Source: Hydrogenobacter sp. T-8
GTDB lineage: Bacteria > Aquificota > Aquificia > Aquificales > Aquificaceae
Direction of reading: 5' to 3'
Length of the DNA stretch: 64,000 nucleotides
Assembly: GCF_011006175.1 (NCBI RefSeq)
Contig: NZ_CP048795.1
Coordinates: forward strand, 124,001 to 188,000
The notes under the pieces are model-generated. The model saw only the letters and a list, made by a program, of their open reading frames with translations. It was not told the DNA's origin and searched no databases. The position numbers and the translations under genes are program-made. Below, piece by piece: positions 1 to 64,000 of this stretch. The stretch's first letter is position 1, and the number at the start of each line of letters is the position of its first letter.

Positions 1-1
1 A

Positions 2-1129
2 ACGGAGCATATAAAGGAGATTATTGAGGTTATACAGGGTCTTATTCAAAAGGGTTATGCCTACGAGTCGGGTGGTGATGTTTACTTTTCTGTTTCTGCC
101 TTTCCTGAGTATGGGAAACTTTCAAAGAGGAATATAGAGGAGCTTGAGGCTGGTGCAAGGGTAGAGCCATCGGAGAAAAAGAGAAATCCTCTTGACTTTG
201 CTCTTTGGAAGTCCGCAAAGGCTGGCGAGCCTGCTTGGGATTCTCCCTGGGGACACGGGAGACCGGGTTGGCACACGGAGTGTGTTGCTATGATTTTTAA
301 GCATCTTGGTGAGACTATAGATATTCATGGTGGGGGTCTTGACCTCGTTTTCCCTCATCACGAAAATGAGATAGCTCAGGCGGAGGCACTCACTGGCAAG
401 CCTTTTGCTCGCTATTGGGTTCACAACGGGCTGGTGACGGTGGGTGGTCAAAAGATGTCTAAATCTCTTGGCAACTACATAACCCTAAAGGAGGTCTACT
501 CTAAATATCATCCTGATATCCTTAGGCTCTTGGTGCTATTTACTCACTACAGAAGCCCTCTGGACTTTTCTTGGGAGAAGATGGAGGAGACAAAGAGAGC
601 TTATGAGAGGCTCATAGACGCTCTTGAGGGTCTTGAACTTTTAAAGAAGCTACCCACTTACGAGGAGCGTGGCACTCATCCTCTCTTTGAAAAGGTCAAG
701 GAAGCGGAAGAGGAGTTCTTTAGGGCTTTGAGCGATGACTTTAATACTCCTCAAGCTCTTGCGGTGGTCTATGGTCTTGTCTCTGAGCTAAACAAGGTGA
801 GAAACAAAGCCTTTTCTGAAGGTAGAATATCTCTGCAGGAGCTACAGGCTTATGAGTTTGCGGTCAACTCTCTTATAAAGAACCTAAGGGGTGTTTTTGG
901 ACTTCTTGAGGACTACAAGCCAGAGTGTGAGGTGGAAAGGGTGGTCCAAAGGGAGTTGGAGGCGGGGCAGGTTTTGGACGAAGGACTTTTAAACCTTTTG
1001 GTAGAGGTCAGAAGCGTAGCAAGAAAGGAAAAGCTCTATCACATTTCAGACCTCATAAGGGACAGGTTAAAGGAGCTTGGCATAGTTCTTGAGGACACGC
1101 CTGCGGGGACAAGATGGAAAAGGCAATAG
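2..1129 (+). CDS. cysS: cysteinyl-tRNA synthetase, 5' end cut off by window
   Basis: Class I cysteinyl-tRNA synthetase, which charges tRNA-Cys with cysteine in the cytoplasm. The frame is open from base 2, so the gene starts outside the window; 375 residues are visible, and the N-terminal part with the HIGH motif is missing (bacterial CysS is usually about 460 residues). The frame shows the zinc-site region ([21 protein letters not shown]) and the KMSKS signature, coded at 452-466 ([10 protein letters not shown]). An ATG at 290 is internal and is not the start. The 3' end overlaps folD by 16 bases, which suggests co-transcription. Identity is very secure. Confidence 0.97.
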
Positions 1130-1998
1130 GCACATACCTTTTGCTTGACGGAAAAAGTCTATCAGAAAAGATAAGGGCGGATATACGCAGAGAGGTGGAA
1201 GCCTTTGTCTCAAGGGATCTAAGACCCCCTACCCTTGCGGTGGTGCTTGTGGGTGATGACCCTGCCAGCAAGGTCTATGTGGGAAACAAGAAAAAAGCCT
1301 GCGAAAAGGTAGGCATAAGGTCCATATCCTATGAACTTCCAGAGAACACCACTACCGAAGAACTGCTTGAGCTTATAGCCCAGCTAAATGCAGAGGATGA
1401 GGTGGATGGTATTCTTGTCCAACTTCCTCTACCACCTCACATAAACCAGCAAGAAGTTATCCTTGCCATAAGCCCCAAAAAGGATGTGGATGGTTTCCAC
1501 CCCGAGAATATGGGAAGGCTTGTGGCGCGTATAGAGGATGGCTTTATTCCTTGCACTCCTCTTGGTATAGACCTGCTCCTTAGGCACTACAACATAGAGG
1601 TAAAGGGGAAGGATGTGGTTATTGTGGGTGCGGGTTTTATTGTGGGGAGACCTCTTAGTCTTTTGATGCTATGGCGGGATGCGACCATAAGCGTGTGTCA
1701 TATACACACAAAAGACATAAGCAAATACACAAGGCAGGCGGACATACTTATCTCTGCCACAGGCGTGCCACACCTTATAAAGGCTCATATGGTAAAGGAA
1801 GGTGCGGTGGTGGTGGATGTGGGTATATCACGGGTAGGAGACAAGATAGTGGGTGATGTGGACTTTGAGGAGGTAAAAGAAAAGGTCTATGCCATAACAC
1901 CCGTGCCAGGGGGTGTGGGTCCTATGACCGTTAGTGCCCTGCTTTTGAATACCCTAAAGGCTTACAAGAGAAAGCTACAACCCAAGCCTATTCCATAG
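1114..1998 (+). CDS. folD: bifunctional methylenetetrahydrofolate dehydrogenase/cyclohydrolase
   Basis: FolD interconverts 5,10-methylene-, methenyl- and 10-formyl-tetrahydrofolate with NADP in cytosolic one-carbon metabolism. The 294 residues match the usual length. Visible family marks are the YxxxK-type segment [10 protein letters not shown], the substrate-binding stretch [19 protein letters not shown], and the C-terminal [10 protein letters not shown]. The ATG at 1114 lies inside the end of cysS and has only a weak GGGG ribosome site; the family usually begins around the LLDGK segment nine residues in, so a slightly later start is possible. The 3' end runs 24 bases into the convergent ubiD gene. 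The product also supplies formyl donor for Fmt, encoded at 35424-36320. Confidence 0.96.
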
Positions 1999-3426
1999 GC
2001 TGTCTATTCTCTTTTTAACCTCTTGGGACATCTCTATAACCTCAGGCCACTCCCTTGTGTAGCCTTCCTCTTTCCATTTGGTGGTTGCATCTATAACCAT
2101 CTTTCCACCAAAGCCCACTTGGTTTGTGGAGTGGTCAAGCGCATCTATGGGACCCTTTAGAATTAACACATCCCTTGAGGGGTCTACGTTGTTGCCCCAA
2201 GCCCACAAAACCTGTCCAAAGTCATGAACGTCTATGTCCTCGTCAAAGACCACTATATGCTTTGTCAGAGACATGAGACCAAGACCAAGTAAAGCGTATG
2301 CGGTCTTAAAGGCATGTCCAGGATAACGTTTCTTTATGGAGACAAAGCAGAAATTATGAAAACAACCTTCTGCAGGCAAGTGGTAGTCTACCACCTCTGG
2401 CAGGTTGAACTTTATAAGAGGCAGGAATATCCTCTCTGTAGCCCAGCCTATGTATTTGTCCTCTTGAGGAGGCTTACCCACTATGGTGGCAAGGTATATG
2501 GGGTTGTTTCTATGCAGGATGGCGGTTATGTGCATTTTGGGGTATTTGTCCACGGGAGTGTAAAAGCCTGTGTGGTCTCCAAAGGGACCCTCATCCACAA
2601 GAGGCTCGGAGGGGTCTACATAACCTTCTATTACTATCTCCGCATGGGCAGGATACTCAAGGTCTACGGTTATACCCTTTATAAGCTCCACTCCCTCTTC
2701 TCTTATAAGACCTGCAAAGAGGTATTCGTCCACCTCTGGTGGAAGAGGTGCGGAAGCCACATAAGAAAGCACTGGGTCTCCACCTATGGCTATTGCCACT
2801 TCAAGCCTCTTGCCAAGCCTTTTTGCCTTCCAGTAGTGGTGGTTTCCATCCTTGTGAATCTGCCAGTGGAGGGCAAGCTCCGTGGGAGAAAGGACCTGAA
2901 TGCGGTAAAGACCCACGTTTCTTATACCGCTTTCTGGGTCTTTGGTAATGGTCTGACCAAAGGTTATATACCTTCCACCATCCTTGGGCCAACACTGAAG
3001 CACGGGAAACTCAAGGATATCTATCCTTTCCCTCTTTATGTTTTCCCTTATGCTCCCATCCTTCACAATCCTTGGCAGAGAGTCGTTTAGTTTCTTTAGC
3101 TCTGGAAGTCTTTTTAGCTTGTCAAGGAAAGTGTGGGGTATCTCTGGTCTTAGGAGTTTGTATAGCTTCCAGCCTATGTCCTCAAGGTTCTCATAGCCAA
3201 GGGCGAGCTTTATCCTCCTTTCCGAACCCAAAAGGTTTGTTAGCACTGGGGTGCTGTAGCCTTTGACCCTTTCAAAGAGGAGAGCCTTGCCACCGCCGGG
3301 CATTTTACAGACCCTGTCGGTAATCTCCGTTATCTCAAGAATGGGAGAGACCTCTTCCCTTATGCGTGCAAGCTCATTTTCCTTTTCAAGCCTCTTGAGA
3401 AACTCTCTCAGGTCCTTGTAGGGCAT
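1975..3426 (-). CDS. ubiD: UbiD family decarboxylase
   Basis: UbiD-type decarboxylases use prenylated FMN to decarboxylate polyprenyl-hydroxybenzoate-like intermediates, usually in quinone synthesis. The 483-residue length is typical. Visible marks are the EGPFGDHTGFYTP region, with conserved acidic residues, near residues 276-288, and the C-terminal DATTKW segment. A strong ribosome site (AAGGAG) precedes the ATG at 3426, even though this start lies inside the preceding gene (41-base overlap). No ubiX flavin prenyltransferase is in the window. A role in menaquinone-type quinone synthesis is inferred; the exact substrate cannot be read from sequence. Confidence 0.9.
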   Translation of the reverse strand: MPYKDLREFLKRLEKENELARIREEVSPILEITEITDRVCKMPGGGKALLFERVKGYSTPVLTNLLGSERRIKLALGYENLEDIGWKLYKLLRPEIPHTFLDKLKRLPELKKLNDSLPRIVKDGSIRENIKRERIDILEFPVLQCWPKDGGRYITFGQTITKDPESGIRNVGLYRIQVLSPTELALHWQIHKDGNHHYWKAKRLGKRLEVAIAIGGDPVLSYVASAPLPPEVDEYLFAGLIREEGVELIKGITVDLEYPAHAEIVIEGYVDPSEPLVDEGPFGDHTGFYTPVDKYPKMHITAILHRNNPIYLATIVGKPPQEDKYIGWATERIFLPLIKFNLPEVVDYHLPAEGCFHNFCFVSIKKRYPGHAFKTAYALLGLGLMSLTKHIVVFDEDIDVHDFGQVLWAWGNNVDPSRDVLILKGPIDALDHSTNQVGFGGKMVIDATTKWKEEGYTREWPEVIEMSQEVKKRIDSLWNRLGL

Positions 3427-3928
3427 TTTCTTCTCCTTCTAAAACACACAGGTCTTCCCTGCATCTTACCGCAGGTCCCTTTGTGAGCTTTTTAGAAACC
3501 TCAAAAAGAAGCTCTCTTATAGAATTTCGTAAAGCCTGCCTCAGGTCGTATAGCTCTTTGAGCTTTTCAGAAAGCCTCTTTGCCTCTTCCTCTCTCCCTT
3601 GTGCCATGGCACAGTCTAACCTTCTTATGACCTTCTCCGCAGACTCGTCGCAGTGAACCATAGCCATAGAAAGATGCTTAAGAGTGCACCAAAGGCTCTC
3701 CACCTTGCTCCTGAACTCTCCACCAGACTCACCAGAAACCTCAAGGATAGAGAAAAGAAGATTTCCCACGCTTTTTCTCCTGTTTCTTAGCTCGTCAATG
3801 TAGATTATGAGGTCTTCAAGCTTTGTCTCACCTTCCAGTTCCATAAGGTGTTGCTCCGCATGGGCAAGGTGGGCTATAAGGTAGATAACCTCCTCAACGA
3901 GGGCTTCTTCCCAAAGGCTTTTTCCCAT
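3386..3928 (-). CDS. hypothetical helical protein upstream of ubiD
   Basis: A 180-residue protein that I do not recognise. It is predicted mainly alpha-helical from its heptad-like pattern and many Glu, Lys and Leu residues, with no signal peptide or membrane segment. The first 60 residues carry several His residues (IAHLAHAEQHLMEL). Four Cys (WC, HC, DC and a late RCREDLC pair) are spread through the middle and tail. It overlaps the start of ubiD by 41 bases, so the two are surely co-transcribed and may be translationally coupled. A TATATT box sits 6 bases before its ATG. The context hints at a link with quinone synthesis, but nothing in the protein shows it. Confidence 0.7.
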   Translation of the reverse strand: MGKSLWEEALVEEVIYLIAHLAHAEQHLMELEGETKLEDLIIYIDELRNRRKSVGNLLFSILEVSGESGGEFRSKVESLWCTLKHLSMAMVHCDESAEKVIRRLDCAMAQGREEEAKRLSEKLKELYDLRQALRNSIRELLFEVSKKLTKGPAVRCREDLCVLEGEENALQGPERVSQEA

Positions 3929-3975
3929 GTTTTAAATATAGCATAGGAGCAAACCAATTAGCTTAAAATTATCCC

Positions 3976-4506
3976 ATGCGTCTGTATGTAAAGCTACTGC
4001 TTTTGCTGTTTTTTACTGTAATTTCCTGTAGCAGAAGCCAGCCAGCAAAATCTCCAGAAAATACCATACCTTGCACCGTGGTGCGCGTGGTGGATGGAGA
4101 TACTTTCCACTGCAGGCTCTCCTCTGGTGAGAACGTGAGGGTAAGGCTTATAGGCGTGGACACACCAGAGAGTTCAGACAACCCAAAGGCAAGGAGAGAC
4201 GCAGAAAGAAGTGGGCAAAGCCTTGAGGAGATAATTAAAATGGGCAGAGCTTCTGCTGAGTTTACCAAAAGAGTGCTACCAAAAGGAGAAACCGTATACC
4301 TTGAGTTTGACGTGCAAAAAACAGACAGGTATGGAAGACTTTTGGCTTATGTTTGGCTTCGTGATGGCAGGATGCTTAATGAGCTTATCGTGAGAGAAGG
4401 CTATGCCATGGTATACACCATTCCTCCGAATGTAAAGTATCAGGAAAGATTTCTTGAGGCTCAAAGATACGCAAGGGAAAACAGAAAGGGGCTATGGGGT
4501 ATGTAA
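3976..4506 (+). CDS. secreted thermonuclease-family (SNase) nuclease, probable lipoprotein
   Basis: A staphylococcal-nuclease-like protein of 176 residues. A signal peptide with a lipobox-like end (VISC at residues 15-18) suggests an exported lipoprotein. The SNase fold follows: VVRVVDGDTFHC near residues 35-46, RVRLIGVDTPES with the first catalytic Arg and calcium-site Asp, and the late TDRYGRLLAYVWL segment, which carries the second catalytic Arg. The family cleaves DNA and RNA with calcium; here it may serve nutrient or extracellular DNA turnover. A TAAAAT box lies 6 bases before the ATG with no clear Shine-Dalgarno. The gene is convergent with its 3' neighbour, 4 bases apart. Confidence 0.88.
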   Translation: MRLYVKLLLLLFFTVISCSRSQPAKSPENTIPCTVVRVVDGDTFHCRLSSGENVRVRLIGVDTPESSDNPKARRDAERSGQSLEEIIKMGRASAEFTKRVLPKGETVYLEFDVQKTDRYGRLLAYVWLRDGRMLNELIVREGYAMVYTIPPNVKYQERFLEAQRYARENRKGLWGM

Positions 4507-4510
4507 AGCC

Positions 4511-5677
4511 CTACAGTAAGAGAAGAGACCTCACCATATCCTCTCCAAAGACCTTAAAGCCGGAATGCGTCTCAAGGAGTCTTTCAAGCAACTCGGAATT
4601 TAACCTAATGTCCTTGCCTACCACTTTGAAGAGGTCAAACCTCTGAGCGAAAAGCTCAATCTCTTCGTAGTATCCCGGGTTTCTATAAAGGTAAAATACC
4701 TCTGGGAAATACCTTGAGAGTGCGAGTATTACATCCTCAAGAAATATAACCTTCCCATCTATCTGTATGTCTATGTAGCCCTTCTCCTTTTTTATAAGCA
4801 CATGCCTTCCCTTCCTCTCGAGAAGCATGAGTGAAGCCATTATTATTGCCACGAGGGTTGTTAGGTCTATCTCTGAAAAGTTGTCTCCCAAAAGGTCCTT
4901 TTTACCGCTGTAATCAAGTGTTTCCCTTTCCTTAAGGAAATATATATGGTTCAAACCCTCTGCAAAGCTCAAATAGTGAGCATCTTCTACATGAGCGTAT
5001 CTCTTTCCCGTTTTTCCATACACTCCAAAACTCCTATCTGTAAGAAGGAAGGTGTGATATGCTCCATGCTCTGCCTTTATAAAGTCACCATCAAAACTCC
5101 CGCTGGAAAGCACATCAAGGTTTTCCGTAAGGTAGATAAGCTCTCCCCTTCTTATCACCACGCAACCTTCGTAGTCCGGGAGCACCTTTAGACCTTCTGA
5201 GAGCACCCTTTGGGAGATAAGCTCTCCATCTCTGCTTATCTTATAAATCAAGTTTCCACCAAGAACATACAGGCTCTTTCCCACAAGGGCGAGAGACTTA
5301 AGAGGCTTCTCAAGCAGGTCGGATATAGGTATCCTTACAACCTCTGCTTCCGTAAACCTTTCTATATTGACCCTATAAAGACCTTCTGCGGTGAGGGAAA
5401 AGACATTTCTGAGGTCGATGGCGATATCCTTTATTTCATTTCCTACCTCCAGTTCTATAACCTCCCCGCTTCTTTTATTCATCCTTATGAGCTTTGAATG
5501 ACCAGCACCTAAAAGGTAGTATCTTGTGCTCGTGAGCATCTTCGGAGTTTCGGAAAGCCTTCCAGACTGCCATACAACCTTATGCTCTGAGCTCTCCAAC
5601 AATTCCTTTTTTGAAAGCCCTTCAACTCTGTAGTTCCTTGAAACATAAACTCTTTCTCCATCGCAATAAAGTTCCAT
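4511..5677 (-). CDS. hypothetical protein, possible beta-propeller plus C-terminal domain
   Basis: A protein of 388 residues that I do not recognise. The start at 5677 is chosen because GGTGGGAGG precedes that ATG; an in-frame ATG at 5707 has no ribosome site. Residues 1-260 are strand-rich with short repeating units (for example SLYVLGGNLIYKIS, ELIYLTENLDVLS), which suggests a propeller-like fold. The last 120 residues are mixed helix and strand. There is no signal peptide or transmembrane helix. It lies 36 bases after the DUF2231 gene on the same strand and could be the last gene of the metal-efflux operon, or it could have its own promoter. Function unknown. Confidence 0.65.
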   Translation of the reverse strand: MELYCDGERVYVSRNYRVEGLSKKELLESSEHKVVWQSGRLSETPKMLTSTRYYLLGAGHSKLIRMNKRSGEVIELEVGNEIKDIAIDLRNVFSLTAEGLYRVNIERFTEAEVVRIPISDLLEKPLKSLALVGKSLYVLGGNLIYKISRDGELISQRVLSEGLKVLPDYEGCVVIRRGELIYLTENLDVLSSGSFDGDFIKAEHGAYHTFLLTDRSFGVYGKTGKRYAHVEDAHYLSFAEGLNHIYFLKERETLDYSGKKDLLGDNFSEIDLTTLVAIIMASLMLLERKGRHVLIKKEKGYIDIQIDGKVIFLEDVILALSRYFPEVFYLYRNPGYYEEIELFAQRFDLFKVVGKDIRLNSELLERLLETHSGFKVFGEDMVRSLLLL

Positions 5678-5713
5678 ATTCCGCCTCCCACCTTTAAATT
5701 GTAGCATATGGAA

Positions 5714-6142
5714 TTACCATTTTTCAATCCATGGCTTTACCATATGGTCATAAACTATTGAACCCCCAAGGTTTCCCTGCAGGAAGAGCAACAACACACC
5801 TACTATAAGCATGAAGGTAAAGAGGTTTCTCATAGGGCTTGCCTTTGGAAAGCCAAGCCTAACTCCCAACAGTAGCATAAAGTAAACCGCCAATAGGAAG
5901 CCCATATACTTATGGGTGGTGAATATGGCTATTTGGTAGAGATTGTTTTCTATGGGTTCGTAGGCAACCATACCGCTCAGCGTGGCAGAAAGCACCGACA
6001 GGCTTGCAAGCAGGCTAAAAACAAAGTGTAAGCTGTCCGCCTGCCTTTTTGTAAACCTATAATATAGGTCCAGAACCAAAAGGGCTACGGGCATGGCTAT
6101 GGCAAAGTGGGTAAAGGGTGGGTGTAGTTTAATGAGTTCCAT
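5714..6142 (-). CDS. DUF2231 family membrane protein
   Basis: A 142-residue inner-membrane protein with four predicted helices. The N-terminal LHPPFTHFAIAMPVA is the typical opening of DUF2231 proteins, and a further conserved His (THKYMGF) lies in a later helix, as in heme- or metal-linked families. The start at 6142 follows a strong GGGAGGAGG ribosome site; upstream in-frame codons lie inside the pump gene. It overlaps the end of the RND pump gene by 14 bases, so it is translationally coupled to it. DUF2231 proteins often sit in metal-handling operons, but their biochemical role is not established. Confidence 0.82.
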   Translation of the reverse strand: MELIKLHPPFTHFAIAMPVALLVLDLYYRFTKRQADSLHFVFSLLASLSVLSATLSGMVAYEPIENNLYQIAIFTTHKYMGFLLAVYFMLLLGVRLGFPKASPMRNLFTFMLIVGVLLLFLQGNLGGSIVYDHMVKPWIEKW

Positions 6143-9100
6143 TTTTCCTCCTCCCTGCCACCAGCTCGTAAACCAGTGGCAACACCACAAGAGTTAGCAT
6201 GGTAGAAGTAAAGATGCCTCCTATCACTACCACCGCAAGGGGTTTTTGCACTTCAGAGCCTATATCTCTGCTCAGGAGCATGGGCAAAAGCCCAAGAGAT
6301 GCGGCGGTGGCAGTTACGAGTATGGGTCTTAGCCTTCTTGAGCCTGCTTGGAAGAGGGCTTCTCTAACTGGCATACCCTCCTCTATAAGGCTTCTTGCAT
6401 AAGAGATAAGCACCACTCCATTTAGAACCGCAATACCGAAAACTGCGATAAATCCCACTGCAGAGGGGACAGAGAGATTGTAGCCAGAAAGGTAAAGGGC
6501 TATAACGCCACCCACTACCGCAAAGGGGACGTTTAGCATAACCACAAGGGCATCCCTCAAAGAAGCATAGTTCATATACAAAAGCAAGAATATAAGCCCT
6601 ATAGCCAAGGGAACAGCTATCATGAGCCTCCTCATAGCCCTCTCTTGGTTTTCAAACTGCCCTCCAAAGGCTATGTAGTATCCTTCAGGAAGTTTTATGC
6701 CTTTCTCTATCTTTGTTTTTATCTCCTGCACAAAGCCTCCTAAGTCTCTTCCGGTAAGATTGCTTTGAACGAGTGCATACCTCATGCCATTCTCTCTTCT
6801 TATCTTGTTGTAGCCTTCCGTTATGTATACATCCGCCACCTCCGAGAGGGTAAGAAGGCTACCATCTTGCGTAAGCACGGGCAAAGAACTTACCTCTTCT
6901 AAAGTTTTTTCCTTAAGGGTTAGGACTACAGGGAAGAGTATGGTTTCCTCTTGGAGCTGTGCTATCTCTGAACCCCCAAGGTAGTAGGAGACCACCTTCA
7001 TTATGTCCTGAGTGGTAAGGTTATACTTCTGGAGCATCTCCTTTTTGGGAACTATCCTAAGCTGGAGTTTGCCCGATTGAGCCTCCGTTTCCACGTCCAC
7101 CGCACCCCTTGTCTGGGCTACCAGATTCTCTATCTCTCCTGCCAGCTGGTTTATCTTCTCAAGGTCTTCTCCAAACACCTTTATGGCAAGGGTAGCCTTT
7201 ACCCCAGAGAGAAGCTCGTCTATACGCATCTGTATGGGTTGGGTAAAGCTAAACTCCACACCGGGCACTCCCTCCAAGCTCTTTCTCAAAAGCTCTTCAA
7301 ACTCAGCCCTGCTTTTAAAGCTCTTCCACTCGCTTACGGGCTTTAGTATGATAAAGGTCTCTATGTAGCTCACATCCTCTGGCTCTCCTACCTCCGCCCT
7401 TCCTATGTTGGAAAAGGTGTGGACTACCTCTGGGTATCCTAAGGCGGTCTCTTCTACGAGCCTTGCTACCCTTTTGGCTTCCTCAAGGGAGACGTTGGGG
7501 TCAAGAAAGGACTTTACGAGCACCGCACCCTCCTCAAGGGGTGGAGCAAACTCCTTTCCAACCCTTGAAAGCAAATACACAGAAAACACAAAGGAAGTAA
7601 GGGCAAGCAAAAGCACCACAGGTCTTACCCTAAAGGCGAAGGAAAGAAGGGAAACATACCTTTTTCTCAAGGCGGAAAAGAAGGCACTTTCTTCTTTCCC
7701 TCCCTTGAGAAGCCAGTAGGAAAGCACGGGCATAAAGACCAAGGCAACAAAGAGAGAGGAGAGCAAGGCAAGGATTATGGTAAGAGCCAAAGGCTTGTAG
7801 TATTTGCCTTCCACCGATTCAAAGGTGAAGATGGGCAGAAAGACCACTGCGATGATGAGTATGGCAAAGGTTAGGGGCTTTACTATTTCTTGGACTGAGG
7901 AGACTATGAGTGTAGTCTTTGAAGCCTGACGGTTTTCTGAAAGGTGTCTGTATATGTTCTCTACCACCACCACGCTGGCGTCCGCAAAAAGACCCAAGCC
8001 TATGGCAAGACCTCCCATAGTCATAAGGTTTGCGGATATGCCAAGGTTCTTAAGAAGAGAAAAGGTAATGAGGAGAGTCAGTGGAATAGATAGCACCACA
8101 AGAAGTGCCACCCTCAAGTTCCAAAGATACAAAGCTATGGCTATGGTTATGAGGATTATACCCTCTACGAGAGCCTTCTCTACGGTGCTGATAGCCTTTT
8201 GTGTAAGATACGCTTGGTCGTATATGACCTTTATGTCCACGCCTTGCGGTAGGACCTTTTTGGCTTCCTCTATTGCCCTCTTTAGCCTTTCCACGAGCTC
8301 CATAGTGTTCACGCCAACCCTTTTGAGGACTATGTTGCCCTGCACCTCTTGACCCCTGTAGGTAAAGGCACCCCTTCTGTTGGGAAGCTCACCGGGGACA
8401 ACCTGTGCAATATCTCCGAGCTTTATGTAGGTATCCTCTGTCTTTTTTACGGGGACCTTTAGCAAGTCCTCTACGCTTGCATATCTTCCAAGACCACGCA
8501 CCACCAAATCACCCTCGGGAGATTGGATAAAGCCTCCTCCTGCAACCTGTCCGTATTCCTCAAGGGCATGTATAAGGTCATACAGGCTTAGGTTATACTG
8601 AAGGAGCTTTTGTGTGTCCACCTTTACAAGAAAGGCTTTTTCTGGACCCCATTGGGACACTTCCTCCACTCCATCCACAGCCTTTATAATGGGCTTTACC
8701 CTCCACTCCTGAAAGGTCTTTAGGTCTTCAAGGCTGTATTTACCCGTGGTGTCCTGTAGAATGTAGAACATCACGTTTCCAAGACCTGAGGTGTTTGGAC
8801 CCATGCGAGGGACAAAACCCTGTGGTAAAAGCCCCTGCACCTCCGAGAGCTTTTGAGAGACAAGGTTTCTGGCAAAGTATATGTCAGTGCCATCCTTGAA
8901 AAAGACGCTCACATAAGAGAGCCCCGGCAGGCTTATACTTCTTACAAGCTCCGCATCCTTTATGCCAGAGAGTGCAGACTCTATAGGTTTTGTGACGAGA
9001 AGCTCCGTCTCCTCTGCGGACATGCCGGGTGTTTCTGTGTATATAACCACCTGCGTGGGAGTTGGGTCTGGAAAGGTATCCACTGGGATTTTAAGAAAGC

Positions 9101-9176
9101 TATACACACCGTAGACCCCCACAAAGGGAAGTAGCAAAAGCACAAAAAGCCTGTATGCTAAAAGCCTCTTAATCAT
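6129..9176 (-). CDS. heavy-metal efflux RND pump, CusA/CzcA family
   Basis: The inner-membrane proton-driven pump of a tripartite heavy-metal exporter. At 1015 residues it has full family length, with an N-terminal membrane segment, two large periplasmic domains and two six-helix bundles. The TM4 region reads GLGLFADASVVVVEN (about residues 390-405), with the Asp and Glu expected in proton relay. It differs from the classic CzcA form (DGAVV) and is nearer the CusA-like DAA form, so the metal cannot be assigned. It overlaps the adaptor gene upstream (ATGA-type, 4 bases) and DUF2231 downstream. Upstream two-component genes suggest metal-induced expression. No frameshift is seen. Confidence 0.95.
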   Translation of the reverse strand: MIKRLLAYRLFVLLLLPFVGVYGVYSFLKIPVDTFPDPTPTQVVIYTETPGMSAEETELLVTKPIESALSGIKDAELVRSISLPGLSYVSVFFKDGTDIYFARNLVSQKLSEVQGLLPQGFVPRMGPNTSGLGNVMFYILQDTTGKYSLEDLKTFQEWRVKPIIKAVDGVEEVSQWGPEKAFLVKVDTQKLLQYNLSLYDLIHALEEYGQVAGGGFIQSPEGDLVVRGLGRYASVEDLLKVPVKKTEDTYIKLGDIAQVVPGELPNRRGAFTYRGQEVQGNIVLKRVGVNTMELVERLKRAIEEAKKVLPQGVDIKVIYDQAYLTQKAISTVEKALVEGIILITIAIALYLWNLRVALLVVLSIPLTLLITFSLLKNLGISANLMTMGGLAIGLGLFADASVVVVENIYRHLSENRQASKTTLIVSSVQEIVKPLTFAILIIAVVFLPIFTFESVEGKYYKPLALTIILALLSSLFVALVFMPVLSYWLLKGGKEESAFFSALRKRYVSLLSFAFRVRPVVLLLALTSFVFSVYLLSRVGKEFAPPLEEGAVLVKSFLDPNVSLEEAKRVARLVEETALGYPEVVHTFSNIGRAEVGEPEDVSYIETFIILKPVSEWKSFKSRAEFEELLRKSLEGVPGVEFSFTQPIQMRIDELLSGVKATLAIKVFGEDLEKINQLAGEIENLVAQTRGAVDVETEAQSGKLQLRIVPKKEMLQKYNLTTQDIMKVVSYYLGGSEIAQLQEETILFPVVLTLKEKTLEEVSSLPVLTQDGSLLTLSEVADVYITEGYNKIRRENGMRYALVQSNLTGRDLGGFVQEIKTKIEKGIKLPEGYYIAFGGQFENQERAMRRLMIAVPLAIGLIFLLLYMNYASLRDALVVMLNVPFAVVGGVIALYLSGYNLSVPSAVGFIAVFGIAVLNGVVLISYARSLIEEGMPVREALFQAGSRRLRPILVTATAASLGLLPMLLSRDIGSEVQKPLAVVVIGGIFTSTMLTLVVLPLVYELVAGRRKNGTH

Positions 9177-10180
9177 CGCTCCGCCTGTGCCTTGAGGAAT
9201 ATAACACCCTCTGTTGCCACCTCTTCTCCCTCAGAGAGACCCTCCACCATGACCCTGTTTCCAGAGGAAAGGAGCACTCTTACCCTTCTTACCTCAAAGC
9301 CATCCTTTACCCTCACAAAGACCACCTCTTGACCCTTTACCCTCTGAACCGCAGAAACGGGAAGCCAAGCACCCCTCTGGGCTTTTCCCCTTAATACTAT
9401 CTGCGTCTTTAGCCCCTCCTTTAGACTGCTGTCCCTGTTTTCCACCACAAAACGCAGAACCTGTTTACCAGTGGCTGGGTCAAGCCTCGGAGAGACCCAC
9501 TCAAGCCTCGCAGGATAAAGCCTTCCCTCATACTCCAAAAAGCTGTTTCCCTCTAACCTAAAGCCTGGGTCCGCATAGGCATAAGCCCACAGCCTTGAAT
9601 AGTCTTGGACCTTAAAGAGCATACTCCCCAACCCCACAGAAGAACCAAGCACTGCCTTCTGCTCCACTATCACCCCAGACCTTGGACTCCTTATCAAAAG
9701 GTTGTCCCCTCTGACCTCTCCAAAAGAGTCCCTGCTTTGCAAAAGTGCTTTGTATTCGGAAAGTGCCCTTTCGTATTCCACCTTTGCGGAGAAGTATCTT
9801 GCGTAGGGTATGACCTCTTCCTTATAGAGGAGTTCCTCCCTTTTGAGAAGGTCTTCTGCGGTCTGAAGCCTTACCTTTGCCATACGAATTTGAGCGTTTA
9901 GCTCCGCTATCCTTGGAGAGTAGACCTCCGCCAGGGGCTGACCTTTCCTAACCTTGTCTCCTTCCTTTGCGTATAGCTTTTTTACTATACCCTCAATGGG
10001 TGCGTAAACCTCCACGCTCATGCTTGCGTCCGCCTTTAGCTGGGCTGGTATCCTAAGCTCTGGACTTTGGGTTTCTATCTTTACCCTCTGCGTTCTTATT
10101 CCCAGCCTTTCCATGCTTGCAGGTTCTACCCTTATAACCTGTGCAAACACCACAAAGGGTATCAATAACATCCACACCAT
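9173..10180 (-). CDS. RND efflux periplasmic adaptor (membrane fusion protein)
   Basis: A CusB/CzcB-like adaptor joining the RND pump to the TolC-like channel in the periplasm. It has 335 residues, with an N-terminal signal peptide (MVWMLLIPFVVFAQ). It shows the split lipoyl/barrel-sandwich halves: VYAPIEGIVKKLYAKEGDKV near residues 57-76 and LLIRSPRSGVIVEQKAVLGS near 155-175. Between them is a helical hairpin (about 88-145), then beta-barrel and membrane-proximal domains. It lacks the N-terminal Met-rich metal-binding segment of E. coli CusB. It overlaps the tolC-like gene by 19 bases and the pump gene by 4, so the three are coupled. Confidence 0.93.
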   Translation of the reverse strand: MVWMLLIPFVVFAQVIRVEPASMERLGIRTQRVKIETQSPELRIPAQLKADASMSVEVYAPIEGIVKKLYAKEGDKVRKGQPLAEVYSPRIAELNAQIRMAKVRLQTAEDLLKREELLYKEEVIPYARYFSAKVEYERALSEYKALLQSRDSFGEVRGDNLLIRSPRSGVIVEQKAVLGSSVGLGSMLFKVQDYSRLWAYAYADPGFRLEGNSFLEYEGRLYPARLEWVSPRLDPATGKQVLRFVVENRDSSLKEGLKTQIVLRGKAQRGAWLPVSAVQRVKGQEVVFVRVKDGFEVRRVRVLLSSGNRVMVEGLSEGEEVATEGVIFLKAQAER

Positions 10181-11346
10181 TTTGACCCTCCGTAGGCTAT
10201 GCCCTTTGCATACTCTGTATGTGCCTGCAGGAGAAGTTCTAACTTCCTCTTTAAGAGGTCGTAGTAGCTTTTCCTTGTCTGAGAGAGCTCAAGAAGGGTT
10301 ATGGTTCTTAGCTTGTAGCTTTTGAAGGCAAGCTCAAGCTCCTTTTGTGCCTGTGGTATTAGCTCCCTTTGTATTTTTTCTACCTGTCTTTTTATCTCCT
10401 CATACTGAGTTTTTGAAAAGTCAAGCTGGGCTAAAGCCTTTTGTTTTTGACTTTTTTCTTCCGCAAGCAGAAGCTCCCTTTGGGCACTGAGTTCTAAGAG
10501 CTCTCCCTGTCTTTTGTAAAAGATGGGAAGACCTACCGTAAGACCCACCCTAAAGCCATATTCCCTGTCCCCAACCTTCTCTCCAGTAAGGCTTAGTGAG
10601 TAGTTAGGCTTTGCCAAGAGCCTTTCCACCTCCACCTGCTTGGATATGCTCTCTTTTCCAAGACGATAGTATGCAAAAAGAGGCGTATCTTCAAGGTTCA
10701 TTTCCTTCCATTCAAGAAGTGTAAACTCTCCCTCTACCTTGTCTACGTCCTTACCCACCATAACCGAAAGCTCCTTAAGGACCCCTCTGTATCTTGCCTC
10801 TGTTATTCTCCTTTCACCCTCAAGGAGCTCAAGCTCCCTTTCTGCCCTCAAAAGCTCAAGCCTTGTGGTCTCACCAAGTTTAAAGCTCCTCTCCACAAAA
10901 TCCCTTATCTCCCTTTGAAGGTCAAGCTCCTCCTCCATAACCTTTAGAAGCTCTCTCAGGTAAAGGGCGTTGTAAAAGAGGGAGTATACCTCGCCTGCAA
11001 GCCTGTTTTTTTCCGTTTCTATACGATAGTCCAAGGCGGTGCTTTGAAACTTGTAAACTTCACCTGCAAGCCTCAAGATGCTTGGATACACAATAGGCTG
11101 AGAGTAGGTGAAGTTATAAAGTGGTGCCTTTGAAAAACTCTCCTTTGAAGTGCCAAAGTTCCCCACCTCCAAAGAAAGGCTGGGGTTCAAGCCTGAGCGG
11201 TAGCTTAGCCTTTTTCCCTCATAGACAAGCCTTTCTGCGGAAAGCCCCTTTATATAGGGACTGTTCTCTATGGTGGAGTTTATAGCCTCCTTCAAATCAA
11301 GGGCAAAGGAAAGGCTACAGAGCATTAAGACAAAGGCTAAAAGCAT
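10162..11346 (-). CDS. TolC/CusC-family outer-membrane efflux protein
   Basis: The outer-membrane channel of the metal efflux complex, 394 residues. A signal peptide (MLLAFVLMLCSLSFA) is followed by two long coiled-coil repeats typical of OEP/TolC domains. I chose the ATG at 11346, not a TTG at 11355. A TATAAT box (11355-11360 on this strand) sits 8 bases before the ATG, the same leaderless geometry seen at many other genes here, and it overlaps the TTG. A direct-repeat operator candidate lies just upstream. The gene can therefore be read from the long operon and also from its own promoter. Confidence 0.92.
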   Translation of the reverse strand: MLLAFVLMLCSLSFALDLKEAINSTIENSPYIKGLSAERLVYEGKRLSYRSGLNPSLSLEVGNFGTSKESFSKAPLYNFTYSQPIVYPSILRLAGEVYKFQSTALDYRIETEKNRLAGEVYSLFYNALYLRELLKVMEEELDLQREIRDFVERSFKLGETTRLELLRAERELELLEGERRITEARYRGVLKELSVMVGKDVDKVEGEFTLLEWKEMNLEDTPLFAYYRLGKESISKQVEVERLLAKPNYSLSLTGEKVGDREYGFRVGLTVGLPIFYKRQGELLELSAQRELLLAEEKSQKQKALAQLDFSKTQYEEIKRQVEKIQRELIPQAQKELELAFKSYKLRTITLLELSQTRKSYYDLLKRKLELLLQAHTEYAKGIAYGGSKWCGCY

Positions 11347-11354
11347 CAGCCTCA

Positions 11355-11388
11355 ATTATACCTCAGAAAAGATTAACAGAAGATTAAC
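11355..11388 (-). promoter_or_regulatory. candidate response-regulator operator and promoter for tolC-like gene
   Basis: Two GATTAAC repeats at 11371-11377 and 11382-11388 are 11 bases apart, start to start, one helical turn, as in OmpR/CusR-type operators. A TATAAT -10 (reverse strand, 11355-11360) follows at a 10-base gap, and the tolC ATG is 8 bases further on. No good -35 exists, as expected for an activated promoter. The same arrangement occurs at 13902-13934. The site overlaps the stop codon of the kinase gene. Regulation by the adjacent response regulator is inferred. Confidence 0.55.
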
Positions 11389-12571
11389 CGCCCTTGGGAA
11401 ACTCCACCCAGAAGGAAACCTTATACAGCTCACCCTCTACCTCTTGCTTTGCCCCTATTTTCCAACCCAAAACATCACAAAGCCTCTTTGCCACATAAAG
11501 CCCAACACCGCCCACCGGCTTTTCAAAGATACCCTCCACCAAGGGCTTAGAGGATAGGTTCTCTACCCTTAGCTTACCATCCTTTAAGAAAAGCCAAACC
11601 TCTCCCTCTCCGTGCCTTATGGCATTGTCCAAAAGCACGTCAAAAACCTCCATGGAAAGCTCTGGGTCGCATTCCACGAATACCTCTTCAAGCTCGCTCC
11701 TTAACCTCTCCGATGGATAGAGCCTCAAAAGCTCTTTTAGCAGGCTTTTTATATTGCAGGTCTGGAAAGATGGACTATAGGACTGGGCTTCCAGCTTGGT
11801 AAGTCTGAGGAAGGTTCTTGCACTCCTTTCTATATAGTGAAGCTCTTCCCTTATACTCCTTAGGTCTAAATCCTTATGTCTTCTTGAAAGCAGGTCTATC
11901 TTTAGGTATAGCCTGCCAAGAGGTGTCTTTAATGAGTGGCTAAGAGCCATGAGAAGGTCTCTGTAGTGTATGGATTGTCTTTTCAGGTCTTGCACCCTTT
12001 TTCTCAACTCTTCAACAAGAGGTCTTATCTCCGCATAGACGCTTACCTCTTTTCCCTCAAGGCTCTCTCTGACAGCTCTTTCAAGCCTCAGAAGGCTACT
12101 GCGAACAAAAAGCCAGTAAAAGACAAGTAGAAGAGAGATAAATAATATCCAGCCAGTAAAAAGCACATACCTGAGAAGTTCAAGGAACTCCACTCCCTGA
12201 CTTATGTCTATGCCATACTGCAGGTAAAAGCCCCTTGAGGTTTTCACAGTTATAAAGCGATAGGTTTGAGCTCCGAACTTAAAGTTATCCGTGTAGGGTA
12301 GTGTGTTTGGGTTAAAGGGTGGTATTAGGTCAAGCCTGCTTGCATCTACCACAAGCCCCTTTTGGTTTCTAAGCACGAAGAGTTCATGCTTGTTTATGTC
12401 TTCACCCTCCGCGTATAGCCTTTCAAACTCTGCCACGTCCTCTACAAGGTGGTTGTCTATTAGGATATAAAAGGCTTTTTCCACGCTCCAGTATGTGCCC
12501 AAAAAGAAAAGCCCGCTAACAAAGGAGACCACAAAAAGAAAAAGAAAAAAGCTCTTACGCAGAGACATCAC
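11384..12571 (-). CDS. sensor histidine kinase of metal-efflux two-component system
   Basis: A membrane sensor kinase of 395 residues, CusS/QseC-like in plan. TM1 is at about residues 7-28, a periplasmic sensor of about 110 residues follows, TM2 is near 138-160, then a short HAMP-like linker. The H-box HSLKTPLGRL has its His near residue 212. The N-box reads DVLLDNAIRHG and the G-box GGVGLYVAKRLCDVLG. The F-box region is weak, as in this short-catalytic-domain type. It overlaps the response regulator gene by 4 bases. The periplasmic part probably senses the exported metal or a periplasmic partner such as the two small proteins encoded upstream. Confidence 0.93.
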   Translation of the reverse strand: MMSLRKSFFLFLFVVSFVSGLFFLGTYWSVEKAFYILIDNHLVEDVAEFERLYAEGEDINKHELFVLRNQKGLVVDASRLDLIPPFNPNTLPYTDNFKFGAQTYRFITVKTSRGFYLQYGIDISQGVEFLELLRYVLFTGWILFISLLLVFYWLFVRSSLLRLERAVRESLEGKEVSVYAEIRPLVEELRKRVQDLKRQSIHYRDLLMALSHSLKTPLGRLYLKIDLLSRRHKDLDLRSIREELHYIERSARTFLRLTKLEAQSYSPSFQTCNIKSLLKELLRLYPSERLRSELEEVFVECDPELSMEVFDVLLDNAIRHGEGEVWLFLKDGKLRVENLSSKPLVEGIFEKPVGGVGLYVAKRLCDVLGWKIGAKQEVEGELYKVSFWVEFPKGG

Positions 12572-13218
12572 AAAATCCTGTAGCCAAGACCCCTCTGTGT
12601 CTTTATTATATCCCTGCCTATCTTTTTCCTTAGGCGATGTATGAGAACCTCTACCGTGTTGCTCTCCGCTTCGTAGCTCTTTAAAGCCTTTTCCAAAAGC
12701 TCTTCTCTTGATACGAACCTACCTCTGTTTCGCACGAGATATTCCAATATGAGATACTCACCAAGGGTTAGACTCACTTCCTCTTGCCCCACAAAGACCT
12801 TCTTCTGGCTTAGGTTTATTCTTACATCTCCTAAGTCTACCTCCGCACTTTCAAGCCCTGCGTATCTTCTAAGGACAGCTCCTATGCGTGCCAAAAGCTC
12901 CTCAAAATGAAAGGGTTTTGTAATGTAGTCATCCGCACCTGTTTGGAAAAAGTCCACTTTGTTTTTTATATCAGAAACCACAGTAAGGGCTATGACTGGC
13001 ACCTTTGAGCCTTCTGACCTTAGCCTCTTGAGAAACTCCCTTCCATCCATAGTGGGTAGAAAGTAGTCCAGCAAAATAAGGTCAAATTCTTCAGAGAGGG
13101 CGAGGTCAAGCCCTCGCTTTCCATCAAGGACAAGCCTCACCCTATAGCCTTCTTGTTCCAAGAGCTCCTTGAGTGCGGTAGCAAGGCTTGTGTCATCCTC
13201 CACAAGGAGCACTCTCAC
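12568..13218 (-). CDS. OmpR/CusR-family response regulator
   Basis: A DNA-binding response regulator of 216 residues. The receiver domain shows the acidic pair at residues 8-9, phospho-acceptor Asp51 (LLDYFLPTMDG), Thr79 and Lys101 (ITKPFHFEEL). A winged-helix Trans_Reg_C domain follows (about 125-216, with TVEVLIHRLRKKIG). The start is GTG at 13218, overlapping the stop of the small cysteine protein gene by 4 bases (GTGA), so expression is coupled to it. Proposed target sites are the GATTAAC repeat pairs at 11371-11388 and 13917-13934. Confidence 0.95.
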   Translation of the reverse strand: MRVLLVEDDTSLATALKELLEQEGYRVRLVLDGKRGLDLALSEEFDLILLDYFLPTMDGREFLKRLRSEGSKVPVIALTVVSDIKNKVDFFQTGADDYITKPFHFEELLARIGAVLRRYAGLESAEVDLGDVRINLSQKKVFVGQEEVSLTLGEYLILEYLVRNRGRFVSREELLEKALKSYEAESNTVEVLIHRLRKKIGRDIIKTQRGLGYRIL

Positions 13219-13517
13219 CTGCTAACACCCTCCATAAACCTCTGCCTAAGTTCAGACATCTCCCTTTTACCCTGCACCTTTACCTGAGCCTTGCATTCCT
13301 CAAAAGCCCAAAAGTCCTTTGCCTTTTGCAAGCATTCCCGTTCTCTCTGTATGTTTCTTTCCCTTATCTTAAGAGCTTCTTCCCTAAACTGCTTGCACCT
13401 GTCCCAGTTTTGCTGACACCAGAGCTTATGCTCCTTTTTGCCCATGTATGGTGGCTGTGCAAGGGCAAGGGTTGAAAAACCTGCCAAGGCTGTAAGGATA
13501 GCTAATGCTTTCCTCAT
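13215..13517 (-). CDS. small four-cysteine periplasmic protein in metal-efflux operon
   Basis: A 100-residue exported protein that I do not assign to a family. Residues 1-20 are a signal peptide (MRKALAILTALAGFSTLALA). The mature part is helical and highly charged. It carries four Cys in two pairs, C-x6-C (WCQQNWDRC) and C-x12-C, which could form a disulfide-linked helical hairpin or a soft-metal site. Its place between a PepSY gene and the regulator gene, with a 4-base GTGA overlap, suggests it senses or buffers the metal, in the way CpxP/Spy-like or CusF-like accessories do. That role is inference. Its leader is a near copy of that of the PepSY gene. Confidence 0.8.
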   Translation of the reverse strand: MRKALAILTALAGFSTLALAQPPYMGKKEHKLWCQQNWDRCKQFREEALKIRERNIQRERECLQKAKDFWAFEECKAQVKVQGKREMSELRQRFMEGVSR

Positions 13518-13530
13518 GTTAGCACCTCCT
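13489..13530 (-). repeat. duplicated leader, copy 1 (before four-cysteine gene)
   Basis: A 42-base block holding the ribosome site and the first codons of the signal peptide. It matches 13842-13883 at 39 of 42 positions. It shows that the starts of the two small periplasmic genes derive from one ancestor by duplication or gene conversion, although the mature proteins are unlike. Confidence 0.85.
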
Positions 13531-13531
13531 T

Positions 13532-13870
13532 TTAGTCTTCTATACCTTCACGCTCTTCTCCATGCTCGTCCTTGTCAAGGTCTACTCTTAGCACTTTACC
13601 AGTGCCAGCGTCCACCTTAACATCCGCCACAGTGCCATCAGGCTTGAGTATCTCCACGCCATAGACAAGGTAGCCATTTTCGTTTTCAAGACCTGCTTCC
13701 AAGACCTTGCCTTGAACCTGCTGGAGAGCTATACTGACCGCTCTGTCAAGCCCAATTTGGACCTTTTCCATATGCCTGTGCTCTGGCTCATTGCCTATGT
13801 AAATGCTTCCTGCGAGGGCAACTGCCCCCAGTGTGCCTAAAGCTGTGAGGATAGCTAATGTCTTCCTCAT
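13532..13870 (-). CDS. PepSY-domain periplasmic protein, first gene of metal-efflux operon
   Basis: A 112-residue exported protein. The signal peptide (MRKTLAILTALGTLGAVALA) is nearly the same as that of the next gene. The mature part has one PepSY domain: IGLDRAVSIALQQVQGKVLE, then GYLVYGVEIL and a final DAGTGKVLRVD, the typical strand ending in Asp. PepSY proteins are often found beside two-component systems and metal or heme systems in the periplasm, but their biochemical role is little known. A strong AGGAGGT ribosome site precedes the ATG. It is the operon's promoter-proximal gene, with a candidate regulator site 47-64 bases upstream of its start. Confidence 0.9.
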   Translation of the reverse strand: MRKTLAILTALGTLGAVALAGSIYIGNEPEHRHMEKVQIGLDRAVSIALQQVQGKVLEAGLENENGYLVYGVEILKPDGTVADVKVDAGTGKVLRVDLDKDEHGEEREGIED

Positions 13871-13883
13871 GTTAGCACCTCCT
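13842..13883 (-). repeat. duplicated leader, copy 2 (before PepSY gene)
   Basis: The second copy of the 42-base leader (ribosome site AGGAGGTGCTAAC, ATG and signal-peptide codons), 39/42 identical to 13489-13530 in the same orientation. Confidence 0.85.
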
Positions 13884-14267
13884 AAGGGTTTTGATAGTTA
13901 TAGAATAGTTTCCAAAGATTAACCATAAATTAACTACGGTATATATTCTCCACTTATGGTGCGAATGCTTTTGTATGTCCTAAAAAGAAAGCCAAGCCTC
14001 TACCTGCTTAATTCCTTGCCAAGTCAATACTTTGGGTTCTCTCCTCAGAAAAGAGGAGAAAAAGGCTCTATCTTCTTCTAAAGCCTGCGGTAAAGCTACA
14101 TGGAAGAATTCTTTTTGGCACTATGAGAAGAGTTTATGGCGTAGCCCTCTGGCTTCTTGCCTATGCATTAAGTTAACCCAAGTTGCAAGTTATTATAAAG
14201 TTAGATACCTCTCATAAACCTACTTCCCTAAATAAGCTGTATATAGTGCTTTTCTGTCAATTACAAC
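13884..14267. other. 384-base gene-free stretch
   Basis: It holds the operon promoter and operator at 13902-13934 and the left inverted repeat of the possible mobile element at 14179-14193. Between 13935 and 14167 I see no convincing gene or RNA. A 61-codon frame at 14032-14217 has no ribosome site and an unlikely composition. AAGTTA is iterated around 14171-14203. Confidence 0.6.
13902..13934 (-). promoter_or_regulatory. candidate operator and promoter of the metal-efflux operon
   Basis: On the reverse strand, the half-sites complementary to GATTAAC (13917-13923) and AATTAAC (13928-13934) have an 11-base period. They are followed after 9 bases by a -10-like TATTCT (13902-13907), then a leader with a strong ribosome site. 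The layout matches that in front of the tolC-like gene at 11355-11388. This is a likely site for the operon's own response regulator, by analogy with CusR/CopR-type operators. Confidence 0.5.
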
Positions 14268-15242
14268 TCAACTCAAAAGTCTCTCTTCCCTCAAAAGCTC
14301 CAAAACATCCCCAGAGTTTATTAACTTCTCTATCAAGGCATTTAAATATTCCCTGTCCCTTATGCCCTTCACCCTTACTTCTACACCTTCAGGAACTCGT
14401 CCGAGCTTGCCCCTTATAAGAGTCAACACTGTATCTTGCAATGCTCTTAAAAACCCTTCCTCATGCCCAATTTGTTTACCCTCCTCAAGACCAAGCCTAT
14501 ACAGAATATCCTTTCTCAACTTCCTCTTTGGCAGTTTTATATCCTCAGGTCTAACCACTATAGGCATGTGCCTAACCTCCTCAGACAGCCTTATCCTTAA
14601 CTTAGGTCTTAACTCTGTCAATGTCAATAGCTTCATGATGTAGTCTTTTCTTTGTTCCTCTTCCATGCCTTCCATCGTCTCCAAAAGCTTCTCTATCAAA
14701 TAGCCTTCATCCTCTACTTTGCACAAACATGCCATTATCCTATCTACAGGGTCTTGGCTCTCAAGTAGTATCTTGCAGTCTATCTGCCTTATGTCAAGTA
14801 TTTCATACTTAAAGACTAAGTTCTTAATCTTGAGAGAGGACTTCATCCTGAGCTTTTCATTTCCCACATACACCACAAGCTGTTTTATGTTGTGTGTTTG
14901 ATATTTTTCTGCTATGGCGGTATAGTAGCGTAGCATTCTCCAAGGCATGTTTGTATCGTTAAAGGATTGGAACTCCATATGCAGGATGCTTTCATCTTCA
15001 AGTCTTGCCAAGAAGTCCACTCTTAGCTCGGTGGATGGCAGGGATGTTGGCAATAGCTCTTTGATGGGGGCTGGAGAGAGGATTTTGCTAAGCCTATGAG
15101 GGACTTCCTCAAAGATGTCTTTGAGAGTTATATCTTTTGAAGACACAGAAAGATTATATCATCAAACAACTTTCTCCTCGTATCCCTTATGGTGGGCTCA
15201 AGGCTATTAATCACCCTATAACTTGCAACTTGCCTTAAGTTA
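14168..15242. mobile_element. candidate one-gene mobile element with terminal inverted repeats
   Basis: The 15-base sequence CAAGTTGCAAGTTAT at 14179-14193 recurs exactly, inverted, at 15218-15232, bracketing one gene for a PD-(D/E)XK nuclease of the transposase-like Rpn group. Directly outside lie 8-base direct repeats TTAAGTTA (14168-14175 and 15235-15242), possible target duplications. Caution: AAGTTA-type words are frequent at the left end, so the outer repeats could be chance. The ends are seen in the sequence; mobility is inferred. Confidence 0.45.
14268..15146 (-). CDS. Rpn/YhgA-like PD-(D/E)XK nuclease, putative transposase
   Basis: A 292-residue protein of the Rpn recombination-promoting nuclease / 'PD-(D/E)XK transposase' group. 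The nuclease core shows Asp44 (RVDFLARLED) and Glu58-x-Gln60 (HMEFQSF). Next come an aromatic segment (MLRYYTAIAEKY) and the LVVYVGN strand. The C-terminal half is helical, with an EEGKQIGHEEG-type segment common in this family. Relatives cut DNA and promote RecA-independent recombination. The start is GTG at 15146, just after an in-frame stop, so a short N-terminal loss cannot be excluded. No neighbour on its strand is close. It sits between inverted repeats. Confidence 0.82.
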   Translation of the reverse strand: MSSKDITLKDIFEEVPHRLSKILSPAPIKELLPTSLPSTELRVDFLARLEDESILHMEFQSFNDTNMPWRMLRYYTAIAEKYQTHNIKQLVVYVGNEKLRMKSSLKIKNLVFKYEILDIRQIDCKILLESQDPVDRIMACLCKVEDEGYLIEKLLETMEGMEEEQRKDYIMKLLTLTELRPKLRIRLSEEVRHMPIVVRPEDIKLPKRKLRKDILYRLGLEEGKQIGHEEGFLRALQDTVLTLIRGKLGRVPEGVEVRVKGIRDREYLNALIEKLINSGDVLELLREERLLS

Positions 15243-15443
15243 TCTTGTAAAGGTAGCTGTGGGGAAGGCAAGGGTAGGAAAGTAATCGCCCCTTTCAGTT
15301 TCAGACCATGCCTAAGAAATGGCTCATGGTGAAGGTTGAAATGAGAGGAATGAGGTTTTAGCTTGCTGAAATACATACATCAAAAACCATGTAGGGTTTT
15401 ATATTAAAATATTATCCCATTTACCCTTTTGAGAGGTGAAGAG

Positions 15444-18400
15444 ATGGAGCTTTTGGGATACGATTCCTGTGGTGTTGGGTTTGTATGTAATATAAGAGGT
15501 GAAAAAAGCCATCAGATAGTCCAATGGGGTATAGAGGCGGTAAAGAACCTCACCCATAGAGGTGCCATAGGTGGCGATGGCAAGACTGGAGATGGTGCGG
15601 GGGTTATGATTGAGATCCCTAAGAAATTCTTTGCGGATTGGCTATCTGAAGAAGGCTATGAGGTCTCTCACATAGACAATCTTGCGGTTGGCGTGGCTTT
15701 CCTTTACGAGGATGTAAGACCTCAAATAGAGGAGCACATAAGGAAGTCTCCCTTTTCTCTGGTAGCTTGGAGGGAAGTCCCAATAGATAAGTCTGCGGTG
15801 GGTGAGTCCGCCCTAAGGGTGATGCCAAAAATATTCCATCTTCTCTTGGATTCTGAGAAGGTCTCGGAAGAAAGAAGGGAGCTGGAGCTCTATCTCCTCA
15901 GAAGACGCATAGAGACGGACAAAAAGATAAAGGACAAGGTCTACTTTGCTTCCCTCTCCTCAAGGGTAATGGTCTATAAGGGAATGCTTGTGGCACCACA
16001 GCTGGATATTTTCTATCCAGAGTTAAAAGACCAAAGGCTTGAGTCCAGTTTCTGCCTTTTCCACCAGAGGTATTCCACCAACACCTTTCCAAACTGGAAG
16101 CTGGCTCAGCCCTTTAGGTATCTGGCTCATAACGGCGAGATAAACACCATATTGGGCAACAGAAACTGGATGAGGGCTATAGAGCACGAATTGGAGCATG
16201 AGCTTTTTGGAGAGAATATAAAGCTCGTAAGACCTTTGGTTTCTTATGAGGAGAGCGATTCTGCCTCTTTGGACAGGGTTTTTGAACTCTTGGTGCTTGT
16301 GGGCTATAGCCCTGAGCATGCCATAAATATGCTTATACCACCCGCTTGGGAAGGTGTGCCTTGGCTTCCAGAGGAAGTGAAAGAGTTTTTTGAATACCAG
16401 TCTCTCTTGATGAAACCTTGGGATGGACCTGCCAGCATTGCCTTTACCGACGGTAGAAAGATAGGAGCACACCTTGATAGAAACGGTCTAAGACCTGCCA
16501 GGTATGTGCTCACTGAAGATGGCATCTTGGTGCTTGGCTCTGAGGTGGGTATGGTGGAACTCTCGGGCAGAAGGCTTCTCAAGAAGGGAAGGCTTGGACC
16601 TGGCGATACCCTCGTGGTGGACCTTTCAACAGGTGAGGTTAAGGAAACAGAGCAGATACTCAAGGAGCTCTCTTCTCAAAAGCCTTACGGAGAGTGGCTA
16701 AGAAAACATCTCCTTAGGCTGTCTGAAATTATAAAGGACTACACTCTTCCAGAGTATGGAGAAGACCAAGAAAGGATAAGAAAACTCGTCACCTTTGGCT
16801 ACACGCAGGAAGAGATAAAGAACGTGCTTGCCCCTATGGCGGAGGAGGGCAAAGAGATAACCTTTTCTATGGGTGATGACACCCCCATTCCACCCCTTTC
16901 AGAAAAGCCTGTATTACTCTTTAGATACTTTAAGCAAAGGTTTGCACAGGTCACAAACCCACCCATAGACCCCATAAGGGAAAGGGCGGTGATGTCCCTT
17001 AGGATGAACTTAGGGCACAAGAGAAACTTCCTAAAGGAAGAAGAAGAGCATGCCAAAAGGCTTCAGATAGATAGCCCCATACTCCTACCCTACCAGTTTA
17101 AAGCCCTTATGGAACAGAAGGAGTTTAAGGTGGCTTGGGTTCCCATAACCTATCCGAAAGAGAGAAGCTACTGCGTTGTGGAGCTCCAAGACCTTGCAGG
17201 AGAGAGGAGAATAACGGACATACTCTACGATGCCATGTATGAAGGCATTGCCATATGTGACCTAAGGCTTGGTGTGGAGATAGTCTGTAGGAGGGTAGAG
17301 GAGGCGGTAAGAGAGGGTGCAAACATTGTGGTTTTGTCCGATAGAAACATCTCAAAGCACAGGCTTGCGGTTCCGAGCCTTTTGGCGGTTTCTGCGGTCT
17401 TTAAATGGCTTTCTGAACGCGGGCTTTCTAACAAGGTCTCCCTTGTGGTAGAAACGGGCGAAGCCAGAGACACCCATCATATGGCTTGCCTTATAGGTTA
17501 TGGTGCCTCTGCGGTCTATCCCTATCTTATGTATGAGCTTATCTGGGAGCTTTGCAAAAAGGGTGAAGTAAAAGTCCCATACGAGCAGGCTATTTTCAAC
17601 TACAAGAAGGCTCTTGAGGATGGGCTTTTGAAGATAATGTCCAAGATGGGTATTTCCACCCTCAACTCCTATCAAGGTGCAAGGATATTTGATACGGTAT
17701 GCTTGAATAGGGATTTTGTGGAGGAATACTTCCCCGGCACGCCTGTGACCCTTGAAGCGGACGGTATTTTTGAAATTCAGAATAGTCTCCTTGCAAGGCA
17801 CGACGCAGGATACGAGACAGAGAAGCCAGAGCTTGACTACGGCGGAGAGATGAAGTTCAGAAAGGGTGGGCAGTGGCACGCATGGTCCCCCTTTGTGGTT
17901 AGAGCACTGCACAAGTTTTTAGAGACAAAGAATTACGAGGACTACAAGGAGTTTTCACGCATAGCCAATGAAGAGCATCCCACCTTTATAAGGCATCTTC
18001 TTGACTACAAGAGAGCGGAAAAGCCCATTCCCATAGAGGAGGTGGAACCCATAGAGAGCATACTCAAGAGGTTCGTCACAGGGGGTATGTCTTTGGGTGC
18101 CTTGTCTCCAGAAGCCCATGAGGTGCTCGCAGAAGCCTGCAACAGGCTCGGTATGAAGAGCAACTCTGGAGAAGGAGGAGAAGACCCAGCAAGATATTGG
18201 ACCATAAAGAACTCTGCCATTAAGCAGGTAGCCTCTGGTCGCTTTGGTGTGACACCCACCTACCTTGCCTCTGCAAAGGATATAGAGATAAAGATAGCTC
18301 AAGGAGCAAAGCCCGGAGAAGGCGGACAGCTCCCTGGTAAAAAGGTCAACGAATACATAGCGAGGCTCAGGCATGCACAACCGGGCATTACCTTAATCTC

Positions 18401-19934
18401 TCCACCTCCCCATCACGATATATACTCCATTGAAGACCTCGCCCAGCTCATAAACGACCTAAAGGAGTCCAACCCTCAGGCAAAGGTGTGCGTCAAACTT
18501 GTGGCAGAAACCGGGGTGGGAACTGTTGCAGCGGGCGTGGCAAAAGCCTATGCGGACATCATCCAGATAAGCGGTGCGGAGGGTGGCACGGGCGCAAGCC
18601 CATACTCCTCTATAAAGAACGCAGGAAACTACTGGGAGATAGGGCTTTCTGAAACCCAAAGGGTGCTTATGGAAAATGGTCTGAGGGACAAGGTAAGGCT
18701 TAGGGTGGATGGTGGTATGAGAACTGGTAGAGATGTAATAATATCCGCACTTCTTGGTGCTGAAGAGTTTGGCTTTGGCACTGCAGCCATGATAGCGGAA
18801 GGTTGTGTTATGGCAAGGCTCTGCCATACCAATCAGTGTCCCACTGGCGTAGCCACCCAAGACCCCAAATACAGAGAGAAGTTCAAGGGCAGAGTGGAAA
18901 ATGTTATGGCATACTTTAGAGCGGTAGCCCAAGAGGTAAGAGAAATTCTCTCACAGATGGGTGTGAGGTCTCTTGAGGAAATAATAGGAAGGAGAGACCT
19001 GCTTGAGGTGAAAACCTACGACCACATACCCGGCTCAAAGAGGGTAAAACTTGAAGAGTTCTTAAAAGAAGGCTATCCAAAGGATAAACCACTAAGATGT
19101 CTACAGGAGAGAAACGACAACCCAAGAAGGAGCGAGCTGGCAAAAAGGCTTGAAGAGGAGGTCCTGCCATACATAGAAAAGGGAGAGAGGTTTTATGGAG
19201 AATACACCATAAGGAACGTAGACAGGAGCGTCCCAACAAGATTGGCTTACCATATTGCGGTCAGATACAGGGACGAAGGTCTTCCAGAGGATACCATACA
19301 GTTAGTCTTTAGAGGCACAGCAGGGCAGAGCTTTGGTGCTTTTAACCACAAGGGCATGTCTCTGACCCTTATCGGCGATGCCAACGACTACGTGGGTAAG
19401 GGCATGCACGGTGGAAGGATAGTGATAAGGGCTGAGGGTGTGGAGGATACGCATAATCATGTGATAATGGGTAATACTTGTCTCTATGGAGCAACGGGCG
19501 GAGAGCTATTTGCAAGCGGAAGGGCAGGAGAGCGTTTTGCGGTAAGAAACAGCGGTGCAATAGCGGTAATAGAAGGTGCGGGTATGCATTGCTGTGAATA
19601 TATGACAGGTGGTGTGGTGGTAGTGCTTGGCAGTGTGGGAGTGAACTTTGGAGCAGGTATGACAGGTGGCTACGCATACGTGTTGGATGAAGACATCCAA
19701 GATAAAATAAACACAAGCTATGTATTTGCAAGAAACCTTACAGAGCAAGAAAGTGAAGAGCTAAAAAATCTCATAGAAAGGCACTACCAATACACGGAAA
19801 GCCCTTGGGCAAAGCACATTCTTGAAAACTGGGAAGAGTTCTCAGAAAGGTTCAGAAAGGTAGTCCCTCTTGAGCAATGCAAGAGAGACCCCTATGGAGT
19901 TTCTGACCAGTGTGAAGTGGAGGTTAAAAAATAA
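15444..19934 (+). CDS. gltB: glutamate synthase large subunit
   Basis: The glutamine-hydrolysing alpha subunit of glutamate synthase makes two glutamates from glutamine and 2-oxoglutarate. It has 1496 residues from the ATG at 15444, which follows GAGAGGTGAAG; an upstream in-frame TTG at 15429 has no ribosome site. The class II amidotransferase domain starts at Cys9 (CGVGF), which becomes residue 1 after removal of an unusually short 8-residue leader. The FMN/synthase domain lies in the middle (GEGGEDPARYW, GAEGGTGASPYSSIKN). The 3Fe-4S cysteines are C1121, C1127 and C1132. The GxGxG beta-helix is near 1230-1470. No gltD small subunit is adjacent, so the electron donor may be ferredoxin or a distant GltD. 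Confidence 0.97.
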   Translation: MELLGYDSCGVGFVCNIRGEKSHQIVQWGIEAVKNLTHRGAIGGDGKTGDGAGVMIEIPKKFFADWLSEEGYEVSHIDNLAVGVAFLYEDVRPQIEEHIRKSPFSLVAWREVPIDKSAVGESALRVMPKIFHLLLDSEKVSEERRELELYLLRRRIETDKKIKDKVYFASLSSRVMVYKGMLVAPQLDIFYPELKDQRLESSFCLFHQRYSTNTFPNWKLAQPFRYLAHNGEINTILGNRNWMRAIEHELEHELFGENIKLVRPLVSYEESDSASLDRVFELLVLVGYSPEHAINMLIPPAWEGVPWLPEEVKEFFEYQSLLMKPWDGPASIAFTDGRKIGAHLDRNGLRPARYVLTEDGILVLGSEVGMVELSGRRLLKKGRLGPGDTLVVDLSTGEVKETEQILKELSSQKPYGEWLRKHLLRLSEIIKDYTLPEYGEDQERIRKLVTFGYTQEEIKNVLAPMAEEGKEITFSMGDDTPIPPLSEKPVLLFRYFKQRFAQVTNPPIDPIRERAVMSLRMNLGHKRNFLKEEEEHAKRLQIDSPILLPYQFKALMEQKEFKVAWVPITYPKERSYCVVELQDLAGERRITDILYDAMYEGIAICDLRLGVEIVCRRVEEAVREGANIVVLSDRNISKHRLAVPSLLAVSAVFKWLSERGLSNKVSLVVETGEARDTHHMACLIGYGASAVYPYLMYELIWELCKKGEVKVPYEQAIFNYKKALEDGLLKIMSKMGISTLNSYQGARIFDTVCLNRDFVEEYFPGTPVTLEADGIFEIQNSLLARHDAGYETEKPELDYGGEMKFRKGGQWHAWSPFVVRALHKFLETKNYEDYKEFSRIANEEHPTFIRHLLDYKRAEKPIPIEEVEPIESILKRFVTGGMSLGALSPEAHEVLAEACNRLGMKSNSGEGGEDPARYWTIKNSAIKQVASGRFGVTPTYLASAKDIEIKIAQGAKPGEGGQLPGKKVNEYIARLRHAQPGITLISPPPHHDIYSIEDLAQLINDLKESNPQAKVCVKLVAETGVGTVAAGVAKAYADIIQISGAEGGTGASPYSSIKNAGNYWEIGLSETQRVLMENGLRDKVRLRVDGGMRTGRDVIISALLGAEEFGFGTAAMIAEGCVMARLCHTNQCPTGVATQDPKYREKFKGRVENVMAYFRAVAQEVREILSQMGVRSLEEIIGRRDLLEVKTYDHIPGSKRVKLEEFLKEGYPKDKPLRCLQERNDNPRRSELAKRLEEEVLPYIEKGERFYGEYTIRNVDRSVPTRLAYHIAVRYRDEGLPEDTIQLVFRGTAGQSFGAFNHKGMSLTLIGDANDYVGKGMHGGRIVIRAEGVEDTHNHVIMGNTCLYGATGGELFASGRAGERFAVRNSGAIAVIEGAGMHCCEYMTGGVVVVLGSVGVNFGAGMTGGYAYVLDEDIQDKINTSYVFARNLTEQESEELKNLIERHYQYTESPWAKHILENWEEFSERFRKVVPLEQCKRDPYGVSDQCEVEVKK

Positions 19935-19951
19935 GCTGTTAAAATAAGCCT

Positions 19952-21091
19952 GTGGCTAAAAGGCTCAGGCTCTTTTCCTTTGCTCTATACGATACAGGAG
20001 AGACCATATTAGGTGCTTTGGTCTTTTCTACCCTCTATCCCCTTTACATAACAAAGCACATAGATGTTAAGACCTATTCACTTTTCTACGGCTTTGCCTT
20101 TTTTCTCTCTTTTGTTATGGCACTGCAACTTGGCAAGCTCGCAGACAAAAGAGGCTGGAGAAAGAGGTTTTTCACTATCTTTAGCCTTTCTATCCCTACC
20201 CTGTGTCTTATGCTTTTTGCTTCCTTTGAAAAGCCCTTGCTTAACTTTCTCCTTTATCTTGTTTTGGCGATTTTTCACCAGCAAGCCCTTGTTTTTTATA
20301 ACTCTCTCCTTAAGTCCTTTGAGACAAAGGGTTTTGCCTCTGGCTTTGGTGTTGCCCTTGGTTATGTAGGCTCTGCAACCGCCCTTATATTTCTTGCTCC
20401 AAGTCTTAGCCTGCCTATGGCTTTTCTGTGGGTTGCTTTCATATTTTTCTTCCTTTCTCTTCCTTCCCTCCTAAGCCTTTCAGAGCCTGCAGGCAAGCAA
20501 GAGATAAAGCTCCTTGAGCTTATCAAAGACAAGGGCTTTATCCTTACTATGGCTTCCATGCTCTTTCTTATGGAGCTTGCTCATACCATGATAGCCATGA
20601 TGGGTGTGTATTTAAGAGAGGTCTACGGGCTTTCACAGGAAGACATATACAAAACCATTGGCTTTTCAGCGCTTGGTGGAGTTTTTGGAGGTCTCCTTTT
20701 TGGAAGGTTAACGGACAAACTCTCTGCCAAAAGGCTTTTTCCTATTGGCTTTCTTCTGTGGAGCGTCTTTTTGCTCTCTCTTTACATAACACCCAAAGAA
20801 TTTCTTTTGCCTCTTGGGTTTTTTGCAGGTCTTTCCTTAGCACATCTTTGGACCACTTCAAGGGTATTTATAATTGAGAGGTTCTCAGGAGCACATGTGG
20901 CAGTGAGGTTTTCCTTCTATTCTCTAAGCGAGAGGATAGCCTCAAGCCTTGGTCTTGTGCTGTGGTCCTTTTTCTTGTTCATAACGGGAGAGGACTACAG
21001 ACTGTCCGCCTTGCTTATGATAGTGTTGCCAGCTTTTGGTTTTGTGCTGTACCTTTTCTCAAACAGGCTCTTTGAGATAAATAGGCTCTAA
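19952..21091 (+). CDS. MFS transporter, UMF1/Atg22-like
   Basis: An inner-membrane major facilitator protein of 379 residues with about 11-12 helices. The opening FALYDTGETILGALVFSTLYPLYI-like segment and the loop motif LADKRGWRKRF between TM2 and TM3 resemble the UMF1/Atg22-like branch, whose substrates are mostly unknown. The start is GTG at 19952, 17 bases after gltB. A TAAAAT box lies 6 bases before it and there is no ribosome site, so it may be leaderless or read through from gltB. The 3' end overlaps the convergent tsaB gene by 33 bases. Substrate unknown. Confidence 0.85.
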   Translation: MAKRLRLFSFALYDTGETILGALVFSTLYPLYITKHIDVKTYSLFYGFAFFLSFVMALQLGKLADKRGWRKRFFTIFSLSIPTLCLMLFASFEKPLLNFLLYLVLAIFHQQALVFYNSLLKSFETKGFASGFGVALGYVGSATALIFLAPSLSLPMAFLWVAFIFFFLSLPSLLSLSEPAGKQEIKLLELIKDKGFILTMASMLFLMELAHTMIAMMGVYLREVYGLSQEDIYKTIGFSALGGVFGGLLFGRLTDKLSAKRLFPIGFLLWSVFLLSLYITPKEFLLPLGFFAGLSLAHLWTTSRVFIIERFSGAHVAVRFSFYSLSERIASSLGLVLWSFFLFITGEDYRLSALLMIVLPAFGFVLYLFSNRLFEINRL

Positions 21092-21631
21092 AAGCATAGG
21101 CTCATCGCCCATATAACCTTCAGAAAGTCTCCTATAAGCCCAGAGACCACCATATAGAGAAAAGGGAAAATACTCAAGTTGTATATCTCCGATAGACTGG
21201 ACCGCAAGACCCACAAGAGGAACTTCTGGCTTTTTATCTAAGGTAAATATCTCACTTACGCTTGAGCCTTTGCAGAGCCTACAAAAAACATTACTGCTAA
21301 CTTTCAAAGCAACCACTTTTTCCTCTGGAGCTTTCACAAAAAGACATAACATCATAAGATTTTCATAACCAACAATAGGCTTTCTTTCCAGATAAGCCAA
21401 AGTTTTCATAAAGGTTATACCTATCCTAAGGGAAGTGAGATAGCCCACTCCTAAGGAAACTGCAAAGGCATCCACACTCTCTGGCTCTATCTTAAGCTCC
21501 CTCAAAAGGCTTGGCAGATGCTGAAGGGTCTTTTTATTGTCATCTACAAGATGGTGCAAGACCACCTTACCATCTTCTATAAGGGTGAGGTTTGTAAAGG
21601 AAAAGGAAGTGTCCAAGGACAGTAGCCTCAT
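21059..21631 (-). CDS. tsaB: tRNA threonylcarbamoyladenosine protein TsaB
   Basis: TsaB is the inactive ASKHA-fold partner of TsaD in the t6A37 tRNA modification. It has 190 residues. The N-terminal LLSLDTSFSFTNLTLI strand-loop and the segment AFAVSLGVGYLTSLRIGITFMKTLAY (the usual GPGSFTGLRIG region, here degenerate as GVGYLTSLRIG) identify it. It lacks the metal-binding His of TsaD, as expected. TsaD is encoded at 33626-34630, so both partners are in this window but not adjacent. The start is only 15 bases from the divergent flavin reductase start. Confidence 0.85.
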   Translation of the reverse strand: MRLLSLDTSFSFTNLTLIEDGKVVLHHLVDDNKKTLQHLPSLLRELKIEPESVDAFAVSLGVGYLTSLRIGITFMKTLAYLERKPIVGYENLMMLCLFVKAPEEKVVALKVSSNVFCRLCKGSSVSEIFTLDKKPEVPLVGLAVQSIGDIQLEYFPFSLYGGLWAYRRLSEGYMGDEPMLLEPIYLKEPV

Positions 21632-21646
21632 CTTATACTATCATAC

Positions 21647-22207
21647 ATGATGCTCTTTGATATGGAAAAGCCTCAAGGTTTTGACCCCTATGAGGTGCTT
21701 ACGAAATTAGTTATCCCAAGACCCATAGCCTGGGTTTCCACCCTTAGCCCCGAAGGCACTCCAAACCTTGCACCTTTTAGCTTTTACAATGCGGTGTGTG
21801 ATGAGCCACCTGTGGTGCTAATATCCATAAGCAAAGGAGAAGACAGCAAGAGAAAAGATACTGCAAGAAACATCCTTGCCACGAGGGAGTTTGTTATAAA
21901 CTTTGTCTCTGAGGATTTGCTAAGGGAAGTGGAGCTAAGCTCAATAGCCTTCCCTCCAGAGGTTAGCGAGTTTGAGGTCTGCAGGCTACGAGAGGAAAAA
22001 GCCTACAAGGTAAAAGCTCCAAGGGTAGCAAAGGCACGAGCATGGCTTGAGTGCAAGCTACTAAAACATGAAGAGCTCTTTGACTATGACCTTATCTTTG
22101 GACAGGTGGTTTTTGCAGGTGCGGAAAGCCTTGAAGTGGACTCTCTAAAGCCTGTTGGCAGGCTCTCTGGAAAGTTTTGCAAAATAGTTGAGATAAATCA
22201 AAGCTAA
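21647..22207 (+). CDS. flavin reductase-like / FMN-binding split-barrel protein
   Basis: An FMN-binding split-barrel protein of 186 residues. The family mark PRPIAWVSTLSPEGTPNLAPFS lies near residues 25-46, followed by the NFVSEDLL segment. Such proteins are NAD(P)H:flavin reductases or use FMN in other redox steps; the partner is unknown here. Two adjacent ATGs stand at 21647 and 21650. A TATACT box about 7 bases before, and no Shine-Dalgarno, suggest a leaderless mRNA. The neighbours, a 2Fe-2S ferredoxin and an NfnA-like flavoprotein, make a loose redox group. Confidence 0.88.
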   Translation: MMLFDMEKPQGFDPYEVLTKLVIPRPIAWVSTLSPEGTPNLAPFSFYNAVCDEPPVVLISISKGEDSKRKDTARNILATREFVINFVSEDLLREVELSSIAFPPEVSEFEVCRLREEKAYKVKAPRVAKARAWLECKLLKHEELFDYDLIFGQVVFAGAESLEVDSLKPVGRLSGKFCKIVEINQS

Positions 22208-22235
22208 AACCCACCTTAAGGCTAAAATATTTATC

Positions 22236-22523
22236 ATGGCTAAGGTAAAGATAAACGGAAAGGTGCTTGATATACCAGTGGGTGAAAAGTTTGGAGACTA
22301 TCACCATGAGATAGAAAAGGCGGGTGTGGAGTTTGGATGCACCGACGGTCAATGTGGTGTGTGTGTTTGCACCGTTTTGAAAGGGCTTGAGTGTCTTGCG
22401 GAACCTTCAGAGCAGGAAGAGGAAACCCTATGGAGGATAGGAGAATACGAAGAGACTCGCAGGCTCACCTGCCAGCTGGTAATAGAAAAAGAGGGCTGTG
22501 AAATAGAGTTAGAAACCGATTAA
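22236..22523 (+). CDS. 2Fe-2S ferredoxin
   Basis: A plant-type [2Fe-2S] ferredoxin of 95 residues. The cluster Cys pattern is CTDGQCGVCVC near residues 35-45, with a distant ligand Cys near residue 75 (RLTCQL). The first spacing (C-x4-C-x2-C) is that of the family. It is a soluble electron carrier; its partners are not shown. A TAAAAT box lies 7 bases before the ATG with no ribosome site. The 3' end overlaps the convergent DUF2892 gene by 4 bases. Confidence 0.93.
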   Translation: MAKVKINGKVLDIPVGEKFGDYHHEIEKAGVEFGCTDGQCGVCVCTVLKGLECLAEPSEQEEETLWRIGEYEETRRLTCQLVIEKEGCEIELETD

Positions 22524-22726
22524 CAGGTGCACTCCTTTACACCCAGCTTTCTGTAGAGAGACACCACTGGACACCAGCCTGTAAAGGCGGACTGAATCTG
22601 GTTTATAGCCATAAACACTATAAAGGCTTTCCAGAACCAGTGGATGTCCGCAGGGAGTATAGCAATTAGAAACACAAGCAAAAGCACTCCACCAGAAGTA
22701 GCCCTCAAAGCTCTATCCATAGTCAT
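22520..22726 (-). CDS. DUF2892 small membrane protein
   Basis: A 68-residue membrane protein of the DUF2892 (YgaP transmembrane-like) family: MTMDRALRATSGGVLLL, a first helix, a second helix around IHWFWKAFIVFMAINQ, then the conserved GWCPVVSLYRKLGV tail with further Cys (KECTC). The start at 22726 follows a very strong AAGGAGGT site; an upstream in-frame ATG at 22825 would add 33 unlikely residues and cross the divergent promoter. Relatives are often linked to sulfurtransferases and sulfur oxidation genes. Function is not established. Confidence 0.88.
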   Translation of the reverse strand: MTMDRALRATSGGVLLLVFLIAILPADIHWFWKAFIVFMAINQIQSAFTGWCPVVSLYRKLGVKECTC

Positions 22727-22819
22727 GTTTTTACCTCCTTTCTTAAGTTTATAAGAATATTCTAATAAAGCTTTGCACTTTGTCAAGGCTACAGCGAGCT
22801 TTTGTGAGATAATTTTTCT

Positions 22820-23593
22820 ATGCATCCCATATTGGAAAAGGTAAGGCTTTCAGAAGACGCATGTCTTTTAAAGGTTCATGCGGTCCATGTGTCTAAGGCG
22901 GAGCCAGGGCAGTTTGTAATGGTTCAGTATACAAAGCTATCGGAGTTAGTCCCTCTTGCCATACTTGAGACCTTTCAAGAAGGCTTTTCTTGTCTTGTAA
23001 AGGCGGTGGGTAGGTCCACCCTTGAGATATTGGAGGAGGCGGAGAGTTTTCAGTATGTGGCAGGACCTCTTGGCAAACCATTCCCAGTAGAAAAATACGG
23101 AAAGGTGTCCTTTTACGCCTACTCTTGGGGTATTGCACCTATTTTAAACGTGGCGAAGGCTCTAAAATCTGCAGGCAACAGACTTTTCCTTCAGGTAGTA
23201 TCTGAAGAGTTTTATCTAAGGGATAGGTGTGAAGCACTTTTTGACGAAGTAAGGCACTCCGAGGATATACTAAACTTTGAGGCAGACCTTGTAGTATCCG
23301 CAGGGAGCAATAGGCTTTCATACCAACTTACCCAGCTCTTTCCTCAAACACCCATCATAAGCATGGTTAACACCCATATGCTTGATGCGGTAGGTCTTTG
23401 TCTTGTATGTAGAGTTTTGGTGGATGGTAAATACGCCCTTGCCTGCAGCGATGGTCCTTGGTTTGATGCCCACAAGGTTGACTGGGAAAATCTTATGGCA
23501 AGGGAAGAGAGCTACAAGGAGCAGGAAAGGATAGCCTTTGAAGAATACCTAAAGACACTCAAGAGGAAAAGGGCAATTAATGTAAACTTATAA
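22820..23593 (+). CDS. NfnA/SudB-like FAD/NAD-binding iron-sulfur subunit, orphan
   Basis: A 257-residue protein of the 'sulfide/dihydroorotate dehydrogenase-like' FAD/NAD-binding group (PyrK, NfnA, HydG-type). It has an N-terminal flavin barrel (GQFVMVQY near residues 32-39), a central NAD-type domain (YAYSWGIAPILNVAKAL) and a C-terminal [2Fe-2S] loop, DAVGLCLVCRV...ACSDGPWFD. Its Asp and three Cys match the NfnA cluster ligands. The canonical RxYS flavin motif is not evident (VPLAIL at that place). The catalytic large subunit (NfnB/GltD-like) is absent nearby, so the partner is unknown. A possible role is to feed electrons to a GltD-like or hydrogenase partner. Confidence 0.8.
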   Translation: MHPILEKVRLSEDACLLKVHAVHVSKAEPGQFVMVQYTKLSELVPLAILETFQEGFSCLVKAVGRSTLEILEEAESFQYVAGPLGKPFPVEKYGKVSFYAYSWGIAPILNVAKALKSAGNRLFLQVVSEEFYLRDRCEALFDEVRHSEDILNFEADLVVSAGSNRLSYQLTQLFPQTPIISMVNTHMLDAVGLCLVCRVLVDGKYALACSDGPWFDAHKVDWENLMAREESYKEQERIAFEEYLKTLKRKRAINVNL

Positions 23594-23651
23594 AGGTAAA
23601 AGAACCACATACTTATTAACCTCACATTGTGTGGGGTGAAGGAGGGTAGAT

Positions 23652-26279
23652 ATGTTATACATAGTAAAAGCACACACTGCAATGCTTTGCTTGTTTATTC
23701 TATTAACAGCTCCAGTTTTTGCCCAAGAAGGACCAATCCCTCAAGGAGAAGGTAAAGGAGGTGTTAAGATTGGACCAGGCATTATAATACCTTTTATACT
23801 AATACCCACTATCCTCAAGAAACTGAAGGAGGGAAAGGAACAACCTCTTACGTATGAAGTACTTGATAAAAAGCCTATTAACATATCCCAAAGTGGGAAC
23901 AACTATATTATAGACTGGGTAGTTTACTATGCCAACAACACGAATTCCGTTCAGAATGGCATAACTATATCTGATGGTCCTATAAACAGCATAATCCCAG
24001 GCTCTTTGCAACAACCGGCAGGATGGACCGGCTCATTAAATCCAACAAACATTATAGCGACATGGACAGGAAATGCACCACCAATAAATGGGTATATGAC
24101 TGCAACTGTAAGCACACAAATGGCTTCTACCTTTAATGTGACAGGTGGTGGAGATGGCTATAGGGCTTTCCCTTATAGACATATGTCTTCTGGTGGTAAG
24201 CTAAGGATCTACTTTATAAATCATCACGAGCCTATGTTTTCGAACATAAACACAGGTCAAATTTTTAAGTGTGTTGATACCCTAACAGGAAATTACTGCA
24301 CTGGCTTTCCTAAAATTCTTCCAAAGGGTGATAACTCTGGGAAATTTTCCTCGTCTGGTATGTACAATGAAGAGTACTATATTGATAGTTCTGGAAAATT
24401 TTACTACGCTGTTACAGCTAATGATAAGGAATTTGGACTTGGGTGTTATAATCTTGAAACAGATACAGAATGCGGTTTTTACAGGCTTGGTGTAAATCCA
24501 ACGAAGACATGGTCTTATGTAAAGGGTCCATGGAAGGTAGGAAATGAATTATACATGGTAGGTGGGGACTACAAGCTGTATTGTTTAGATGCAATAAACC
24601 CGGCTAACTTCTGCTCTGGATTGAGCAGTTATCAAACGGGGTTTAGTTTTCCAGCCAGTTCTTTCCTAGACCCTAATGCGGTGGGTACAACAATCTCACC
24701 AAACATGAGTTTTGGTCCCGGCATTTTTGGAGAAGTTATCGGCAAAAAGCTTTACTTTATAACGGATAGCCATGCTAATGCCATACCTAAGACCATAAGA
24801 GCCTTTTGTTTTGATACATTGTCAAAAACTTCCTGTGCTGGTTGGACGGTTTCATCACAAGTTCACAATTCTCCAATGACTTATCCAAGAATCTGGGCAT
24901 CCTTTATTTACTATGACAATGCAATGAATCCTATACATCTGTGCACCAGACTAAATGGTACATACCAATATTGCTTTAGTTTGTCCAACGGTTTACCCTC
25001 TTCACCTCCTACTGTCTTTGGGGGCTTTTCCTTGGGCACAGGGTTTGGTGCGGAAGTTACTGTGGGTTCAAGGACATACTTTCCAGATTTTATGTATCAA
25101 GCGGGAAGTTTTAATTATGGTCGAGTCCTCTGTTGGGATTGGTCAACTGGCTCACCCTGCATGCCCAACTGGGAATACAAGAGTTGGACACACCCGTTTA
25201 AGGGAAATCCCAGAGACTATACTACAAACATAGACGACAGAGGATGTATATGGGTTGTCGGAGATAACTCTCCTGCCATTTGGTATTTTGACCCTAATAA
25301 GCCTTTAGATAAGAATGGTCACGCCAGTAAATGTGAAGAAAAAAACGCCATGCAAATTTTCGTATTCAAGCCCTGGCAATACTGTTCTGGACCAAAACCC
25401 TTTATATGGACAGGCGTGGAGATAGCTAACGCGTCTCTATCTGATTTTACAAAACTTTTAATAAAAGTAAAGGACAGTTCTAACAATATCATATTTACCT
25501 ATGACTGCGTAGTTAATAACAGTCTAAATGCCAACCTTGCCAGTATAGTATCACAAACAAACGGACAGCCCTTAAATGTGGAAGTGGAGTATACTCTGGC
25601 TAGCGGTAGCAATCTGAATAATTTTGAGCTGAGAGCCTATTACCATGCTTCGCCTCTTGAATTCTGCTATAAGAGCCAGCATAATTGCCTTCAGGACGTG
25701 GTCAAAAACATAGTTAATGTATCGGGAGTTGAGCAAGCTCCTAAGGTGGAAGTTGAACTTCCAAAGCCTCAGTCCTGCCCCGTGGTCGGTGAAGATGGTC
25801 AAGGAAGTGGTCAGCCAAGTGGACCGGGTAGTGGGAGTCAAGGAGGTTCTGGCGGTGGTATGGGCTCTGGATTGGGAGGTGCTCTTCTTAGCCCAGTGCC
25901 TTTGCCTGAAGGTGGTATCCTTGGTTCTGGTAGTGCCTTAGAGGGAGCTGGTGGGACAGCTCCACTGTCTGGTGTTGGTGGAAGCGGTGCACAAGTTGTA
26001 GAAAAAGATGGTAAGGTGCATATAATTCCAGAAACCAAGCAAAGGTGCTACTGGAGACCAAAAGCGACCGCTCCAGCCAAGCCTAAAGAGGAAACCATTA
26101 CCAAAAAGCCTGTAGTTTCCAAGAAGAAGCCAGTAAGAAAAGAACCCATAACCTCTGGCACAAAAACAGCCAAAGCTCATATGCCTGTCAAAAAACCTGT
26201 TAAAAAACCTTTAGTTCCGCCTAAAGCTCAACCTGCTAAGGGAGCGGACATGGAATACGTGTGTGAACCAGAAAAGTAG
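23652..26279 (+). CDS. large secreted protein with six cysteine-pair repeats, Gly-rich linker and Lys/Pro tail
   Basis: An 875-residue exported protein that I do not recognise. A signal peptide ends near residue 24 (PVFAQ). A DUF11-like strand-rich domain (about 65-155) is followed by a propeller-like region. There a unit of form C-x8/9-C, often CxDxxTxxxC, occurs six times (first Cys coded at 24270, 24444, 24582, 24807, 24942 and 25131). A second strand-rich domain spans about 575-690, a Gly/Ser/Pro-rich linker about 715-785, and a basic Lys/Pro tail with two more Cys runs to the end. The DNA is visibly more A/T-rich than the neighbours. AAGGAGGGTAG precedes the ATG. Probably cell-surface bound; function unknown. 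Confidence 0.85.
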   Translation: MLYIVKAHTAMLCLFILLTAPVFAQEGPIPQGEGKGGVKIGPGIIIPFILIPTILKKLKEGKEQPLTYEVLDKKPINISQSGNNYIIDWVVYYANNTNSVQNGITISDGPINSIIPGSLQQPAGWTGSLNPTNIIATWTGNAPPINGYMTATVSTQMASTFNVTGGGDGYRAFPYRHMSSGGKLRIYFINHHEPMFSNINTGQIFKCVDTLTGNYCTGFPKILPKGDNSGKFSSSGMYNEEYYIDSSGKFYYAVTANDKEFGLGCYNLETDTECGFYRLGVNPTKTWSYVKGPWKVGNELYMVGGDYKLYCLDAINPANFCSGLSSYQTGFSFPASSFLDPNAVGTTISPNMSFGPGIFGEVIGKKLYFITDSHANAIPKTIRAFCFDTLSKTSCAGWTVSSQVHNSPMTYPRIWASFIYYDNAMNPIHLCTRLNGTYQYCFSLSNGLPSSPPTVFGGFSLGTGFGAEVTVGSRTYFPDFMYQAGSFNYGRVLCWDWSTGSPCMPNWEYKSWTHPFKGNPRDYTTNIDDRGCIWVVGDNSPAIWYFDPNKPLDKNGHASKCEEKNAMQIFVFKPWQYCSGPKPFIWTGVEIANASLSDFTKLLIKVKDSSNNIIFTYDCVVNNSLNANLASIVSQTNGQPLNVEVEYTLASGSNLNNFELRAYYHASPLEFCYKSQHNCLQDVVKNIVNVSGVEQAPKVEVELPKPQSCPVVGEDGQGSGQPSGPGSGSQGGSGGGMGSGLGGALLSPVPLPEGGILGSGSALEGAGGTAPLSGVGGSGAQVVEKDGKVHIIPETKQRCYWRPKATAPAKPKEETITKKPVVSKKKPVRKEPITSGTKTAKAHMPVKKPVKKPLVPPKAQPAKGADMEYVCEPEK

Positions 26280-26348
26280 AAACTAAGATTGGGGGAGGGG
26301 GTTAGAGCTTACACACTGTGTTAAATTTGAGAATTATAATCTTGTATC

Positions 26349-28152
<1,804 letters not shown>

Positions 28153-28169
28153 AATACCTTATGCAAAAT

Positions 28170-28868
28170 TTATGCCAAACCTCTTAGGAGCTCCACCACC
28201 CTTTCAATAGAAGGCTTATCAGGAGTAAGGCACTTTAGCCCTATTTCCTTCTCAAAGAAAGCCTTTGTAGTTTTGCCAATGCATACCACTTTTATGGGTT
28301 CTAAAAGGATTATGACTTCTTCCTTTTGCAAGTTTGCAAGAAGACCCTTGACCGCAGAAGGACTTGCGAAAACTATAGCGTCCGCAGTGGAGAGCTTACT
28401 AATGAGCTCTTCCTTTTGGTATAACTTTGGCTTTATGGTGTATACATCTAAAGCATGCACCTCAAAACCGAGAGCCTTTAAACCTTCCATTACTTCCTCT
28501 CTTCCTATGGCAGACCGTGGCACAAGCACCTTTCCCTTAAAACCCCTAAATATTTTCAAAAGCTCTTCTCCATAGTAGTTCTCTGGCATAGCCCAGACCT
28601 TGTAGCCATGCTCTTCTACCGTCTTTTTAGTCTTTTCACCTACCACCACTATCTTCTCCCCTTTGAGCCTAAACTTAGAAAGGAATGCCTTTACCGCCCT
28701 TGGGCTTTGAAAGACTACAAAGTCAAAGCTCTCCTTTGGAGGCTCAAAGTCAAGAAACTCTTCTTCAATGAGAGGTAATTCCAAGACTTGAAAGCCAGCT
28801 CTTTCAAAGATGGGTCTATCCTTTTGTATATCCTCCTTGCTTCTGGTGAGGGCTATCCTTTTGAGCAT
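28170..28868 (-). CDS. hemD: uroporphyrinogen-III synthase
   Basis: HemD closes and inverts hydroxymethylbilane to uroporphyrinogen III for heme and siroheme. It has 232 residues with the poorly conserved two-domain HemD pattern: ALTRSKEDIQ at the N terminus, FVVFQSPRAVKAFL near residues 48-61, VPRSAIGREEVMEGLKALG near 118-136, and DAIVFASPSAVKGLL. The start codon is 21 bases from the divergent dnaG start. A TATATT box read on this strand lies 5 bases before the ATG and overlaps the dnaG -10. Assignment rests on these family segments. Confidence 0.88.
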   Translation of the reverse strand: MLKRIALTRSKEDIQKDRPIFERAGFQVLELPLIEEEFLDFEPPKESFDFVVFQSPRAVKAFLSKFRLKGEKIVVVGEKTKKTVEEHGYKVWAMPENYYGEELLKIFRGFKGKVLVPRSAIGREEVMEGLKALGFEVHALDVYTIKPKLYQKEELISKLSTADAIVFASPSAVKGLLANLQKEEVIILLEPIKVVCIGKTTKAFFEKEIGLKCLTPDKPSIERVVELLRGLA

Positions 28869-28873
28869 GGATG

Positions 28874-28881
28874 AATATAAT
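28874..28881. promoter_or_regulatory. overlapping divergent -10 boxes for hemD and dnaG
   Basis: TATAAT at 28876-28881 faces dnaG, with the ATG 8 bases on. The complement of 28874-28879 reads TATATT facing hemD, with the ATG 5 bases on. Neither gene has a Shine-Dalgarno sequence. The two polymerases could not occupy the site together, so the genes may compete. No -35 is clear. Confidence 0.5.
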
Positions 28882-28889
28882 TTAACTCC

Positions 28890-30425
28890 ATGCCCTCCTA
28901 CAAAGAGCTTCTTGGAAAGATTGACATCGTGGATGTGATCTCCTCTTACATAGAGCTAAAAAGGGTGGGTAACAACTACACCGCAAGGTGTCCTTTCCAT
29001 CCTGATGACACGCCTTCCTTTTATGTATCACCTTCAAAGGGTATCTTTAAGTGCTTTGGCTGTGGTGTGGGAGGCGATGCGGTTAAGTTTGTGAGCCTGT
29101 ATGAAAACATAGACTACTGGGAAGCCCTTGAGAAATTAGCAAAGAGGTATGGTATAAAGATAAACCTTAAAAGAAAGGAAAAGGACAGCCAACTTCTTCT
29201 GGCTTTCCAAAGGGTTGCGGAGTTTTATCATGAGGAATTGAAAAACAGCGAAGTAGCTATCCAATACTTACAAAGTAGAGGTATAAACTCAAAGACCATA
29301 AGCAAATTCCAGCTTGGCTTTGCAGGGAACACAGAAAATATGATAAGGCTACTTAAAGAAGAGGGTCTTCTTGAAGTTTATGAAAAAAGCTCAAACCTTA
29401 TAAAAATTGACGAAAGCGTATACAAGGACCTTTTCAGAAACAGACTAATAATCCCCATAAGGGATATAAAGGGCAATGTAGTAGCTTTTGGAGGCAGAAG
29501 TCTTGATGGAAGTCATCCTAAGTATGTGAACTCTCCAGAGTCCGAGGTTTTCAAAAAAAGGTCAACCCTCTTTGGTCTTTTTGAAGCAAAGGAATACATA
29601 AGGGAATCCCAGCAGGTAATTATTGTAGAAGGCTACTTTGACCTTATGAGCCTTTGGCAAGAGGGTATAAGGAATTGCACCGCACCTCTTGGCACAGCAC
29701 TTACAGAAGACCATGCCCACGTGCTTTCTAAAATGGCGAGAACTGTCATACTTCTTTATGACGGAGACCAGGCTGGTAGGAGGGCGATACGGTCTTCTGT
29801 GCCACATCTTCTAAGGGCTAAGATAGAAGTAAGGGTTGTATACCTTCCAGAAGGGGAAGACCCAGACTCCTTTGTGAGAAAGGACTCAAAACTATTGAGG
29901 GAGATGCTTAGCTCCTCTGTATCTGTGGAGGAGTCCCTGCTTGAAGAGATAAAAAAGGGCAATCGTGAAGCCTTTGAGGACCTAATTTACTTTTGTGGCT
30001 TTATACCGGATGGTGTTAGGAGGTTTGAACTCCTCAAGGAAGTTTCAAAGATAACCGGTCTTCCCATTACAAGCCTTCAGGATAGAATTCCTAAGGTGGA
30101 GCTAAGGTCAAAGAAGGAAAAAATAGACCTTAGCTATCATGAAGCGGTTCTCCTCGCTGGGCTCTACAAGTTTGGTTTTGAAGGTGTAGACCTTGAGAAT
30201 TTAAAGCTCTCCCCCCAGGCTATGGAAATGTTGGAAGCCCTCCAAAAAGGTGAATATCACCTTCTACCGGACTACATAAAGAATTTCAGAGCTTATGACC
30301 TTGAAAGGGCTTTTCAAGAAAGTTTTAAGGTGCTGAGCTCCGTGGAGGAGAGTTTTACCGTGAGCTTTGAAGAGCTTAGAAGGATGAGCAAGGAGCAACC
30401 CAGAAAAATCAGGCTTAGGAAGTGA
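28890..30425 (+). CDS. dnaG: DNA primase
   Basis: DnaG makes RNA primers at the replication fork. It has 511 residues, shorter than the roughly 580 of E. coli. The zinc-binding CHC2 domain reads RCPFHPDD...FKCFGCGVGGD (about residues 38-66). The RNA polymerase/TOPRIM core follows, with IIVEGYFDLMSLW (Glu near 248) and LLYDGDQAGRRA (metal Asp pair near 290). The C-terminal helicase-binding part is short and divergent. It is preceded by TATAAT 8 bases from the ATG, a leaderless layout. cimA follows after 13 bases with its own -10-like box. Confidence 0.97.
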   Translation: MPSYKELLGKIDIVDVISSYIELKRVGNNYTARCPFHPDDTPSFYVSPSKGIFKCFGCGVGGDAVKFVSLYENIDYWEALEKLAKRYGIKINLKRKEKDSQLLLAFQRVAEFYHEELKNSEVAIQYLQSRGINSKTISKFQLGFAGNTENMIRLLKEEGLLEVYEKSSNLIKIDESVYKDLFRNRLIIPIRDIKGNVVAFGGRSLDGSHPKYVNSPESEVFKKRSTLFGLFEAKEYIRESQQVIIVEGYFDLMSLWQEGIRNCTAPLGTALTEDHAHVLSKMARTVILLYDGDQAGRRAIRSSVPHLLRAKIEVRVVYLPEGEDPDSFVRKDSKLLREMLSSSVSVEESLLEEIKKGNREAFEDLIYFCGFIPDGVRRFELLKEVSKITGLPITSLQDRIPKVELRSKKEKIDLSYHEAVLLAGLYKFGFEGVDLENLKLSPQAMEMLEALQKGEYHLLPDYIKNFRAYDLERAFQESFKVLSSVEESFTVSFEELRRMSKEQPRKIRLRK

Positions 30426-30438
30426 TATATTTTATATC

Positions 30439-32022
30439 ATGGAAAAGGTTTTCATCTATGACACCACTTTGAGAGATGGTTCCCAAGCGGAAGGTGTGAA
30501 CTTTTCCCTTGAAGACAAACTGCGTATATTCCAGAAGTTGGATGAGTTTGGTATAGACTACATAGAGTGTGGATGGCCCGGTGCAAACCCAAAGGATACT
30601 ATACTTTTTGAAAGGTTAAGAAAATACAAACCTCAACACTCAAAGGTGGTAGCCTTTGGCTCTACCAGAAGACCTACAAAGAAAGCAGAGGAGGACCCAC
30701 AGTTAGAAAACCTTATAAAGTCTGGTGCAAGGGTTATAACCATCTTTGGCAAAAGCTGGGATTTTCACGTAACAGAAGCATTAAAGACTACCCTTGAAGA
30801 AAACCTCTCCATGGTCTACGACTCTGTAAGGCTCCTTAAAGACCACGTGGAAGAGGTTATCTTTGATGCGGAGCACTTCTTTGATGGATACAAGCACAAC
30901 CCCGGGTATGCCCTTGAGGTTTTAAAATCTGCCCTTGAAGGGGGTGCGGACTGGCTTGTGCTATGTGATACCAACGGAGGTTGTTTGCCTCACGAAGTTT
31001 ACGAGATAACCAAAAAGGTAAAGGAAACCTTCCCCACAGCCAAGATAGGCATACACGCCCACAATGACTCCGAGACAGGTGTTGCCAATTCCCTTATGGC
31101 GGTTTTGGCAGGTGCAAGACAAGTGCACGGCACTATAAACGGTATTGGAGAAAGGACAGGCAACGCAAACCTCTGTTCCATAATTCCAAATCTTCAACTA
31201 AAGATGGGTTTTTCCGCTGTGCGAGAGGAAAGCCTAAGGAAACTAACAGAGCTGAGCCATTTTATCTCAGAAATATCCAACATGCCCCTTCCAAAGAATA
31301 TGCCCTATGTGGGTGAAAGTGCCTTTGCCCACAAGGCAGGAGTGCACGCCTCTGCGGTTCTCAAGCATGCAAGCACCTACGAGCACATAGACCCTGCCCT
31401 TGTGGGAAACAGGAGAAAGGTTACAGTATCAGACCTATCGGGCAAAAGCAATATCCTATACAAACTTAGAGAGATGGGCATTGAAGTAGAAGAGAGGTCT
31501 CCTGAGCTTTTAAAACTCGTTGAGAAGATAAAGGAACTTGAGAAGGAAGGATACCACTTTGAAGCGGCGGAGGCTTCCTTTGAGCTCTTATGCAAAAGGC
31601 ATTTCGGTCTCGTAAGAGACTACTTTAACCTTGATGCTTATAGGGTTCTAATAGCTAAGAGAAGCACAGATAACCTGCCAGTGTCCGAAGCAACGGTCAG
31701 GCTCTTTATAGAAGACATAAAACAGCATACCGCAGCCTTAGGTAATGGACCAGTAAGTGCCCTTGATAGAGCCCTTAGAAAAGCCCTTGAGGAGTTCTAT
31801 CCAAGCCTTAAAGAGGTTCAGCTTATAGACTATAAGGTTAGGATAGTAAACGAGTCAGAGGGCACTTCTGCAAAGGTTAGAGTCCTTATAGAGTCCACAG
31901 ATGGAAGAAGAAAATGGGGGACTGTGGGGGTCTCAGAAAATATAATAGAAGCGTCCTGGATAGCTCTTACAGACAGCTTGATTTACAAACTTCATAAGGA
32001 TGAAGAGGAAGGTATAATTTAG
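30439..32022 (+). CDS. cimA: (R)-citramalate synthase
   Basis: CimA condenses pyruvate and acetyl-CoA to citramalate, the first step of the threonine-independent isoleucine route. It has 527 residues. The DRE-TIM barrel opens with DTTLRDGSQAEGVNFS, and HAHNDSETGVANSL and GTINGIGERTGNANLCSI hold the metal and catalytic residues. A C-terminal LeuA-type regulatory domain (about 400-527) suggests feedback control by isoleucine. The sequence resembles CimA more than LeuA or homocitrate synthase by its length and the QAEGVNFS motif. TATATT lies 7 bases before the ATG with no ribosome site. Confidence 0.93.
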   Translation: MEKVFIYDTTLRDGSQAEGVNFSLEDKLRIFQKLDEFGIDYIECGWPGANPKDTILFERLRKYKPQHSKVVAFGSTRRPTKKAEEDPQLENLIKSGARVITIFGKSWDFHVTEALKTTLEENLSMVYDSVRLLKDHVEEVIFDAEHFFDGYKHNPGYALEVLKSALEGGADWLVLCDTNGGCLPHEVYEITKKVKETFPTAKIGIHAHNDSETGVANSLMAVLAGARQVHGTINGIGERTGNANLCSIIPNLQLKMGFSAVREESLRKLTELSHFISEISNMPLPKNMPYVGESAFAHKAGVHASAVLKHASTYEHIDPALVGNRRKVTVSDLSGKSNILYKLREMGIEVEERSPELLKLVEKIKELEKEGYHFEAAEASFELLCKRHFGLVRDYFNLDAYRVLIAKRSTDNLPVSEATVRLFIEDIKQHTAALGNGPVSALDRALRKALEEFYPSLKEVQLIDYKVRIVNESEGTSAKVRVLIESTDGRRKWGTVGVSENIIEASWIALTDSLIYKLHKDEEEGII

Positions 32023-32026
32023 AGTT

Positions 32027-32400
32027 ATGAGAAGGTGGCTATTTCTCATACCCTTTCTGCTCTCTATGGCAGAGCCGGTCAAGGATAGCAAGCTAAGGGT
32101 GGAGCTTGAAGACAGGGATGGCTTGAAGCACAGTCTTAGAGGTCTTGTATGCAACGGTAGGAACCACTTAAGAGTTAGAGAAGGGAAGGTAGAATATGCG
32201 GTTAACTTTCCAAGCCTCAGGTCTATTGAAGTTCTCAGTCAAGATGGACCACAGTTGAAGGTCAGGCTTTCCTTTAAGGACGGTCCATCAAAAGACTACT
32301 TTATACCAGCAAACACATACTGCAAAGGGAACTCGCAAGCTGGTGAGGCAGGGTTTTACCTTAGGGATATTAAGACTATATTTATCAAAACGGAGGAAAA

Positions 32401-32404
<4 letters not shown>
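32027..32404 (+). CDS. small secreted hypothetical protein before ctpA
   Basis: A 125-residue exported protein that I do not recognise. It has a signal peptide of about 16 residues (RRWLFLIPFLLSMA). The mature part is strand-rich and charged, with two Cys (LVCNG and YCKGN) that could pair. TATAAT at 32013-32018 lies 8 bases before the ATG without a ribosome site. It overlaps ctpA by 4 bases (ATGA) and so is coupled to it. It could be a substrate or modulator of the protease, but only the arrangement suggests this. Confidence 0.72.
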
Positions 32405-34630
<2,226 letters not shown>

Positions 34631-34647
34631 ATGATGGTATAATCAAT

Positions 34648-35421
34648 ATGAATCACAAAATGGTAAGAGAAGGGCGAATACGAGAAATATATAACGTTGC
34701 TTTGCAAGTGATAAAATACTTTGAGAGTGGGATAAGGTATTCTGAATTAAAAAGAGAAATATCAAAGAGACTACCAGAAGCTAACCCTAAAACCATAGAA
34801 AACGCATTGCACAGGCTTAGACAGGGAATACAAAAAGGTGTAGAGAAAAGAGTATCTATGCCAGAGAAGGGACTGTATGTGTGGAATGATAAACAAACGA
34901 GAAGTAAGCAAATCGTATATAAACCTAAAAATAGAGAGGAGGACTTTTACCAGCCTTTTGCTAATTATCTGGTAGAAGAGCTAAGCGAATGCACGAAGGC
35001 TGTTCCTCTTGGAGGAAACATCTTTCAAGACAAGTGGGGGACGCCTGACGTGATTGGTGTATATAGGTTTTCTGATATCGACCCTATAAAGCCACCTCCT
35101 GAGCTTATAACCGCAGAAATTAAAATTGCAATTGACACTGCCTCTCTTATAACAGCATTCGGTCAGGCTTGTAGCTATAAGCTCTTTAGCCACAAGGTGT
35201 ACGTGGCTATCCCAGAGCAAGCGGGGCAGGAAGCTATAAGTAGGCTTGAATCGCTCTGCATTCTATTTGGAATAGGTCTTATACTTTTCAATTTTGAAGA
35301 TCCAAATGACCCACAGTTTCAAATAAGAACCAGGGCTCAAAAGAGCGAACCAGACTACTACTATTTGAACCAATACTTGAGGAGGCTACCAGAGGATAAA
35401 AAAAGGGAACTTTTCGGATGA
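34648..35421 (+). CDS. hypothetical protein: N-terminal HTH-like plus PD-(D/E)XK nuclease-like domain
   Basis: A protein of 257 residues from the ATG at 34648, chosen because TATAAT (34638-34643) lies just upstream; a TTG at 34621 overlaps tsaD and is less likely. Residues 5-75 look like a winged-helix region (IRYSELKREISKRLP, TIENALHRLRQGIQKG). The second half resembles a restriction-endonuclease fold: TPDVIGVYRF with Asp134, AEIKIA with Glu157 and Lys159, then GQACSYKLFSHKVYVAIP. No membrane part is seen. The DNA is A/T-richer than the neighbours, suggesting transfer. It could be an orphan nuclease, a defence gene, or a regulator. No methylase is nearby. Confidence 0.7.
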   Translation: MNHKMVREGRIREIYNVALQVIKYFESGIRYSELKREISKRLPEANPKTIENALHRLRQGIQKGVEKRVSMPEKGLYVWNDKQTRSKQIVYKPKNREEDFYQPFANYLVEELSECTKAVPLGGNIFQDKWGTPDVIGVYRFSDIDPIKPPPELITAEIKIAIDTASLITAFGQACSYKLFSHKVYVAIPEQAGQEAISRLESLCILFGIGLILFNFEDPNDPQFQIRTRAQKSEPDYYYLNQYLRRLPEDKKRELFG

Positions 35422-35423
35422 GC

Positions 35424-36320
35424 TTAAGCGAACTTTTCCACCTTATACCCCCTCAAAAACTCCTCTCCACTCATAACCTTTCCCTTTGGAGATACAAGCT
35501 CAAGCACCTCAACCGCACCCTTTCCACAGGCAACTAAGAGTTTTTTCCTATCAAGAACCTCTCCTGGGTTTCCTTGAGCTTCCACAGTTTTGACCCTAAG
35601 GACTTTAATCCTTTCGCCTTTTTCTGTCAAGGCATAGCAGTCTGGGTATAAGCCTCTTATTCTGTTTCTTACGCTTTCTGCATCCGCTTTCCAGCATATT
35701 CTTAGCTCTTCCTTTTGCACCGGCGGTGCATAAAGTGCCTTGCTGTGGTCTTGTGGTATGGGTTTTATATTGCCCTTAAACCATTCCCTTAAGGTCCTTA
35801 CCAAAAGGCTTGCCCCCTTCTGGGAGAGCCTTTCCGAAAGGGTCTTTAGGTTATCCTCTAAGTGGATGGGCTCTTTTTCCTGAGAGAGAATATCTCCTGT
35901 GTCCATCCCCTCATCCATAAGCATGACTGTGTTTCCTGTTATCTTTTCCCCAGCCATGATAGCTCTTTGAATGGGTGCAGAGCCTCTATAGGCTGGAAGT
36001 AGGCTTGCATGCAGGTTTATACAGCCATAGGTTGGGTAGTTTATGACTTCTGGTGGGAGTATTTTGCCATAAGCGACCACCACTATACAGTCTGGCTTTA
36101 GCCTTTCCACTATGGGCATTATTTGACTTTTCTTCTCTGGCTGAAAAACCTCTATGCCAAGCTCTTTGGCAAGCACTTTTGTAGGTGGTGGCGTGAGCTT
36201 TTGACCTCTGCCTGCAGGTTTGTCTGGTTGGCAAACCACTCCCAAAAGTTCAAACTCTTGGTGCAGAGCTTTTAAGGATGGCAAGGCAAACTCGGGAGTG
36301 CCAAAGAAAAGTATTTTCAT
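35424..36320 (-). CDS. fmt: methionyl-tRNA formyltransferase
   Basis: Fmt formylates initiator Met-tRNA using 10-formyl-tetrahydrofolate. It has 298 residues. The N-terminal formyltransferase domain shows [15 protein letters not shown], the catalytic segment [22 protein letters not shown] (Asn and His) and [11 protein letters not shown] with the catalytic Asp. A smaller C-terminal OB-like domain is near 205-298. It overlaps ribD by 4 bases (ATGA). The convergent HTH-nuclease-like gene ends 2 bases away. Confidence 0.97.
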
Positions 36321-37393
36321 GACCTTATATATTCTAAAGCCACGTCATCGCCAAAGGTTTTTACATCCCTAAGTTTTAGCCTTGGTGCATCCCTCAAAAG
36401 CTCCACCCCTATATCTCCTATCCTTTTACCCTCTCCAATGAGAATGGGACCCAAGAAAACCCAAAGGCGGTCAAAAAGACCCTCTTTTATGAAAGAGGTC
36501 AAGGTAATAGCACCACCCTCTACAAGAAGATGCATCACCTCTAAAAAGTAAAGCTCTCTCAAAACCTCCCTCAGGTCCAGGCTTTTATCTTTGGCTGGTG
36601 CAAGGATAACTTTGACCCCCTTGTCTTCAAGTCTTTTGACCTTCTCCTTGTTCTCGCTTATGGTAAATACAAGAGTTTGAGCGGAGTGGTCTTCCACAAG
36701 GTGGCACTCCTCTGGAATCTTCAGCTGTGGGTCAAGCACTATCCTTATGGGCTGTCTTTCCCACTCAAAGGCTCTTATGGTAAGTCTTGGATTGTCCCTC
36801 AAGAGGGTGTTTATACCCACAAGCACTGCGGTTGCCTCTGCCCTAAGGCGGTGTGCAAAGTTTCTTGCCTGCTGTGAGGTTATCCATTGGCTTTCTCCAG
36901 TCTTTAGTGCCAAAGACCCATCTATGCTCTGAGCCCACTTCAAGGTTATGTAAGGTCTTTTCTGGGTGATATAAACAAAGAAATCCTCGTTGAGCCTTTT
37001 GGCTTCCTCTTCAAGAAGTCCCACCTCCACCTCTATGCCTGCTTTTCTTAACCTTTCCACACCCTTTCCAGATACAAGTGGGTTTGGGTCAAGGGTGGCA
37101 ATCACCAACCTTTTTAACCCTGCCCTTATAATGGCGTCCGTGCAAGGTGGAGTCCTACCATAATGGGTGCAAGGCTCAAGGGTCACATAGAGGGTTGCCC
37201 CCTTTGCCTTCTCCCCTGCCCTTTCAAGAGCGACCACCTCCGCATGAGGCATGCCAGCCCTTTCATGATAACCCTCTCCCACCACCTGTCCATCTTTTAC
37301 TATTACACAGCCAACAGTGGGGTTAGGATGTGTAAGACCCTTACGCAAATATGCAAGTTCTAAAGCCCTTTTCATAAACCTAAGGTCTTCCAT
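36317..37393 (-). CDS. ribD: bifunctional riboflavin biosynthesis deaminase/reductase
   Basis: RibD deaminates and then reduces the pyrimidine intermediate of riboflavin synthesis. It has 358 residues. The deaminase zinc site is [10 protein letters not shown] (His and Glu near 50-52) with [15 protein letters not shown]. The reductase domain follows from about 145 ([47 protein letters not shown]). It is coupled by 4-base overlap to fmt downstream, and its ATG shares one base with the stop of the zinc-ribbon gene upstream. Confidence 0.96.
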
Positions 37394-37665
37394 CAGTCAA
37401 ATATATCAAATATCTCGCCAAAGATGGACTTTTTCTTCTTTTTGTGCTTGTATTCTTCGTATCTTCTGTAGATTTCAGGGTGCTCTCTTGTTATTCCCCT
37501 TAGCTCCTCGTCAAGGGCACTTTCTGCCCTTTGTATTGCCTGAATTATCTTAGAAAGCTCACCCTTGTCAAGCCATATGCCACCACAAACAGGGCAAACA
37601 TCCACCAAAACACCATACTTGTTGACTTCCAAAAGTTCCACATCAACGCATCTCGGGCACTTCAT
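37393..37665 (-). CDS. zinc-ribbon (zf-TFIIB type) small protein
   Basis: A 90-residue protein. Two CxxC knuckles (KCPRC at residues 2-6 and VCPVCGGIWLDKGEL near 23-37) form the zf-TFIIB/DUF zinc ribbon, followed by a helix and a basic tail (YKHKKKKKSIFGE). It is common in bacteria and likely binds nucleic acid or protein, but its role is not established. It abuts ribD downstream and overlaps the LptE-like gene upstream by 4 bases, so it is part of the lptE-like-zinc ribbon-ribD-fmt operon. Confidence 0.88.
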   Translation of the reverse strand: MKCPRCVDVELLEVNKYGVLVDVCPVCGGIWLDKGELSKIIQAIQRAESALDEELRGITREHPEIYRRYEEYKHKKKKKSIFGEIFDIFD

Positions 37666-38099
37666 CTTTTCTCTTCAAGCTCTTTTATAAACTCAAGCAT
37701 GTCTATGTAGATTATACCAAAGGCATCCTGAATAGCCCCTCTCCTTGGAAGGTCACCTACACCTCCTGTGGGTTGCGAGTATGGGACAGAGGTTGAAAAA
37801 ACCTTTTTTACCTCACCCACAGTTAAACCAACCTTTAGCTCTAAGTTGTAGGCACTAACCCTTTGTTGAGGAGTAAAGGCTATGGGCGTTTCCTTTAGTA
37901 ATTCTATATATGGCTTTATTTCCTGAGCCCCATCTCCACACCTAAGCCTGTTTCCCGACTCTAACACCGCCCTTTCAAGACTCTTTCTGAAAGCGTAGCT
38001 TAGGTAAACCTCCGCATAGGGGTTTTCCACCTCTTTTATGCAAAAGTCCTTTGCAAGGGAAAGGGAAAGGCTCAAAAACAAAGCCAAGAATAATCTCAT
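37662..38099 (-). CDS. secreted protein, possibly LptE-like
   Basis: A 145-residue exported protein. The start at 38099 is chosen because it opens directly with a signal peptide (MRLFLALFLSLSLSLA) and a TATTAT box lies 7 bases upstream; an ATG at 38162 adds a non-signal stretch and crosses the divergent mrpE start. The mature part (YAEVYLSYAFRKSLERAVLE, then strands of alternating pattern and a terminal helix) is in the style of LptE/DUF-type outer-membrane LPS-assembly proteins, but it lacks a lipobox Cys. The assignment is tentative; the fold pattern is the only support. Confidence 0.55.
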   Translation of the reverse strand: MRLFLALFLSLSLSLAKDFCIKEVENPYAEVYLSYAFRKSLERAVLESGNRLRCGDGAQEIKPYIELLKETPIAFTPQQRVSAYNLELKVGLTVGEVKKVFSTSVPYSQPTGGVGDLPRRGAIQDAFGIIYIDMLEFIKELEEKR

Positions 38100-38105
38100 A
38101 GCTTT

Positions 38106-38112
38106 TATAATA
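38106..38112. promoter_or_regulatory. overlapping divergent -10 boxes for mrpE and LptE-like gene
   Basis: TATAAT at 38106-38111 precedes the mrpE ATG by 7 bases. The complement of 38107-38112 reads TATTAT, 7 bases before the ATG of the opposite gene. Both are leaderless-type layouts with no ribosome site, and the boxes overlap almost fully, so the two transcripts probably exclude each other. Confidence 0.5.
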
Positions 38113-38118
38113 TACCCC

Positions 38119-38565
38119 ATGCTTCTTCTTGCAGTATTGTATTCTCTTCTTTGGATAGCCATAGCGGGCTATGACCTAAAGTCTGTGTTTTTTGGAGTTT
38201 TGGCGGTAGGCTCTGCCCTTTTTGTGCATATAACCCTTGGGCTATACCCTCCTCGTATAAATCCTATTGCTCTTTTTGAGTTTCTTGGAGTGTTCCTTTG
38301 GCAAGCCCTTCTGGGTGGGATAGATGTGGCAAAACGCATAATCAGTCCACAGCTCAAGGTGAACCCCGGCTTCGTAGTGTATAACTTCCAAAGTGAAAAG
38401 CTCTGGGTCAAAATACTCTTAGCCTTGACCATAAACCTTACTCCTGGCACTCTTAGTGTGGTGATAGAGGATAAGCAGGTTTTGGTTCATACTCTTGATG
38501 TGGAAAGCTACAACGAGGAATCTGTTAGGTCGCTTGAAAGACTTTTGGATAGGGTCTTTTCATGA
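38119..38565 (+). CDS. mrpE: Mrp-type cation/proton antiporter subunit E
   Basis: A MnhE/MrpE membrane subunit of 148 residues, with two or three N-terminal helices, then a cytoplasmic alpha/beta part. The family mark LALTINLTPGTLSVVIE with VLVHTLDV follows near residues 107-130. The start at 38119 is just after TATAAT; an ATG at 38038 lies inside the divergent gene. It is the first of seven overlapping genes (E, F, G, A'B, C, D, A) that build a multi-subunit Na+(or K+)/H+ antiporter. Overlaps mrpF by 4 bases. Confidence 0.92.
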   Translation: MLLLAVLYSLLWIAIAGYDLKSVFFGVLAVGSALFVHITLGLYPPRINPIALFEFLGVFLWQALLGGIDVAKRIISPQLKVNPGFVVYNFQSEKLWVKILLALTINLTPGTLSVVIEDKQVLVHTLDVESYNEESVRSLERLLDRVFS

Positions 38566-38813
38566 AGGAGTTTATACTCTTTTTACTCGGACTTAACTTA
38601 GCCCTTGGTTTTGTGCGTATCTTTAGGGGACCAAGTGTGGTAGATAGCATGCTGGCTTCCTTGCTCCTTGGCACTGGCGGGACTTCTCTCATACTTGTCC
38701 TGTATAAGTTTACAGGTCAGGCTTTTCTTTTAAATCTTGCCCTTGGCTTTGCCCTCCTTGCGGGAGTTGTGGGTGTAGCCTTCGCTATAATAATGCTAAG
38801 AGATGCTGATTGA
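38562..38813 (+). CDS. mrpF: Mrp-type antiporter subunit F
   Basis: An 83-residue membrane subunit with three helices. FVRIFRGPSVVDSMLA after the first helix is the standard MnhF/MrpF mark. It overlaps mrpE by 4 bases and mrpG by 11, so all are translated from one mRNA. Part of the antiporter's small-subunit set. Confidence 0.93.
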   Translation: MKEFILFLLGLNLALGFVRIFRGPSVVDSMLASLLLGTGGTSLILVLYKFTGQAFLLNLALGFALLAGVVGVAFAIIMLRDAD

Positions 38814-39084
38814 GATACTCTCCACAAGCCTCATATTGATAGGTAGCCTCTTTTTGCTTATAGGTAGTGTGGGGCTTATAAGGCTTAGGGACTCTTACAG
38901 TAGGCTTCATGCCCTAACTAAGGCGGATATGCTGGGCTTTGGCTTTGTGGTTTTGGGCGTTATGTTCTCCGTAAGTAGCTTGGGAGAGGCTTTAAAGTTA
39001 GTTATAATATGGGTCTTTGTGGTAGTTTACAGCTCCATAGTGGGATACGCTATAGCCAACAGCAAGAAGAAAAGGGATGCTTGA
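38803..39084 (+). CDS. mrpG: Mrp-type antiporter subunit G
   Basis: A 93-residue membrane subunit with three helices. GLIRLRDSYSRLHALTKADMLGFG after the first helix is the MnhG/MrpG mark (RLxDxYxRxHA). The ATG is 11 bases inside mrpF. It overlaps the next gene by 8. Confidence 0.94.
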   Translation: MLIEILSTSLILIGSLFLLIGSVGLIRLRDSYSRLHALTKADMLGFGFVVLGVMFSVSSLGEALKLVIIWVFVVVYSSIVGYAIANSKKKRDA

Positions 39085-39943
39085 CATAATAATAGGACTT
39101 TTAATGCTCCTGTCCGCTTTTGCTTCGCTACAGAGCAAGGACCTTTTAAAAAGCGGAGTTTTCTTTGTGGTTTTTGGTTTTATGAGTGGTCTTTTGTGGA
39201 TTAGGCTTTCCGCACCAGACATAGCCATGGTGGAGATAATACTGGGTTCCGCCATAACAAGTATTCTCATATTTAAGCTGTCAAGGGGTGTAAGGGATAT
39301 TGCCATGAAACCTAAATTATGGAGAAGGCTCTGGGCTGGTGCAGGCTCTTTGGTGCTTTTTGTATTTCTCACCTTTTACCTGTTTACGGTAAGAGAGGAA
39401 GAGAGGGTAGGTGGTCTTGTTTTTGAAAAACTTAGTCTCAGCGGTGTGGAGAGCCCTGTAACTGCGGTCCTTCTTAACTTTAGAGGATACGACACGCTCT
39501 TAGAAGTTGGTGTTATAACCCTTGCGGTAATTGGTATATTAGCCCTTGAGCCAAAGAAAAAAAGCTATGAGTGGAACGATATAGTGGTGTGGCGCTTTTC
39601 TAAGATATTCCTTCCCGTGATAGCCCTCTTTTCTCTTTACATAACCTATCTTGGAGCTTTCTCTGTGGGTGGTGCCTTTCAGGGTGGCTCTCTCTTGGCA
39701 GGTGGTCTTGCCTTTTTGAGCCTCTCTGGACAAAAATTGCCAATAAGAGAGAACCCTACCCTTTTCCTCGCCATGCTTAGCCTTGCGGTCTTTGTAGCCT
39801 TTGCCTTTGCATACGCCCTTGTAGGACATGGCTTTCTTACCTACCCCCTTGAGCTTTCAACCTTGTCTATAATGCTTATAGAGATTTCCATATGTATTTC
39901 CACAGGAATGCTACTATACATAGCCATAAGAGGTAGACTATGA
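39077..39943 (+). CDS. mrpB: fused MrpA C-terminal (DUF4040) domain and MrpB
   Basis: A 288-residue membrane protein with two units. Residues 1-70 match the DUF4040 part usually found at the C-terminal side of MrpA (WIRLSAPDIAMVEIILGSA). Residues 130-288 match MrpB (FRGYDTLLEVGVITLAVIGI, then GGAFQGGSLLAGGLAFLSL, the PGGGFQGG equivalent). In Bacillus these are parts of two proteins; here the MrpA tail is fused to MrpB, while the NuoL-like part of MrpA is encoded apart at 41668-43161. The DUF4040 segment resembles NuoJ-type subunits. Overlaps mrpG by 8 and mrpC by 4 bases. Confidence 0.9.
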   Translation: MLDIIIGLLMLLSAFASLQSKDLLKSGVFFVVFGFMSGLLWIRLSAPDIAMVEIILGSAITSILIFKLSRGVRDIAMKPKLWRRLWAGAGSLVLFVFLTFYLFTVREEERVGGLVFEKLSLSGVESPVTAVLLNFRGYDTLLEVGVITLAVIGILALEPKKKSYEWNDIVVWRFSKIFLPVIALFSLYITYLGAFSVGGAFQGGSLLAGGLAFLSLSGQKLPIRENPTLFLAMLSLAVFVAFAFAYALVGHGFLTYPLELSTLSIMLIEISICISTGMLLYIAIRGRL

Positions 39944-40218
39944 AGGAACTGTATTATCTGCTCTCCTTTCTTCTCATAAGTATGAGCACCTACTACTTTA
40001 TCACCGCCATAAACTTTGTTAAGAGGCTTATTGCAGTCAACATCTTAGGCTCTGGCGTTTTTCTCTTTTTTGTGGCAACCGCAAGAAATACTCCCTCTGA
40101 AAACCCAGACCCCGTGCCACATGCTCTTGTGTTAACGGGCATAGTGGTGGCGGTAAGTGCCACAGCCTTTGCGGTTTCCTTACTTTTGCACCTTAGTAAA
40201 CAAAGAGAGGAAGAGTGA
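39940..40218 (+). CDS. mrpC: Mrp-type antiporter subunit C
   Basis: A 92-residue NuoK-like membrane subunit with three helices. The mark DPVPHALVLTGIVVAVSATA near residues 57-76 is the MnhC form (DPLPQALVLTGIVI). It overlaps both neighbours by 4 bases (ATGA). Confidence 0.95.
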   Translation: MKELYYLLSFLLISMSTYYFITAINFVKRLIAVNILGSGVFLFFVATARNTPSENPDPVPHALVLTGIVVAVSATAFAVSLLLHLSKQREEE

Positions 40219-41666
40219 TGCTTGGCTTTGACCTTGGCTATCTTGTGGCAGTGCCTCTTATAGGTGCTATCCTCTCTCTCCTATCTCCTATTAGGCTTTT
40301 TGTTGCGGTTGTTTTCAGTCTGCTTTCGCTGACCCTTTCCTTGTATGCCTTTTACATAACCTTAAGCATGTATGAACCCATCTATCAATGGGTAGGAGGC
40401 TGGCCTGCACCACTTGGAATTGGCTTTAAGTTAGATGGAGTTTCAGGCTTTTTCCTTATGATGAGCGGGGTGGTGAGCTTTGCGGTGGGAGTATACTCTC
40501 TGGGTTTTTTCAAAGAAGGCTACAAGAGACAAGGAAGGTTTTTCTGGTTTTTCTTCTTTTTCCTCTGGACGGGGCTTAATGCTTTTTTCCTCTCTGAAGA
40601 CCTTTTTAACCTATATGTTGCCCTTGAGGTGCTTTCCCTTACTGCGGTGGTGCTTGTTGCCCTTCCAAGCCACAGAAAAGCCATAAAGGCTTCTGTGAAT
40701 TATCTGTTTTTGTCTCTGTTTGCTTCCATGTTTTACCTCTTTGGCGTTGCCATGCTATACACCAATTACGGAACTCTTAGCATGTCCTTGCTTGCCCAAA
40801 GACTTGCAGGAACTGAAGAATTTGTCTTTGCCCTTTTCCCTCTCCTCTTGGCTCTTTCTATAAAGTCTGCCCTTTTCCCCTTTCACTTTTGGCTTCCACC
40901 AGCCCACTCAAGCACGGTGGCACCTGCCAGTGCTCTTCTTTCCGGGCTTGTGGTAAAACCACCTGCATACCTCATACTTAGACTTTGGCTTGATGTTTTT
41001 CCAGACAATCTGAGCCTTGAATACCTGAGCTGGGTTTTGGGTGGGCTTGGTGCTCTTGCAGTGCTTTTTGGCTCCTATTACGCCATAAGGCAGAGAACCA
41101 TAAAGATGCTCTTGGCATACTCTACCGTTGCACAGATGGGATACCTTTTCCTTATGGTCCCTATATACTACAAAGCCCAAAGCCTTGAGGTTAAAACCAT
41201 TGTCCTTCAGGGTTTTGCCCTTCAGGCTCTTTCCCATGCCTTAGCAAAAGCCAGCATGTTCCTATCCTCTGGAAACGCTATATATGTGGCTAGGAGGGAT
41301 GAGCTTTCCTACATGCCTGGCTTTGCCCATAGTCATCCCTTTACCTTTTTCGCTCTCTTTTTCTCAGGTGCAACCCTTATAGGTCTGCCACTAAGCGGTG
41401 GCTTTGTTGCCAAGTTTCTACTTTTGAAGGCTTCTATACAGATAGGTTTTGTGTTTCAAGGTGTTATATTTCTTCTGGGAAGTTTGCTTGCGGCTATGTA
41501 TATTTACCCTATCTGGAAGGAGAGCTTCTCTTCTAAGCCAGAAAAACTTTATGACCATCCCATTCCACGCTCTATGGAGCTTTCCGCCTTTATGCTTGGG
41601 TTTATTGCCTTTTCCATAGGGCTAATCTCAGGCTTTTTAATACAAGGAATTACGGGAAGAGACTAA
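40215..41666 (+). CDS. mrpD: Mrp-type antiporter subunit D, proton-conducting NuoM/N-like
   Basis: A 483-residue membrane protein with about 14 helices of the Complex I/antiporter family. The conserved Glu lies in FNLYVALEVLSLTAVVLVAL (TM5). Lys and His are in the LSIKSALFPFHFWLPPAHSSTVAP segment (TM7-loop), and a broken-helix Lys is in MLLAYSTVAQMGY. Together with the next gene it supplies the two ion-pumping channels. Overlaps mrpC by 4 bases and is separated from the next gene by 1 base. Confidence 0.93.
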   Translation: MMLGFDLGYLVAVPLIGAILSLLSPIRLFVAVVFSLLSLTLSLYAFYITLSMYEPIYQWVGGWPAPLGIGFKLDGVSGFFLMMSGVVSFAVGVYSLGFFKEGYKRQGRFFWFFFFFLWTGLNAFFLSEDLFNLYVALEVLSLTAVVLVALPSHRKAIKASVNYLFLSLFASMFYLFGVAMLYTNYGTLSMSLLAQRLAGTEEFVFALFPLLLALSIKSALFPFHFWLPPAHSSTVAPASALLSGLVVKPPAYLILRLWLDVFPDNLSLEYLSWVLGGLGALAVLFGSYYAIRQRTIKMLLAYSTVAQMGYLFLMVPIYYKAQSLEVKTIVLQGFALQALSHALAKASMFLSSGNAIYVARRDELSYMPGFAHSHPFTFFALFFSGATLIGLPLSGGFVAKFLLLKASIQIGFVFQGVIFLLGSLLAAMYIYPIWKESFSSKPEKLYDHPIPRSMELSAFMLGFIAFSIGLISGFLIQGITGRD

Positions 41667-41667
41667 C

Positions 41668-43161
41668 ATGGACCAGTTTATGGTGCTTAGTTTACTCTTT
41701 AGTTCCTTTGTGGCGAGCCTTGTGATAGCGTTTTTAAAGGAGGAGTGGTATACCCTTAGAACCCTTGTAAACATAGGTGCTGCGGTATACAAGCTCTTTG
41801 TAATAGGCTACCTTCTTTTAGCTGTGTATCAGGATAGGGTTTTTGAAATAAGCTATCCTATGGTATCCTTTGCGGACTTTCACCTCAAAATAGACCCCCT
41901 TGGGCTTTTGTTTGTGAGCCTGTCTTCCTTCTTGTGGCTTCTCACCACCTTCTACGCAGTTGGTTATCTTGAGGGTTCTCCAAACCGTAGGAGGTTCTTC
42001 ACTTTCTTTAACCTTGCGGTTACTTCTACCATGGGTATTGCTCTCGCAGGTAACCTCTTTACCTTCTTCCTCTTTTATGAACTTCTTACTCTAAGCACTT
42101 ATCCTCTCGTAGTCCACAGGGGGACAAAAAAAGCTCTAAGTGCAGGTGGTGTTTATCTGCTTTATACCCTTCTTGGTGGAAGCCTTTTCCTTATATGTGT
42201 GGTTATCCTCTATGTTTTAGTAGGTGATGGAAACTTTAGTGTGGGTGGTAACACCCAGCTCAAGGCTTGGGCTACTGAAAACACGCATCTTGCAGGTTTG
42301 CTTTTCTATGGTCTTTTCTTTGGAATGGCGGTAAAGGCCGCAGTTTTTCCGCTTCATGGTTGGCTAACAAGGGCTATGGTGGCACCGGCTCCAGTTAGTG
42401 CCCTCTTGCATGCGGTGGCAGTGGTAAAGGCTGGTGCCTTTGGTGTGGTCAGGCTGGTTTACGACCTATATGGTGTGGAAACGGTTCAGTCTTTAAGCCT
42501 TTGGCAACCCCTTGCTTACCTTGCAGGCTTTACCATAGCCTTTGGCTCCCTTATGGCTGTCTTTCAAAAGGAGTTAAAAAAGAGGCTCGCCTACTCCACC
42601 ATAAGTCATATCTCCTATATAATCCTTGGCACGCTTATACCAGGACCCACTGCCACCATGGGAGCTCTCTTACATTTGGTAAACCATGGTATAATGAAGA
42701 TAACCCTCTTTATGTGCGTAGGGAACTACTCAGAAGCCTACGGAATACACAGGGTAGAAGAGACAAGGGGCGTGGGCAAAAGAATGCCTCTGACTACCCT
42801 TGCCCTTACTCTCGCATCCTTGGGTCTTATAGGACTTCCCTTCACTGCAGGCTATCTTACAAAGGAATACCTACAAAAGGGTGCACAGCTTGCAGGGGCT
42901 GAATGGGCGGTCTATTTGCTGTATGCAAGCTCTCTGCTAAGTGCTCTTTATCTACTACCTATAGTCTTCAGTGCATGGTTTGGCAAGAAGGAGTTTAAAG
43001 AAGAGAGAAAAACAAGGTTTGAAACAGGACTCCTTATGCTCCTTCCGCCGCTTATAACGGGACTTTTAACCATACTGATAGGTATATCTACGAACACGCC
43101 CATAAATCCCTTAGTTTGGGTAAGGCTCATAGCCAAAAGAGAGTATGGAGAAGTGCCATAG
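41668..43161 (+). CDS. mrpA: MrpA N-terminal-like / NuoL-type antiporter subunit
   Basis: A 497-residue membrane protein with about 14 helices. Marks are FYELLTLSTYPLVVHRGT (TM5 Glu), AVKAAVFPLHGWLTRAMVAPAPVSALLHAVAVVKAGAFG-type loop (Lys and His residues) and RLAYSTISHISYI. It corresponds to the NuoL-like core of MrpA without the C-terminal DUF4040 part, which is fused to MrpB in this cluster. It could also be called a second MrpD-like subunit. Last gene of the seven-gene set; eno follows after 21 bases with its own -10-like box. Confidence 0.88.
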   Translation: MDQFMVLSLLFSSFVASLVIAFLKEEWYTLRTLVNIGAAVYKLFVIGYLLLAVYQDRVFEISYPMVSFADFHLKIDPLGLLFVSLSSFLWLLTTFYAVGYLEGSPNRRRFFTFFNLAVTSTMGIALAGNLFTFFLFYELLTLSTYPLVVHRGTKKALSAGGVYLLYTLLGGSLFLICVVILYVLVGDGNFSVGGNTQLKAWATENTHLAGLLFYGLFFGMAVKAAVFPLHGWLTRAMVAPAPVSALLHAVAVVKAGAFGVVRLVYDLYGVETVQSLSLWQPLAYLAGFTIAFGSLMAVFQKELKKRLAYSTISHISYIILGTLIPGPTATMGALLHLVNHGIMKITLFMCVGNYSEAYGIHRVEETRGVGKRMPLTTLALTLASLGLIGLPFTAGYLTKEYLQKGAQLAGAEWAVYLLYASSLLSALYLLPIVFSAWFGKKEFKEERKTRFETGLLMLLPPLITGLLTILIGISTNTPINPLVWVRLIAKREYGEVP

Positions 43162-43168
43162 GCTATGC

Positions 43169-44737
<1,569 letters not shown>

Positions 44738-44773
44738 AGGGATTACTCCCTTTAGTGTTATAATTTAGAGATT

Positions 44774-45523
44774 ATGAGAAGGACATTTACAGCCTTGTCT
44801 TTGTTTTATTTAATATGGTTAGCCTCCTGTGGTGGTATAACAAAAGAGGAGTTTGACAAAAGAATTGCAAGCCTTGAGGGCAGGATATCACAGCTTGAAG
44901 AAAGGCAGAGGTCTTTAGAGGAAAGGAACCTTAGGACAGAAGCCAGGGTAGACAACATCTCTGAAAGCCTTGCAAGGACAAGGCTTGAACTGGAAAGGCT
45001 TAGAGTTGAAAGACATGGCACTGGTCAGGCTACCAAGTTGCCAGAGCCCGTAAGGGAAGTGCCACAGCCTTCACCAAGTGTTCCAGAAAGGCTCCAAGAA
45101 ACTCCTCAGGCTCAACGCGACAATCCACAGCAGGCAACTGAAGAGTATCAAAGGGAGTATGATGAAGCCCTAAAGCTTTACAACTTAAGACAGCTACACC
45201 AAGCAAGAGACAAGCTCATAGATTTTATAAAAAAGTATCCGAGAACACCTCTCACGGACAACGCCTATCTATGGCTTGGTGTGGTCTACAGAGACCTTGG
45301 AGAAATGAACAAAGCGGAAGCGGTTTGGCTTACCTTAGTGGAAAGGTGTCAAAGGAAAGAGATGGTAGACTGCAATAAAGCACCCTCTGCCCTGCTTCAA
45401 TTGGCAAGGCTTTACGAACAAAGAGGAGACAATCAAAAGGCAAGGGAATACTACGAGGCTATATTGAGAGATTACCCACTTTCTGAAGAGGCGGGGATAG
45501 CAAAGACAAAGCTTGGAAGGTGA
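44774..45523 (+). CDS. CpoB/YbgF-like TPR lipoprotein
   Basis: A 249-residue exported lipoprotein. The signal peptide ends in a lipobox (LASC at residues 16-19). It has a coiled coil (about 25-80) that likely trimerises, a Pro/Gln-rich linker (about 85-125) and a TPR/YbgF domain (about 130-249: EYDEALKLYNLRQLHQARDK, DNAYLWLGVVYRDLGEMNKA). This plan matches CpoB (YbgF), which links peptidoglycan synthesis with Tol-Pal, but no tol or pal gene is near. TATAAT at 44759-44764 lies 9 bases before the ATG without a ribosome site. Confidence 0.82.
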   Translation: MRRTFTALSLFYLIWLASCGGITKEEFDKRIASLEGRISQLEERQRSLEERNLRTEARVDNISESLARTRLELERLRVERHGTGQATKLPEPVREVPQPSPSVPERLQETPQAQRDNPQQATEEYQREYDEALKLYNLRQLHQARDKLIDFIKKYPRTPLTDNAYLWLGVVYRDLGEMNKAEAVWLTLVERCQRKEMVDCNKAPSALLQLARLYEQRGDNQKAREYYEAILRDYPLSEEAGIAKTKLGR

Positions 45524-45524
45524 T

Positions 45525-46211
45525 ATGAAAATACCAAAACACTTAGCGGTCATAATGGATGGAAACGGAAGATGGGCGAGGGAAAGAGGTCTACCAAGGA
45601 TAGCAGGTCATTATGAAGGGGTAAAGAGGGGAGAAGAGCTTGTGGATGCATGCATAGAGCTTGGAATAAGGTGGCTCACCCTTTTCACCTTTTCCACAGA
45701 AAACTGGAAAAGACCAGAGCTTGAGGTAAAGGCTCTGATGAAGCTCCTTGAGGGATATCTCAGAGAAAGAAGTCATTTGCTACTGGAAAAGGGTATAAGG
45801 GTTTCCTTTATAGGAAGGCGGGACAGATTACCCAAAGGTCTATCAATGGAAATGGAGAGGGTTGAAAAGTTAAGACCCTCTGAAGAAAAAATTCATGTTA
45901 TCCTTGCCATTGATTACGGTGGTAGAGACGAGATACTCAGAACCTTCAAGAAAATAAGTGAAGCGAGTCTTGAGCCCACAGAGAAGAACTTCAAGCTACT
46001 TTCAGACCTGCCAGAAGTGCCAGACCCAGACCTTCTTATAAGAACCGGTGGAGAAAAGAGAATATCCAACTTTCTTCTCTGGCACTTAGCCTACACAGAG
46101 CTTTACTTTACGGATACCTATTGGCCAGACTTTAGGAAAGAAGAGCTTATAAAAGCCCTTGAAGACTTCTCAAGGAGGGAAAGAAGGTTTGGAGCTGTCC
46201 TTAAGGAGTAG
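45525..46211 (+). CDS. uppS: undecaprenyl (isoprenyl) diphosphate synthase
   Basis: The cis-prenyltransferase that makes the C55 lipid carrier for cell-wall and O-antigen units. It has 228 residues from the ATG at 45525, which follows GGAAGGTG and stands 1 base after the previous stop. Marks are KHLAVIMDGNGRWA (catalytic Asp near residue 11), FTFSTENWKRP, and DLLIRTGGEKRISNFLLW with YWPDF. It overlaps cdsA by 23 bases. The isoprenoid supply genes dxr and ispE lie elsewhere in the window. Confidence 0.96.
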   Translation: MKIPKHLAVIMDGNGRWARERGLPRIAGHYEGVKRGEELVDACIELGIRWLTLFTFSTENWKRPELEVKALMKLLEGYLRERSHLLLEKGIRVSFIGRRDRLPKGLSMEMERVEKLRPSEEKIHVILAIDYGGRDEILRTFKKISEASLEPTEKNFKLLSDLPEVPDPDLLIRTGGEKRISNFLLWHLAYTELYFTDTYWPDFRKEELIKALEDFSRRERRFGAVLKE

Positions 46212-46899
46212 AGAGGCTATTGGAATACTTGTGGGTGGGCTTGCCATAGCCTTGGTTTTGTCTCCTTATCCAATTTTCTATGCGGGTGTGCTTGCCTTGT
46301 CCTTGCTTATAGGCTACGAGATTTCTAAGGCTCTAAAGTTTGAACTTTTCTACATGCCACCTATTGCCTTTCTGATTAGCTCCCTTTCCCTTGAACTTGG
46401 TCTTGTATCTGTTATGCTTTTGTCCCTTTACGCTGGGTGGAGAGTATGGTCTATGGATGAGCTTTTCAAGGCTCTTTTAATATGCGTGTATGCTGGGGTT
46501 CTTCCTGCGTTTTTACTCGGTTTGAAAGAGGACTACGCTCTACTAAAACTTTTGGTTTTTGTTTGGTCTGTGGATGTGTTTTCTTATTATGTGGGGAAAA
46601 ACTTTGGCAGAAGACCTCTTTCTCCTCGCCTCTCTCCAAAGAAAACATGGGAAGGTCTTGTAGGTGGTGGCTTTGCTGGTGTAATAACCATGTTGGTCTT
46701 TAATGGCTTTAAGGGTATTCTTTGGTCTTTACCTCTCATAGCTATAGCCCTTATGGGAGACCTTTTCAAGAGCTTTATAAAGAGACAGGTAGGTATAAAG
46801 GACTTTTCCAACGTGCTTGGAGAACATGGAGGGTTTACAGACAGGTTTGATTCTCTACTTTTTACAGCACCAGTTTACCTGTTTCTTTTAAAATTTTGA
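46189..46899 (+). CDS. cdsA: phosphatidate cytidylyltransferase
   Basis: CdsA makes CDP-diacylglycerol for phospholipid synthesis in the inner membrane. It has about 236 residues and seven or eight helices. The signature SFIKRQVGIKDFSNVLGEHG with FTDRFDSLLF lies near the C terminus. The LPG/PGHGG form is replaced by LGEHGG. The start is the TTG at 46189, preceded by GGAGGG at good spacing within uppS; this is my choice among non-ATG options and is uncertain. The uppS-cdsA linkage is common in bacteria and supports both calls. Confidence 0.93.
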   Translation: MELSLRSREAIGILVGGLAIALVLSPYPIFYAGVLALSLLIGYEISKALKFELFYMPPIAFLISSLSLELGLVSVMLLSLYAGWRVWSMDELFKALLICVYAGVLPAFLLGLKEDYALLKLLVFVWSVDVFSYYVGKNFGRRPLSPRLSPKKTWEGLVGGGFAGVITMLVFNGFKGILWSLPLIAIALMGDLFKSFIKRQVGIKDFSNVLGEHGGFTDRFDSLLFTAPVYLFLLKF

Positions 46900-46902
46900 A
46901 GC

Positions 46903-48219
46903 ATGGAAAAGATTAGGGCTTGGATAGAAGAGGCTATTTCCCCGGGTTATGAGTATGAAGTATATATGGAGCATAGGAAAAAGACAACCCTTGAAAGTGC
47001 TGATGAGAGCTTAGAAAATCTTCTGAGGGCGGAGGAGGCAGGAATTGGCATAAGGGTCTTCAAAGATAGAAAAATGGGTTTTTCTTACACTACAGACCTT
47101 GATAAAGAAGCAATAAAGGAGTGTGTAAAAGTTGCCACACAGGTATGTGATATAACACCAGAGGATTATGGATTTTCTCTTGGTGCTTGTCAGGATTTTG
47201 GAAACTTGGAAACATACTACGACAAGGAGGGTCTCAAGAGACCTCTTGAGGAAAAGATAGACTTAATAATTAGCTTGGAACGGAGAGCAAAGGAGCTAGA
47301 CCCGAGGGTAAAGGGTGTAAGAAAAGTAAGCCTTAAAGAAACAGAGCTTGAAGTAGTTTGTTTTAATTCCTGTGGGCTTTTTTATGAGTATAGAGGAACA
47401 TGGTATACACTTATTATGGCAGTGCTTGCGGAAGAAGGGGGAGATTCTTCCATATCCTACGAGTATTCTGGTAACAGGTTTCTCTCTGACTTACCTTTTG
47501 AGAAACTCGTGGAGGATGTGGTTTTTAAAGCCACCGCAAGCCTTAATCCTTCGCAGATGGAAACCATAAAAATGCCTGCGGTTTTCTTCAGAGAAGCATC
47601 TGCGATGCTACTTGAAGCCTTTAGCACTCTATTCCTCGGCGACGCCCTCGTGAAAGGCAAGACCTTCCTAAGGGGTAAAGAAGGGACAGAAGTTTTCTCA
47701 CAAAAGCTCACCATAGTAGACGATGGCACTTTAAATGGTGGTTTTATGAGCCTTCCAGTAGATGCGGAAGGTTACACTATGAGTAGAAAGGTTTTGGTGG
47801 ATGAGGGTGTATTTAAGGGTTTCCTCCATAGCACCTACACTGCCCTCAGGTCAGGAGCAAAGCCCACTGGCAACTCGGTAAGAGAGAGTTTCAGAAGCTT
47901 ACCTCTCTCTGGCATAACAAACCTCTACATAGACCCTGGAGAGAAAAGCCTTGAAGACCTACTCCAGGGAGATGTTTTCCTTATTACAGACCTCATGGGC
48001 TTGCACACAGTAGACCCAGTATCTGGAGACTTCTCTCTTGGCGCCTCTGGTATAATATACAAAGGAGGAAGGAGGTTAAAAGGCGTGAGGGGGGTCGTTA
48101 TAGGAGGAAACATAAGGGACATTTGGAGCTCTGTGATAGAGGTGGGTAATGACCTAAGATTTTATGGAAACGTGGGCTCACCCTCTATTCTTGTTGAAAA
48201 CATAACCGTGGGAGGTTAA
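46903..48219 (+). CDS. PmbA/TldE-like protease-complex subunit
   Basis: A TldD/PmbA (TldE) family protein of 438 residues. The N-terminal half is divergent. The C-terminal half carries the family marks FREASAMLLEAFSTLFLGD, LTIVDDGTLNGGFMSLPVDAEG and SGDFSLGASGIIYKGGRR. It lacks the HExxxH metal motif of TldD, so it matches the partner PmbA/TldE, which forms a heterodimer with TldD. No tldD is in the window. In E. coli the pair processes peptides such as microcin B17 and CcdA. Here it starts 3 bases after cdsA and ends 1 base before a membrane gene, so it shares their operon. Confidence 0.9.
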   Translation: MEKIRAWIEEAISPGYEYEVYMEHRKKTTLESADESLENLLRAEEAGIGIRVFKDRKMGFSYTTDLDKEAIKECVKVATQVCDITPEDYGFSLGACQDFGNLETYYDKEGLKRPLEEKIDLIISLERRAKELDPRVKGVRKVSLKETELEVVCFNSCGLFYEYRGTWYTLIMAVLAEEGGDSSISYEYSGNRFLSDLPFEKLVEDVVFKATASLNPSQMETIKMPAVFFREASAMLLEAFSTLFLGDALVKGKTFLRGKEGTEVFSQKLTIVDDGTLNGGFMSLPVDAEGYTMSRKVLVDEGVFKGFLHSTYTALRSGAKPTGNSVRESFRSLPLSGITNLYIDPGEKSLEDLLQGDVFLITDLMGLHTVDPVSGDFSLGASGIIYKGGRRLKGVRGVVIGGNIRDIWSSVIEVGNDLRFYGNVGSPSILVENITVGG

Positions 48220-48220
48220 G

Positions 48221-48826
48221 ATGGGAAAAGCCTTATCACCCTTACTGATGGTGCTTGGAGCTCTGATTTTCTTCGCAGGGCAGTGGATAGCCTTTGAAAT
48301 ATATGCAAATACAAAACTTTCAAGGATAGGCGAAAACCTATCTCAGTTTGTGCACGGTCTTTACTCTGGAGATACTCTGATAAAGTTAAACAGGGGGGAC
48401 GAAAGCATATTTATACTCAGGACAGCAGGAGGTAAAGTCATAACCACGAATAACGCTATGGGTCCTCTTAAGGTAGAGGATTTTATAAGCGCAGGCTATA
48501 GCAAAGGCGGGAACCATGCCTATGCCTACATAAAGAGGGTAAGCTTCTCAGAGTATTTGAATGTATTTATTGAAAGACCCTTTGCCTTAGGGGTCTCCAT
48601 CTCGGGGCTCATCTTATTTTTATCTGGGATAGTCCTGCTACTTAAGAGGGATGTGGGGATTGAAGGGAAAGAAAGATCAGAATTTCTAACGCGGGAAGAG
48701 CTGGCAAGAAGGTTAAAGGCTTTGAAAGTAGCCTTTGCCATGAGTGGGGTTATACCTAAGGAGAGTTTGTCTGAAGCAAAAAAAATACTGGACGATATAA
48801 TTAAAAGAATGGAGGGTAAAACATGA
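48221..48826 (+). CDS. two-helix membrane protein of unknown function
   Basis: A 201-residue protein that I do not recognise. TM1 is near residues 4-30, an extracytoplasmic domain of about 90 residues follows (strand-rich, with IFILRTAGGKVITTNN), TM2 is near 126-148, and a cytoplasmic helical tail ends the protein (EELARRLKALKVAFAMSGVI, ESLSEAKKILDDIIKRM). The plan, with a periplasmic sensor-like loop between two helices, resembles a receptor without an output domain. It begins 1 base after the PmbA-like gene and overlaps the tandem-receiver gene by 4 bases, so the three are one unit. Confidence 0.78.
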   Translation: MGKALSPLLMVLGALIFFAGQWIAFEIYANTKLSRIGENLSQFVHGLYSGDTLIKLNRGDESIFILRTAGGKVITTNNAMGPLKVEDFISAGYSKGGNHAYAYIKRVSFSEYLNVFIERPFALGVSISGLILFLSGIVLLLKRDVGIEGKERSEFLTREELARRLKALKVAFAMSGVIPKESLSEAKKILDDIIKRMEGKT

Positions 48827-50133
48827 ATATACTCATAGTCTCCTTTGATAAAAACTTGGTCAACAAAATTAAAGAGGTCTTAGGTGAGCATAACGTGGTT
48901 GACGTAAAAAACGGCGAGGAGGCAATAAACACAGTCTCCTCTTACATGGATGTGGTTATCTACGATGCGGTCTCTGGCTCTATATCGGAAGAAGATATAA
49001 ACAACATGTATAGACAGAAATTTAAGGATTCAAAGTATATAATCTTAGTGGACGACCTATTTCCCGTAGATATGAACAACATAATGCCCCCAAGAAAAAT
49101 AAAGTTGATGAGGGATGAGGCAATAGCTAAAGTTAAAGATGCAATACTAAGTGAGCCAGAAGCGGTGGTGGAAGAACAACTTCAGGAGATGTTTTGGGCT
49201 AGAGAGTTTGATATTGAACTGCCTACAGAACCTACACTGCCCCGAGAAGAGGAGATATTCCAGGAAGGTGAGAAGGAGAAACTACTTAAAAAATTACTCT
49301 TAGTTTCTTTTGATACCACCCTTATAAACAACATAAGAGAAGCTCTCTCAGAGAAGGTGGAGATATTAGAGGCAGGCAACATCAAGGAAGCTCTTGAGAA
49401 GGCAAAAGAGGCGGACATAATCCTTTTTGACACTATATCTGGGATGCTTGCCCACAGAACTCTTATGGATATGTCAAAGGACGAATCCCTTGCAAAAAAG
49501 CCCTATGTTCTTCTTATAGACGAGCTTTTTACCATAGATGTAGGAAGTATTCCACTTGAGAGGAAATACAGCTTTGCAAGAGAGGCTGAATTGAGTAAGG
49601 CGATAGAAAAAGTTATAGAGCTTGTGGAAGAATCTCCTACAGAACAATTTGAAGAAGCAGAGCTGGAAATACCATCTCTTGAGGAGCCCCTGCCTACAGA
49701 GCCTCAGCCAGCAACTCTGCAGGAAGAAGAAGGGGGGATTATGAGCCTGCTTGAAGAGATAATAGGGTCTGGTCTTGAGGAAGAGAAACCACCAACTTCC
49801 ATAAAGGAAGAGACCTCGGAGATTGAAGTGCAAGAAAAACCTGTAATTTCTGAGGGCATAACTCATGTGGAAAACATAGCGGAAAGCCTTGCCACAGCTA
49901 TAAAGGACGTGATCAGAGAACAGCTATCCCAGGAAAAGCTCTTTTCCGCCCTATCCAATATTCTAAGCCCAGAAGAGATAGGCAGACAGTTGGCTTCTGT
50001 TCTTGAAAGAAAACTGGAGGAGGTTTTAAAGGAAAAGGTCAGTGAGGCTTTTTCAAAAATTGATGTGAGCCAGATAGTGAGAGAGGAAGCCTATAAGGTC
50101 CTAAGGGAAAGGATAAACGAGCTCATCACCTAA
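48823..50133 (+). CDS. tandem receiver-like domain protein with acidic linker and helical C terminus
   Basis: A 436-residue protein that I do not recognise as a known family. It has two related units. Residues 1-109 and 156-268 align along their length: ILIVSFDKNLVNKIKEVLGE with LLLVSFDTTLINNIREALSE, MDVVIYDAVSG with ADIILFDTISG, and KYIILVDDLFPVD with PYVLLIDELFTID. They resemble receiver domains with the phospho-acceptor place filled (Asp48, Asp203) but without the usual acidic pair and the KP motif, so they are degenerate or pseudo-receivers. An acidic Pro/Glu linker (about 270-345) leads to an amphipathic helical C terminus (350-436). It is coupled to the two-helix membrane protein gene upstream. 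Confidence 0.78.
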   Translation: MNILIVSFDKNLVNKIKEVLGEHNVVDVKNGEEAINTVSSYMDVVIYDAVSGSISEEDINNMYRQKFKDSKYIILVDDLFPVDMNNIMPPRKIKLMRDEAIAKVKDAILSEPEAVVEEQLQEMFWAREFDIELPTEPTLPREEEIFQEGEKEKLLKKLLLVSFDTTLINNIREALSEKVEILEAGNIKEALEKAKEADIILFDTISGMLAHRTLMDMSKDESLAKKPYVLLIDELFTIDVGSIPLERKYSFAREAELSKAIEKVIELVEESPTEQFEEAELEIPSLEEPLPTEPQPATLQEEEGGIMSLLEEIIGSGLEEEKPPTSIKEETSEIEVQEKPVISEGITHVENIAESLATAIKDVIREQLSQEKLFSALSNILSPEEIGRQLASVLERKLEEVLKEKVSEAFSKIDVSQIVREEAYKVLRERINELIT

Positions 50134-51865
50134 GAAATAAAGCCTCTTCCCTATACCATCCCCAAACGGTGGGAAAGAGGTTTTCAAACTTATTCCTTAC
50201 CGCAAGCATGCTCTTGGGAGTAGCGAGGAATATCATAGGCTGTTCCTGCGCTATGATACGGTAAGCTCTTCTGTATATATCTACTCTTTTTTCAAAGTTT
50301 GTTTCTCTTGCCCCCAAGTCAAAAAGCTCGTCAATATTCTTTTCCCAATGAGTTTGTGGTTTGCCTTGTCTTGGGTTCCACATATGAAGCGTTCCCGAAG
50401 AGTGCCAGACGTTTCTTCCAAAATGAGGGTCCATTGAGCCTGTAAGTCCTATTATAACCGCCTCCCAGTCATAGGGTTGAGATGTGAGCCTGCTTACAAG
50501 GCTGTTGAAGTCTATGGGTCTGAATATGACCTTTATTCCTATTTTCTCAAGGTCCTCCTTTATCATGTTTCCTATGGCTTCCCTTTCCTTGTTGCCTGCA
50601 TTGGTAAGAAGCACTATCTCAAGGGTATTGCCTTCTGGGTCTTCAAGCCATCCATCACCATTTCTGTCTTTGAAACCAAGACTTTCAAGTATCGCCCTCG
50701 CCTTTTTTAAGTTGTATTCGTAAACTGGGAAAAGCCCTTCTGTGTAGTAGGGTCTGTTGGCAGGGGTTATGGGTCCATATAGTGGGTCTGCCAAGCCGTT
50801 GTAAACAAGGTAGCATATACCCTCTCTGTCTATGGCGTGTGATATGGCTCTTCTGAAGTCTCTGTTTTGAAACCATTTGAGCTTATAGTTTGGAACGCCA
50901 GAGCTGGGGTTTTGATTAAAGACCAAAAAGGTAGTGGACGGTGTTGGTCCAAGGTCGTAGAGGGTGGTGTTCTTTACTCTGCTCATAAAAAGCACATCCT
51001 GAGGTCTTACACCCATGTAGTCAATCTCTCCCAGGGAATACTTCAAAAGGGCAGTGTCTGGGTCTTGCACTATGTATCCTATTTTTCTCTTTATGTAGGG
51101 TAGTTGCCTGTTAGAGTTGTCATATTCGTAGTAGTAGGGGTTTGCCTCGTATTCCACCATAACACCCTTTATATACCTTTTGAGCCTGTATGGTCCTGTT
51201 CCCACTATCTCCTTTGGGTCTGTGTTCACGTTCCATGCGGTCATAAAGTTTCCTTCTTTTACGAACTTCTCCAACTTGTGCTTGGGAAGTATGGGTGCGG
51301 ACAGGGCATTCAAGAAGGGTGCAAAAGACTCTGGCAGTCTAAACTCCACTGTGTAGTCGTCTATTTTCTTTACGAAGTTCCCTATGTCCTCTCGGCTTTT
51401 TAGAATACCTTTAAACATATCTCCAGTGGAGTTAGGTATTTGAGGATTGAGGTATATATCCCTGTAGGTAAAGACCACATCCTCCGCAGTAAATGGCTCA
51501 CCATCGCTCCACCTTACATTTCTTCTAAGATGAAAGATATACACTCTTCCACCCTCCTTCTCTTCCCACCCCTCCGCAAGGTCTGGGACTACCCGCATGG
51601 TTTTGAGGTCTGTCTTGGTGAGACCTGTAAAGAGGTCAGAAAGCACCGCAGTGGAAGAAGTTTCCTGAGCCAAGGCTGGGTTTAGTGTTCTTGGGTCAGA
51701 GCTTAAGACAAACCTTAGCTCTCCTCCTTCTCTACCTTCCCTTATATGGAAGTTCTCTGGCTTTAGCCTCACGAAAGAAACCTCCCCACCCCTTGGTGAA
51801 GAGGTCAGATAAAAGGGCAAAAAGGATAAAACTATAAAGCCCAAAGCGAAAACAAAGGACTTCAC
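50126..51865 (-). CDS. peptide/nickel-type ABC transporter substrate-binding protein
   Basis: A family 5 extracellular solute-binding protein (DppA/OppA type) of 579 residues. A signal or anchor helix spans residues 1-20. Marks are YIFHLRRNVRWSDGEPFTAE with DVVFTYRDI (about 110-140), then GTGPYRLKRYIKG, and RRAISHAIDREGICYLVYNG. The start is GTG at 51865, after GGAGGTGGTAG, overlapping the dxr stop by 4 bases; a longer frame to 51907 has no ribosome site. No permease or ATPase genes are adjacent, so its transporter lies elsewhere or it acts alone. Its ligand is unknown (peptide likely). The last 8 bases overlap the convergent tandem-receiver gene. Confidence 0.92.
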   Translation of the reverse strand: MKSFVFALGFIVLSFLPFYLTSSPRGGEVSFVRLKPENFHIREGREGGELRFVLSSDPRTLNPALAQETSSTAVLSDLFTGLTKTDLKTMRVVPDLAEGWEEKEGGRVYIFHLRRNVRWSDGEPFTAEDVVFTYRDIYLNPQIPNSTGDMFKGILKSREDIGNFVKKIDDYTVEFRLPESFAPFLNALSAPILPKHKLEKFVKEGNFMTAWNVNTDPKEIVGTGPYRLKRYIKGVMVEYEANPYYYEYDNSNRQLPYIKRKIGYIVQDPDTALLKYSLGEIDYMGVRPQDVLFMSRVKNTTLYDLGPTPSTTFLVFNQNPSSGVPNYKLKWFQNRDFRRAISHAIDREGICYLVYNGLADPLYGPITPANRPYYTEGLFPVYEYNLKKARAILESLGFKDRNGDGWLEDPEGNTLEIVLLTNAGNKEREAIGNMIKEDLEKIGIKVIFRPIDFNSLVSRLTSQPYDWEAVIIGLTGSMDPHFGRNVWHSSGTLHMWNPRQGKPQTHWEKNIDELFDLGARETNFEKRVDIYRRAYRIIAQEQPMIFLATPKSMLAVRNKFENLFPTVWGWYREEALFLR

Positions 51866-52995
51866 CCTACCACCTCCAAAAGCTCCAAACCCTTCTTGTA
51901 TGCCCAATCTATTGCGGAGAGCACGTCTTCAAGGCTTTGTGGGTCTTTTAAACTTACAGAGCTGAGGATTTCTTCCACAAGGTTCACAATATCCAAGAAG
52001 CCTATCCTGCCCTGCAGGAAAAGCTCCACCGCTATTTGGTCCGCACCCACCAAAACCGCTGGATACACACCACCCATAAGGGCAACCCATTTACACAGTG
52101 GAATGCTCCTAAACTTTTCTGTATCCACCCTTTCAAAGGTTATGGGTGAAAGGTCTAAAAGGCTCTTCCTCTCAAAGGGAAAGGGTTTCCTCTCTGGATA
52201 ATACAGGCTGTAGAGTATGGGTATCCTCATGTCTGTCTGCGAGGTATGAAAGATAAAGCTACCGTCAATAAGCTCCACAATTCCATGCACTATGCTCTGA
52301 GGGTGGATAACCACGTCAAGGCTTTCCACCTCAAGGTCAAAGAGGTTTATAGCCTCTATAAGCTCCATGCCCTTGTTCATGAGGGTGGCCGAGTCTATGG
52401 TTATCTTTGCCCCCATCTTCCATGTGGGGTGCTTAAGGGCATCCTCTACGCTCACATGCTTTAGGTCTTCAAGGCTTTTATCTCTAAAGGGTCCTCCAGA
52501 GGCGGTTAGATAAACCTTCTTTATCTCTTCTCCTTTTAGTCCAAGCATTATCTGGAAGAGGGCATTGTGTTCGCTGTCTACTGGCACGATTTTTTCTCTG
52601 TTTTCCCTCACAAAGTCTCGCAGGCATATGAGGGATTCCTTGTTACTTGCCAGTAGTCTTTTACCCTTCTGAAGGGCAAGGTATGTGGGCAGGATACCGT
52701 CCGTGCCAGATATGGCGTTCATAACCATGTCTGAGCCTTCTATAACCGCCACAAGCCCCTCTTCACCCTTAAGAAAGGTGGTGCCCTCTGGCAGTTTAGA
52801 GAGCCACTCCTCTGATGGCTCTTCGTAGCAAGATACGAACTTTGGCTTTAGCTCCACCGCCTGGAGCAGAAGCCTTTCTGAAGCCCTTTTTGCCAAAATA
52901 CCCACAAGCTCAAAGTCTTCTCTGTATGCCTTTACCACCTCAAGGGTTTGACTTCCTACAGAACCTGTAGAACCAAGAACGCCCAACTTTTTCAT
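51862..52995 (-). CDS. dxr: 1-deoxy-D-xylulose 5-phosphate reductoisomerase
   Basis: Dxr (IspC) makes MEP from DXP with NADPH and a divalent metal, the committed step of the MEP isoprenoid path. It has 377 residues. Marks are [15 protein letters not shown] at the N terminus, [21 protein letters not shown] with the metal Asp/Glu, LTASGGPF and [21 protein letters not shown]. It overlaps kdsD by 4 bases upstream and the binding-protein gene by 4 downstream. ispE of the same pathway is the first gene of this run. Confidence 0.97.
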
Positions 52996-53957
52996 ACTAT
53001 GCCTGCCCTAAGTATATCGTGCATGTGTATGATGCCAACAGGCTTGTTTTCCTTGTCAACCACAATAAGGACTGTTATTTTATAGTCCTCCATCCTTTTT
53101 AGTGCCTCCACCGCAAGCTCCTCCATGCGTGCTGTCTTTGGATTCCTTGTCATTACATCCCTGGCTACACTTGTGTCAAAGTTTCCACCTCTGTTTACAA
53201 AACGCCTTAGGTCTCCGTCAGTTATTATGCCTGTGAGCTTTCCCTCTTGGTCTACCACCGCAGTAGCACCAAAGCCCTTGCTGGTCATCTCAATTATCGC
53301 CTCCTTCATAGGGGTGTCTTCCCTTACTATAGGAACTTCCTCGCCTTTATGGCAAAGGTCTGCCACCTGTCTTAGCCTTCTTCCAAGAGAGCCAGCAGGA
53401 TGCCTCAAGGCAAAGTCTTTGTGAGTAAAACCCTTGAGCTCCAAAAGAACCATAGCTAACGCATCTCCAAGCACCAGAGAGGCGGTGGAGGAACTTGTGG
53501 GTGCAAGCTGTAGGGGGCATGCCTCTTTTTCCACAGAAAGGAATATATGCACTTCCGAGTGCTTTGCCAGAGTGGAGTTTGGATTGTTGGTTATGGATAT
53601 AAGGGGCACACCAAGAAGTTTTATGTAGGGAATAAGGGAGTTTACCTCGGGAGACTCACCGCTGTTGGAAAAGGCAAGCACCACATCTCCAGAGTCTATT
53701 ACTCCAAGGTCTCCGTGAAGAGCCTCCGCAGGGTGCAAAAAGTGGGCTGGCGTGCCAGTGCTTGAGAGGGTAGAGGCAACCTTACGGGCTATATGACCAG
53801 ATTTGCCAACTCCTGTAGTTATTACCTTTCCTTGACAGTTTAGAATAAGCTCTACCGCCCTTACAAAGTTATGGTCTAGGTTGTCTCTGAGCCTCCCTAA
53901 GGCTTGAATCTCTATGTCAAAAACCCTTTTAGCCTTCTGGAGTATCTCATCCATCAC
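52992..53957 (-). CDS. kdsD: arabinose-5-phosphate isomerase (KdsD/KpsF family)
   Basis: KdsD converts ribulose 5-phosphate to arabinose 5-phosphate, the first step to Kdo for LPS. It has 321 residues. A SIS domain (about 35-190; [44 protein letters not shown]) is followed by two CBS domains (about 200-260 and 265-321). kdsB and lpxC at 26.7-28.2 kb use its product line. The sequence cannot exclude a GutQ/KpsF paralogue, but the LPS context favours KdsD. Overlaps ppa and dxr by 4 bases each. Confidence 0.93.
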
Positions 53958-54478
53958 TTCTTGTAGTTTTCAATACCCTTCCTTATCTCCTCGTAGGCAA
54001 AGTCCACCCCCTTAAAACCTTCCACCTTTACCCACTTGCCCGGTTCAAGCTCCTTATAGTGTTCAAAGAAATGCTTTATCCTATCAAGGAGAGCCTTTGG
54101 CAGGTCTTCGTAAGACTTCACATCTTCGTAAGTGGGGTCTAACTTGCTGTGTGGAACCGCAAGTAGCTTTGTATCTACGCCTTCTTCGTCTCTCATCTCA
54201 AGCCCACCTATGGGTCTGCACCTTATAACGCTACCGGGTGCCACAGGATAGCGAGATATTACCAAAACATCCACTGGGTCTCCATCATCCGCAAGGGTCT
54301 GTGGCACAAAGCCATAGTTAAAAGGATAGTGCATGGCGGTAAAGAGAAACCTATCCACGAATATAGCCCCGCTCTCCTTGTCAAGCTCATACTTTATAGG
54401 GCTGTCTTGGGGTATTTCCACCACCACGTAGATGTCCTCTGGTGGGTTTTTGCCTGGGGGTATGTTCCTTATGTCCAT
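53954..54478 (-). CDS. ppa: inorganic pyrophosphatase
   Basis: A soluble family I pyrophosphatase that hydrolyses PPi from synthetic reactions with magnesium. The 174 residues are typical. Marks are IEIPQ-like [40 protein letters not shown] and [10 protein letters not shown], with the metal Asp residues. It starts 20 bases after pth, with AAGGAGGTGG before the ATG. Confidence 0.97.
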
Positions 54479-54498
54479 CTTCCACCTCCTTTTTTATT

Positions 54499-55068
54499 TT
54501 ACACTGGGGCATTGCAGAAGTTCATGCTCTCCTCTATGCCGTATTCAACGCACCTTTGCAAGCATTCGCTTGCCCTCTTTAACACCCTTGCAAGTACTTG
54601 CTCCTCCTCTCCGCTAAAGGGCGAAAGCACATAGTCCACCACCTTGTTCCTATCCTTCGGTCTGCCTATACCCACCCTGAGCCTTGGAAACTTCTCTGTT
54701 TTTATCTCCCTTATAATGGATTCTATGCCGTGATGGCCTCCGCTACTTCCCTCAGACCTGAGCCTCAGCCTTCCAAGGGGTAGGTCCAGGTCGTCGTAGA
54801 CCACCAGCATCTCCTCTGGGCTTATGTCATACTCCTCAAGAAGGTTCAGAACCGCAAGCCCGGAGTTGTTCATGTAGGTCTGTGGTTTTACCACGAGAAG
54901 CTCCTTGCCTTGAAGCCTTACCCTGTAGAGGTGAGAGAGGCATTCCTCCGAATAGTCCTGAACCCTCAACCTTCTGAGAAACTCATCCACCACCATAAAG
55001 CCCACGTTATGACGAGTTTTTTCGTATTTTTTACCGGGGTTGCCAAGTCCAACAAGAAGCCTTATCAT
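54499..55068 (-). CDS. pth: peptidyl-tRNA hydrolase
   Basis: Pth releases peptides from stalled peptidyl-tRNA. It has 189 residues. Marks are LLVGLGNPGKKYEKTRHNVGFMVVDEF (catalytic His near residue 20), VVKPQTYMNNSGLAV and VVYDDLDLPLGRLRLRSEGSSGGHHG-type segment. It overlaps rplY by 4 bases, the rplY-pth pairing common in bacteria, usually with prs upstream as here. Confidence 0.97.
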   Translation of the reverse strand: MIRLLVGLGNPGKKYEKTRHNVGFMVVDEFLRRLRVQDYSEECLSHLYRVRLQGKELLVVKPQTYMNNSGLAVLNLLEEYDISPEEMLVVYDDLDLPLGRLRLRSEGSSGGHHGIESIIREIKTEKFPRLRVGIGRPKDRNKVVDYVLSPFSGEEEQVLARVLKRASECLQRCVEYGIEESMNFCNAPV

Positions 55069-55634
55069 TCAGCTGGTGTGGTCTCCTCCACCTCAGGCTC
55101 AAGCACCACAGCCACGGTTTCCTCTGGGGAGTCCATGATTACACATCCTTCTGGTGGGACAATATCCCTTACGTGGATGGCATCGCCAAGACCTAAACCG
55201 CTTACATCAACAGTTATCTTATCAGGGAGCTTGTCCACCCTTGCCTTTACAGTAAGGCTGTGCATAAGAGGCTCAAAGGTTCCACCAAGGGACACACCCG
55301 CAGGCGTGCCAACAAACTCTATAGGCACTTCCACTTCGATTTCGCTCACATGGGTGATGTCCTGCAGGTCCACATGAATGGGATTGTCCCCAAGCCAACC
55401 CATCTGCATTTCCCTGAGGAGGCAGACCCTTTTATCTCCGTCAATCTCTGCCTCAATGAGAAAGGTTTCACCCTTCGGAAAGGCTTTTAGGTCCTTTATG
55501 CTTATGTATGCATGCCTGTTTTCCACATCTTTGCCATATACTTCCACTGGCACGTAGCCTTGCTTTCTGAACCTCTTTATCTCGCTCTTTTTCCCTATGG
55601 CTCTTGGTATGAGCCTTACCTGAACCCTTTTCAT
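55065..55634 (-). CDS. rplY: 50S ribosomal protein L25/CTC
   Basis: The 5S rRNA-binding protein of the long CTC form, 189 residues. An N-terminal L25 domain (about 1-95: GYVPVEVYGKDVENRHAYIS, HVDLQDI) is followed by the CTC beta domain (about 96-180: VPIEFVGTPAGVSLGG) and an acidic Glu-rich tail. It starts 12 bases after prs, with GGAGGT before the ATG. Confidence 0.95.
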   Translation of the reverse strand: MKRVQVRLIPRAIGKKSEIKRFRKQGYVPVEVYGKDVENRHAYISIKDLKAFPKGETFLIEAEIDGDKRVCLLREMQMGWLGDNPIHVDLQDITHVSEIEVEVPIEFVGTPAGVSLGGTFEPLMHSLTVKARVDKLPDKITVDVSGLGLGDAIHVRDIVPPEGCVIMDSPEETVAVVLEPEVEETTPAE

Positions 55635-55646
55635 CCTTTACCTCCT

Positions 55647-56582
55647 TTATACAAAAAGTGAACTTATGGACTCGCCCTCATGGGCTCGCTTTATTGCTTC
55701 CCCTATAAGCGGTGCCACAGAGACCACCCTTAGCTTTTCAAGGGGCTTATCTTCCATGTTAAGGGTGTTTGTCACTATAACCTCTTCAACTGGGGATTCT
55801 CTGAGCCTATCTATTGCAGGACCTGAAAAGATTCCATGGGTCGCAGCCACCAGAACACCTTTTGCACCCTTTGAAATCAACATATTGGTGGCAGCGACCA
55901 CTGTGCCTGCAGTGTCTATAATATCGTCCACTATTATGGCTTTCTTGTCCCTCACATCACCTATTAGGTCCAGCACCTCCGCCACGTTTGGCTCTGGTCT
56001 CCTCTTGTATATTATGGCGATACCACAGCCCAACTTGTTGGCAAGAAGTCTTGCTCTTTCTACACCCCCTGCGTCTGGCGAGACTACAACAAGGTCATCC
56101 TTTACCCTGTCCTTTATGTATTCATATAGCACATTCAAGGCGTATAGGTTATCCACCGGTATATTGAAAAAGCCCTGAATCTGAGGAGAATGAAGATCCA
56201 CCACTATAAGCCTCTGAGCCCCTGCAGTGGTTATAAGGTCTGCCAAAAGCCTTGCACTTATTGGCACCCTCGGTTTATCCTTTCTGTCCTGCCTTGCATA
56301 GGCATAGTAGGGAATAACCGCAGTTATTCTTCCTGCGGAAGCTCTCTTGAGAGCATCCAGCATAAGAAGGAGCTCCATTATGCTCTCGTTTACAGGATAA
56401 CCCAGGGACTGTATAACAAAGACATCCTCACCCCTCATAGACTCGTTTATCTTCACCCTTACCTCTCCATCGCTGAAGCGCCCCACCACCACATCGGAGA
56501 GGGGAATGCCGAGATATTCAGAAACCTCCTGTGCGAGCTTTGGATTACTGGTGCCTGTCAGAAGTTTTATAGAGCCGAGCAT
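55647..56582 (-). CDS. prs: ribose-phosphate pyrophosphokinase
   Basis: Prs makes PRPP from ribose 5-phosphate and ATP for nucleotides, His and Trp. It has 311 residues. Marks are FSDGEVRVKINESMRG, PYYAYARQDRKDKPRVPISA, the His-containing VVDLHSPQIQGFF, and the PRPP loop VDDIIDTAGTVV. The ATG follows AGAGGTGAC and stands 28 bases from the tRNA-Gln 3' end on the same strand, so mRNA and tRNA are probably cut from one transcript. Confidence 0.97.
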   Translation of the reverse strand: MLGSIKLLTGTSNPKLAQEVSEYLGIPLSDVVVGRFSDGEVRVKINESMRGEDVFVIQSLGYPVNESIMELLLMLDALKRASAGRITAVIPYYAYARQDRKDKPRVPISARLLADLITTAGAQRLIVVDLHSPQIQGFFNIPVDNLYALNVLYEYIKDRVKDDLVVVSPDAGGVERARLLANKLGCGIAIIYKRRPEPNVAEVLDLIGDVRDKKAIIVDDIIDTAGTVVAATNMLISKGAKGVLVAATHGIFSGPAIDRLRESPVEEVIVTNTLNMEDKPLEKLRVVSVAPLIGEAIKRAHEGESISSLFV

Positions 56583-56610
56583 GTGTCACCTCTTTTATTG
56601 TAGTGGAAAG

Positions 56611-56683
56611 CTGGGGTGCCTGGATTCGAACCAGGAGCCCCCGGATCCAAAGTCCGGTGCTCTGCCAGTTGAGCTACACCCCA
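56611..56683 (-). tRNA. tRNA-Gln (anticodon TTG)
   Basis: A 73-base tRNA on the minus strand. It has a seven-pair acceptor stem (TGGGGTG with CACCCCA), a D-arm with GTAGCTC, anticodon stem CCGGA/TCCGG around loop CTTTGGA (anticodon TTG), an extra loop, and a T-arm with GGTTCGAATCC. The U1-A72 pair and G73 discriminator are typical glutamine identity features. CCA is not encoded. Its first 10 bases contain the last codons and the TAG stop of ispE, and prs starts 28 bases after it. Confidence 0.96.
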
Positions 56684-57486
56684 TAACTTTCCACTCTGTA
56701 TAGCCTCCAACCTCTTGCCTTGCAGGCAAGCTCCAACTCCTGCGTGGGCTCGCCTGGGCTAAAGACGCTGGAGCCACTACCGCTCACAAGGGCTAACCTA
56801 CCCAAACCTCTCAAAAATCTGAGCACTTCACCCACCTCTGGGTAAAGCTCTCCAGCCAGCTCACCCAGCCTGTTCTGGAGAACACCAAAGTCTCCAGCCT
56901 TTAGGCAATCTATTATTTTATCACCTTCTATATTCTCTGTCAAGATATCCTCTCTTACCATACTGTAGACTCGTGAGGTGGAACACCTAACGCCGGGATG
57001 TATAAGCGTAAAGACCATCTTTGGCAGTTCAACCCTCTCAAGAATTTCACCCCTACCCCTCCCTATGGCGGAGCCACCCATGAGGAAAAAGGGTGCATCA
57101 GAAGACACCTGACCTGCTATCCTGTAGAGGTTTTCATCGCCCAATGGCTTGCCCATAAGTTCATTCACTGCCCTTAGCACCACCGCTACGTTGGAAGACC
57201 CACCACCAAGGCCTCCGCCTTCGGGTATGTTCTTCTGTATGAAGACCCTAAAGGGGACCTCCTCTCTGAGAAGTTCTTCCATAAGCCTTAGAGCCTTGTA
57301 GACAAGGTTTTCCTCCATGGGTATGCCCGTGCTGGTTTCAACCTTCAGAGGACCTTCCTCTATAAAGACCTCATCAAAAAGGTCTATAGCTTGATAGATG
57401 GTGAAAAGCTCGTGGTATCCGTCAGGTCTCTTTCCAAGAAGCCACAACCCAAGGTTCAGCTTTGCTGGCGAGAGAAGCCTAAGCAT
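56674..57486 (-). CDS. ispE: 4-diphosphocytidyl-2-C-methyl-D-erythritol kinase
   Basis: IspE is the GHMP kinase that phosphorylates CDP-ME in the MEP path. It has 270 residues. Marks are SPAKLNLGLWLLGKRPDGYHE at the N terminus (catalytic Lys and His), the ATP loop PEGGGLGGGSSNVAVVL (about 87-103) and a late VSGSGSSVFSP. Its stop codon lies inside the tRNA-Gln gene (TAG in the D-arm), so RNase P cutting at the tRNA 5' end would remove the stop from the ispE message. First gene of the long minus-strand run to 50126. Confidence 0.95.
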   Translation of the reverse strand: MLRLLSPAKLNLGLWLLGKRPDGYHELFTIYQAIDLFDEVFIEEGPLKVETSTGIPMEENLVYKALRLMEELLREEVPFRVFIQKNIPEGGGLGGGSSNVAVVLRAVNELMGKPLGDENLYRIAGQVSSDAPFFLMGGSAIGRGRGEILERVELPKMVFTLIHPGVRCSTSRVYSMVREDILTENIEGDKIIDCLKAGDFGVLQNRLGELAGELYPEVGEVLRFLRGLGRLALVSGSGSSVFSPGEPTQELELACKARGWRLYRVESYGV

Positions 57487-57593
57487 GGGTATAAATCATA
57501 AGCCTTTTGGAGGCTGTCCGCAAGTCTAACACATTATGCTTATAGGCTCAATAAATTTTAGTCTACATGGCTAAAGATTTTCTCAATAACCTC

Positions 57594-57622
57594 TTGACAA
57601 AAGCCCAAGATGTTAATATAAT
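57594..57622 (+). promoter_or_regulatory. consensus sigma-70-type promoter of groES-groEL
   Basis: A perfect -35 TTGACA (57594-57599) and -10 TATAAT (57617-57622) with a 17-base spacer lie 36 bases before groES. No CIRCE inverted repeat is seen between here and the start. This is the only consensus -35/-10 pair I noted in the window, in line with high constitutive expression. Confidence 0.85.
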
Positions 57623-57658
57623 ATCTACCCGTAAAAATCCCTTAGAAGGAGGTGGAAC

Positions 57659-57952
57659 ATGGCAAAGCTCAAACCCCTTTATGACAAGATTGTGGTCAAG
57701 AGGTTTGAAGAGCAGGAGCAGAGGACTGCCTCTGGCATAATCATACCAGACACCGCCAAGGAAAAGCCCCAAGTGGGTGAGGTGGTGGCGGTAGGTGAGG
57801 GAAAGCTCCTTCAAAACGGTCAGCAAGTTCCACCCAAGGTAAAGCCCGGGGACAAGGTGGTCTTTAACAAGTATGCGGGCACCGAGGTGGAGCTTGATGG
57901 AGAGAAGTTCCTTATCATGTCTGAAGATGAAGTGCTTGCAATAGTTGAGTAA
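57659..57952 (+). CDS. groES: co-chaperonin GroES
   Basis: The 10-kDa lid of the GroEL chamber, 97 residues. Marks are [18 protein letters not shown], the mobile loop [20 protein letters not shown] and [15 protein letters not shown] strong GAAGGAGGTGG site precedes the ATG. groEL follows after 24 bases. Confidence 0.98.
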
Positions 57953-59614
<1,662 letters not shown>

Positions 59615-59620
59615 AGAACC

Positions 59621-59642
59621 GCCCCCGTAAGGGGGCTTTTTT
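59621..59642 (+). terminator. Rho-independent terminator of groESL
   Basis: The hairpin GCCCCC-GTAA-GGGGGC (59621-59636) is followed at once by a run of T (59637-59642), 6 bases after the groEL stop. The convergent sulP gene ends at 59641, inside the T run. Confidence 0.93.
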
Positions 59643-61698
59643 ATTTTAGAATGCTTAAGAGCTTTTCCACTATCTCCTTCGTATCCTTTCCAAGATAAAC
59701 AAAACCGTTCTTCATCTCACAACCTTTATTACTACATAACCCACCAAAGGAAACAACTTTACCGTCATACTTCATATACTTTGTAGCAGGCACATATATA
59801 CCCTTTCCATCTGTGTAGAAGTCTTCTGCTTTAAGGTCTATTTCTTTTCCCTCTAACCTGAGAAGAAGATGCTTGTATGCTCTTCCTACATAGACCTCTA
59901 TATCTTCATAATTGGAGAATGCTTCGTATATTTCTCTTATGGGGTTTTTAGCGGGCTCAAACTTCACATAATCCTTAACCGTATAGCACTCGTTAAAGAC
60001 CGCATAAGGACATATCTTTGCACAGTATCCATGGTCTATACTCTTGAAAAGTTCGCCAACCGCATAACCCTTGGATGGCATGAGGTTTTTCTTGCCAAGT
60101 TTTTCAAGGAATCCAGACCGCCTCATAACCTCCTCAACAGGAGCCTTTGCGTTCACAAGGACTAAGTTCACTCCCTTCTTTTTCATGTCTTCAAGAAAAT
60201 CGCTTAGGGCATCAAGAGCGGTCCCATCCATGTAGTTTACAGACTCGCAGTCTATTACAAGGTGTTTTAGGGCTGGTTTCTGACTTACTATCTCCCTGAG
60301 CTCCTCAAGGATGTTCTCCGTGTTGGCGTAGTAAAAGGATGCCTCCGGTCTAACCATCTCAATCTGTGGACAGGTGGGTAGGCTGTTGGTCTCTGCGTTC
60401 ACAAAGGTTTTGCTAACGGGGTCCCTTGACATTCTTACTATCCTGGGGTATAGGCTCCTCCAAAGGAAGAGGGAGAGAGACAGAAACATACCTATAAAGA
60501 TGGCATAGTCTGGCTTCATGATAAAGGAGAGGGAGAAGGTGGTTATGGCAGATATTCCATCGTATCTATTGGTCTTCCAAAGATGGGTAAAGTAGTGGGG
60601 CTTTACGAGACCCACTACCGCGGTTATAACCACCGCAGAAAGCACAGCCCTGGGAAGGTAATACAGAATGGGTGCCACCAGAAATATGGTAGCTATCACA
60701 AAGCTGGCACTTATGATGTTTGCCATACCAGTTTTTGCACCTGCTTGGAAGTTTACCGCAGAGCGGGAGAAGGAACCGCTAACGGGGAAGCTCTTAAAAA
60801 AGGAACCCACAAGGTTGGCAAGCCCCTGACCCACAAGCTCCTGGTTCACATCTATCTTCTGCTTTGTCTGGCTTGCTATAAACTTGGCTATGGCGTAGGC
60901 TTCCATAAAGCCCACAAGGGCTATGATAAAGGCTTTGCCCAGTATCCTGTCAAGGAGATCCCAGTTCACAGAGGGCAGAGAGGGCAAGGGAATGCCCCGA
61001 GGTATATCCCCGACCACCCTTATGCCGTAGCTCTCAAAGGCAAGGAAGTAAGAAAGGGCGGTAAAGAGAGCCACGGTGAGCAGTGCGGAGGGGAAGTTTT
61101 TGTTTATCCTTTTGAGCCCCACTATAAGCACTATAGACACCAACCCCACCGCAAGGGTGTAGGGATTGGTCTGAGAGATGTTCTTTGCTATCTCATAGAG
61201 GTTCTGGAATATGAGCTCCTTCTGTTCCACCTTTATACCGAGGAGCGCCGGAATTTGAGTGGTCATTATTATTATGGCGGCGGCGTTGGTAAAGCCTATA
61301 ATCACCGAATGAGACACAAAGTTTACAAGAAAACCCAGTCTGAAAAGCCCGATTGTTAGTTGTATGATACCCACAAGAAAAGCCATAAGGATAGCAAGCT
61401 CTATGAATTTTTCTTCTCCCGGCTTTGCGTAGCTTGTAAGAGACACGAAGGTAAGGAAAGCCACTATAGCAACGGGACCTGTGGCGAGCTGGGCGGAGCT
61501 TCCAAAAAGTGCAGCAACTATGACCGGTATGGAGGCAGCGTAAAGTCCATACACAGGCGGAAGCCCCGCTATAAGGGCGTAAGCCATAGACTGGGGGACG
61601 AGCACTACTGCCACAGTAAGACCAGCAATAAAGTCAGAAGTGAAAGTCTTTCTGTCGTAGCCTTTTAGCCACCTGAGAAAAGGGAAAAACCTCTCCAT
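59641..61698 (-). CDS. SulP family anion transporter with STAS domain and cysteine-bearing C-terminal extension
   Basis: An SLC26/SulP inner-membrane transporter of 685 residues. About 12-14 helices (residues 20-400; DFIAGLTVAVVLVPQSMAYALIAGLPPVYGLYAA is the family opening) are followed by a STAS domain (about 430-545; LVIDCESVNYMDGTALDAL). The family moves sulfate, bicarbonate or other anions. Unusually, about 130 more residues follow, with Cys559, Cys563 and Cys571 (GYCAKICPYAVFNEC) and Cys655 and Cys660 (GLCSNKGCEM), which could bind a metal or Fe-S cluster. In a sulfur oxidiser sulfate transport or export is plausible, but the substrate is not shown. Confidence 0.9.
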   Translation of the reverse strand: MERFFPFLRWLKGYDRKTFTSDFIAGLTVAVVLVPQSMAYALIAGLPPVYGLYAASIPVIVAALFGSSAQLATGPVAIVAFLTFVSLTSYAKPGEEKFIELAILMAFLVGIIQLTIGLFRLGFLVNFVSHSVIIGFTNAAAIIIMTTQIPALLGIKVEQKELIFQNLYEIAKNISQTNPYTLAVGLVSIVLIVGLKRINKNFPSALLTVALFTALSYFLAFESYGIRVVGDIPRGIPLPSLPSVNWDLLDRILGKAFIIALVGFMEAYAIAKFIASQTKQKIDVNQELVGQGLANLVGSFFKSFPVSGSFSRSAVNFQAGAKTGMANIISASFVIATIFLVAPILYYLPRAVLSAVVITAVVGLVKPHYFTHLWKTNRYDGISAITTFSLSFIMKPDYAIFIGMFLSLSLFLWRSLYPRIVRMSRDPVSKTFVNAETNSLPTCPQIEMVRPEASFYYANTENILEELREIVSQKPALKHLVIDCESVNYMDGTALDALSDFLEDMKKKGVNLVLVNAKAPVEEVMRRSGFLEKLGKKNLMPSKGYAVGELFKSIDHGYCAKICPYAVFNECYTVKDYVKFEPAKNPIREIYEAFSNYEDIEVYVGRAYKHLLLRLEGKEIDLKAEDFYTDGKGIYVPATKYMKYDGKVVSFGGLCSNKGCEMKNGFVYLGKDTKEIVEKLLSILK

Positions 61699-61765
61699 AG
61701 TTCTAAAATGCTAACATAAATCATAAAAACCTCTGCTTAGTTATTCCCTTATAATCTTATAAGTT

Positions 61766-62500
61766 ATGCTTAATCTTGCGGTCTTGCAGTTCAGTCCCCT
61801 ATTGGGAAAGGTAAAAGAAAACCTAAGAATGGTCTTGGAAATGCTCTCTCATGTAAAGGAGGGTTCTTTGGTGGCACTGCCAGAGATGTGGCAGTGCGGT
61901 TTTGACTACGAAAACATGGAAAGGCACGCACAGGCAACCGAGGAGGTTTTGCAGGAGGTCATAAGGATATCCAAAGAGAGGAATTTAACCATCGTGGGCA
62001 CCTATCCCATAAGGACCGAGGGTGGCATACACAACTCTGCGGTGGTGGTGGACAAGGGGAAGGTTGTAGGCAGGAGGCATAAGATAAAACTATTCCCACT
62101 CTATGAAGAGCCAAGGCACTTCCTACCGGGATATGAAAACCCAGTCTTTGAAACCTCTTTGGCAAAGGTGGGCATTCTTATATGCTTTGAGCTAAGGTTT
62201 CCAGAGCTTTCTTGGGCTTTGAGAGATGCACAGCTTTTAGTTGTTCCCTCTATGTGGGGGAAGAAGAGAAAGCTTCACCTTATGACCCTCTCAAGGGCAA
62301 GGGCAATAGAGAACCAGTGCTTTCTCATGCTTTCCAACACATGGGGTGATGTGGGAGGGGAGGAATACGCAGGCTCTTCCGCCATATACGGACCTTGGGG
62401 GCATGTGCTTGCCTTCTCAGAGAGGGGCGACAGCATACTTCAGGTGGGGGTAGACTTAGAGGAGGTACAAAAGGTAAGGAGACATATTCCCGTCCGATAA
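61766..62500 (+). CDS. nitrilase-family carbon-nitrogen hydrolase
   Basis: A C-N hydrolase of 244 residues, probably an omega-amidase or related amidase. The catalytic triad is visible: Glu in ALPEMWQCG (about residue 40), Lys in RRHKIKLF (about 108) and Cys in GILICFELRFPE (about 142). The fold is four-layer alpha/beta. TATAAT at 61750-61755 lies 10 bases before the ATG. It stands 27 bases before pyrG. The substrate cannot be told from sequence; the family includes omega-amidase (2-oxoglutaramate), NADase-type and N-carbamoyl hydrolases. Confidence 0.88.
   Translation: MLNLAVLQFSPLLGKVKENLRMVLEMLSHVKEGSLVALPEMWQCGFDYENMERHAQATEEVLQEVIRISKERNLTIVGTYPIRTEGGIHNSAVVVDKGKVVGRRHKIKLFPLYEEPRHFLPGYENPVFETSLAKVGILICFELRFPELSWALRDAQLLVVPSMWGKKRKLHLMTLSRARAIENQCFLMLSNTWGDVGGEEYAGSSAIYGPWGHVLAFSERGDSILQVGVDLEEVQKVRRHIPVR

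Positions 62501-64000
<1,500 letters not shown>

Follow-up and report, generated by a model that had tools for sequence, protein, structure and literature searches.

Seven-bladed beta-propellers of the WD40 and LGI1-EPTP types (WDR91, Fbw7, LGI1) resemble the protein described here in its seven predicted blades, with Foldseek E values of 7e-7 to 3e-5. They have no sequence relation to it, and the present protein differs in being bacterial, in having a signal peptide-like start and in carrying one cysteine pair per blade; no WD40 profile of Pfam matched, and the resemblance to WD40 is in fold only. The PQQ or quinoprotein-like propellers, including tetrathionate hydrolase and BamB, are exported bacterial propellers that are found among the fold matches, and the "CxD..tG" turn of our protein presumably recalls the quinoprotein blade motif. 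The protein nevertheless has no Pfam PQQ match and is set apart from this group by its cysteine pair per blade and by its additional N-terminal, sandwich and tail regions. PilY1-type tip adhesins offer a working resemblance only, that of a propeller within a multi-domain, surface-type protein, but there is neither a family match to them nor a recognised pilus gene nearby. The N-terminal domain (residues 66-163) has what we take to be the general sequence look of DUF11-type repeat domains, which is a lead; Pfam gave nothing for it at E up to 10. Actinobacteria may have comparable propellers with paired cysteines that follow DUF11-like domains. Our literature search found no work directly on this protein.

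The gene occupies positions 23652..26279 on the plus strand of the window, by which we mean the whole 64,000-nucleotide stretch of Hydrogenobacter sp. T-8 that was analysed, taken from a genome that is a single contig of 1.81 Mb. It was called as an open reading frame with an ATG start and encodes 875 amino acids; six homologs were aligned. Our best explanation, to which we give an even chance, is that the product is an exported, surface-located, disulfide-stabilised propeller acting as a non-enzymatic binding scaffold or adhesin. We infer from the sequence that the protein is exported and that its cysteine pairs are joined as disulfides, and we suggest that it is located at the surface and has a binding role.

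Layout of the protein

All of the protein features lie on the plus strand. The signal peptide-like N-terminus (MLYIVKAHTAMLCLFILLTAPVFA-QEG, 23652..23723) consists of a hydrophobic core and then a cleavage-like site, at which the alignment places A, G or S before Q25 in 6/6 homologs, judged by sequence features. A second hydrophobic segment (GPGIIIPFILIPTIL-KKL, residues 38-58, 23763..23825), recognised by hydropathy, has a Kyte-Doolittle mean of at least 1.77 over 19 residues in all six homologs, contains the invariant Pro47 and Pro52 and is a possible anchor; if it were membrane-spanning, then with its Lys-Lys the chain could return to the cytoplasm. The presence of this segment in every homolog, together with BamB chains among the best fold matches, would suit a periplasmic structural or assembly factor (a scaffold like BamB, or a component of an envelope complex) held by the segment, in place of a surface binder. 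We consider such a factor unlikely, since patchy presence within one genus ill suits a core role and the protein has no sequence relation to BamB.

The N-terminal domain (23847..24140) contains no cysteine and has a mean pairwise identity of 76%; it was modelled at low confidence and is perhaps Ig-like. The repeat region (residues 165-566) follows, and behind it lies a C-terminal beta-sandwich-like domain (residues 570-705, 25359..25766) with predicted strands at pLDDT up to 85 and the cysteines C578, C619, C672 and C679. The remainder is the Gly-rich linker and basic Lys/Pro tail with two cysteines (C799, C871) that the earlier note had described, and both are present. The Gly/Ser-rich linker (25785..25991) is only 28% identical among homologs with its composition kept. 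The tail (25992..26276) comprises a KQRC799YWRPK motif at 75% identity, a Lys/Pro stretch at 28% and the C-terminus MEY(V/I)C871EPEK, the last ten residues being 88% identical; its composition is kept among homologs although its sequence is not. No other exact copy of the terminal motif was found in the genome. A stretch of about 0.3 kb that has stops in every frame (L019:9082-9432) splits the homolog of G006 within the Gly-rich linker, after which the tail open reading frame resumes in another frame; this interruption had no repeat among the fetched loci and no Rfam match.

A signal peptide-like start joined to a multi-domain, propeller-containing architecture of surface type is also what would be seen in a type IV pilus tip adhesin resembling PilY1, in which a propeller at the filament end senses or holds surfaces. 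We hold this to be quite improbable: the Pfam search gave no match, PilC/PilY1 included, no pilin or pilus gene was recognised beside the gene either here or in five relatives, and the propeller is central rather than C-terminal.

Predicted fold

Structure prediction was run from three sequences only, and for residues 25-714 it gave a model of low overall quality (pLDDT 46), with runs of strands visible and Foldseek matches that were propellers of many kinds. The repeat region modelled alone reached a pTM of 0.64 and a mean pLDDT of 57.9, with blades 2-4 mostly at pLDDT 65-91 and blades 6-7 low. Foldseek returned 353 matches for this model at E up to 0.001, the best of them WD40, LGI1-EPTP, BamB and other propellers, many seven-bladed, with TM-scores to the targets of about 0.2-0.5. 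With seven strand sets and matches that are overwhelmingly propellers, the repeat region is predicted, at moderate confidence, to be a seven-bladed beta-propeller, the model being a prediction that is weak in blades 6-7.

The blades were delimited by cysteines, model strands and invariance: blade 1 at 24144..24311 (C207/C216), blade 2 at 24345..24488 (C265/C274), blade 3 at 24510..24629 (C311/C321), blade 4 at 24711..24851 (C386/C395), blade 5 at 24891..24989 (C431/C441), blade 6 at 25041..25175 (C494/C503) and blade 7 at 25209..25349 (C532/C561, a C-x28-C spacing). The model strands have higher pLDDT in blades 2-4 and low pLDDT in blade 7. In the predicted model, blades 1-4 and 6 have their first cysteine within strand C and its partner at strand D, the blade 5 pair is on strands B and C, and C532 is at strand B with C561 after strand C in blade 7, where pLDDT is low. 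DSSP likewise puts the paired cysteines on adjacent strands in blades 1-6 of the prediction.

The earlier note had proposed a propeller with blades each pinned by a disulfide and had counted six units. The propeller and the placement of paired cysteines on neighbouring strands of one blade are supported by the predicted fold, and the cysteines are invariant; the count was wrong, as a seventh blade with C532/C561 had been missed, and the blade 5 pair is placed on strands B-C rather than C-D. Profiles built by leaving out one blade at a time gave weak scores for the omitted blade, and the propeller profile had no PDB match; the blades are too divergent for strong mutual detection, and because of these weak scores they are not provable by sequence alone.

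Tetrathionate hydrolase (6l8a, 7cqy) was among the Foldseek matches of both models, and the invariant residues H191-H192, D306, D479 and G537-D538-N539 map to the loops of a single predicted face or directly beside them. A secreted propeller enzyme in the sulfur or energy metabolism of a chemolithotroph, for example one that is tetrathionate hydrolase-like or quinoprotein-like, would fit these observations. We rate this as rather unlikely, however, because numerous unrelated propellers match at least as well as tetrathionate hydrolase, Pfam searched at E up to 10 gave neither PQQ nor any other enzyme family, the propeller profile has no PDB sequence match, the loops of the face in question are on average less conserved than the strands, and only 6/14 genomes of the genus have the gene. 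Conservation across the domains fits a scaffold that may have a variable side: the least conserved blades are 4-6 (53-61%), and the N-terminal domain, blades 1-3 and blade 7 stand at 70-77%.

Cysteine pattern and proposed arrangement

Six C-x8/9-C pairs are present exactly where they had been reported, with first cysteine codons at 24270, 24444, 24582, 24807, 24942 and 25131 and partners 9, 9, 10, 9, 10 and 9 residues on, respectively. When residues 26-600 were shuffled, no more than 4 such pairs arose in 20,000 trials. The reported form CxDxxTxxxC is exact in 2/6 pairs (C207, C494) and nearly so in three (CYNLETDTEC, CLDAINPANFC, CFDTLSKTSC), whereas the fifth pair, CTRLNGTYQYC, deviates and is placed by the model one strand before the position of the others. 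None of the 14 propeller cysteines varies among the six homologs, whose identity is 58-72%. In the homolog L009, which has 16, exactly two are added: the first in a loop inserted ahead of blade 6, the second in the B-C loop of that blade, with both loops assigned to a single propeller face. Elsewhere in the protein, all homologs keep C578, C672, C679 and C709, C619 alone is lost (to Phe in L005) with an even number of cysteines remaining, and C799 and C871 are present in 5/5 homologs with a complete tail.

Each blade most likely has its one conserved cysteine pair joined as a disulfide. Spaced cysteine pairs do occur in metal proteins, and binding of metal or heme could be considered in place of disulfides, with nothing specific in its favour; we judge this very improbable, as cysteines set 8-9 residues apart over a hairpin do not resemble CxxC sites, the protein contains no CxxCH and the pair in the L009 loops was gained jointly. 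From cysteine parity and conservation, the simplest pairing would place seven disulfides in the blades, two in the second domain and C-terminal region and one in the tail, leaving C619 free.

In the exported, disulfide-stabilised scaffold that we favour, a small and perhaps Ig-like domain would precede the seven-bladed core and the beta-sandwich-like domain would come after it. The protein would be exported, oxidised and sorted with Dsb help, the DsbC-like isomerase encoded by the neighbouring gene in relatives sorting its disulfides. Five blades would each have a hairpin between two outer strands closed by a disulfide; that of blade 5 would join strands B and C, and that of blade 7 would bridge a longer span. 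Two pairs would form among C578, C672, C679 and C709 in the C-terminal region and one, C799-C871, in the tail, giving about ten disulfides in all with C619 dispensable. The propeller would be a rigid disk fixed by disulfides, which would preserve the fold of an exposed protein in hot water. This disk would be tethered by the N-terminal part, the propeller's variable loops would be presented for binding, and the flexible Gly-rich and Lys/Pro tail would reach outward or contact an acidic polymer. A role in binding or adhesion is our best guess, in agreement with the variability of blades 4-6 and the gene's patchy occurrence. Belonging to no known family and probably exported, the protein would offer a natural example of how a propeller is stabilised in the heat, and its regular disulfide-per-blade design would be a new disulfide-rich version of a common fold within a narrow family, as well as a candidate component of the little-known Aquificaceae cell surface.

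Family and distribution

The relatives compared were metagenome bins of Aquificaceae and Aquificota. Homologs with 58-72% identity were found in 6/14 genomes of the genus (Aquificaceae), and a profile scan of 136 genomes detected none elsewhere in the phylum beyond this genus. The Pfam, NCBIfam and PHROG families gave no match, and Pfam at E up to 10 gave no family for any of the six homologs. PDB searches by sequence with the whole protein, the profile and separate domains returned only low-complexity or chance matches, tblastn against plasmids and phages found no real match, and viral contigs had none. An exact-pattern scan of genome contigs matched two congeners, and distant relatives in other phyla may still exist. 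Mutual exclusion between the propeller gene and Pel genes was considered and rejected, as both are present in G004, G006 and G008.

The dsbC-bioF neighbourhood

Five relatives share the gene order dsbC-like gene, propeller gene, bioF. The DsbC-like protein has DsbC_N and thioredoxin domains with a CPFC site, and this neighbour would suit a disulfide-rich exported product; considered as possible secreted Dsb substrates, all homologs have a signal-like N-terminus and five have a dsbC-like neighbour, and the neighbourhood points to a testable partner protein. A dsbC relative is found in 12/12 good genomes of the genus (the one in G005 is merely remote), and dsbC is also present in other genomes that do not have the propeller gene. 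Directly behind the dsbC-like gene, G003 (L091:4779-14117) and G007 (L093:9805-17899) have a Pel exopolysaccharide operon with a PelB barrel, GH114, PelG and a glycosyltransferase with DUF3492. Since dsbC occurs without the propeller gene and the Pel operon is found in the same slot, the slot after dsbC may be an insertion hotspot, and the adjacency could reflect the use of a common insertion slot and not a link in function. A wider reading would have genus-restricted surface propellers, with one disulfide per blade, encoded beside their own DsbC-like isomerase in a slot exchanged with the Pel operon, closely related hot-spring bacteria thereby swapping their surface or biofilm layer via one cassette; this we find doubtful.

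Insertion in Hydrogenobacter sp. T-8

In the window genome the usual slot is closed, dsbC and bioF being adjacent with 3 bases between their open reading frames; G013, which has no propeller gene, likewise has dsbC adjacent to bioF. The propeller gene here lies between a gene with a DHODB-type iron-sulfur domain upstream and a small coiled-coil gene downstream, which is followed by a gene read as kdsB. The flanks are joined without the propeller gene in 4/4 relatives examined (G013, G003, G010, G006), which means that a segment of about 2.75 kb (23594..26339, approximate boundaries) is inserted in the window genome, and the gene is a derived insertion at this site. TTATAA occurs at both segment edges (23588-23593 and 26334-26339) and once in G010; it may be a target-site duplication, for which so short and A/T-rich a sequence is weak evidence. 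Separate scans of the two edges and their visual comparison revealed no inverted repeats joining them, and the upstream flank does not recur as a repeat within the genus.

The A/T-richer DNA to which the earlier note drew attention is evident in the third-position GC of the gene, 0.355, the lowest of 48 window genes (median 0.46, z -2.2). The homologs in most relatives are also below their neighbour genes in GC3, so that composition alone does not demonstrate transfer and the low value is partly a family trait. Over its folded part the protein is 77% identical to the homolog of G010, as bioF and kdsB are to theirs; because this divergence from the nearest homolog equals that of ordinary genes, a move inside the lineage and acquisition from a congener are indistinguishable. 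Of the suggestion of transfer, mobility is supported by the empty sites in relatives, and a demonstrated change of position takes the place of transfer itself. The clear empty and filled sites make this a good case for tracking gene movement within a genus.

The upstream gene differs from its relatives in its final residues, which adjoin the insertion (23564-23593) and read KRKRAINVNL here and RRRRTLAT in G003. The small coiled-coil protein between the upstream gene and kdsB (26349-26666) has a C-terminal membrane segment; its gene is kept in some relatives and missing in G007 and G002, where kdsB directly follows the upstream gene.
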